Assembly: GCA_017421975.1 (NCBI GenBank)
Contig: JAFOHE010000312.1
Location: forward strand, 1 to 37,087
Origin: Pseudomonadota bacterium
Lineage (GTDB): Bacteria > Myxococcota_A > Bradymonadia > UBA4248
Reading direction: 5' to 3'
Length of the DNA stretch: 37,087 bases
A program made the translations under genes and the position numbers. The notes below the pieces were generated by a model, which saw nothing but the letters and a program-made list of their open reading frames with translations, was not told where the DNA came from and ran no database searches. Positions 1 to 37,087 of the stretch are shown here, one piece after another. Every line of letters begins with the position of its first letter. Position 1 is the stretch's first letter.

Positions 1-120
1 GAAAAAGGCATGGAAAAAGGCATGGAAAAAGGCATGGAAAAAGGCATGGAAAAAGGCATGGAAAAAGGCATGGAAAAAGGCATGGAAAAAGGCAGGGAAG
101 AAGGCAGGGAAGAAGGCATG
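1..120 (+). repeat. 12-bp coding microsatellite, ten units
   Basis: GAAAAAGGCATG is repeated exactly seven times (1-84) and is followed by three variant units (85-120). Because the unit is 12 bp, gain or loss of units keeps the reading frame and only changes the length of the EKGM tail. Confidence 0.9.
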
Positions 121-261
121 GTTAAAATATTGACTCAGTTTATGGCACAAACGCACCAAAGTGCTGAAGCCATCACGGCTCAATTAGACATTTCGCCAGA
201 GGAACGTGGTCGTTTGCTGGGTTTGTTAAAGGCGTCATCTTCGTTGACCACGAATGCGTGA
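1..261 (+). CDS. C-terminal part of an Rpn-type PD-(D/E)XK nuclease/transposase-like protein (5' end outside window)
   Basis: The reading frame is open from base 1, so the gene begins outside the window and only the last 86 codons are seen. It opens with a run of EKGM units followed by REEGREEG, then a short helical end (KILTQFMAQTHQSAEAITAQ, then LDISPEERGRLLGLL). In the Rpn / PDDEXK_2 transposase-like family, the nuclease domain is commonly followed by just this kind of charged Glu-Lys-Gly repeat tail, which is why I place it there. The nuclease core itself is not visible, so activity cannot be judged. Any protein with a tandem-repeat tail remains possible. The tail is encoded by a 12-bp DNA repeat that could change length by slippage. 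Confidence 0.6.
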   Translation, partial: EKGMEKGMEKGMEKGMEKGMEKGMEKGMEKGREEGREEGMVKILTQFMAQTHQSAEAITAQLDISPEERGRLLGLLKASSSLTTNA

Positions 262-406
262 GCGGTATTTCGAACGTTGAGTGTGTTTAATGAATGTGCA
301 TTGTTTGGCTTATGCATAGGGAATTGTATGAGGGACGATCTGAGGAACGTCCCTTTTTTCATAATAGCCGTGTGTATTGTGTGTGTTGCGCTAAAGCTAA
401 GCAATG

Positions 407-520
407 TGGGGGCGTTGCGGGGGCGTTGCCCCCGCAGAGGGGGGCGCGGCGTATATTTTGTCGAGACGTGCGGAAGGCACTTTCGACAAAATATAGCCGC
501 GTGGGGGGAGACATCCCCCA
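407..520 (+). repeat. Composite three-hairpin intergenic element, copy 1
   Basis: Three hairpins lie in a row. Hairpin A is TGCGGGGGC (416-424) with GCCCCCGCA (428-436). Hairpin B is CGCGGC + GTATATTTTGTCGA (445-464) with TCGACAAAATATA + GCCGCG (483-501); the G of the GTAT side has no partner. Hairpin C is GGGGGA (504-509) with TCCCCC (514-519) around a GACA loop. The same layout recurs at 7348-7460, 8381-8455, 13291-13441 and 20271-20350. The element fills most of the 262-664 gene-free gap. The short reading frames across it follow the palindromes and look spurious. Confidence 0.85.
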
Positions 521-664
521 ACTCGTTTTAACGCATGAAGGTATTTCACAAAACGGTTGCCTTTGCCTCTAAAAAGGCAGATAAGTGCAGGTTAAATCGT
601 CGGAATGGCATTTTGGCCATGCTGTTTGAATGTTTTACAAGTTTTATAAGAGCAGAGTGAGAAT

Positions 665-1651
665 ATGGCAAACGAGCGTCGTTCATTTGGTTCAAATCGA
701 GACCATCGGGAGAATTATGGCGAGGAGCGATATCGTCATCACGATACATCTGAGCGCGTGATGTATGATGCGGAGTGTGAGCAGTGTCATGCGGCTTTTC
801 AGGTGCCGTTTCAGCCGGAGCCTGGGCGTACCATATTATGTCGTGACTGTTTGAGAGCGGCGCGGGAACGTGGTGACGGTTATCGGCAGGAGCGTCGTGA
901 TCATGGTCAGAACGCGCACAGGGAGCGTAGCGACAGAAGTTTTGAGCATCGTCATAATCGTGAACCGCGAGAGGTTCAGCAATACGATATTATTTGCAGC
1001 CACTGTGGGAAGCAGGCGACCGTTCCATTTAAACCGTATGAGGGAAGCGTCGTTCTTTGTCAGGAATGTATGAATAATCCGCACGTGTCGCGCGTCGGTG
1101 GGAAGATTTTACACACGATTATTTGTGCGGTATGTGGCCGTGAAAACAAGGTTCCCTTTATGCCGGATCCAGGTAGTCGCGTTTTGTGTCGCGAGTGCCA
1201 CAGAGCGGAACAGGAGCGTAAGCAGCGGTCGAGGGATTATTATGCGAAGCACCATCCGTCAGTGATCAACAACACGAAAGTACGCATTGAAATTACGTGT
1301 GAGAAATGCGGCAATACGGATACTTTGCCGTTCGTACCAAAGACGCACGGGCCGATTTTGTGTCGAAAATGTGCGGAACAGACGTTTGGTGAATCGTGGG
1401 CGAAGCGCAATCGGATGGGTGCAAGAGAGTATCCGTTTACATGTGCGCGATGTGGCGCAGAAGATTTTGTTCCCTTCCGTCCTGCGGAGAATCAGGCGCT
1501 TTTGTGCAAACATTGTCTGAATGATCAGGCCGTTTTGCGTCACAACGACGGAAAGACGCATTTTAAGAATGGCCTTTGTATTCGGCAACGACCAGAAAGC
1601 GACGTGGCTATGACGGAGACAGAAGCAGAGCAGGACATGACACAGGCATGA
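665..1651 (+). CDS. Protein with five CxxC-x17-CxxC zinc-ribbon domains
   Basis: 328 residues; ATG preceded by GAGTGAG. Five copies of one small domain are visible, each with two CxxC pairs exactly 17 residues apart and a central PFxP motif: CEQC/CRDC, CSHC/CQEC, CAVC/CREC, CEKC/CRKC and CARC/CKHC. This matches the CxxC-x17-CxxC zinc-ribbon family, usually found as one or two copies in small proteins of many phyla. Each copy should bind one zinc ion through four cysteines. The linkers are rich in Arg, His and Glu, which suits nucleic-acid or ribosome contact, but no function is established and I infer none. There is no signal peptide, so it is probably cytoplasmic. The next gene starts 168 bases downstream behind its own promoter-like sequence. 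Confidence 0.8.
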   Translation: MANERRSFGSNRDHRENYGEERYRHHDTSERVMYDAECEQCHAAFQVPFQPEPGRTILCRDCLRAARERGDGYRQERRDHGQNAHRERSDRSFEHRHNREPREVQQYDIICSHCGKQATVPFKPYEGSVVLCQECMNNPHVSRVGGKILHTIICAVCGRENKVPFMPDPGSRVLCRECHRAEQERKQRSRDYYAKHHPSVINNTKVRIEITCEKCGNTDTLPFVPKTHGPILCRKCAEQTFGESWAKRNRMGAREYPFTCARCGAEDFVPFRPAENQALLCKHCLNDQAVLRHNDGKTHFKNGLCIRQRPESDVAMTETEAEQDMTQA

Positions 1652-1696
1652 TCTGTCGTTTGCAAAAGTGACAGGCGTTTGAGCGCACGGATTATT

Positions 1697-1724
1697 TTGC
1701 GTAAACTTGCAGATAAAGTATAAG
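1697..1724 (+). promoter_or_regulatory. Candidate sigma-70-type promoter for the first OmpA gene
   Basis: TTGCGT (1697-1702) and TATAAG (1719-1724) are 16 bases apart. Transcription would begin near 1731 and give an untranslated leader of about 90 bases before the ATG at 1820. Confidence 0.4.
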
Positions 1725-1819
1725 CAGACAGTTATTTTGCATGGCGAGAAAACGTCACTGGGCGAGGTATCGTTCATGCATCCGGGAAACATACGGCGAA
1801 GCGTACACAGGACAAACCA

Positions 1820-3685
1820 ATGATAAGAAAAAAATTACGATTATTGATGATGACTGCGTTGGCAACCATGACGACATTTTCGACGGTCGCCGTGGCGGAG
1901 ACTGGAAATGGTGGAACGTCATTGCCGGAGCGGGTCAGTGCTAATGGAAAGTACGAATTTAAACCGTCCTGGAGCATCGGTATCCAGTATGGCGTGACGT
2001 TTACGGATTTGGATAATTGGAACAGGAATCTCCTGATTCCTGGTGCGACGAATACGTATGATGTTGATGTGCTTGCGAACCATGAGCTTTATGGCGAATG
2101 GTCGCCGGTAGAAGGTTTCCGGATGAGCATCTTCGGTGGTTATCAGTCACTGTACATCAAGGAAACGGGTTTCAGTTATTATTATGGTGGTATTGAACCA
2201 GCGTGGGCGGCGCGTAGGTCGTTTTATGAATTGGCTGTCGGCCTTGGTGTCGGTTATGGCGGTTCGACGGTTGATACCAACCACGGCGATATGAATGGTC
2301 ATGGCTTGATGCTTCGTCCATTTGTGGAAGCGCGTTTTTATCCGAGTGAAATTTTTGCCATCTATCTTCGCCTTGCTTTTCAGTACTACAAAGAATTCGG
2401 TCTTGAAGCGAATGACTGGGTGAAGTCAGCGGATGTGAATGGCAGCGTGGATACAGACGATCTTCATTATGCGGGGCCGAATGTATCGATTGGTGTGCGT
2501 TTTGGCAGCTTCCCAGCACCGGTTTGTGCAATTGGTGACCAAGATGGGGACGGCGTATTGGACGATGTCGATGCCTGTAACGATGTGCGTGGCGAAGCCG
2601 CATATTATGGTTGCCCGAATCCCGATGTGGATGGTGACGGATATTGTGATGCCTGGGTTGCACAGAAAGGCCTTCAGAAGGATTTCGAACCCGTATGCAT
2701 TGGCTCGGATAAGTGTCCGAACGACGCAGAGGATGCCGATGGCTTCGAGGATGAGGATGGTTGTCCTGAACCTGATAATGACAAGGACGGCATTTGTGAT
2801 CCGTGGGTATCTGAACTCGGCATGGCAGAAAAATATGCAGATGTCTGCAAGGGCGCGGACAAGTGCGCGAATGAGGCCGAAGATTATGATGATGTCACGG
2901 ATGAGGACGGTTGTCCGGATCCCGATAATGACAAGGATGGTTTCTGTGATCCGTGGGTAGCGGAACAGGGATTGGCCGAGAAATATGCGAATGTCTGCCA
3001 TGACAAGGATTTCTGTCCGTATAAGGGCGACCTTGATCCGAACCTTTATGGCTGTGGTGATCCCGATGGCGATCAGGATGGCTATTGTGAAGCCTGGGTT
3101 TATGAGAACAAGCTTGAAGGTTTGTTCCCGAAATGTCTTGGCATGGATCGATGCCCCGACGAGAAGGGTTCGGCGCCACGTGGCTGTATTCCACGACGTG
3201 TTGAAGTCACGGAAGCGGCGATTGAAATTCATGACATGATCAATTTCGATGTCAACAAGGCGACGATCAAGAAGAATTCCGATAGCCTTCTCAATGAGAT
3301 CGCCGAAGTCTTTAAGCAGAATCCCCAGATCAAGAAGGTTTCGATCGAAGGACACACGGATCTCAGCGGCAATGCCAAGAAAAATCAGAAGTTGTCTGAG
3401 AATCGTGCGAAAGCAGTCATGGATCGTCTGATCAAACTCGGCGTCGAGCCTGAGCGCATGACTTATGCAGGCTTTGGATCATCGAGGCCAGTAGAACCGC
3501 TTGCCAAGGGACAGAAAAAAGAGACGAAAGCACAGGCGGCGAAGAACCGTCGTGTTGAGTTCAACATCGTTGAGCAAGAACAAGTGAAGAAAAAAATGAC
3601 GGTTCAGGAAGCGAGAGCTGCAGGGTATCAGAAAGATCAGGTTCAGGCACTTGATAAGAATGGTAATATGATTGAGAAAAAGTGA
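1820..3685 (+). CDS. OmpA-family outer membrane protein with Cys-containing thrombospondin-3 repeats
   Basis: 621 residues; start chosen by AGGA seven bases upstream and the signal peptide that follows (about 1-26, ending AVA). Residues about 40-235 are rich in aromatic, alternating strands and look like an eight-strand-type barrel. Residues about 236-455 hold Asp-rich calcium-binding repeats (DQDGDGVLDD, then units with PDNDKDG and CDPWV), each with paired cysteines. Residues about 460-590 are an OmpA-like peptidoglycan-binding domain, with INFD, EGHTDLSG and NQKLSENRAKAV. It should tie the outer membrane to the cell wall, with the calcium repeats as a stiff periplasmic spacer. Its nearest relative is the next gene (4039-6429). 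The last 40 residues are charged and carry no known motif. Confidence 0.9.
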   Translation: MIRKKLRLLMMTALATMTTFSTVAVAETGNGGTSLPERVSANGKYEFKPSWSIGIQYGVTFTDLDNWNRNLLIPGATNTYDVDVLANHELYGEWSPVEGFRMSIFGGYQSLYIKETGFSYYYGGIEPAWAARRSFYELAVGLGVGYGGSTVDTNHGDMNGHGLMLRPFVEARFYPSEIFAIYLRLAFQYYKEFGLEANDWVKSADVNGSVDTDDLHYAGPNVSIGVRFGSFPAPVCAIGDQDGDGVLDDVDACNDVRGEAAYYGCPNPDVDGDGYCDAWVAQKGLQKDFEPVCIGSDKCPNDAEDADGFEDEDGCPEPDNDKDGICDPWVSELGMAEKYADVCKGADKCANEAEDYDDVTDEDGCPDPDNDKDGFCDPWVAEQGLAEKYANVCHDKDFCPYKGDLDPNLYGCGDPDGDQDGYCEAWVYENKLEGLFPKCLGMDRCPDEKGSAPRGCIPRRVEVTEAAIEIHDMINFDVNKATIKKNSDSLLNEIAEVFKQNPQIKKVSIEGHTDLSGNAKKNQKLSENRAKAVMDRLIKLGVEPERMTYAGFGSSRPVEPLAKGQKKETKAQAAKNRRVEFNIVEQEQVKKKMTVQEARAAGYQKDQVQALDKNGNMIEKK

Positions 3686-3706
3686 TCACCAACGTCAGCG
3701 TTTTTT

Positions 3707-3728
3707 GTGAGCCCGAATGTGGGCTCAC
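3707..3728. terminator. Hairpin after the first OmpA gene
   Basis: GTGAGCCC (3707-3714) pairs perfectly with GGGCTCAC (3721-3728) around a six-base loop, 21 bases after the stop codon. A T6 run lies on the 5' side rather than the 3' side, so as a plus-strand intrinsic terminator it is atypical. It may instead protect the transcript end. Confidence 0.4.
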
Positions 3729-3994
3729 GGATACGTGAAGCGGTGTTTGAAATTTCTTCGCAGATATGAATGATTTTCATTCACGCAATTGGATGAATGA
3801 ATCAGAATGTTTCCGAGTGACCGTAATTAGGGAAAGACGAAGGATTGCGCGATTTGTTTGGGATAGAAGAGACATAAACTTGCGCATTTTTTGAAATTGT
3901 TATAGAAGGTAACATTGGATTTTTGGCGTAACTATGGTCAAAAAGGGCCGAATTAAGTAGGACGTCTTTAACTAGAATGTGCTTTAAGCACGAA

Positions 3995-4034
3995 TGGTAT
4001 AATCTCCCGTTTAAGACGGGGTAACACAGGGAAG
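3995..4034 (+). promoter_or_regulatory. Extended -10 promoter, leader hairpin and RBS of the second OmpA gene
   Basis: TGGTATAAT (3995-4003) is a TGn-extended consensus -10 box; no good -35 box lies at the usual distance. At about the expected start of transcription, CCCGT (4006-4010) pairs with ACGGG (4016-4020) to form a small 5' hairpin. AGGGAAG (4028-4034) is the ribosome binding site for the ATG at 4039. Confidence 0.6.
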
Positions 4035-4038
4035 TAAT

Positions 4039-6429
4039 ATGCGAAAAACTTTGCGATTTATGCTCGTTGCTGCGATGGCTGCAATGACGATGTTTTCTGC
4101 CAACGCCATGGCAGATGATGGCGATCAGTCCAAACCGGCAGCTGAGAAACGCGTCAGCGCGAATGGCAATTATCAATTCCATCCGTCTTGGGGTATTGGT
4201 CTTCAGTATGGATTGACCTTTACGGAGATGGAGAACTGGAATGATTATCTTTGGAAACCTGCGAAACATAATTATTATGATGTGAATTTCGTAGCGGACC
4301 ATGAGCTCTATGGTGAATGGACGCCGGTCGAAGGTTTCCGTATCAGTCTTTTTGCCGGATTCCAGTCGCTCTACATTTCGAATCCTGGGTTTAGCTATAT
4401 TTACGGCGGTCTTGAACCGGCCTTTAGTGTACGTCGCTCGTTCTATGAATTTGCAGTCGGTCTTGGCCTCGCTTACGGTGGCTCGATTTTCGACAGCGAT
4501 TTGGGTGACATTGACGGTCATGGTCTTTTGGTTCGTCCGTTTATCGAGGCTCGTTTCTATCCGTGCGACATTTTTGCGATTTATCTGCGCTTAGCCTTCT
4601 CATACTACAAAGAATTTGGTGCTGATTTGCCGGATGATTTCAAGGGCGACAAAGACGCAGCTGATATGGACAAACTTTCGTATGCTGGTCCGAACCTGGC
4701 CCTCGGCTTCCGTTTCGGTAGCTATGCAACGCCTGTTGTCGTCGTTCCGGATACCGATGGTGATGGTGTCCTCGATGATATCGACGATTGCAAAGATGTT
4801 TCCGGCGAAGAGAAGTTCAACGGTTGCCCGAATCCCGATAGTGACAGCGATGGCGTCTGCGATCCATGGGTCGTCGAAAATGGCCTTCAGGAAGCGTTTG
4901 CAAGCGTCTGCAAAGGCTCTGATAAATGCGTTGATGGCTCCGAAGACAAAGACGGCTTCGAAGATGAAGATGGTTGCCCCGATGTCGATAACGATGCCGA
5001 TGGTATCTGCGATCCTTGGGTTGCTGCAAACGGTCTTTCCGATAAATATGCCGATGTCTGCACCGGTTCCGATAAGAGTCCCGATGAAGGTGAAGACCTC
5101 GATGGCTTCCAGGATGACGATGGAACGCCGGATCCCGATAACGATAGTGACGGTCTCTGCGATCCTTGGGTTTCCGAAAAAGGTCTTGCCGACAAATATG
5201 CTGCGGTCTGCAAAGCTGTTGATCTCTGCCCGAACTATAGCTCGACTGTTCCCAATACGTATGGTTGCGGTGATCCCGATCCCGATGGTGACGGTTACTG
5301 CGATCCTTGGGTCTACAATGAGAATCTCCAGTCCTACTTCCCGCAGTGCAAGGGTCTTGACCGTTGCCCGAACGAGAAAGGTACGGATAGCAAGGGTTGT
5401 ATTCCCCGCCGTGTTGAAGTTACCGAAGCTGCCATCGAAATCCACGATGCCATTAACTTTGCTTCCGGCAAAGCCGTCATCGCGAAAAGTTCCGATGCTC
5501 TCATCGCTGAAATCGCCGACGTCTTCAAACAGAATCCCCAGATCAAGAAAGTCTCGATCGAAGGACATACCGATCTTAGCGGCAACGCAAAGAAGAATCA
5601 GAAACTCTCCGAAGACCGCGCTAAGGCCGTCATGGATCGTCTCATCAAACTCGGCGTCGAAGCTGATCGCCTGACCTCTAAGGGCTTTGGTTCCTCGAAA
5701 CCGGTGGAACCGCTTGCTAAGGGACAGAAGAAAGAGACGAAGGAACAGGCCGCCAAGAATCGTCGCGTCGAATTCAATATCGTTGAACAGGAAGAAGTCA
5801 AAACGACGATGACTGTTCAGGAAGCACGTGCTGCTGGTTATGATCGTTCACAGGTCAAAACGTTGACGGCTGCTGAATCCGCTGCTGCTGCTGAAGAAGA
5901 AAAAGCTGCTGCCGAAAAGAAGGCCGCTGAAGAAAAAGCTGCTGCCGATAAGAAAGCTGCTGAAGATAAAGTAGCTGCTGCTAAACAGGCTGCTGCCGAT
6001 AAGGCTGAAGCCGAAAAGAAAGCTGCTGAAGAAAAGAAAGCTGCTGCTGAAAAAGCCGCTGCTGACAAGAAAGCTGCTGCTGAAAAAGCCGCTGCTGAGA
6101 AGAAAGCTGCTGCTGAAAAAGCCGCTGCCGAAAAGAAAGCTGCTGCCGAAAAGAAAGCTGCTGAAAAGGCTGCTGCTGCAGAGAAGAAAGCCGCTGATGC
6201 TAAGGCTGCTGCAGAGAAGAAAGCCGCTGATGCTAAGGCTGCTGCAGAGAAGAAAGCCAAAGCTGCTGCCGATAAAGCCGCTGCCGATAAAGCCGCTGCA
6301 GAGAAGAAAGCCAAAGCCGCTGCTGACAAAGCTGCTGCCGATAAAGCCGCTGCAGAGAAGAAAGCCGAAGAGGCCAAGAAGAAAGCTGAGGCTAAGGCCA
6401 AAGCTGCTGCTGCCGCTTCCAAGAAATAA
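4039..6429 (+). CDS. OmpA-family outer membrane protein with thrombospondin-3 repeats and a TolA-like Ala/Lys/Glu tail
   Basis: 796 residues; signal peptide about 1-26 (SANAMA). The order matches its upstream paralogue: barrel-like region (about 40-235), TSP3-type calcium repeats with a roughly 50-residue period (about 237-450), then an OmpA domain (about 455-585; GHTDLSG, NQKLSEDRAKAV). It differs in two ways. One repeat has lost both of its paired cysteines (DKS and DGT in place of DKC and DGC). After residue about 610, some 185 residues of almost pure Ala, Lys, Glu and Asp follow, predicted as one long charged helix like the middle part of TolA. The tail could span the periplasm or bind the cell wall; this is inference. 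A strong terminator follows. The two genes come from a tandem duplication. Confidence 0.9.
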   Translation: MRKTLRFMLVAAMAAMTMFSANAMADDGDQSKPAAEKRVSANGNYQFHPSWGIGLQYGLTFTEMENWNDYLWKPAKHNYYDVNFVADHELYGEWTPVEGFRISLFAGFQSLYISNPGFSYIYGGLEPAFSVRRSFYEFAVGLGLAYGGSIFDSDLGDIDGHGLLVRPFIEARFYPCDIFAIYLRLAFSYYKEFGADLPDDFKGDKDAADMDKLSYAGPNLALGFRFGSYATPVVVVPDTDGDGVLDDIDDCKDVSGEEKFNGCPNPDSDSDGVCDPWVVENGLQEAFASVCKGSDKCVDGSEDKDGFEDEDGCPDVDNDADGICDPWVAANGLSDKYADVCTGSDKSPDEGEDLDGFQDDDGTPDPDNDSDGLCDPWVSEKGLADKYAAVCKAVDLCPNYSSTVPNTYGCGDPDPDGDGYCDPWVYNENLQSYFPQCKGLDRCPNEKGTDSKGCIPRRVEVTEAAIEIHDAINFASGKAVIAKSSDALIAEIADVFKQNPQIKKVSIEGHTDLSGNAKKNQKLSEDRAKAVMDRLIKLGVEADRLTSKGFGSSKPVEPLAKGQKKETKEQAAKNRRVEFNIVEQEEVKTTMTVQEARAAGYDRSQVKTLTAAESAAAAEEEKAAAEKKAAEEKAAADKKAAEDKVAAAKQAAADKAEAEKKAAEEKKAAAEKAAADKKAAAEKAAAEKKAAAEKAAAEKKAAAEKKAAEKAAAAEKKAADAKAAAEKKAADAKAAAEKKAKAAADKAAADKAAAEKKAKAAADKAAADKAAAEKKAEEAKKKAEAKAKAAAAASKK
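5868..6426 (+). repeat. Low-complexity GCT/GCC-GAA/AAG coding repeat
   Basis: Imperfect tandem units encoding AAAEKKAAEKA-like sequence. One larger unit, encoding KKAADAKAAAE, is repeated almost exactly around 6184-6250, and another with KKAKAAADKAAADKAAAE recurs around 6255-6365. Such repeats can gain or lose units in frame. Confidence 0.85.
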
Positions 6430-6449
6430 GATCTTTAGGATCGCATAAC

Positions 6450-6483
6450 AAAAGCCTCGCCAGATTTTGGTGAGGCTTTTTTT
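6450..6483 (+). terminator. Rho-independent terminator of the second OmpA gene
   Basis: AAAAGCCTCGCCA and TGGTGAGGCTTTT form a 13-bp stem (one G-U pair) followed directly by a T run, 20 bases after the stop codon. Confidence 0.9.
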
Positions 6484-6657
6484 CTGCGCTCGGCGAGCGC
6501 ACGTTCACTCAATGTCCCGAATTGGCCTGGTCATGGGGATGAATATAGCCGAATTTCAAATATCCATTGCTGGCGAAATTTGAAGAACCCTGTACGAAAT
6601 CTTTGGTGATGATCAGAAATCGCTTTTTCGCCGCGATCGCAAGACGCGCGTTTCATC
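6484..6657. other. Gene-free gap between two convergent genes
   Basis: Lies between the terminators of the second OmpA gene (plus) and the small minus-strand gene at 6735-7187. I see no gene or clear structure in it. Confidence 0.5.
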
Positions 6658-6683
6658 AAAAAAAACGCATCCGAATGGATGCG
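6658..6683 (-). terminator. Rho-independent terminator of the minus-strand gene at 6735-7187
   Basis: Read on the minus strand, CGCATCC-ATTC-GGATGCG is followed by eight T. It lies about 50 bases after the gene's stop codon and faces the plus-strand terminator at 6450-6483. Confidence 0.8.
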
Positions 6684-6734
6684 CTTTCTGAAATTATAAA
6701 AGGCTTCTCACTTATCCATTGAAGCCATTACATT

Positions 6735-7187
6735 CTATCTGGTTGCCGGCTTATAGTAGATTTCCTTGATAAATTTCAGTGCTACTTCAAGGAATTCAAC
6801 AAGCGCGGGAAGCGGTATGTTCTCTACTTTTTCATTCAAAAGCCCATGACAATTAATCGGGCTGCTCTTGAGTTTGATGTCTTCGCGACTTTCGAGCCAA
6901 GCATTGATTTTGGCATTGAGTTCATTATCATTCTTGTTAGGATGGCATTGACCATAGAGCTTGACTTCGCCGTCCGTTGTAATATCCATGATGGCATAAC
7001 AAATCGAACCATAGCGGAAATTGATTCCGCCAGCAGCACCACCGCCAGCTGTAACTTTACAACCCAGGTTGCGTGCGTAGATCATCAACTTTTCGATGGC
7101 TTCACGGCGCTGTTTTCCACCTTTCTGCTCGGCCATTTTGATGACTTGAAGCTTGTCCTGCATCTTTTCTTTTTCAAGTTTATCCAC
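6735..7187 (-). CDS. Hypothetical small soluble protein (150 residues)
   Basis: I do not recognise the family. The start is taken as GTG at 7187 because GAGGAG sits just upstream on the minus strand; an ATG at 7250 would place that ribosome site inside the gene. The N-terminus is a charged helix (VDKLEKEKMQDKLQ), then a Gly-rich turn (TAGGGAAGGINFRYGS) and strands (CYAIMDITTDGEVKLYGQCHP), then a C-terminal helical part (PALVEFLEVALKFIKEIYY). There is no signal peptide or membrane segment. The alternating strand pattern suggests a compact alpha/beta fold. The gene stands alone with its own terminator, and repeat copy 2 lies upstream. Its start codon overlaps a TTATCCACA 9-mer (7180-7188), the DnaA-box consensus. 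Confidence 0.65.
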   Translation of the reverse strand: MDKLEKEKMQDKLQVIKMAEQKGGKQRREAIEKLMIYARNLGCKVTAGGGAAGGINFRYGSICYAIMDITTDGEVKLYGQCHPNKNDNELNAKINAWLESREDIKLKSSPINCHGLLNEKVENIPLPALVEFLEVALKFIKEIYYKPATR

Positions 7188-7347
7188 AGTTATTCTCCTC
7201 AACGTTGTATGGTAACGCGACAATTCAATAGACGCGCAATAGCTCAACAATGCTACATTATCTGAGGCTGTCTGTCGAGTTAAAAGCGCATATCTTTTGT
7301 AAAAAGAAGAGGAAATCCCATAAGCAGCGATGGCGTGCGATTGGGTC

Positions 7348-7460
7348 GGGGGAAAATCCCCCTACGCAGCTATGTATGTTTTGTCGGCGATGTATCGCCC
7401 ACAAAACATACATACGCCGCTACCCCCATTGCGGGGGACACCCCCGCAACGCCCCGCGTT
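7348..7460 (-). repeat. Composite three-hairpin intergenic element, copy 2 (reverse orientation)
   Basis: Order on the plus strand: hairpin C GGGGGA/TCCCCC (7348-7362); hairpin B TATGTATGTTTTGT (7371-7384) with ACAAAACATACATA (7401-7414) and the outer arms GCAGC/GCCGC, an unpaired C at 7415 marking the family bulge; hairpin A TGCGGGGG (7430-7437) with CCCCCGCA (7441-7448). The inner stem differs in sequence from copy 1 yet pairs just as well. Confidence 0.85.
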
Positions 7461-7613
7461 GTTTTGCTGATGGCAGCTCTTAGCTTGGAACGGCGAGGTT
7501 TCTTAGAAATAATCAATGATATGTAGGTGTAAAATTATCCCCCATGGTCGTTATGCCATTGAGATTGTCATTGTTACGCTTTTTTGTGAATGTTCGTGTA
7601 AAATAATACATTT

Positions 7614-7653
7614 TGCGCTTTGTTCACATAAAATGCGCTTTGTTCACATAAAA
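7614..7653 (+). repeat. 20-bp tandem direct repeat
   Basis: TGCGCTTTGTTCACATAAAA occurs twice with no gap (7614-7633 and 7634-7653). A looser relative (TTTTGTGAATGTTCGTGTAAAA) lies just upstream. It sits in the 7188-7730 gap beyond the 3' end of nadD. This could be a repeated protein-binding site; no target gene is evident. Confidence 0.8.
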
Positions 7654-7730
7654 TAAGAGGCCACATGAAGGGGGTATCGTGTGAATAGCGCATGCGTGCG
7701 GTTCATTCATAAAGAACAGGATGCCGTGGT

Positions 7731-8342
7731 TTATGCTGGATCTTTGGACGTATCGGTCGCGTTTGCGTTGAGCATCATTCGGATTTGCGTTGGCAAAAAA
7801 GTTTGGAGATACTTTGTATCTTCTGGTGCATGGCGTTCAAGGGCAAGCCTGATTTCTGAGCTTGAAACCTGGGGTAGCGGTGCAATTGGCAGAGCATCGG
7901 CTTCAAAGCCCTGGCGCGGCAAAACGAGAAAATCTGCCAGCGATACGAGTGTGTCATATTGAAACCATTGTGGAAGTGTCGGTACGATATCAGCACCAAT
8001 GGCGATGAGTATCCTTTTTTCGGAAACGCGCTCGCGCAAGGCTTTGACGACATTTACCGTATAGCTTTTGGGTTGGCCGAGATCGCGCTCAATCGTTGAA
8101 ATTTCAATGTTTGGGAATCCGTCTAAGACGGCATGAAGCATTTGAAGGCGAAGTGAATAGGGCAATAATCTTTTGTCAAAAGCGTGTTGCCACGTGGGCG
8201 CGACGAGGATCCTTGCTTCGGGGATGAGACAATGAAGCATGACGGTAAAAAGGACATGCGATAAATGGGGTGGGTTAAACGAACCCCCGTAATAGACAAG
8301 GACATCCTTCTGAGGAATGTCTTCAAAAGCCGTAATAAGCAT
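7731..8342 (-). CDS. nadD: Nicotinate-nucleotide adenylyltransferase
   Basis: 203 residues. NadD joins nicotinate mononucleotide to AMP from ATP, giving deamido-NAD, in the cytoplasm. The nucleotidyltransferase signature GGSFNPPHLSH is near the N-terminus (residues about 19-29), with the His pair used in catalysis. The second signature, VSSSEIRLAL, near the C-terminus corresponds to the ISSTxIR motif. Length is normal for the family. The start is set at ATG 8342 (MLITAFEDIPQ). The frame stays open upstream, but the extra 39 residues would be translated from intergenic repeat copy 3 and are surely not part of the enzyme. It lies just downstream of the ABC-F gene on the same strand and may share its transcript. 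Confidence 0.9.
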   Translation of the reverse strand: MLITAFEDIPQKDVLVYYGGSFNPPHLSHVLFTVMLHCLIPEARILVAPTWQHAFDKRLLPYSLRLQMLHAVLDGFPNIEISTIERDLGQPKSYTVNVVKALRERVSEKRILIAIGADIVPTLPQWFQYDTLVSLADFLVLPRQGFEADALPIAPLPQVSSSEIRLALERHAPEDTKYLQTFLPTQIRMMLNANATDTSKDPA

Positions 8343-8380
8343 TGTCTGTGCGTAAACCTTATGTGGCAGAGGAACATGAA

Positions 8381-8455
8381 GGGGCGTTGCGGGGTTTCCC
8401 CGCAATGGGGGTAGCGGCGTATGTTTACATAGCCGCGTAGGGGGCGTCGGCCCCC
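8381..8455 (+). repeat. Composite three-hairpin intergenic element, copy 3 (shortest)
   Basis: Hairpin A TTGCGGGG/CCCCGCAA (8387-8405). Hairpin B GTAG + CGGC + GTATG ... CATA + GCCG (8411-8435). Hairpin C GGGGGC/GCCCCC (8440-8455). In C the closing pair is C-G where copies 1 and 4 have A-T, a compensated change. It lies between the 3' end of the ABC-F gene and the start of nadD. Confidence 0.85.
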
Positions 8456-8481
8456 TCAATAAACCAAATCAAAAAGCCGTA

Positions 8482-10410
8482 TCACGCATTTTGGAAGGCG
8501 GCGAGCGCGTCTTCTAACTCGGCCTGGGCCGTCATCCACGCATCCATCGTTTCGTCTAGGCGCGCTTGGTCGTTTGATTTTTGCATGGTCAGCGTCCTGA
8601 TACGGTCTGGCACTTTGTAAGTTTCAGGGTCGGCAAGTGACGCGTCGATCGTATTGATTTCGGCTTCGAGTTCGGCGATTTTGGCCTCCAGATCACGGAT
8701 GCGTTTTTCGATATGTCCCGTCGCTTTTTTGATGGCATTGCGTTGTTGCGCCGATTCGATGCGTTTTTGTTTTTGAGAATTGGGTGAGGTCGTCTGTGTC
8801 TGTTCGTCGGTTTTTTGTTGGCGCGAAGCCATAAAGGCTTCGTGTTCAGAATAGGTGCCTTCAAAGACGTCGATTTTGCCATGATCGATGGTGGCAATTT
8901 TGTGACAGACTTTGTCGATGAACCAGCGGTCGTGGGAGATGACGACGATGGCACCAGGGTATTGAATGAGCGCTTCCTCGAGGGCTTCGCGGCTATCGAG
9001 GTCGAGATGGTTTGTCGGTTCGTCGAGCAGGAGAAGGTTGGGCGCACGAAGGAGAATTTTGGCGAGTGCGAGTTTGTTCTTTTCGCCGCCGGAGAGAATG
9101 GAAACGGTTTTGTCGATGTCCTCGTTTGTAAACAGGAAGGCGCCCAAGGAAGCGCGAATTTGTGTGATGGTGACATCGCCCGGAAGATCGGCGCTCGCTT
9201 CTTCGAGGAGCGTGCGATCAAAGTTGAGTGCGTCAATCTGGTGTTGGGCAAAATGCGCGAGTTTGACGCGGTCGCTCAATATGCGTTCGCCTTTAAAGTC
9301 GATGCAGTTGGCGAGTATTTTGATGAGTGTCGATTTTCCGGCGCCGTTGGGTGCGACGAGGGCAAGCTTGTCGCCGCGATAGATGCGGAAATTCAGGTCG
9401 TTATAAACGACATTGTCACCGTATGCTTTTGAAACGTGCTTGAGTTCGAGAAGAATTTGCGGCACGCGTTCGGGCGTCGGAAAGTGAAAATGGATCTTCT
9501 TGCGATTTTGAAGCAACGTGACGGTTTCGAGCTTCTCGAGCTGTTTGACGCGGCTTTGGACTTGTTTGGCTTTGGTGGCTTTGTATCTGAATTTTTCGAT
9601 AAAGGCTTGTTTTTCGGCGATGAGATGTCTTTGCTGTTCCGCTGTTTTTTCGAGTTGTTCTTCAAGGGCGTCACGCAGTTCGAGGTAATGGTCGTAATTG
9701 CCTGGAAAGAGGAGAAGCCCGTTATCGTCGAGCGCGGCGACGGCATCGACGACGTGATTAAGAAAAGCGCGGTCGTGGCTGACGATGAGAAGTGTTCCAG
9801 GATAGCTGGACAAAAAATTTTCGAGCCATGCGAGCGAGGACATGTCGAGGTGGTTTGTCGGTTCGTCGAGAAGAAGCAGATCGTGTTTTGCGAGCAGGAG
9901 TTTTGCGAGCAGGATGCGCATCTGCCAACCGCCGGAGAATTCGGTTGTCAGCTTTAGAAAATCATCGGATTTGAAGCCAAGGGAAGCCATGATGGATTGG
10001 GCATCGGAACGGAGATGGTAGCCGCCTTGTGTTTCAAAGGCGTGTTGTTTTTCGCCGAGTGCTGAGATATTTGCATCGGTTGGAGAAGCGTCCACGGCAG
10101 CATGGAGACGTTCTATTTCGGCTTCGAGGTCGAGGAGATCCTGGCGTCCAGAGAGGACGAGTTCGAGCGCCGGTTTTCGATCCATGGATGTGATTTCCTG
10201 TGGCAGGTAGCCGATGGAAATATTTTTTGGCAGAATGACGGATCCGCCGTCGGCATCGAGTTTTCCGGCGATGATTTTGAGGAGCGTCGATTTTCCGGCG
10301 CCATTGTGACCGACGAGGGCTGTTCGTCTAAAACGATCGAGCTGCCATGTGATGTCTTCGAACAATTTTTGGGCACCGAAGTACTTGGTAAGATTCGATA
10401 TCTGAAGCAT
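8482..10410 (-). CDS. ABC-F family ATPase (ribosome-associated)
   Basis: 642 residues with no membrane segment, as in the ABC-F class that acts on ribosomes rather than in transport. The first ATPase domain has GHNGAGKST (residues 34-42), signature FSGGWQMR and LLLDEPTNHLDMSS. The linker (FIEKFRYKATKAKQVQSRVK) is the arm that reaches the tRNA in this family. The second domain has APNGAGKST, LSGGEKNKLALAK and LLLDEPTNHLDLDS. The last 75 residues form a charged coiled coil (EKRIRDLEAKIAELEAEINT). The pattern is closest to YheS/YdiF-type housekeeping members. A role in antibiotic protection cannot be excluded from sequence but nothing points to it. Confidence 0.9.
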   Translation of the reverse strand: MLQISNLTKYFGAQKLFEDITWQLDRFRRTALVGHNGAGKSTLLKIIAGKLDADGGSVILPKNISIGYLPQEITSMDRKPALELVLSGRQDLLDLEAEIERLHAAVDASPTDANISALGEKQHAFETQGGYHLRSDAQSIMASLGFKSDDFLKLTTEFSGGWQMRILLAKLLLAKHDLLLLDEPTNHLDMSSLAWLENFLSSYPGTLLIVSHDRAFLNHVVDAVAALDDNGLLLFPGNYDHYLELRDALEEQLEKTAEQQRHLIAEKQAFIEKFRYKATKAKQVQSRVKQLEKLETVTLLQNRKKIHFHFPTPERVPQILLELKHVSKAYGDNVVYNDLNFRIYRGDKLALVAPNGAGKSTLIKILANCIDFKGERILSDRVKLAHFAQHQIDALNFDRTLLEEASADLPGDVTITQIRASLGAFLFTNEDIDKTVSILSGGEKNKLALAKILLRAPNLLLLDEPTNHLDLDSREALEEALIQYPGAIVVISHDRWFIDKVCHKIATIDHGKIDVFEGTYSEHEAFMASRQQKTDEQTQTTSPNSQKQKRIESAQQRNAIKKATGHIEKRIRDLEAKIAELEAEINTIDASLADPETYKVPDRIRTLTMQKSNDQARLDETMDAWMTAQAELEDALAAFQNA

Positions 10411-10582
10411 AATTCTTGGAATGTGATCGAGGTGTCGTTCATAACGACGTGATAAGCGTAAATGCCATGAAGCGTAAAAAAAGTTCGCTTCATTTACGTG
10501 AGGGGTGTATAAATGGAGTTAGAATGCATATCAAATGTAAAATGGAAGGATGAAAATGTTTGTTCTCATTAAAGATCAAACG

Positions 10583-10612
10583 TTGCATCTTGGGTGAGTT
10601 TTGGTGTAGAAT
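10583..10612 (+). promoter_or_regulatory. Candidate promoter of the PEGA gene
   Basis: TTGCAT (10583-10588) and TAGAAT (10607-10612) with 18 bases between them, 55 bases before the chosen ATG. Confidence 0.35.
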
Positions 10613-10667
10613 GTGACATAGGTCATAAGGCCGGCGCATTCATTATTTCATGTGGAGACATATCAGG

Positions 10668-11711
10668 ATGAGAAAGTCAGTATTTACAGCAATTACGGCA
10701 CTATGTACGCTCTTTGCGACCGAAGCGATGGCGCAGGATTCTGTTGCCGTTATGAAGATTGATGTCTCAAGCGTAGAAGCTGAATCTCAGGCTGCGATGG
10801 TTTTGGATGCTCTTCGCTCCGAAGTCACCAAGTCTGATCGTACATTGGATGCCAATGGCAGCGATGTTACTTATACAGAAATGCAGATGCTGACCGGTTG
10901 TGACCGCGAAGCTAATATTGCTTGCTATGAAGCGGCGTGTGAGACGTTGGGATCGAGCGCGATCATTTTTGGTAATGTCGCCGAAGATGGGCAGACGAGC
11001 CTCGTTTGGTATGTCAGTGGCAAAGGTATTTTCCGCGAAGTCAAAGGACTTGTAACGGACACGGAATCGGCAAACAAACTGGCACAACGCATGATCGTCG
11101 GTGAAATGGGTTCACTCGTCGTCACGAGTAACGTGCCTGGCGCAGACGTTTTTATCGATGGCAAACGCGTCGGTATGAGTGCTGAATATATGGAGAATGC
11201 ACAGCCATTCTCGCTTCTCGCCGGTAACTATATCGTCTCTGTTCGTAAGGAAGGGTATCAGCGTGAAGATGCTGTGAAAGTGACCGTCGTCGGTAACGAA
11301 CAGGCGCATATCCACATGGATCTCGTCGTCGCACTCGATGAAGACAAAATTAAACGCATTATGATTTATACCGGTTGGGCTGCCTTTGGCGTCGGCGTCG
11401 CCGGACTTATCGGTGGTGGTATTACCGAGGGCTTGATGAAGGCGCATCAGAGCGATTTTAATAATGCGATCCATCAAGGGACGAGCGATGATCTTGAAAG
11501 TATGAAGAGTAAAGGTGAGACGATGGACACCGCGAAGATGGCCTTATACATCGTCGGTGGTATTGGCCTCGCCGCTGGTGTCACGATGCTTTGCCTGGGG
11601 TACTTCTATAACTTCGAAAGTGATCAGGCACTCGCGGATACGCGTATTCCAAACATCAATGTCGCCGCCAGTCCGGAATTCTCCGGTGTCAACCTCGGCT
11701 GGACTTTCTAA
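10668..11711 (+). CDS. PEGA-domain envelope protein with two C-terminal hydrophobic segments
   Basis: 347 residues from ATG 10668, chosen for GGAG ten bases upstream and the signal peptide directly after it (about 1-23, ending AMA). Residues about 24-140 are an alpha/beta domain beginning with VAVMKIDVSS and holding the Cys-rich stretch CDREANIACYEAAC. A PEGA domain follows (about 145-220: GSLVVTSNVPGADVFIDGKRVG and on). Two hydrophobic segments (about 230-252 and 288-310) are joined by a helical loop, and the chain ends in a short strand with terminal Phe (VNLGWTF). This layout is common among myxobacterial PEGA proteins and is shared by the gene at 23591-25051. The exact function is unknown; it probably acts in the periplasm or at the outer membrane. 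A terminator follows. Confidence 0.8.
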   Translation: MRKSVFTAITALCTLFATEAMAQDSVAVMKIDVSSVEAESQAAMVLDALRSEVTKSDRTLDANGSDVTYTEMQMLTGCDREANIACYEAACETLGSSAIIFGNVAEDGQTSLVWYVSGKGIFREVKGLVTDTESANKLAQRMIVGEMGSLVVTSNVPGADVFIDGKRVGMSAEYMENAQPFSLLAGNYIVSVRKEGYQREDAVKVTVVGNEQAHIHMDLVVALDEDKIKRIMIYTGWAAFGVGVAGLIGGGITEGLMKAHQSDFNNAIHQGTSDDLESMKSKGETMDTAKMALYIVGGIGLAAGVTMLCLGYFYNFESDQALADTRIPNINVAASPEFSGVNLGWTF

Positions 11712-11731
11712 GCCTTCTATATACCTTCTTG

Positions 11732-11763
11732 TCCCCCAAAGCTTTGACTTCGGGGGATTTTTT
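11732..11763 (+). terminator. Rho-independent terminator of the PEGA gene
   Basis: TCCCCCAAAG and CTTCGGGGGA form a stem with one A-C mismatch, followed by T6, about 20 bases after the stop. It isolates the PEGA gene from the riboswitch that begins about 20 bases further on. Confidence 0.8.
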
Positions 11764-11784
11764 CTTGCCTGAAAATGGCCTTTT

Positions 11785-11863
11785 GCTGACGGGGCGGTTC
11801 CCTCTGCGGAATCTGAGATTGACCCGTTGAACCTGTTCGGATAATGCCGGCGTAGGGATCAGC
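11785..11863 (+). promoter_or_regulatory. TPP riboswitch (THI element)
   Basis: The conserved TPP aptamer is recognisable throughout: closing stem GCTGA (11785-11789) with TCAGC (11859-11863), the GGGGcgg segment, CTGAGA followed by ACCCGTTGAACCTG, and CGGATAATGCCGGCGTAGGGA. CTGAGA contacts the pyrimidine ring of thiamin pyrophosphate and the GCG-rich half contacts the phosphate in known structures. Downstream, TTGCGGC (11871-11877) pairs with GCCGCAA (11898-11904). No T run follows, so control is probably at translation. The next gene on the strand is a porin-like barrel, not a thiamin biosynthesis gene. Confidence 0.93.
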
Positions 11864-11904
11864 AACGCTCTTGCGGCGTCTTGCCATCTTTACTTTTGCC
11901 GCAA

Positions 11905-11925
11905 ATGAGTGTTTGCCATGAATGA
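11905..11925 (+). other. Possible 6-residue leader reading frame
   Basis: ATG at 11905 opens a frame MSVCHE ending TGA at 11925, overlapping the porin start at 11918 in another frame and ending just before AAAGGAG (11927-11933). It could couple translation to the main gene, or be chance. Confidence 0.2.
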
Positions 11926-13282
11926 TAAAGGAGCTTATAGGCCTGTCGTTTGGCCTGTTCCACCAGATGCGATCCAGATAACACAGCACTTTCTCAAAAA
12001 GATCATTCTGTCATGGGGCGTAATTCATCTTTTTGGAACGATGATTTTCTTGTGTTTCTTTGGATTTCCTCAAAACACATTCGCGTTTGACGAATTTGAT
12101 TCGGTGCATGCACCAGCACGATTCTCGATCGAAGCCAGTGATCTGACGCTTGATATTAAAGGGCGTATGCGACTTGGATTGCATGATCTTGAAGGCGAAG
12201 GCGGGCCGGGACACGATAGCCCGACAGATACGGCAACGATTGGTACGCGTTCGCCGTTTGTTGATCTCGATAGTTTCGATCTTTCGTTTCGCGGTCATTG
12301 GAAGGAGATGCTTTGGCTCAATGCCAATGTGTCTTTTATGACGGATGAGACGTACCTTTCTGCCATCTATTTTGAGTATAAACAGGAGATGACATCGTGG
12401 TTTAGCCATGGGGTCGAGGTCGGTTATCAAACGCCTGTCGTGGCGACAGATCGTCGGACAGTGCGTTATCCCTTTATCGCGACAAATTATTGGCGTTATC
12501 CGGAGTACCATTTGGCGTATGCAGCCAAGTTTTCGCTGGCCACTGAAACGGCGCTCTCTTTTTACGGCTCATTAGGCATTATGCGGCCTTTGAAAGCTGA
12601 GCCCATTCATAGTTCTTCTGAATACCGCGGAACGTTTAGCACAGTTTCGTATAGTTCGGCCAAAGCGTTTTCAGGCAATGCGCCGACGGGGACAGCTTTG
12701 CTACGCCTCAATACGTATGGCGCAAATGTCGAAATCTTCGGGAGTATTGGCAAAATAAGCATGAAAGAGGGGATTCAGACGCTTGTCAGCGATTTTCCGT
12801 ATTACCGCTATTTGCCTTCATTTGATGCGTCAACGCAAGATGCTTTATCTTATTGGTATGGCGGAAGAATCGGCTATAACGGGCTTGGCCTTCACGTTAT
12901 GGGGGAAGTGATTGCTTCCCATGAACATTTGCTCGACCGCGTCGGTATGTATGTGCAAGCTGGTTATACGCTGTCACGCGATGAGGCGTTTTGGTTTAAT
13001 AGTATTGAATTTGTCACGCGCTATGAGCGCACGTGGTTACGCAATTCAACGGATTTGATTGACGACAGTCACGCTTTTCGAAGTCCTGAAACGACGAATG
13101 CTGTCAGTTGGGATTATCAGGTGCTGACGCTTGCGCTGAGATCAAACATTGTGTCGGATTTCGTATCTCTGCGCATTGAATACACCTTCTTTTGGGAAGA
13201 AAATGGCATCCCGGCGCTTGAAATCAATGATTCGGCTGTGAAGAACAACGAGCTTTTGCTTCAAATTGAAGCGAGATATTAA
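11918..13282 (+). CDS. Outer-membrane porin-like beta-barrel under TPP riboswitch control
   Basis: 454 residues from ATG 11918. No family recognised with certainty. An uncleaved-looking N-terminal stretch of about 30 residues precedes KKIILSWGVIHLFGTMIFLC, a hydrophobic segment ending near NTFA that fits a signal peptide with an unusually long front part. The mature part is made of alternating aromatic strands (LTLDIKGRMRLGLHDL, LWLNANVSFMTD, SHGVEVGYQT, AKFSLATETALSFYGSLGIM) and ends EARY, as trimeric or monomeric porins often do with an aromatic last residue. There is no plug domain or TonB box, so it is not a TonB-dependent receptor. With the riboswitch in front, the simplest reading is passage of thiamin or a precursor across the outer membrane. 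A good AAAGGAG (11927-11933) lies just inside the chosen start, so the start is uncertain. Confidence 0.75.
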   Translation: MNDKGAYRPVVWPVPPDAIQITQHFLKKIILSWGVIHLFGTMIFLCFFGFPQNTFAFDEFDSVHAPARFSIEASDLTLDIKGRMRLGLHDLEGEGGPGHDSPTDTATIGTRSPFVDLDSFDLSFRGHWKEMLWLNANVSFMTDETYLSAIYFEYKQEMTSWFSHGVEVGYQTPVVATDRRTVRYPFIATNYWRYPEYHLAYAAKFSLATETALSFYGSLGIMRPLKAEPIHSSSEYRGTFSTVSYSSAKAFSGNAPTGTALLRLNTYGANVEIFGSIGKISMKEGIQTLVSDFPYYRYLPSFDASTQDALSYWYGGRIGYNGLGLHVMGEVIASHEHLLDRVGMYVQAGYTLSRDEAFWFNSIEFVTRYERTWLRNSTDLIDDSHAFRSPETTNAVSWDYQVLTLALRSNIVSDFVSLRIEYTFFWEENGIPALEINDSAVKNNELLLQIEARY

Positions 13283-13290
13283 CACACGTG

Positions 13291-13441
13291 TTGGGGGCGT
13301 TGCGGGGGATGCCCCCGCAGAGGGGGTAGCGACGTATTGGCGCGGGCTATGTCGCCTGCGCTCCATACGCCCTGCGGGCGCGGCTATCTCGCTCATGCTC
13401 AATACGCCGCGCCAATAGACGCGTAGGGGGAGACATCCCCC
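13291..13441 (+). repeat. Composite intergenic element, copy 4, with two further bulged hairpins nested inside
   Basis: Hairpin A TGCGGGGG/CCCCCGCA (13301-13319). The outer hairpin B runs from GTAGCGAC + GTATTGGCGCGG (13327-13346) to CCGCGCCAATA + GACGC (13408-13423). Nested inside are GGGC-TATG...CATA-C-GCCC (13344-13372) and GGCGCGGC-TAT...ATA-C-GCCGCGCC (13377-13413), both with the family's unpaired C. Hairpin C is GGGGGA/TCCCCC (13426-13441). The element fills the gap between the porin and the lipoprotein gene. Confidence 0.85.
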
Positions 13442-13479
13442 ACATATTCATAAAATTGTTTTCATAAAGGAAACGTAAC

Positions 13480-14808
13480 ATGAAAAAATGGTTCATTTGG
13501 TCGCTTTGTCTGTTTGTTTTCGCCGCTTGTTCAGATGATAACAATGAGAACGATGATTCTGGAAACAAGCCGAACAATGATATTGGTTCCGTTTTGACGC
13601 TTGAATCGGCGGGTACGATGACCGTGGGAAAGGACGATAATGCCGAGATTATCAGGGCATTGCCGGGCAAATCGGGTGCCATATTGATTTCGTCGAAGGC
13701 GCATCGGATCACGCGATTGACGTTTGATGATGCCAAAGGCATTGCGGTCGCTGAGCAGGCGACCAAAGAGCTGGCTGAGGATGACGAGTTTACGAGCGGT
13801 CAGCTGTATGATGAGCACACGATGCTTGTGACGCATACGATTCTTGAAAAAGCGTCGGATGCTTCAGACGCGGCCATTACTGGATGTAGTGGTGAAATTG
13901 TGGCGCTCAGTCTTGAAACGGGCAGTGCCTTTGGGAGTGAAATTGCGCGGGAAACGGTAGGTGCGATGCCCGATGCTGTTGGACTTTCTCCAGATAAAAA
14001 GTGGGCTGTGTCGTGCGATGAACATGATTCAGAAGCCAAAGCATGGGGCAAATGCTCTGTGGAGACGATTTTGCCGAGTGTGACGATTCTGGATATGGCC
14101 AAAGGCGTGACTGGCATGAAGGCTGTGGCAAAAATCCGGTTTACGGAGAACAAGCTTGGACCGCGTGAGCCTGAATATGCCGCGATTGCAAGCGATAACG
14201 ATACTGTCATGGTGACGCTTCAGGATTCGGATGAAGTGGCCATTTTTAAGATTTCGGAGGTGATGGCACAGTCGGCTGGTGACAATGGCATCATCGAACT
14301 GGATGAATCGGCTGTAAAAATCGTGGCTTTGCCGACAAATGATGCGCAGGCGCAGCCATGGCCGGATGGCATTGTGTCGTTCGATATCAGTGGTAAATCT
14401 TATTTCGTGATTGCCGGTGAATGGAATGATACGATCATTACGCTGGATACCGACGGAAATGTCGTTTCGAATATACAGATTAAGGAAAGCGAGGTGCCGT
14501 CGAATTATCCGTGTGTTAAAAATGGATCGGATCCTTTGTATAGCCCGGATTCGCTTGCAGTATTCACGAAAAATGGAAAGACGTTTGTGGCGGCGACGCT
14601 TCGCCATGCGGGGGCTGTCATCGTCTATGACTATTCGTCGCCGGCTTCGCCGAAGTTCAGTGCGATTGCCAAAGTCGGGGCCAATGATTCGACGGCGTGT
14701 TCAAAAGACGGTTCCTCTGTTCGACCGGAAGGAATTTCATCTGACGGAGAGCTGATTTGGGTGGCCAACGAAGGAGATAGTTCTGTGAGCGTCGTACGCA
14801 TTCGATAA
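13480..14808 (+). CDS. Beta-propeller lipoprotein
   Basis: 442 residues; AAAGGAAA seven bases before ATG. A lipoprotein signal ends with FAAC (Cys17), then an Asp/Asn-rich linker. The rest shows repeated four-strand blades typical of YVTN/WD-like propellers: PDAVGLSPDKKWAVSCDE, YAAIASDNDTVMVTLQDSDEVAIFKI, DGIVSFDISGKSYFVIAGEW and RPEGISSDGELIWVANEGDSSVSVV. The final motif resembles the PEGISF...VANE pattern of choice-of-anchor I propellers. Cysteines occur in pairs that may form disulfides. It is likely an outer-membrane-anchored surface or periplasmic protein; no ligand or reaction can be assigned. It stands alone between repeat copy 4 and the DnaA-box cluster. Confidence 0.75.
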   Translation: MKKWFIWSLCLFVFAACSDDNNENDDSGNKPNNDIGSVLTLESAGTMTVGKDDNAEIIRALPGKSGAILISSKAHRITRLTFDDAKGIAVAEQATKELAEDDEFTSGQLYDEHTMLVTHTILEKASDASDAAITGCSGEIVALSLETGSAFGSEIARETVGAMPDAVGLSPDKKWAVSCDEHDSEAKAWGKCSVETILPSVTILDMAKGVTGMKAVAKIRFTENKLGPREPEYAAIASDNDTVMVTLQDSDEVAIFKISEVMAQSAGDNGIIELDESAVKIVALPTNDAQAQPWPDGIVSFDISGKSYFVIAGEWNDTIITLDTDGNVVSNIQIKESEVPSNYPCVKNGSDPLYSPDSLAVFTKNGKTFVAATLRHAGAVIVYDYSSPASPKFSAIAKVGANDSTACSKDGSSVRPEGISSDGELIWVANEGDSSVSVVRIR

Positions 14809-14890
14809 TCCACAGAGTTATCCACAGTTTTTCACAGAAGCGTTCTATTTATCCACAGGTTATCCACAATAAGTGGTAGATTTATCCACA
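14806..14890 (+). other. Cluster of six DnaA-box-like 9-mers, helically phased
   Basis: TTATCCACA, the high-affinity DnaA box, occurs exactly at 14818, 14849, 14860 and 14882. Near matches TAATCCACA and TTTTTCACA occur at 14806 and 14828. All read the same way, and the start-to-start steps are 12, 10, 21, 11 and 22 bases, close to whole turns of the helix. The array sits between the lipoprotein gene and lolC/E. It may be an origin, a DnaA-titration site or a DnaA-controlled promoter. Confidence 0.8.
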
Positions 14891-15010
14891 ACCGAAAACG
14901 TGATGAAGACTTTCTGCGTCTGTGCGTTGCTCTTGGAAGCAAAACGGCGTAAAAGCGTTCGTCAATTTTCGGGCGTGGGTAGGATTCGCCCAATGGAGTG
15001 GAAGAAAAAT

Positions 15011-16741
15011 ATGCGTTTTGAGGACTTTGTCGGTCTGCGTTACCTCATGGCCAAGCGTGACCGGAACATGCTTAGCGTCATCACGCTCATTAGCATTGGC
15101 GGCGTGTCCGTCGGCGTTATGGCACTTATCGTCGTTCTGAGCGTCATGGGTGGGTTTGAAGCGGATTTTCGGGAAAAGATTATCGGTTCCAAAGCCCACG
15201 TCGTCGTATCGGCTGACGAAGGTTATCTCGAAAATTATAACGCCATTATGGATAGAATTCGTCGATTGGATCGCGTTGAGGGCGTCAATGCTTATGTGGA
15301 AGCAGAAGTCATGCTCAATTCGCCGACGAATTTGCAAGTCGCCATTTTGCGCGGCATCAATAGCCATGAAATCACGACGACGACGAAACTTGCGGAGTAT
15401 ATGAAGGAGGGCGACCTCTCATACCTTGAAAATGTGGATGCTTTGCCGTCGATATCCATGACAGGTATAGAAATCAAACGCGGAAATATGACGTTTCAGA
15501 GTGACCCTGAAGACGGTGCCGTGACGCCGGAAAGAAAAAAATCCTTTGCGCGTGCCGGTGCCAAAGCATCGCTGGCTTTCGCGGGCAGCAAGCATGGCAC
15601 ATGGATAGGACAACGCGATGCTTCGGATGGCGCCGAAAAACACGCGGAAACTGTGGGGCCGGATATGCCGCCTGAAATCGTGGTTGAACCTGCGCCTAAA
15701 GCAGAAAAACATGCGGAAATCGTGGCCGATTATCCAGCGGATTTGTCCGAAGAAGACCGGCTTTTGCTTGAAGAAATTGGGGAAGATCGTTGGGTGTCGG
15801 ATGCACCATCAAGAAGGCCTATGGCTTTGCCTTCGACCGAATCTTATGACCGTGAGCCAACGGCGGAAATCGTGGGACGCGCATCGACAAAACGAACGAT
15901 GAAGGCACTGCCCGGGTTGTCCGAAAATGATGTCGGTGTGCGACGCGTGGGGGGCATTATCCTGGGAAGGGAACTGAAAATGAATCTCGCCATGTATATG
16001 GGGGGCGAGCTTCAGGTCATGAGCCCGACGGGGGATGTCGGTCCCGCTGGAGGATTGCCAAAAAGCAGACCCTTCAAACTCGTTGGCTCTTATTATTCGG
16101 GGATGTTCGATTTCGATGCCAAAATGGGTTATATCTCGCTCAAAGATGCACAAAGTCTTTTGGGCATCGGCGATCGTGTGACGGGGATTGATGTCAAATG
16201 CGTGAGTATCGAAGACAGTATTGCTGTCCGGAATGTCATACGCGAAGAATTGAAGGATCTCAAAAACGTCCGTGTCGATGATTGGATGACGCTCAATTCG
16301 AGCCTCTTCAGTGCGATTATGCTCGAAAAAGTCGCCATGTTTACCATACTCACATCGATTATCCTCGTCGCATCGTTCAATATCCTTTGCCTTTTAATTA
16401 TGATGGTCATTGAAAAGGCACGCGAGATTGCCATCTTCAAAGCCATGGGCACGACGACGGCGAGCGTTGTCCGAATGTTCGTAATTCAGGGCGCGGCCAT
16501 TGGACTGCTAGGCACTTTTATTGGCGCTGTCCTGGGATTGGGGCTGTGTTACCTCATCTCAAGCCTGGGACTTAAACTGCCAGGCGGCGTCTATTATATT
16601 ACGCAGATTCCGGTCATGGTCGAACCTCTTGAGGTCGTCATTATCTGTTGCGCTTCCATCTTCATCAGCTTGCTTGCAACGGTTCTGCCAAGTATCATGG
16701 CGGTGAAACTCGATCCCGTCGAGGGGTTGCGCTACGAGTAA
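15011..16741 (+). CDS. lolC: LolC/LolE-type lipoprotein-releasing ABC permease with a large periplasmic insert
   Basis: 576 residues from ATG 15011, chosen for GGAAG six bases upstream and the conserved opening MRFEDFVGLRYL. Together with LolD it pulls lipoproteins from the inner membrane and passes them to LolA. There is one N-terminal membrane segment (about 20-48: SVITLISIGGVSVGVMALIVVLSV) and three near the C-terminus (about 440-570), the FtsX-type layout. The periplasmic domain between them is split after SISMTGIEIKRG by about 150 residues of low-complexity acidic and Pro/Ala-rich sequence (about 157-308) containing EKHAE twice, before GGIILGRELKMNLAMYMG resumes the family pattern. Usual length is 400-420. 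Only one permease gene is present, so it may act as a homodimer (LolF-like). lolD follows. Confidence 0.88.
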   Translation: MRFEDFVGLRYLMAKRDRNMLSVITLISIGGVSVGVMALIVVLSVMGGFEADFREKIIGSKAHVVVSADEGYLENYNAIMDRIRRLDRVEGVNAYVEAEVMLNSPTNLQVAILRGINSHEITTTTKLAEYMKEGDLSYLENVDALPSISMTGIEIKRGNMTFQSDPEDGAVTPERKKSFARAGAKASLAFAGSKHGTWIGQRDASDGAEKHAETVGPDMPPEIVVEPAPKAEKHAEIVADYPADLSEEDRLLLEEIGEDRWVSDAPSRRPMALPSTESYDREPTAEIVGRASTKRTMKALPGLSENDVGVRRVGGIILGRELKMNLAMYMGGELQVMSPTGDVGPAGGLPKSRPFKLVGSYYSGMFDFDAKMGYISLKDAQSLLGIGDRVTGIDVKCVSIEDSIAVRNVIREELKDLKNVRVDDWMTLNSSLFSAIMLEKVAMFTILTSIILVASFNILCLLIMMVIEKAREIAIFKAMGTTTASVVRMFVIQGAAIGLLGTFIGAVLGLGLCYLISSLGLKLPGGVYYITQIPVMVEPLEVVIICCASIFISLLATVLPSIMAVKLDPVEGLRYE

Positions 16742-16891
16742 GCTGGGAAATAATTACAACTTGATTGGTGTTAAACGGCGTGGCAATTCATGTGTTGCTT
16801 GCCAATAGGGCTTTTTTCGAGTAGTGAAGAATATTGTCTCGAATTTGGCGATGGGTTAGCTTGATGTGTGACAGCGGAGTGGACTGAGCGA

Positions 16892-17626
16892 ATGTTCAAA
16901 AAAAAGGGAAGCAGTGCCCTGGCGATAAGCGTTGAAAACCTTCAAAGAGAATTCTTTCATGAAGGAAAAAAACTCGAAGTGCTTCGTGGGATTAATGTCA
17001 CCTTAGAACCGGCTTCTATGGTATCTATCCGAGGAAGAAGTGGGGCAGGCAAATCCACGCTGCTTCATCTTTTGGCCACATTGGATAAACCAACACATGG
17101 ACGGATTCTCTTTGGAAACGAGGATGTTTTTAGGTATTCTCCGACGCAGCTCGCTCGATTTCGAAATGAACATATCGGATTGATGTTCCAGTTTCATCAT
17201 TTGCTCAGTGAGTTCACTGCACTTGAAAATGTCATGATGCCGGCACTCATTCATCGAGAATCCCACGAAGATGCCAAAAAACGTGCTGAGGAACTCCTTA
17301 AACGCGTGGGCCTCCTCGATCGCTGTAGCCATAAACCTGGCGAACTCTCAGGCGGCGAACAGCAGCGCGTCGCTTTGGCTCGTGCCCTGATGATGTCTCC
17401 TAGTATTCTACTCGCCGATGAGCCAACTGGAAACCTCGATCCTAAAACGGGTAACGGGATTCATGATCTCTTCAAAGAACTCAATGAAACGCTCGAAATC
17501 AGTATCGTCATTGTGACGCATGATGAGGTCTTGGCGCAAAAAATGCCACGACGACTCATGATGAATGATGGATTGCTCTACGAAACGACGCTCGGTGACG
17601 AAAACGCAACGTTGACAAAACTTTAA
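16892..17626 (+). CDS. lolD: Lipoprotein-releasing system ATP-binding protein
   Basis: 244 residues from ATG 16892; a GTG at 16868 in frame is a possible earlier start. This is the ATPase of the LolCDE complex, powering lipoprotein release at the inner face of the inner membrane. Walker A is GRSGAGKST (48-56), the Q-loop lies at MFQFHHLL, the signature is [15 protein letters not shown], Walker [12 protein letters not shown] and the switch His in VTHD. The [19 protein letters not shown] stretch is the typical LolD motif. It lies 150 bases after lolC/E and 250 before bamA, a gene order known from delta-group bacteria. The gap to bamA holds a small direct repeat. Confidence 0.93.
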
Positions 17627-17661
17627 CCTCGTTTATTCTCCGTTTCTGAGAAGTTTCTCCA

Positions 17662-17709
17662 TTTCTGAAAAGATGACTTACAAACCCATTGTTTCTGAAA
17701 AGATGACTT
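17662..17709 (+). repeat. 18-bp direct repeat between lolD and bamA
   Basis: TTTCTGAAAAGATGACTT occurs at 17662-17679 and 17692-17709, a 30-base period. A partial third copy (GTTTCTGAGAAG) begins at 17642. It lies about 170 bases before bamA and could be a repeated regulator site. Confidence 0.7.
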
Positions 17710-17876
17710 CTGAACCGACTCGCTGATCCAAAACGACAGATAGCTTAACCATATTGAAATCGATAAATATCATGAAGATCATTCGAAAACATCGCCTATA
17801 CCTTCAGGATCGAAGGTGGACAAGCGAATATACACATAGCCTTGTTTTGCTGTGCTGCGCAGCGGGGAGCGTCTGA

Positions 17877-20255
17877 ATGACAATGCTGCGTATCAGACGC
17901 GTGCTCTTGGCACTCCTCCTGTGGGCTGGATTTTCATCGCTTGCTTCTGCTCAGACGATGCTTTTCCCGCATGTCGATGGCATTATCGTCGATGAGATTC
18001 GACTTGAGGGAAATAAACGTAACGCCGATGAGGATCTCCTCTACTACATTAAACAACGGCGTGGTTCGGCACTCGACCTCGCAACCGTCAGTGCCGACGT
18101 CAAACGACTCTACAAAATGAAGCTCTATGACGACATTCAGGTCGATTTCGAAGAGGAAGCGGGAAGACATATCCTCATCTACACTTTCGTCGAAAAGCCG
18201 AGTGTCGCGTCCTACCTCTTCGAAGGAAATGATGTCATCAGCTTCGATGACCTCAAGGAAGTCGTCGATCTCAAAATTGCTACCCCCATCGATTTCGACA
18301 AAATTCAGTCGAATGTCGATAAAATTAAAGCCCATTACGATAAAGAAGGCTATTTCCTCGCCGAAGTTACAAGCGAAGTCCGTGACCGCGAGGACGGTGA
18401 TAAAGATGTCGTCTTCAAAATCCGTGAATACGATAAGGTCAAAATCCGAAAAATTACGATTCTCGGCAACAAAGCACTCACCGAAGACGATATTAAAGGT
18501 CACATCTTCACACGTGAAGCTTCACTCTTAGGGATGCTCAGCGGCGCCGGCGAATTCAAACGCGACGAATTCCAAAATGACCTTCAGCGTATCGCCGCTT
18601 GGTACTCCGAAAATGGTTATCCCGATGCACACGTCGTCGATAGCCAGATACAGCTCTCGGAAGACCGTCGCTCCATGTACATTACCTTCAAAGTCGAAGA
18701 GGGCGAATTCACGACGATTGATGACGTCGAAATTATCGGCGATGTCGGTGAAGACGAACAGACGCTCCGCGAAATGCTCACCATCAGCGCAGGGGAACCG
18801 TTCAAACTCTCGAAGCTCTTCGAAAACGTCAATACTATTCAGGAGTATTACGGAAATAGAGGGTACGCTTATGCACAGGTGAGCCCACATCGCTCTCCAG
18901 GCGTCTTGCCCAATACTCTCAAAGTCGGCTTCAATGTCTCAAAAGGTGAACCCGTACGCATCGGAAGAATTAATATCTCCGGAAACCGAAAAACTGAAGA
19001 TAAAGTCATTCGCCGCGAAATCCTCATCAACGAAGGTGATATTTATCATGCCGGACGCGTACGCCTAAGCGAACAAAGCATACAACGCACAGGTTACTTC
19101 GATAAAGTCAGCGTCACAACAGCGGCTTCTAAATCCAAAAATGTCATCGACATTAATGTCGAAGTCACCGAACGCTCGACGGGACAGTTCCAAATTGGCG
19201 CCGGTTTCAGCTCCACGGAGTCCTTCATCGGTACACTTCAGGTCTCCTACGATAACTTTCTCGGGCGCGGACACTTCCTCTCCGCTCAGGCGACGCTCTC
19301 TAAACTTCGACAGCTCTTCAACTTCCAGTTCTTCGATCCCTACTTCCTCGATTCGAAGTGGCGATTCAGACTCTCCCTCTTCAATTTCGAATACGTTTAT
19401 TCCGATTTTACCCGCGATTCCTACGGCGGTACGCTCGGATTCGGTTATCCGCTCACGCGCGATCTCTTGCTCGACCTCTCCTATACCATCGAAAATGTCG
19501 ATGTCTCAACCGCGTCCTTCGGCACAAAACAGCGAAACTTAGGTTCCATCCTCAATGGCGGTATGACGAGCGCTCTCAACGCTACTCTCACTTGGGATAG
19601 GCGAAACAACCGCCTTATGCCGACAAAAGGATGGATGCTCCAGGGTTCTGTCGATTACGCTGACGAATACCTCGGTAGCGAAAATGAATATATTCGTTTC
19701 TTAGGCCGCGCTCGCGCTTACTATCCACTCGTCGTCTTCGATGGGCTCGAGTTCATCTTCAAATTTAATCTCGAAATCGGATACATCGCCGATTGGAACG
19801 CGAACGGAAAAGAAGTCCCCGTCTTCGAACGCTTTTTCGTCGGCGGACCTAACTCCGTCCGCGGGTTCGAACGCTCAAGCTTGGGACCGACGCGCTCTTT
19901 CACCACAAATGTCACTGATCCGACGTCCACACTCTCTAACTTCCAGATCGGCGGAAATAAGGAATTCGTCTTCAATGCTGAAGTCGAAATCCCCATCCTC
20001 AAATCCATGGGCATCAGTGGCGTCGTCTTCTTCGATATGGGTAACGCCTTTAATGAAGATCAGGCGCTCTCACTCAAAATCGATTGGTTCGCCGATAGCG
20101 AGGATTACGACTCCGTTCTGCGAAGCGCCATGGGCTTCGGTTTCCGTTGGATGAGCCCAATGGGCTTGCTCCGTTTCGAATGGGGCTTCCCGCTCTCGCC
20201 CAAAAAAGGTGAAGATAACTGCGTCTTCGAATTCAGTATCGGTAACGCTTTCTAA
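17877..20255 (+). CDS. bamA: Outer membrane protein assembly factor BamA
   Basis: 792 residues; GGGGAG seven bases before ATG 17877 and a signal peptide (about 1-25, SLASA). BamA inserts beta-barrel proteins into the outer membrane. Five POTRA domains occupy about 35-420 (IVDEIRLEGNKRNADEDLL; ASYLFEGNDVISFDDL; VKIRKITILGNKALTEDDI; TTIDDVEIIGDVGEDEQTL; VRIGRINISGNRKTEDKVI). The C-terminal 16-strand barrel carries the conserved lid-loop motif VRGFERSSLGP and ends FSIGNAF with the aromatic last residue. Length is standard. It is the last gene of the lolC/E-lolD-bamA set, so lipoprotein release and barrel assembly are encoded together. Its 3' end is followed directly by intergenic repeat copy 5, with no ordinary terminator visible. 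Confidence 0.95.
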   Translation: MTMLRIRRVLLALLLWAGFSSLASAQTMLFPHVDGIIVDEIRLEGNKRNADEDLLYYIKQRRGSALDLATVSADVKRLYKMKLYDDIQVDFEEEAGRHILIYTFVEKPSVASYLFEGNDVISFDDLKEVVDLKIATPIDFDKIQSNVDKIKAHYDKEGYFLAEVTSEVRDREDGDKDVVFKIREYDKVKIRKITILGNKALTEDDIKGHIFTREASLLGMLSGAGEFKRDEFQNDLQRIAAWYSENGYPDAHVVDSQIQLSEDRRSMYITFKVEEGEFTTIDDVEIIGDVGEDEQTLREMLTISAGEPFKLSKLFENVNTIQEYYGNRGYAYAQVSPHRSPGVLPNTLKVGFNVSKGEPVRIGRINISGNRKTEDKVIRREILINEGDIYHAGRVRLSEQSIQRTGYFDKVSVTTAASKSKNVIDINVEVTERSTGQFQIGAGFSSTESFIGTLQVSYDNFLGRGHFLSAQATLSKLRQLFNFQFFDPYFLDSKWRFRLSLFNFEYVYSDFTRDSYGGTLGFGYPLTRDLLLDLSYTIENVDVSTASFGTKQRNLGSILNGGMTSALNATLTWDRRNNRLMPTKGWMLQGSVDYADEYLGSENEYIRFLGRARAYYPLVVFDGLEFIFKFNLEIGYIADWNANGKEVPVFERFFVGGPNSVRGFERSSLGPTRSFTTNVTDPTSTLSNFQIGGNKEFVFNAEVEIPILKSMGISGVVFFDMGNAFNEDQALSLKIDWFADSEDYDSVLRSAMGFGFRWMSPMGLLRFEWGFPLSPKKGEDNCVFEFSIGNAF

Positions 20256-20270
20256 GGTTTTACGCCGGGA

Positions 20271-20350
20271 CAGGGGGAATGCCCCCTGCGCGGCTATGCT
20301 TTGCATACGCCGCTACCCCCCGTGCGGGGGATACCCCCGCAACGCCCCCG
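20271..20350 (-). repeat. Composite three-hairpin intergenic element, copy 5 (reverse orientation)
   Basis: On the plus strand: hairpin C CAGGGGG/CCCCCTG (20271-20288); hairpin B GCGGC-TATGC (20290-20299) with GCATA-C-GCCGC (20303-20313), the unpaired C at 20308; hairpin A TGCGGGGG (20323-20330) with CCCCCGCA (20334-20341). It begins 15 bases after bamA ends, so it may also shape the bamA transcript end. Confidence 0.85.
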
Positions 20351-20673
20351 TGGCACGCTTAATAATGTTGGCACTTTTAGAGAGTAAGCAAAAGCAAATA
20401 GAGAGGTAGCCAAAATGCAATCGCATGTACGATGACAAAGAATTGATGTCGAAGGCGAAAACAAAAAAATGCATTTTTTTCTGGAATAGGTCTTTGACGT
20501 GATTACGTTGCATAGCAACGTGTTTGAGTGCCAAAAGGCACAGACTTTAAAAATGACATCTTGCGTCATGCGCGTAAATGGTTTAAGGCGCGCAAGCTCA
20601 TTTGTTGTGCGCAAGCTGGTTTTTTCAGCGTCGGGGGGCGCTAAGTTCTTTCCACTATGGAGAAATTTTAAAA
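20351..20673. other. Leader region before the four-domain DsbA gene
   Basis: No gene seen. It holds two small hairpins, ACGTTGC-ATA-GCAACGT around 20505-20521 and GTGCC-AAAA-GGCAC around 20529-20542, and a repeated GCGCAAGCT near 20590 and 20610. The GGAGA at 20659-20663 is the ribosome site of the next gene. I cannot point to a convincing promoter. Confidence 0.5.
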
Positions 20674-23415
20674 ATGTTTGAAATGAAGATTGTTTCCAAA
20701 AAGGCCGTTATTGTGCTCGCTTCTCTTTGCGCTCTCAGTTTTGCAGGCTGCAAAATGAAAGAGGCTCCGGCCCCCGCCCCGGCAGCACCCGCAGCGGAAG
20801 CACAGGCAACTGCTAATGGCGCGGCTGCAAATGCCATGATTGATATTGCAAAGGCAGAACCCGCCGTCCTGAATCTTGATGCTCTTCCGACAAAAGGTAA
20901 TCCTAATGCCAAAGTGACGCTCGTTGAGTTCAGCGATTACGAATGTCCTTTCTGCAGCAGAGTTGAGCCGACGATCGCTGAACTCTTGAAACAATATCCC
21001 AATGACATCCGCGTCGCTTTCATCAACTATCCACTCCCGTTCCACAAAAATGCACTTCCTGCTGCAAAGGCTGCTGTCGCTGCCATGAAGCTCGGTGGCA
21101 ACGATGCTTACTGGAAAATGCATGAAAAATGCTTCGCCAATCAGAAAGCATTGACCCCGGATAACTTCAAAAAATGGGCTGGCGAAATCGGACTCGATGC
21201 CGCAGCTTTCGAAGCTGCGATGAATAGCGATGAAGTCGCCAAATACGTCGAAAAAGGTATGAAAGGTGCCGGTGAATTCGGTGTCACTGGTACACCCGCG
21301 TTCATCATCAATGGTGTTAAATTGAGCGGTGCTCAGCCTATCGATAAATTTAAAGCCGAAATCGATAATCAGATCAAACGCGCAGATGATGTTGCTAAGG
21401 CTAAAAATCTTTCGGGTAAAGCCCTCTACGATGAACTCGTTAAAACAGCTCCGAAACCGCCTGCACCGCCTAAGCCTGATACGAGCCGCAAAATGGTCGA
21501 TCTCACCAATGCGCCTGTACTCGCTGGTGATCCCAATGCGCCCGTTACCATCGTCGAATTCACTGACTTCGAATGTCCGTTCTGCAGCCGCGCAAACGAT
21601 ACTGTTCATCAGTTGATCGAAAAGAACCCCGGTAAGGCGAAACTCGTCTATCGCGCTTATCCGCTCTCCTTCCACAAAAATGCTCAGTTGGCGCATCAGG
21701 CTGCTGAAGCCGCTAAAAAACAGGGCAAATTCGTCGAGTACTACGATATCCTCTTCAAAAATCAAAAGGCACTCGGACGCGATAAACTTATCGAATACGC
21801 TAAATCCCTCGGACTCGATGAAGCCAAATTCGTCGCCGATATGGATAGCCCCGAAACCGTCGCTGCTGTTAAGGCTGATCAGGCTGCCGGTAATAAGGCG
21901 GGTGTCAATGGTACGCCTCACTTCCTCTTCAACGGTCGTGCACTCAGTGGTGCACAGCCCCTCGAAAAATTCCAGGCTACACTCGACGAAGAAGTTAAGG
22001 TCGCCAATGATCTCCTCGCAAAGGGTGTCGCTGCTGACAAACTCTATGAAGAAATCATTAAGCGCAATATCAATGGTGGTCCCGCTCCGGCTCCGCGTCA
22101 GGCTGCTCCCGCGCCTGCTCCCGCGCCTGAACTTCCCATGGTCATCCCACAGGGTGAATCCTATCACCTCGATGTGACCAAACTCCCCATGAAGGGAAAT
22201 AAAGATGCAAAGGTCACCATCGTCGAATTCAGCGATTACGAATGTCCGTATTGCAGCAGAGCTGAAGCAAGCATCAAAGCACTTCTCGATGCTTATCCGA
22301 ATGATGTCCGCGTCGCTTTCGTCAATATGCCGCTCCCGTTCCACAGAAATGCTCGCCCCGCCGCTATGGCTGCTCTCGCCGCTGGTCAGCAGGGTAAATA
22401 TTGGGAAATGCACGAAAAACTTTTCGCCAATCAGCGTGGGTTGAACGAAGAATTCTACATTAAGGCTGCGACAGAACTCGGACTCGATATCGAAAAATTC
22501 AAAAACGATATGAAAGATCCTAACCTCAATGGTATCATCCAGAAAGGTATCAATGACGCGCAGAAAGTCGGTTTAGGTGGCACACCCTCCTTCCTCATCA
22601 ACGGTGTTCAGTTCGTCGGTGCTCAGCCCGTCGAAAACTTCAAGAAAGTTGTCGATGCTGAACTCGAACGCGCTAAACGCGTCGAAACCAAGTGCAGTCT
22701 CTCCGGCGAAGACCTCTACAAAAAATTGGTCGAAAAAGCGCCGAAGCCCAAAAATCCTGAAGACGATTATCACTTCGTTGACGTCAATGGCGCTCCAGTC
22801 GAACACTTCGCCGATGGTAAAAATGTCCATAGCGCAAATACTGATGCACTCGTGACTATCGTTGAATATACTGACTTCCAGTGCCCGTTCTGCAGCCGTG
22901 GTAACGCAACACTCCAGGAACTCCTCAAAAATAATCCTGGAAAATTCAATGTCTACTTCAGACACTATCCGCTTCCGTTCCACGATAAAGCTCAGCTCGC
23001 TCACCAGGCCGCTGAAGCCGCTAAGAAACAAGGTAAGTTCTGGGAATACTATGATCTTCTCTTCGCAAATCAGGATAAACTTGATCGCGATAACTTGATC
23101 AAATTCGCAAAAGAACTTGGCCTCGATGAGACGAAGTTCGTTGCTGATATGGATAGCGCAGAAGCTGTGGCCGCTGTTAAGGCTGACCTCGCAAGCGGCG
23201 AAAAAGCTGGTGTTCAGGGTACGCCCCACTTCCTTATCAATGGGCATATCGTCAGCGGCGCTCAGCCTATTCAGAACTTCCAGCGCGTTCTCGATGAAGA
23301 ATACAAAAAAGCTGAAGCGCTTAAGGCAAAAGGTATCACCCCTGATAAGATCTACGAAGAAGTCGTCAAAGAAGAACAGAATAAAAAACCTGTTGATGAT
23401 GGCAACGAGTGCTAA
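20674..23415 (+). CDS. Lipoprotein with four tandem DsbA-like thioredoxin domains
   Basis: 913 residues from ATG 20674 (GGAGA ten bases upstream). A lipoprotein signal ends FAGC, followed by an Ala/Pro linker. Four DsbA-type domains follow, each with a redox motif and a cis-Pro loop: CPFC at residue 91 with GTPAF, CPFC at 301 with GTPHF, CPYC at 524 with GTPSF, CPFC at 737 with GTPHF. Domains 1 and 3 resemble each other (FSDYECP, LPFH, AAxAAxAA) and so do 2 and 4 (FTDFxCP, LAHQAAEAAKKQGKF), so a two-domain unit was duplicated. A Pro/Ala linker near residue 475 parts the halves. The relatives are DsbA-like oxidoreductases of the thioredoxin_4 type, normally one domain. It likely makes or repairs disulfides in the periplasm, attached to a membrane. 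A strong terminator follows. Confidence 0.9.
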   Translation: MFEMKIVSKKAVIVLASLCALSFAGCKMKEAPAPAPAAPAAEAQATANGAAANAMIDIAKAEPAVLNLDALPTKGNPNAKVTLVEFSDYECPFCSRVEPTIAELLKQYPNDIRVAFINYPLPFHKNALPAAKAAVAAMKLGGNDAYWKMHEKCFANQKALTPDNFKKWAGEIGLDAAAFEAAMNSDEVAKYVEKGMKGAGEFGVTGTPAFIINGVKLSGAQPIDKFKAEIDNQIKRADDVAKAKNLSGKALYDELVKTAPKPPAPPKPDTSRKMVDLTNAPVLAGDPNAPVTIVEFTDFECPFCSRANDTVHQLIEKNPGKAKLVYRAYPLSFHKNAQLAHQAAEAAKKQGKFVEYYDILFKNQKALGRDKLIEYAKSLGLDEAKFVADMDSPETVAAVKADQAAGNKAGVNGTPHFLFNGRALSGAQPLEKFQATLDEEVKVANDLLAKGVAADKLYEEIIKRNINGGPAPAPRQAAPAPAPAPELPMVIPQGESYHLDVTKLPMKGNKDAKVTIVEFSDYECPYCSRAEASIKALLDAYPNDVRVAFVNMPLPFHRNARPAAMAALAAGQQGKYWEMHEKLFANQRGLNEEFYIKAATELGLDIEKFKNDMKDPNLNGIIQKGINDAQKVGLGGTPSFLINGVQFVGAQPVENFKKVVDAELERAKRVETKCSLSGEDLYKKLVEKAPKPKNPEDDYHFVDVNGAPVEHFADGKNVHSANTDALVTIVEYTDFQCPFCSRGNATLQELLKNNPGKFNVYFRHYPLPFHDKAQLAHQAAEAAKKQGKFWEYYDLLFANQDKLDRDNLIKFAKELGLDETKFVADMDSAEAVAAVKADLASGEKAGVQGTPHFLINGHIVSGAQPIQNFQRVLDEEYKKAEALKAKGITPDKIYEEVVKEEQNKKPVDDGNEC

Positions 23416-23436
23416 TCGGATCTAATATCTAATGCG

Positions 23437-23468
23437 AAAAAAACCGCCTGATTTCAGGCGGTTTTTTT
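23437..23468 (+). terminator. Rho-independent terminator of the four-domain DsbA gene
   Basis: ACCGCCTG-ATTT-CAGGCGGT perfect stem with seven T after it and an A run before it, so it could work on both strands. Confidence 0.93.
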
Positions 23469-23556
23469 CGTTCTTTTACATATTCATGTCATGCAAGTCG
23501 TGTAAAAGGAACAATGTGATAATGTAAGGTTAAAAAACATTGTTTGACACAGAACA

Positions 23557-23584
23557 TGATATACTGACATCATACGTGTGGAGG
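23557..23584 (+). promoter_or_regulatory. Extended -10 promoter and RBS of the 23591-25554 operon
   Basis: TGATATACT (23557-23565) is a TGn-extended -10 box. A TTGACA lies at 23544-23549 but only ten bases away, too close for a normal -35. GGAGG (23580-23584) is six bases before ATG 23591. Confidence 0.5.
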
Positions 23585-23590
23585 TCTATC

Positions 23591-25051
23591 ATGCTAATGC
23601 GTAAGATGATTTATAAAATACTGATTTTGACTTGCGTTTGCCTGTGTCTTGGGGCTGCAAATGCTTTTGCTGACACGATTATGATTCCAATCGACTTCGG
23701 TGGAAGTGCTTCAGTACAATATAATGATGATTTCTTAAAGGCTGCCGCTGAATTAGATGACGTGCATATTCTTGATTACGGTGAACGCCAGGCGTTGTTG
23801 GATCAGCACTTCATCGAAGTATCTAAAGCACAATCCGATGACCTCGGAATGATTGATCTCGCTGAATCTGGCGCCGTTGCTTATAATGATGGTGAACACG
23901 ATAATGCAGATGAAATGTTCTCCGAAGCTTTTAAAATCGCTGTGGCTCACCCAGAATTTCTGGCAGTTTCTTCGGATGCTGCTGAAGAAATGTGGATCGC
24001 TGGGGCTTTCTGGCTTCAGGTGCGCTATTATATTAAAAATGATATAGAGGCTCTCAAAGAAGCCATCGATATTATGATTCGTGTCTTCCCGCTTCGCACG
24101 CCCATGGGATCCGATTTCCCTGATGAAATTGCTTCCATATATCGTGAACGTATGCCAAATCAGGTTAGGGGACATAAGTTACAAAGTATCGCGAATCTCG
24201 GTTGTACATTGCGTATCAATGGAGACAGACTGTCTAATGACGAAAGCTATTATATCTATTCTGGTAACTATGCGATTGCGAAAGTTTGTGGATTCGAAGT
24301 CGTGCGCATCGTCAATATGGATATTTATGAGCCCACGTTGCTGAGTTTAGAATCGGGCCTCTTCATGGATTTTGATTATCCACATGAACATAAATATGTC
24401 GAACACGTCGATACGACACGAGATGCTCTGTCTGAGCGACTTTATCTGTTGGCAAAAATTCTTAACATCGATCAGATTGTCCTCGTCGGATATGTCCCTT
24501 ATGGACACCCTTATCTTAAATCTGGATACACAGCGCTCCTCGCAAATACGACCAGAAAGGGACTCGTGCGTGCACGTACGGCTACGCCCGACGATATTGC
24601 GACACCACAGGGAATGAAAGAATTTGCTTCCGTCGTCTTTCATGGTGGACAATTAGCTTCTGGTGAGATTGCTGAGAGTAAATTGAGTCCCGTTTCATGG
24701 TCGGGCATTGCTGTCGGCTCCGTTGGTGTCGCAACACTCATCGTCGGTATCGTCTTCGGCGTCCTTGCCAAAAATGAAAATGACGAATTCCAGCGCCTCG
24801 AAAAAATTTACGATGATAGAAAATCTGGCTCCTACCTCGATCATGCGCATAAACGTGATACTTACAAAACCGTCGCTGATGTTTCCTTCGGCGTCGGCGG
24901 GGGAATGGCTGCCATCGGATTGGGACTCGTCTTGCTCGATAAGCTTTATCTTGAACCAAATTCACAAAACCTTTATCGTGTTGAAGGCGTGAAGTTTCAA
25001 TTCGATGTTCACAATGACGGCGTTCAGGCTGGATTAAGTTGGCAGTTCTAA
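23591..25051 (+). CDS. Envelope protein of unknown function with a PEGA-protein-like C-terminus
   Basis: 486 residues from ATG 23591. Signal peptide about 1-31 (ANAFA). The long N-terminal part (IMIPIDFGGSASVQYNDDFL onward, with helical repeats such as DEMFSEAFKIAVAHPEFLAVS) looks like a TPR-like helical region followed by a strand-rich domain (TLRINGDRLSNDESYYIYSG). Two hydrophobic segments (about 375-397 and 432-455) flank a charged loop, and the chain ends GLSWQF. This end matches the architecture of the PEGA protein at 10668-11711, though overall similarity is low. The stop codon overlaps the coaD start by one base (TAATG), so both are translated together. Function unknown; it likely sits in the periplasm or outer membrane. 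Confidence 0.7.
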   Translation: MLMRKMIYKILILTCVCLCLGAANAFADTIMIPIDFGGSASVQYNDDFLKAAAELDDVHILDYGERQALLDQHFIEVSKAQSDDLGMIDLAESGAVAYNDGEHDNADEMFSEAFKIAVAHPEFLAVSSDAAEEMWIAGAFWLQVRYYIKNDIEALKEAIDIMIRVFPLRTPMGSDFPDEIASIYRERMPNQVRGHKLQSIANLGCTLRINGDRLSNDESYYIYSGNYAIAKVCGFEVVRIVNMDIYEPTLLSLESGLFMDFDYPHEHKYVEHVDTTRDALSERLYLLAKILNIDQIVLVGYVPYGHPYLKSGYTALLANTTRKGLVRARTATPDDIATPQGMKEFASVVFHGGQLASGEIAESKLSPVSWSGIAVGSVGVATLIVGIVFGVLAKNENDEFQRLEKIYDDRKSGSYLDHAHKRDTYKTVADVSFGVGGGMAAIGLGLVLLDKLYLEPNSQNLYRVEGVKFQFDVHNDGVQAGLSWQF

Positions 25052-25554
25052 TGTATGACGAATTCTCAAAAGAGCGGCAACATGCCGTTTATTCCGGTTC
25101 CTTCGATCCCGTGACACTCGGACATATCGATATCATTCGACGGGCCGCTGAGCTCTTTCCTCGAATCACGGTTGCTGTCGGGCATCATCCAAACAAAAAA
25201 GGATTGTTCTCAATCCAGGAACGCATCGCTTTTTTAATGGATGCAGTTGCTCCATTTCAAGGCGTTGATGTCATGGCGACGGATGCACTCATGGTCGATT
25301 TCTGTCGCTCAATTCAGGCGACAGTCATTATTCGTGGATTGCGCTCCGAGGCTGATTTCGCGTACGAAATGCAAATGGCGGCTATCAATCGCGAACTTGC
25401 GCCCGATATCGAAACCGTCTTTCTGCTCGCAAACCGCGATACGATGTTTGTTTCCAGTTCCGTTGTTAGAGAACTCGCTTCCTATGGACATAGCGTGGAC
25501 GCCTATGTTTCTCACATGGTCGCCGATGCTTTGCGAAGGCTTTTTCAATCATGA
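25051..25554 (+). CDS. coaD: Phosphopantetheine adenylyltransferase
   Basis: 167 residues from ATG 25051. CoaD transfers AMP from ATP to 4'-phosphopantetheine, the penultimate step of coenzyme A synthesis, in the cytoplasm. The nucleotidyltransferase motif GSFDPVTLGH is at residues about 15-24, the substrate motif IIRGLRSEADFAYE lies in the middle and SSSVVRELASYGHSVDAYV near the end. Length matches the family's 160-165. It overlaps its upstream neighbour by one base and its downstream neighbour by four (ATGA), so it is the middle gene of a translationally coupled trio. The upstream gene is an envelope protein and the downstream one an AAA ATPase, an odd setting for a CoA enzyme. Confidence 0.95.
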   Translation: MYDEFSKERQHAVYSGSFDPVTLGHIDIIRRAAELFPRITVAVGHHPNKKGLFSIQERIAFLMDAVAPFQGVDVMATDALMVDFCRSIQATVIIRGLRSEADFAYEMQMAAINRELAPDIETVFLLANRDTMFVSSSVVRELASYGHSVDAYVSHMVADALRRLFQS

Positions 25555-27617
25555 ATACGTCGCAATATCTTGAATTTCGTCTAAAGCAACTCAATACACT
25601 CTGTGCCGCGTATGCCGCAGGCGAGACAGATGCGATCGCCACTTACGAAAATGCCATCAATGCTTTGGACGCTACCGCCGATGACGCGTTGCCTTTCATT
25701 CGGCTCGCAAACGATTTTTCTCTCTCACCTTTCGAGAAAAATGTCATCTTCATGGCACTCGCGCCCACAATTGACGCGTCCTTCAAACAAAAAATCATCG
25801 ATATTCGACGAAATTTTTCCCTCTTCAATGTCGATGTCGGGATTTGCCTGGAAATCTTTAGCGCCAATCTCGAGGAAAGAATACAAAATCGAAAGGCGTT
25901 TCTGCCAACGGCACCGCTCATGCAAAATCATCTCGTTGAACTCAAGGCTTTGCATGGTGCCGATGTTCAGCTCAATGAAATGATTGTTGCACTCCCATCA
26001 AGGATCGTTTCGCATATCCTCGAACAAGAGACGGATATTCAATTCGATGGCTTCAGCCGACTCGTATGGCCTAAAACGACGCTCGATCAGGTCATGCTTT
26101 CCGAGCGTCAGCAAAAACAAGTCTTTGCAATCGTTTCGCAATACGAACACTATCTCGATCTCAAAAAATCTTGGAATTTCGAAGAAATAGGCGGCGGTGG
26201 ACGAAATCTTATTCTCCTCTTCAGCGGTAAATCGGGAACGGGAAAAACTCTCCTCGCACACGCCATAGCCCATTCCCTCAAACGCCCTTTGCTCCTCGTC
26301 GATGCTCACGAACTCGAAGCACGTAGAAGCCTCGAGGACAACCTCGATTTGCTCTTGCGCGAAGCACGTCTGCGACGCGCTGTTCTCCTCTTCGACGATT
26401 GTGAACTCCTCTTCGGTAATCGTACACAAGGAAACCGCGATCTGCCACTCCTCTTGGCCGCGCTCGACGCATACGAAGGATTGGCCATACTTTCGACAAA
26501 TATTCCAACGGCGCTTGATCCTGCACTCGATCGACGCGTGACGCTCCAAATTGATTTCGATATCCCTTCGGCACCACTGCGCGAAAAAATTTGGCGTCTC
26601 CACATTCCCGATCAATTGATGCTCGCCGATGACGTCGATTTGCCGCATTTGGCTGAAAAATATGAATTCGCCGGCGGGACGATCCGAAATGCCATCGCTG
26701 TGGCTATGAACCGCGCACTTGCTGATGCCGCACTCAATGGCTCCGAACTCGTCCTCAATATGGCGATGCTCGATGATGCTGCCAAAACTCAGATTCGTAA
26801 TAAAATCAAAAAATTGGCGGATAAAACACGTACCACTTTGACGCTTGATGATCTCGTTCTGCCGCGTAAACTTAAAGAACAACTCAGAAGCATTATCGCC
26901 GCTGTCAGAAATCGTCGAAAAATCTTCGAAGAATGGGGATTCGGCGAAAAATTAACGACTGGACGCGGACTCTGTGTCCTCTTCCGCGGTGATTCTGGTA
27001 CCGGAAAAACACTTTCCGCCGAAATCATCGCCAATGAACTCGGCATGACCCTGTACCGCGTCCGTATTCCTGCCATCGTCTCCAAATACGTCGGCGAAAC
27101 CGAAAAAAATCTCGAAAAATGTTTCCGCGAAGCAGCCGCTTCCGGCGCTCTCCTGCTCTTCGATGAGGCTGACTCCATCTTCTCAAAACGCACCGAAGTT
27201 AAGGACGCAAACGACCGATACTCAAATATGGAGGTCAATTTGCTCCTACAGGAAGTCGAACGCTTTCAGGGTGTCGTCATTCTGACGACAAACCTCGATG
27301 CAGCGATCGACGACGCCTTCGAACGTCGCCTCAATCATAAACTCGATTTCCCATTCCCTGAAGCGCGTGATCGGGCCAGAATTTGGAAACGTCTCCTCCC
27401 CAAACAAGCCCCGCTCTCCGACGATATCGACTTCGAAGCTCTCGGCCGCGATTTTGACCTCGCTGGCGGTAATATTAAAAATGCTGTCATCCGCGCTGCT
27501 TATCAGGCGGCTGAACATAAGACGCAGATTAATATGGATCTCCTCGAAGCTTGCGGATTACAGGAATACAGAGAAATGGGGAAACTCGTTCCCAATCGTC
27601 GTAATCCTTGGGATTAG
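25551..27617 (+). CDS. Protein with two AAA ATPase domains
   Basis: 688 residues; its ATG overlaps the coaD stop (ATGA). Residues about 1-200 are helical with no motif I recognise. The first AAA domain has SGKSGTGKTLLAHA (about 225-238) and Walker B AVLLFDDCELLFG (Asp-Asp in place of Asp-Glu), with STN as sensor and DRRV as the Arg pair. The second has GDSGTGKTLSAEII (about 478-491), Walker B LLLFDEADSIF, TTN and FERRL, then the AAA lid motif GGNIKNAV. The altered first Walker B suggests that one ring binds but hydrolyses ATP poorly, as in several two-ring remodelling machines. No N-terminal signal, so cytoplasmic. The substrate is unknown; coupling to coaD and an envelope protein gives no clear clue. 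Confidence 0.85.
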   Translation: MNTSQYLEFRLKQLNTLCAAYAAGETDAIATYENAINALDATADDALPFIRLANDFSLSPFEKNVIFMALAPTIDASFKQKIIDIRRNFSLFNVDVGICLEIFSANLEERIQNRKAFLPTAPLMQNHLVELKALHGADVQLNEMIVALPSRIVSHILEQETDIQFDGFSRLVWPKTTLDQVMLSERQQKQVFAIVSQYEHYLDLKKSWNFEEIGGGGRNLILLFSGKSGTGKTLLAHAIAHSLKRPLLLVDAHELEARRSLEDNLDLLLREARLRRAVLLFDDCELLFGNRTQGNRDLPLLLAALDAYEGLAILSTNIPTALDPALDRRVTLQIDFDIPSAPLREKIWRLHIPDQLMLADDVDLPHLAEKYEFAGGTIRNAIAVAMNRALADAALNGSELVLNMAMLDDAAKTQIRNKIKKLADKTRTTLTLDDLVLPRKLKEQLRSIIAAVRNRRKIFEEWGFGEKLTTGRGLCVLFRGDSGTGKTLSAEIIANELGMTLYRVRIPAIVSKYVGETEKNLEKCFREAAASGALLLFDEADSIFSKRTEVKDANDRYSNMEVNLLLQEVERFQGVVILTTNLDAAIDDAFERRLNHKLDFPFPEARDRARIWKRLLPKQAPLSDDIDFEALGRDFDLAGGNIKNAVIRAAYQAAEHKTQINMDLLEACGLQEYREMGKLVPNRRNPWD

Positions 27618-27697
27618 CCAATGCTTTTTTCATTAATTGTGTCATAATATTTAGACGTGATTTTGCATAAAATCACCGTTTCCTTTGATGTTTTATT

Positions 27698-27836
27698 GGG
27701 GGCACGCCTATGCGCTTCGCACATACGGCGCGCTTGCTTCGGCTATTGCCGCTTGCGCTTCGCCCTGCACGCCAATACGCCTTCGCGAAATATATAAATT
27801 TGGGCACGCCTGTGCGCTTCGCACATACGGCGTGTT
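27698..27836. repeat. Three bulged hairpins of the GTAT/ATA family, without the composite flanks
   Basis: GCC-TATG...CATA-C-GGC (around 27706-27730, inner TGCG-CTT-CGCA), GGC-TATTG...CAATA-C-GCC (27741-27781) and CACGCC-TGTGCG-CTT-CGCACA-TAC-GGCGTG (around 27806-27834). All keep the single unpaired C before the 3' arm. The first and third share a near-identical segment, GCGCTTCGCACATACGGCG. Confidence 0.75.
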
Positions 27837-28113
27837 TCCCAATCAACCAGTGAAAAAGGAAAATGGAAAAATGGTAAGAAATAATGTATCGAAATTCTCT
27901 TATACATTTTTATGGGCAAAAATAATAATAAAATATAAAATATATTTTATCTGCCATGTACAGAGAGAAAAAGTGTAATAGCGGATGTGAGGTGATGCAT
28001 AGTCTCATTAAAATCATCCATAGTATTGAATAATTGTATCATTGAAAAAGTGATAAGACATATAAGGGGCGTCTTTAACGCCCCCTTATCCATCGCCGAT
28101 TGCTACTATTTAA
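27837..28113. other. AT-rich gene-free stretch with a hairpin
   Basis: No convincing gene. ATAAGGGGCGT (28062-28072) pairs with ACGCCCCCTTAT (28078-28089) with one bulge. On the minus strand it lies about 25 bases after the decayed Cys-rich copy ends, and it could be that transcript's terminator, although no T run follows. Confidence 0.45.
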
Positions 28114-29006
28114 TTATTCATAATCACCTGCTGATGGCCATTGGCATAATTCAGGACCTGTAACTGCTGTGGAGTTTTTGTGACAATTCTTGCGCGTGTA
28201 ACAAACAGATGGAGTAATATTTCTATCATTGCATTTGCAGGCGATGCCGTCTGAATTACCATCGTAATCACTCAATGAACCATTGATGCATTAGATGATA
28301 TAACCGTTTTGATGATAGAGTTCATTAATACATGTCTGCAATGAATTGTGACATTGGCCAAACTTTGTCTTGTCCGCATTACAAGAGACATGGTGCGTAT
28401 GATTCGTGAGATCGAAATTAAACTTTTCACCGCCATGTGATGCATCGTATTTTAGATAATTAAATCCTGTAATACTTTTGCCGGGCAATCTGCACCTTTG
28501 GCGAGGCAGTCTTCGGTTAATTCAAATGTGGCCGGATTGACAGGCATGCGGAATGGCGGGTAATCAGGATCCAGATAATCGGGATCATTGATATCGGCTT
28601 CTCTTGCCTTGAGTGCCTTGCATTTGGCTTCATCATAACACGGATTGAATTCCCAATCGTAATTACGGTATGCTACGCCACCGACACCCGCACAGGGATC
28701 ACAGCCATCGCAGTATTCCGGGTGTTCTTCAAGCACATTAAAGCATGAAACATTTCTATCTGCTAAACTTGCAGAGATACGGCACTCTGCCTTGCAGCTG
28801 TAGTCAGGATCAATGGGGTCATATTTATTGTGTAGTCGCTCCCATTTGCCACCAATACAACGCCACATAATGGCATTCATATTGTTGTCTTCTGTGCATT
28901 TCAAATCGCCATTGATACACTCGCCTCACGCAGGAATATCTGTGCGACACGAAACGTTCTGGCATATTGCTACCGTTTTCCCTGGAACGCCTTCTTGACA
29001 TTCCAT
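28114..29006 (-). pseudogene. Decayed partial Cys-rich protein gene (third cassette)
   Basis: Translating the minus strand from 29006 gives a continuous Cys-rich protein (VMECQEGVPGKTVAICQNVS, then ECINGDLKC, CDGCDPCAGVGG, YLDPDYPPFRMP, CKCNDRNITPSVC, CQWPSAGDYE), but it is broken three times: TGA at 28926-28928 where a Cys codon (TGC) would fit, a frameshift near 28455-28490 and TAA at 28291-28293. It lacks any signal peptide. It is not a close copy of the neighbouring Cys-rich gene; it seems the 3' part of another member of the same broad class. It starts directly beyond a GGGCGGG-type hairpin, as does the second cassette. It may be a remnant or a recombination reserve. Confidence 0.75.
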
Positions 29007-29017
29007 CACTCGGCCAT

Positions 29018-29040
29018 GGGGCGGGTCTAATCACCGCCCC
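29018..29040. repeat. GGGGCGG hairpin at cassette boundary, copy a
   Basis: GGGGCGG (29018-29024) pairs with CCGCCCC (29034-29040), and the loop contains the TAG stop of the upstream reading frame on the minus strand. Near-identical hairpins lie at 30536-30556 and 30604-30624. Confidence 0.8.
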
Positions 29041-30529
29041 CAATGCAGTAGGAGTAGCCATCCTCATTCGTGACACATTCTTTGTCGCAATTAAACGTGT
29101 AAGGCTGAATCGATGAGGCATCTGCTCGAAAATAGAGCGTCAATTGATTGTCATCACATTTCACTAAAGAAGGTATAGGATTGGTTTCATCCATAATTTC
29201 ATACGAGCATGCAGCGTATTGGACGGATGATTTTATATAAGTATTGCACAAATTTGATTTTTTACAGTTTTCAATGGTTTGTACGTACTTCTTCTGGGCT
29301 GGATCGTAAATGCAGTTGACAGCCTGAGCTTCGTCACAAAGTCCGCCTGGTCTGTCGCATTCTGGAAGTCTACAGCCCCCTGTGTTGCTGTCACATCCAT
29401 CACTGCCAAGGATATTACAATACATATGGTTTTGCATAACATAGTCATATTCATTATAATACTATGAGAACGAATATGCATTGCCATGCTCGTCTTCCAG
29501 ACAAAAACCACTTTCTATATAAACACCCAATCGATCATGACCAAAAACATCTTTGGCTTGAAGACACATGCCAGAATTAACAGTTTTGTTATCGTTATAT
29601 GTTACAGAAAATAAACCATTCTCTTTTTCGCATAAATGATAGCAATCCGTTTCTTCATTGATCGTGCCACAAAAATATGTGCTCGAAGGACAATATTGAA
29701 TCATAACATTGTATGATTCGTCGCAATATTTGAGAAACATATTATTACTTTCATCCGTGAGACACTCTTTGGAACAGTATCCGCGGCATTTGCCTTCGAT
29801 GCACATATTGTCCAGGTATGTGCTCGTTGTACAGACTTTTCCACCGTTGTCAGCGCATCCGCCGCAGTTCAAATTGTCATTCATCGTATTGACTTCGCAT
29901 CCATTTTCTGGATTATGATCGCAGTCCCCAAAGCCATCACGGCAAACGATCTGGTCGTTCTCGCAGGACAAAACGTTGAGATTTTCCGCATCAATGCACA
30001 TGCCACCGCATGCGGTCAGACCGGACGGACATTCCGTCACACATTCGCCGTTTAAGCATGCGATTTCCTTCAAATGATTATTGCCACAGGTGTAGCCACA
30101 GCTGCCGCAGTGGTTTGGCGTGCGCATGAGATTCGTTTCACACCCGTCTGCAGGATCGTTGTTGCAGTTGTCATAGCCTTTGGCACAGGTCAATGTGTTG
30201 GCTTGGCAGTTGACGATATGGGCGTCACGAAGACTGAGACATTGATCGCCACAACGTAATTCTCCTTCACGGCAACCATTTGCGCTTATACATGCTCCGT
30301 AATTGCAAAAGTTGCCACCTTCTCCGGTACATACATGGCCACATTCGCTGCAGTTGTTCGGATCGTTGAAACGGAAAATCTCGCATCCGTCATCAATACT
30401 GTTGTTACAGTCGATATACCCTAGTGTACATGTGAGCTTTTTGTCGGTGTATGTTTCCACGTGGGCTGCCGCCAGATTCATTTCGCACTCGTCATCAGGC
30501 ATTCCGTTGCAGTCGGCATAGCTCTGCAT
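29027..30529 (-). pseudogene. Partial duplicate of the Cys-rich lipoprotein gene, interrupted by an amber codon
   Basis: It repeats about the last 500 residues of the intact gene at 30612-33020 with high identity, for example CRDGFGDCDHNPENGCE and LTCTLGYIDCNNSIDDGCEI in both. It has no signal peptide and begins inside a repeat unit (MQSYADCNG). At 29462-29464 a TAG stands where the intact gene has TTT (FSFYYNEYD becomes FS-stop-YYNEYD); the frame is otherwise open to its natural end at 29027. At least one conserved Cys has changed (VETYTDKK for VETCTDKK). These changes fit relaxed selection. It could serve as a template for gene conversion into the intact gene. Confidence 0.85.
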
Positions 30530-30535
30530 ACGTAT

Positions 30536-30624
30536 GGGCGGGTCTAAGCCCCGCCCTCTTCTTTCGCCCTCCTCTTCCGTTTCCGTCGCCTTCGGTCATG
30601 TATGGGCGGGTCTAAGCCCCGCCC
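30536..30624. repeat. Paired GGGCGGG hairpins between intact gene and partial copy
   Basis: GGGCGGG/CCCGCCC occurs at 30536-30556 and again at 30604-30624, each preceded by TAT, 68 bases apart. The second contains the stop codon of the intact Cys-rich gene in its loop. With the copy at 29018-29040 they mark every cassette junction of the locus. Confidence 0.8.
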
Positions 30625-33020
30625 CCTTTGCAGTAGGAGTAGCCATCGGCATTCGTGACACATTCTTTCTCACAATCAAACGTGTATTGTCGAATGAGTA
30701 AGTCGTCTGCTGGAATATAGAGCGTTAATTGATTATCGGTACATTGCCCTAATGAAGATATGGGATCGGCCAGACCGTTAATACGATATGAGCATGCAGC
30801 GTACTGGACGGATGATTTTGTATAGGTATTGCACAAATCCTTTGTTTTACAGTTCTCAACGGTTTGTACGTACTTTTTCCGAGCTGGATCATAAATGCAG
30901 TTGACAGCCCGTGCTTCGTCACAAAGTCCGCCTGGTATGTCGCATTCTGGAAGTATACAACTCCCTGTTTCACTGTCACATCCATTGCCGCCAAAGACAT
31001 TGCAATACATATAGTTTTGCATAATATGGTCATACTCATTATAATAAAATGAGAACGAATATGCATTGCCATGATCGTCTTCCAGACAAAAACCACTCGC
31101 TATAGAAATGCCAAGTTGATCATTACCAAAAACATCTTTGCCTGGAAGACACTTACCAGAATCCAGGGTTTTGGTATCACTATATGTTACAGAATATAAC
31201 TCATTCGGTGTTTCGCATAAATGATAGCAATCCATCTCTTCGTTGATTGTGCCACAAAACTGTGTGCTGGATGGACAATATTGAATCATGACATTGTATG
31301 ATTCATCGCAATATTTGAGAAACATATTGCCATTTTCATCCGTGATACACTCTTTGGAACAGTATCCACGGCATTTTCCTTCGATGCACATATTGTCCAG
31401 GGTCGTGCTCGTTGTACAGACTTTTCCACCGTTGTCAGCACATCCGCCGCAGTGCGCATTATCGTTCATCGTATTGATTTCACATCCGTTTTCAGGATTG
31501 TGATCGCAGTCTCCAAAGCCATCACGGCAAACGATCTGGTCGTTTTCGCAGGACAGAACGTTGAGATTCTCCGCATCGATGCACATGCCACCGCATGCGG
31601 TCAGGCCAGATGGGCATTCCAGTACACATTCGCCGTTAAAGCATGCGAATTCCTGTGAATCATTATTTCCGCAGGTGTTGCCACAGCTGCCACAGTGGTT
31701 TGGGGTACGCATAAGATTGGTTTCACAACCGTCTGCAGGATCGTTGTTGCAATTGTCATAGCCTTTGGCACAGGTCAATGCGTTGGGTTGGCAGTTGATG
31801 ATATGGTCGTCACGAAGACTGAGACAATGCTCGCCGCAAAGTAATTCTCCCTCACTGCAACCATTTGCGTGTACACATGTTCCGTAATTGCAAAAGTTGC
31901 CCTCTTCTCCGGAACATACATGGCCGCATTCGCCGCAGTTATTTGGATCGTTGAAACGGAAAATCTCGCATCCGTCATCAATACTGTTGTTACAGTCGAT
32001 ATACCCTAGTGTGCATGTGAGCTTTTTGTCGGTGCATGTTTCCACGTGCGTCACCGTAAGGTTCATTTCGCATCCGTCATGAGGCATGCCGTTGCAGTCG
32101 GCATAGCCTTGTTCACATGTGAGCACTTCGTCGGTGCATGTTTCCACGTGCGTCACCGTAAGATTCATTTCGCATCCGTCATGAGGCATGCCGTTGCAGT
32201 CAGCGTAGCCTTGTTCACATGTGAGCGCTTCGTCGGTGCATGCTGCCACGTGGATTGCCGTAAGATTCATTTCGCACCCGTCATCAGGCATTCCGTTGCA
32301 GTCGGCGTAGCCTTGTTCACATGTGAGCGTTTCGTCGGTGCATGTTGCCGCGTGGAGTGCCGTAAGATTCGTTTCGCACCCATCATCAGGCGTTCCGTTG
32401 CAGTCGGCATAGCCTTGTTCACATGTGAGCGCTTCGTCGGTGCATGCTGCCGCGTGGAGTGCCGTAAGATTCGTTTCGCACCCATCATCAAGTGTTCCGT
32501 TGCAGTCGGCATAGCCTTGTTCGCATGTGAGCGCTTTGTTGGTGCATGTTGCCGCGTGGGTCGCGATAAGATTCATTTCGCATCCGTCATCAGGCGTTCC
32601 GTTGCAGTCGGCATAGCCCAGGCGACAGACGGGGGTGTCGTTTTTACAGGAAATGATGTGTGCCTGTTCGGTATTTACGCAATTGCCGCCACAAAGCAGT
32701 TCGCCGTCAGGACAGATCGAACAGTATCGCCTGCCGCTGTCGTCTTTCCGGCAGTTGGAAAAGGGAGCATTGCGTTTGCACGAACTATATTCAAAGGAAA
32801 GGAAAATGTCATTTCTGATGGTTGCGTCAGTGATGCCGCAGCACGTTTCGGAGGATGTGCAGGCTTCCTGCAGACAGACGCCGTCGTTGTATTCGATGTA
32901 GCTGACCTGTGTTTGCTCATCAGCGCACGTGATAGCATCGAATGGCTCTTCGAGTGAGCATGAAGCGAACATGCATGATATTAATATTAAGCAGTAGATT
33001 CTATGATGTATTCCAAACAT
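30612..33020 (-). CDS. Cys-rich repeat lipoprotein
   Basis: 802 residues; GGAGG eight bases before the ATG. Lipoprotein signal ends MFASC. After a Cys-rich head (CSICPDGELLCGGNC) come six units of 34 residues with the pattern LTCEQGYADCNGxPDDGCExN and a seventh, divergent one (LTCTLGYIDCNNSIDDGCEI). Later comes a second type of Cys motif (CGECGHVCSGEEGNFCNYGTC; CGSCGNTCGNN; CGGCADNGGKVC) and a C-terminal domain of about 200 residues ending CKGGGA. The DCN...DGCE repeat is typical of secreted and surface proteins of Myxococcota and related groups, and each unit probably closes its own disulfides. The likely place is the cell surface, as an adhesin or shield; no ligand can be named. The upstream region has 40-bp repeats, and two decayed partial genes lie downstream. 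Confidence 0.85.
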   Translation of the reverse strand: MFGIHHRIYCLILISCMFASCSLEEPFDAITCADEQTQVSYIEYNDGVCLQEACTSSETCCGITDATIRNDIFLSFEYSSCKRNAPFSNCRKDDSGRRYCSICPDGELLCGGNCVNTEQAHIISCKNDTPVCRLGYADCNGTPDDGCEMNLIATHAATCTNKALTCEQGYADCNGTLDDGCETNLTALHAAACTDEALTCEQGYADCNGTPDDGCETNLTALHAATCTDETLTCEQGYADCNGMPDDGCEMNLTAIHVAACTDEALTCEQGYADCNGMPHDGCEMNLTVTHVETCTDEVLTCEQGYADCNGMPHDGCEMNLTVTHVETCTDKKLTCTLGYIDCNNSIDDGCEIFRFNDPNNCGECGHVCSGEEGNFCNYGTCVHANGCSEGELLCGEHCLSLRDDHIINCQPNALTCAKGYDNCNNDPADGCETNLMRTPNHCGSCGNTCGNNDSQEFACFNGECVLECPSGLTACGGMCIDAENLNVLSCENDQIVCRDGFGDCDHNPENGCEINTMNDNAHCGGCADNGGKVCTTSTTLDNMCIEGKCRGYCSKECITDENGNMFLKYCDESYNVMIQYCPSSTQFCGTINEEMDCYHLCETPNELYSVTYSDTKTLDSGKCLPGKDVFGNDQLGISIASGFCLEDDHGNAYSFSFYYNEYDHIMQNYMYCNVFGGNGCDSETGSCILPECDIPGGLCDEARAVNCIYDPARKKYVQTVENCKTKDLCNTYTKSSVQYAACSYRINGLADPISSLGQCTDNQLTLYIPADDLLIRQYTFDCEKECVTNADGYSYCKGGGA
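31990..32635 (-). repeat. 102-bp tandem coding repeat, six close units
   Basis: Six consecutive 34-codon units of the Cys-rich lipoprotein, nearly identical in DNA (for example GTTGCAGTCGGCATAGCC recurs every 102 bases on the plus strand). Unit number can change by recombination without shifting the frame. Confidence 0.9.
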
Positions 33021-33083
33021 TGTTTAATCCTCCAAAAAACACCATTTGGATGTACCGCATTGCAATGCTTGTGACAATGTATT

Positions 33084-33192
33084 TTAACATATTTGTGTAA
33101 CATAATTTAACTTGTTTATGTAACAAAAATCAACATATTTATATAATAAAAATTAACATATTTGTGTAACATAATTTAACTTGTTTATGTAA
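33084..33192. repeat. 40-bp direct repeat upstream of the Cys-rich lipoprotein gene
   Basis: The same 40 bases, beginning TTAACATATTTGTGTAACAT, occur at 33084-33123 and 33153-33192. Each holds an imperfect inverted repeat, GTAACATAA and TTATGTAAC. The region between is also AT-rich (TTATATAATAAAAATT). It could hold paired operators for the minus-strand gene that starts at 33020. Confidence 0.8.
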
Positions 33193-33246
33193 AAGCATGC
33201 AATGATAGATGAAGACCGCCAATGGTGTTAAACGGAAGTTACTCTG

Positions 33247-33360
33247 GGGGCTTGCCTATCTCGCCTGTGGCTCGATACGGCGCGCCTTCGCGGCTATCGC
33301 TTCGCGATACGCCGCTCTGCATGTGCTATCTCGCTTCGCTTCGCTCGCTCAATACGCACT
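33247..33360. repeat. Three bulged hairpins of the GTAT/ATA family
   Basis: GCC-TATC...GATA-C-GGC (33254-33281), GCGGC-TATCGC-TTC-GCGATA-C-GCCGC (33290-33315) and GTGC-TAT...ATA-C-GCAC (33323-33359). Each has one unpaired C between ATA and the 3' arm (33278, 33310, 33355). Confidence 0.8.
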
Positions 33361-33506
33361 GACACGTTGCAGTTGGCTATCAAAAGGACATAGTGGAAGT
33401 GTATCGGTGTGTATATATGCGAAATATTTAATTAGAACCATCGCATGTTAAAGCAGTTTTGATGCGGGAATCCCGTTGTTGTGTTCCAAAATTGCGCGGC
33501 AGCGCA

Positions 33507-33709
33507 CGCCCGGCGTATGCGCACAGACCGGTAAAGACGCGCGGTCTGCACGTCTCTTACCGGGCGAGCACATAGCCGGGCGCAAAGGGGCGTATCGAGC
33601 CGGTAGAGACGTTTCGTGAAACGTCTCTCGGCGAGTTAGCCCCGACAGGCGGGCGTATCGGCATGAAGAGACGTTCGGTCGAACGTCTCTTCGTTGCCGA
33701 TAGCCCGCC
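33507..33709. repeat. Three larger bulged hairpins with AGAGACG inner stems
   Basis: CGCCCGGC-GTATG...CATA-GCCGGGCG (33507-33582), GGGGC-GTA...TTA-GCCCC (33587-33643) and GGCGGGC-GTATCGGCA...TGCCGATA-GCCCGCC (33649-33709). Here the family lies in the GTAT-first orientation. Each encloses a second stem related to AGAGACGTT/AACGTCTCT. They fill the gap before the AAA/PD-(D/E)XK gene. Confidence 0.85.
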
Positions 33710-33746
33710 AACCGCAAGAAAAATCCATTTGTTTCGTTGCGTTGTG

Positions 33747-33800
33747 TGTTATAATTAGAGACGCCCGTTAGTGGCGTATGGCAGGATGGACTGAGTGGAG
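33747..33800 (+). promoter_or_regulatory. Extended -10 promoter and RBS of the AAA/PD-(D/E)XK gene
   Basis: TGTTATAAT (33747-33755) is a TGn-extended consensus -10 box; a weak TTTGTT lies 16 bases upstream of the hexamer. GGAG (33797-33800) is seven bases before ATG 33808. Confidence 0.5.
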
Positions 33801-33807
33801 CGTCAGC

Positions 33808-35385
33808 ATGAAGCGATTTAATGTGACAGGTACTTGTTATCCCGAAGATCACTACATGGTTGATATCAGCGAGAGGCTGCGAATCATTGCGCAGATGGTC
33901 GGGCGTGGCGATTACTTCTGCATCAATGCAGGGCGGCAGTACGGCAAGACGACGACGCTTTGGGCGCTGAATCGGTATTTGGCTGCGAATTATGAGGTCT
34001 ACTCGATCAGTTTCGAGGGGTTGGCGGATGCATCGTATGCCTCTGAAGCCAAATTGGCTTACGCCATCATTCAGCAGTTTTTTATGGCGTCGATGAAGAA
34101 AAGCAATTCCGCCTCAAAGCCAGTTCAGGAATTGGTTGAGAATGCCTTTGACAAGTATGAGGATTCATTGCAGATTGAGCTAAATCAATTTTCAATTCTT
34201 CTAACGCGAATGTGCAAAGCTGCCACACGTCCGCTTGTCCTCATTATTGACGAAGTTGATCAGGCGGGCAACCATGATTCGTTTGTGCGCATATTGGGAT
34301 TGTTGCGCGCGAAGTTTTTGGAACGCAAAGATGTGCCCACATTCCAGTCCGTCATTCTGGCTGGCGTCTATGATATTAAAAATCTCAAGCTCAAAATTCG
34401 TCCCGAAGCTGAACATCAGTACAACAGCCCATGGAATATCGCAGCTCGGTTTGATGTCGATCTGGCTTTGCCTGCCGCTGGTATTGAGGGAATGATTGCG
34501 GAATACAAGAGCGACCATGCGGGCATTCCGGAAGTCGATTGTATGGATGCGCATGCGATGGCGCAATTGATATTTGATTACACATCGGGATATCCATTTT
34601 TGGTTTCGCGGCTCTGTCAGATACTCGATGAAAAGAAGCTGCGGTGGGATAATGAGGGAGTTTTAGAGGCTGAGCGATTGTTGCTGAGTGAACAGAATAC
34701 GCTGTTTGATGATTTTACAAAGAAACTGGATGATTATCCCGAACTCTATCAGATGTTGTATGGTGCATTATATCAAGGGAAAAAGATTTATTATAATGCG
34801 AATGAACGCACCATGAATATCGCCACCATGTTTGGCTATATCAAAGATAATAACGGAAAACTCGCTGTTTCAAACCGTATTTTTGAAACATGGCTATATA
34901 ATCTATTTGTCGCCAAAGAGCAAATGGAGGCGATATTTGATTGTGGATCCATCGACAAAAATCAATTCATCAAAGATGGTCAAATCGATATGGATCATCT
35001 GTTGTCCCGGTTTGCGTTACATTTTAATGATATTTATGGCAAAAATGACGATGCTTTTGTCGAAAAAACGGGACGAAAACTGTTTTTGCTTTATCTCAAA
35101 CCGATCATCAATGGTGTCGGTAATTATTATATCGAGGCGCAGACCCGAGATGAGATAAAAACCGATGTGATTATCGATTATTTAGGTCATCAATATATCA
35201 TCGAACTCAAGATATGGCGCGGGAATGCGTACAATGAGCGCAGTGAGGAACAGCTTGCTGGGTATTTGGATTATTTCCACGCAAAAAAAGGTTATCTGGT
35301 GAGTTTTTGTTTTAATAAAAACAAAACACCGGGGACGAAGACGATACAAGTTGGCGACAAGACGGTGACTGAGGCGGTGATATAA
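33808..35385 (+). CDS. AAA-like ATP-binding protein with C-terminal PD-(D/E)XK nuclease-like domain
   Basis: 525 residues; start at ATG 33808 chosen for GGAG seven bases upstream. The N-terminal ATPase has NAGRQYGKTTT (residues 40-50) as P-loop and LVLIIDEVD (about 140-148) as Walker B. This fits the AAA-ATPase-like family seen in many copies in gut and oral bacteria. A helical middle follows, with a winged-helix-like part (about 200-330). The end carries a PD-(D/E)XK pattern: TDVIIDY (Asp 453) and IIELKIW (Glu-x-Lys, 466-468), then a Gln in EEQLAGYLDY. The biological role of the family is not settled; defence or DNA handling is often suggested. It follows directly on the hairpin cluster at 33507-33709. 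Confidence 0.8.
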   Translation: MKRFNVTGTCYPEDHYMVDISERLRIIAQMVGRGDYFCINAGRQYGKTTTLWALNRYLAANYEVYSISFEGLADASYASEAKLAYAIIQQFFMASMKKSNSASKPVQELVENAFDKYEDSLQIELNQFSILLTRMCKAATRPLVLIIDEVDQAGNHDSFVRILGLLRAKFLERKDVPTFQSVILAGVYDIKNLKLKIRPEAEHQYNSPWNIAARFDVDLALPAAGIEGMIAEYKSDHAGIPEVDCMDAHAMAQLIFDYTSGYPFLVSRLCQILDEKKLRWDNEGVLEAERLLLSEQNTLFDDFTKKLDDYPELYQMLYGALYQGKKIYYNANERTMNIATMFGYIKDNNGKLAVSNRIFETWLYNLFVAKEQMEAIFDCGSIDKNQFIKDGQIDMDHLLSRFALHFNDIYGKNDDAFVEKTGRKLFLLYLKPIINGVGNYYIEAQTRDEIKTDVIIDYLGHQYIIELKIWRGNAYNERSEEQLAGYLDYFHAKKGYLVSFCFNKNKTPGTKTIQVGDKTVTEAVI

Positions 35386-35432
35386 TGCATATTTACTTAA
35401 GATTCAGTATAAAAGGGTGATGACGGAGCATT

Positions 35433-35714
35433 GTGTTAAAAGAGAATTATTTATTATATATTATCATCTACCTCGTGATCATCAACGTGATTACGTTTGC
35501 TGTATATGCCCTTGACAAGTGGAAGGCAAAGAATGCCAAATGGCGCATCCGAGAATCCACATTGCTGGGGTTGGCCGCTATGGGGGGCAGTATCGGCGCT
35601 TTGCTGGCGATGAAGGTATGGCATCATAAGACGCTGCATAACCAATTCAGATACGGCGTTCCTTTGATACTGGTTGCGCAGATTGCAATCGGCATAACAA
35701 TAGAGTATTTTTAG
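35433..35714 (+). CDS. DUF1294 small membrane protein
   Basis: 93 residues, GTG start with GGAG four bases upstream. It has two or three membrane segments (LLYIIIYLVIINVITFAVY; LLGLAAMGGSIGALLAM; VPLILVAQIAIGI). The motif YALDKWKAKNAKWRIRES, then GGSIGALLAMKVWHHKT, is the DUF1294 signature (DKxxA, RIxE, GGxxGA, HKT). The family sits in the inner membrane and its function is not known. It follows the AAA/PD-(D/E)XK gene by 47 bases on the same strand and may share its transcript. Confidence 0.85.
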   Translation: MLKENYLLYIIIYLVIINVITFAVYALDKWKAKNAKWRIRESTLLGLAAMGGSIGALLAMKVWHHKTLHNQFRYGVPLILVAQIAIGITIEYF

Positions 35715-35732
35715 ATGAGGTAGCGCGTTTTT

Positions 35733-36764
35733 TTATGATATTTTATTCTTGCTTTCATCAACGATGATTTCCCAGTGACCAGTTTTGTTGCTGCCTACGC
35801 GAACGATGAGGCCAACTTGCTTCAGTTTGGTAATGTAAGTCTTGACCTGGCGTTCTGAGAGACCAACTTGCTCACCAATCTCGGCTGCATTAAAACTACG
35901 ATGAGCATTGATGATTTCAAGTACAGCAATGGCCTTTTCTGATAATTCTGGAAATTTATCGTGCAGTTTATCGTGCAGTTTATCGTGCAGTTTACCTTGC
36001 AAGGGTTCCCCTCGGTGCTCTTTCAGTGTCTTGTCGATTTCACCCAGCATAAAGTCTATGAATGGTCCTGACTGGGCTGCTTTGGTGCTGGCTTTGATGG
36101 CATCATAATATTGCTGCTGATTGTTATAAACCATGTTTTCAACAGGCAAATGTTCGAACAATGGATGTAATTTGCCAAGAATGAGCGACTGCCACAAACG
36201 CCCCATACGCCCATTTCCATCTATGAAAGGATGAATGAACTCAAACTCGAAGTGGAATACGCAGGAACGTATTAACAGATGGTCGTTGGCGTGTTTCAGC
36301 CAATTAAAAAGGTCGCGCATAAGCATGGGTACCTTTTCTGCAGGCGGTGCCAGATGCACTAATCCTTTTTCTCCAAACACGCCCACACCTCCGCGACGAT
36401 AAGAGCCTGCATTATCAACCAAAGCCTCCATCATCACGCCATGGGCCTTCAAAAGGTCTTTTTCTTTGAAAGCATCCAATGTGGGATACAGCTCGTATGT
36501 TTTGATGGCATTCCTGACTTCCTGAATTTGTTTGATTGGGGCCACGACGTTCTTGCCATCCAGAATGTCGCGCACTTCGTCCTCTGAAAGCGTATTCCCC
36601 TCAATGGCCAGCGATGAGTGAATGGTCTTAATACGGTTGGCCTTGCGCAGCCGCAGTCCATCTTCCTGCTCAAGCCGAATGGCATAACGCTCAATCAGAG
36701 CAGAAATCTCTGCAATCAGGTTGATGGCCCTGGAACTCACTGTAAATGGGGGTATGTAGCTCAT
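35733..36764 (-). CDS. Fic family protein (probable AMP-transferase) with a C-terminal winged helix
   Basis: 343 residues from ATG 36764. Fic enzymes move AMP or another nucleotide part to target proteins. The catalytic motif HPFIDGNGRMGR begins at residue 178. The N-terminal inhibitory helix motif SLAIEG (51-56, S/TxxxEG/N) is present, so this is a class II, self-inhibited Fic protein. A Fic/DOC_N-like helical part precedes the core. After it comes a short repeat (KLHDKLHDKLHDKF) and a winged-helix domain (about 275-335: FNAAEIGEQVGLSERQVKTYITKLKQ) that probably binds DNA. Such proteins are widespread and often scattered by transfer. No separate antitoxin gene is seen next to it. Confidence 0.9.
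   Translation of the reverse strand: MSYIPPFTVSSRAINLIAEISALIERYAIRLEQEDGLRLRKANRIKTIHSSLAIEGNTLSEDEVRDILDGKNVVAPIKQIQEVRNAIKTYELYPTLDAFKEKDLLKAHGVMMEALVDNAGSYRRGGVGVFGEKGLVHLAPPAEKVPMLMRDLFNWLKHANDHLLIRSCVFHFEFEFIHPFIDGNGRMGRLWQSLILGKLHPLFEHLPVENMVYNNQQQYYDAIKASTKAAQSGPFIDFMLGEIDKTLKEHRGEPLQGKLHDKLHDKLHDKFPELSEKAIAVLEIINAHRSFNAAEIGEQVGLSERQVKTYITKLKQVGLIVRVGSNKTGHWEIIVDESKNKIS
35958..35995 (-). repeat. 12-bp coding repeat inside the Fic gene
   Basis: TTATCGTGCAGT (plus-strand reading) occurs three times in tandem, followed by a degenerate fourth, and encodes KLHD units in the linker between the Fic core and the winged helix. Confidence 0.8.
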
Positions 36765-36837
36765 TGCTTGACTTGTTCCTCTTATTTGCACTTTTTCATC
36801 ATCAAGCGTCCAGTATAATGGACATATTTCTACTTGT

Positions 36838-37087
36838 TCAAAGTTGATTATACTCTAAATAGTGAAAGATATTATCCAATTTTTCATAGTAATCCAACAC
36901 ATTAGGTTCTTTACGTTCATACATTATTTTTACATGAGATAAGATAATTTGTTTTAGTTTATAAAAATTTGTAGGATTGACTAACTTGCAAAGAGACAGG
37001 TCTATAAAGATCCAATCAGCACCAACATCTGGGAGATTTGCCTCACCATTCAAAATTGGCAAGATGATTTTATCGTATAATTTATCA
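36838..37087 (-). CDS. C-terminal part of an unknown protein (5' end outside window)
   Basis: The minus-strand frame is open to the window edge, so only the last 82 codons are seen. The sequence (GEANLPDVGADWIFIDLSLC, then KLVNPTNFYKLKQIILSHVK and YERKEPNVLDYYEKLDNIFH) looks soluble and helical. I do not recognise it. It is AT-rich compared with the Fic gene beside it, 73 bases away on the same strand, so the two may be one transcript. Confidence 0.5.
   Translation of the reverse strand, partial: DKLYDKIILPILNGEANLPDVGADWIFIDLSLCKLVNPTNFYKLKQIILSHVKIMYERKEPNVLDYYEKLDNIFHYLEYNQL

Follow-up and report, generated by a model that had tools for sequence, protein, structure and literature searches.

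The stretch of DNA analyzed here, hereafter the window, comprises 37,087 nt of contig JAFOHE010000312.1 (assembly GCA_017421975.1; Myxococcota_A, Bradymonadia, UBA4248), from a 3.6 Mb draft genome with 5% contamination. The locus of interest lies on the forward strand and encompasses a TPP riboswitch aptamer (positions 11780–11875), a 42 nt leader that carries a hairpin and extends from the aptamer to the start codon (11876–11917), a gene for a 454-residue protein modeled by AlphaFold2 as an outer-membrane β-barrel without a plug (11918–13282, ATG start; an alternative GTG start is located at 11909), and a gene for an acidic lipoprotein predicted to fold as a seven-bladed β-propeller (13480–14808). 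The aptamer matches the Rfam family RF00059, the only family detected by cmscan across the whole window, over the full length of the model (1–105), with 63.9 bits (E = 1.8e-10) against a gathering score of 54.3 bits, and is the single TPP site of the draft genome. The first-pass annotation, made from the sequence alone, recognized this riboswitch but took it to be nearly complete and to start at 11785; the aptamer is in fact complete and begins at 11780. The preceding gene, which encodes a PEGA-domain protein, is closed by a strong intrinsic terminator on the same strand (11731–11764; stem at 11731–11758, then the T-run TTTTTT; −14.5 kcal/mol, z −2.73), so that the switch belongs to the barrel gene downstream. 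Both the separating terminator and this assignment had already been proposed in the first-pass annotation.

Within the 11876–11917 leader, no intrinsic terminator was found; transcription termination was accordingly rejected as the expression platform in the window, and a translational platform is probable. The leaders are short (5–63 nt), and in several relatives (loci L069, L070, L073, L100, and L102) the Shine-Dalgarno sequence is paired in a hairpin adjacent to the start codon. From the combination of these three features, we infer that TPP represses translation. The ribosome-binding site of the window barrel gene itself is weak, and the stability of the whole folded leader is not unusual (z −0.58). 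Many relatives carry a promoter of the form TTGAC-N17-TAnnnT located 3–6 nt 5' of the aptamer, and therefore the switch appears to begin its own transcript there; a promoter immediately 5' of the window aptamer was tested and was not significant.

The barrel protein contains a signal peptide and ends with an aromatic residue. By sequence, it could not be assigned to any curated porin family: searches of Pfam, NCBIfam, and the PDB sequences produced no relatives, and scanning 14 family members singly against Pfam at E 1 yielded only one chance hit (E 0.16). The AlphaFold2 model, built with 14 aligned homologs (mean pLDDT 79.6, pTM 0.77), shows the signal helix followed by 16 membrane-spanning strands (counted by hand in the DSSP output), with both ends on the periplasmic side, long outer loops on one side of the barrel, mostly short turns on the opposite side, and no plug domain, that is, the predicted topology of a 16-strand porin. 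Among solved structures, Foldseek matched the model to OprP, OprO, OmpT, PorB, and OmpC (E 1e-10 to 1e-7), at TM-scores of about 0.5 and identities of about 10%. The best of these matches, OprP (2o4v) and OprO (4rjw), are 16-strand, substrate-selective porins for phosphate and pyrophosphate, respectively; with such low similarity to them, no common sequence family, and a different mode of regulation, the barrel, as modeled, is a porin by fold that lies outside the named families. The first-pass annotation had described a barrel that lacks a TonB plug and belongs to no known family, and the model together with the Pfam and NCBIfam searches supports this description. A TonB-dependent receptor was rejected given the absence of a plug, the 16 strands, and the lack of any Pfam profile match. 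Kinship with the BamA-type protein P0007 encoded downstream was rejected as well, profile comparison having revealed none. By far the most conserved loop of the barrel is L1 (HDLxGxGGPxxDSxTDTxTIGTRS), with 83% mean identity versus 50–61% in the other loops, and invariant arginines and glutamates map to the inward faces of the strands (faces assigned from hydrophobicity). Both features are as expected of a selective pore.

The protein encoded by the second gene carries a lipoprotein-type signal, MKKWFIWSLCLFVFAAC-S, and its AlphaFold2 model (mean pLDDT 88.6) contains 28 strands, by hand count, arranged in seven blades. The family is highly acidic, with net charges from −26 to −56, and its invariant residues include 15 acidic and 2 basic ones, along with two cysteines. 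The profile of the choice-of-anchor I surface proteins (NF038117; PF22494) is only weakly similar (58.9 bits, E 4.2e-16, where the curated cut-off demands 300 bits), and the propeller differs from these proteins in having a lipoprotein anchor and a fixed barrel partner. There is also weak relatedness to lactonase-like propeller models, and the best fold matches are streptogramin B lyases. In two relatives from the gut (G003 and G006), the propeller is circularly permuted, with the second half preceding the first within one open frame (L045:12786–14189 and L046:479–1888). The gap between the barrel and propeller genes, often 10–20 nt in relatives, is unusually long in the window, where it is filled by a GC-rich imperfect inverted repeat (13335–13417; 27-nt arms, 74% complementary); neither a T-run terminator nor a terminator-like site was found in this gap.

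Downstream of the propeller gene, between it and a gene for a LolC/E-like permease (14873–16741), four perfect DnaA boxes (TTATCCACA) are located at 14818–14890. The whole window contains six such boxes, compared to 0.24 expected; none were seen beside the barrel-propeller pairs of relatives. Near 18 kb, the GC skew reverses its sign, in a direction that is not the one expected of an origin. In the permease, the MacB-type and FtsX domains are separated by roughly 300 residues that match no family. Elsewhere, the window includes two adjoining OmpA-domain proteins that are paralogs of each other (621 and 796 residues; 1820–6429) and, on the minus strand, three related consecutive open reading frames (29027–33020) that could represent either one broken gene for a repetitive lipoprotein or a tandem family.

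We identified 21 distinct barrel loci: 13 in a sequence search of 38 relatives, each in a different genome; 2 further ones in a scan of GTDB genome contigs, where most records are MAGs assigned to Myxococcota or deltaproteobacteria, with animal guts and the rumen among their sources; and 6 in a survey of the phylum that covered 379 genomes, 19 of which encode the barrel. The genomes compared are mostly draft MAGs, some of them incomplete, and share ancestry, so that the counts of presence and absence given here and below are not independent. At all 21 loci, a TPP switch is located directly 5' of the barrel gene (17 switches score above the gathering score and 4 score 49.3–53.2 bits), and none of the 13 barrel genomes among the 38 relatives contains a second TPP switch. 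The outcome that the first-pass annotation had named as refuting its interpretation, homologs without the riboswitch, thus did not occur. That interpretation pointed in the right direction but missed the second conserved gene: at each of the 20 loci that are not truncated by a contig end, the propeller gene is the next one after the barrel gene. Among the 379 genomes, strong matches to the propeller were confined to barrel genomes, of which 18 out of 19 had one and the remaining one is truncated; in the other genomes, any matches are weak and partial. Given that the barrels are only 31–63% identical to that of the window, the linkage has persisted through considerable divergence. Where sister families lack the barrel, their TPP switches are found 5' of thiC or, in one case, about 20 nt 5' of a gene for a luciferase-like monooxygenase, an unusual target (G013, L061:5968–7284).

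Judging by their gene content, the genomes with the pair appear to be auxotrophic for thiamin. We scored thiC in all 21 barrel genomes and thiE, thiamin pyrophosphokinase, ThiL, and PnuC-type carriers in 13. In none of the 21 was thiC detected, in contrast to 11 of the 25 barrel-less relatives (p 0.006 across the 38 relatives), and ThiE was found in 1 of 13 barrel genomes versus 20 of the 25 barrel-less relatives (including one sub-threshold match). Both thiC and thiE are also absent from some barrel-less relatives (for example, G017 and G025), so that auxotrophy alone does not demand the pair. ThiE joins HMP and thiazole, the two precursors of thiamin; because the known pathway cannot join them without this enzyme, an imported compound should hold both halves, so that intact thiamin or its phosphates, rather than the precursors, are the expected substrate. 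All 13 genomes lack thiamin pyrophosphokinase (PF04263), whereas ThiL, which converts thiamin monophosphate to TPP, is retained in 11, and both genomes without it are incomplete (82% and 89%). This combination points to thiamin monophosphate, or to thiamin together with an unrecognized kinase, as the internal form. A thiamin kinase encoded beside thiL was considered and rejected, the neighbor being a methyltransferase-like protein. No inner-membrane thiamin carrier of a known type was found consistently in the barrel genomes: the PnuC type is present in 1 of 13 (G020), and the ThiB type never scored above the cut-off.

We consider it probable that the locus is a two-gene, TPP riboswitch-controlled operon that imports intact thiamin (thiamin, TMP, or TPP) across the outer membrane of auxotrophic Myxococcota. 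The acidity of the propeller suits a cation such as thiamin, which would be in line with a capture function. The alternative that best withstands the evidence, although we regard it as unlikely, is that the propeller is an enzyme, for example, a phosphatase or pyrophosphatase acting on TPP or TMP on the outer side of the inner membrane, with the barrel admitting the trimmed product. Propellers include many hydrolases and lyases, the streptogramin B lyases among the fold matches and the weak kinship with the choice-of-anchor I and lactonase models are compatible with catalysis, and the invariant acidic clusters could bind a metal; however, no enzyme family was detected at its cut-off, no catalytic motif was identified, and in genomes that lack the pyrophosphokinase but keep ThiL, retaining the monophosphate would bring a greater benefit than its removal. 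Even then, the pair would still be a thiamin-acquisition unit, with a lipoprotein that catalyzes instead of capturing.

The similarity of the barrel to porins, many of which are non-specific, and the lack of a plug or an obvious ligand site could also suggest a general-purpose porin or envelope protein, with the control by TPP mirroring the metabolic state of the cell rather than serving thiamin transport. This seems improbable given the invariable association with the TPP switch (21 of 21 loci) and with the same lipoprotein (20 of 20 untruncated loci), the co-occurrence of the barrel with the absence of thiC, and the conservation of L1, which, at 83% compared to 50–61% in the other loops, would be unusual for such a porin. 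The first-pass annotation allowed for a porin for either thiamin or a thiamin precursor; the first option is the main direction in which our results point, but import of HMP or thiazole, even though TPP switches govern precursor transporters such as thiXYZ in other bacteria (PMC545781), is highly improbable given that ThiE is missing in 12 of the 13 barrel genomes checked.

The closest parallel to the barrel-propeller pair is vitamin B12 uptake in Bacteroides, where BtuB barrels are paired with the riboswitch-controlled lipoprotein BtuG, a seven-bladed propeller that, in the case of BtuG2, uses a negatively charged face to bind the cationic vitamin (PMC6143338, PMC10404256). As in the BtuB-BtuG system, the locus described here combines a vitamin riboswitch with an outer-membrane barrel and an adjacent propeller lipoprotein, the seven-bladed fold of the latter being predicted. 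The differences are substantial: BtuB is TonB-dependent and contains a plug, whereas the barrel here is modeled as a 16-strand porin devoid of a plug; the ligand sensed by the switch is TPP; and the propeller has no sequence match to any solved BtuG (such as 3DSM), none being retrieved at E 1 or below in a profile search against all PDB chains. The two systems are alike in architecture, but the present pair does not belong to the BtuB-BtuG group. Two other outer-membrane proteins regulated by TPP riboswitches have been linked to thiamin uptake, namely, OMthi (BT2390) of Bacteroides thetaiotaomicron (PMC5613172) and omr of metagenomes (PMC2211319); both are TonB-dependent or BtuB-like, unlike the plug-less barrel, and no propeller partner is mentioned in the passages on them. 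A search of the open-access literature revealed no earlier TPP-controlled porin or thiamin-capture propeller lipoprotein. The description that fits the locus best is that of a variant form of vitamin uptake across the outer membrane under riboswitch control, in which both the barrel family and its partner are new.

Under the thiamin import scenario that we favor, low cytoplasmic TPP would allow the switch to permit synthesis of the barrel and the propeller lipoprotein, and high TPP would turn expression off, most likely by masking the ribosome-binding site. The acidic lipoprotein, presumably anchored at the external surface of the outer membrane and perhaps in complex with the barrel, would gather the scarce cationic vitamin, which would then diffuse into the periplasm via the selective pore of the plug-less 16-stranded barrel. 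The new class of vitamin channel envisaged in the first-pass annotation is plausible on this basis. The stronger proposition, that a TonB-independent, plug-less channel and a propeller capture lipoprotein, both under TPP control, constitute, for thiamin, an analog of BtuB-BtuG that evolved independently and the first vitamin-specific porin pair of its kind, appears to us to have about an even chance of being correct.

The current view allows scarce vitamins two ways across the outer membrane, namely, unspecific diffusion through porins or TonB-driven receptors. If the proposed function is confirmed, a plug-less channel marked by a riboswitch and accompanied by a capture lipoprotein would represent a third outer-membrane route for a vitamin, and two unnamed protein families would gain a specific, testable function. 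The pair would also provide a case convergent to BtuB-BtuG for addressing the role of propeller lipoproteins at outer-membrane pores, and would suggest how thiamin-auxotrophic Myxococcota of the gut and other environments compete for vitamin B1.
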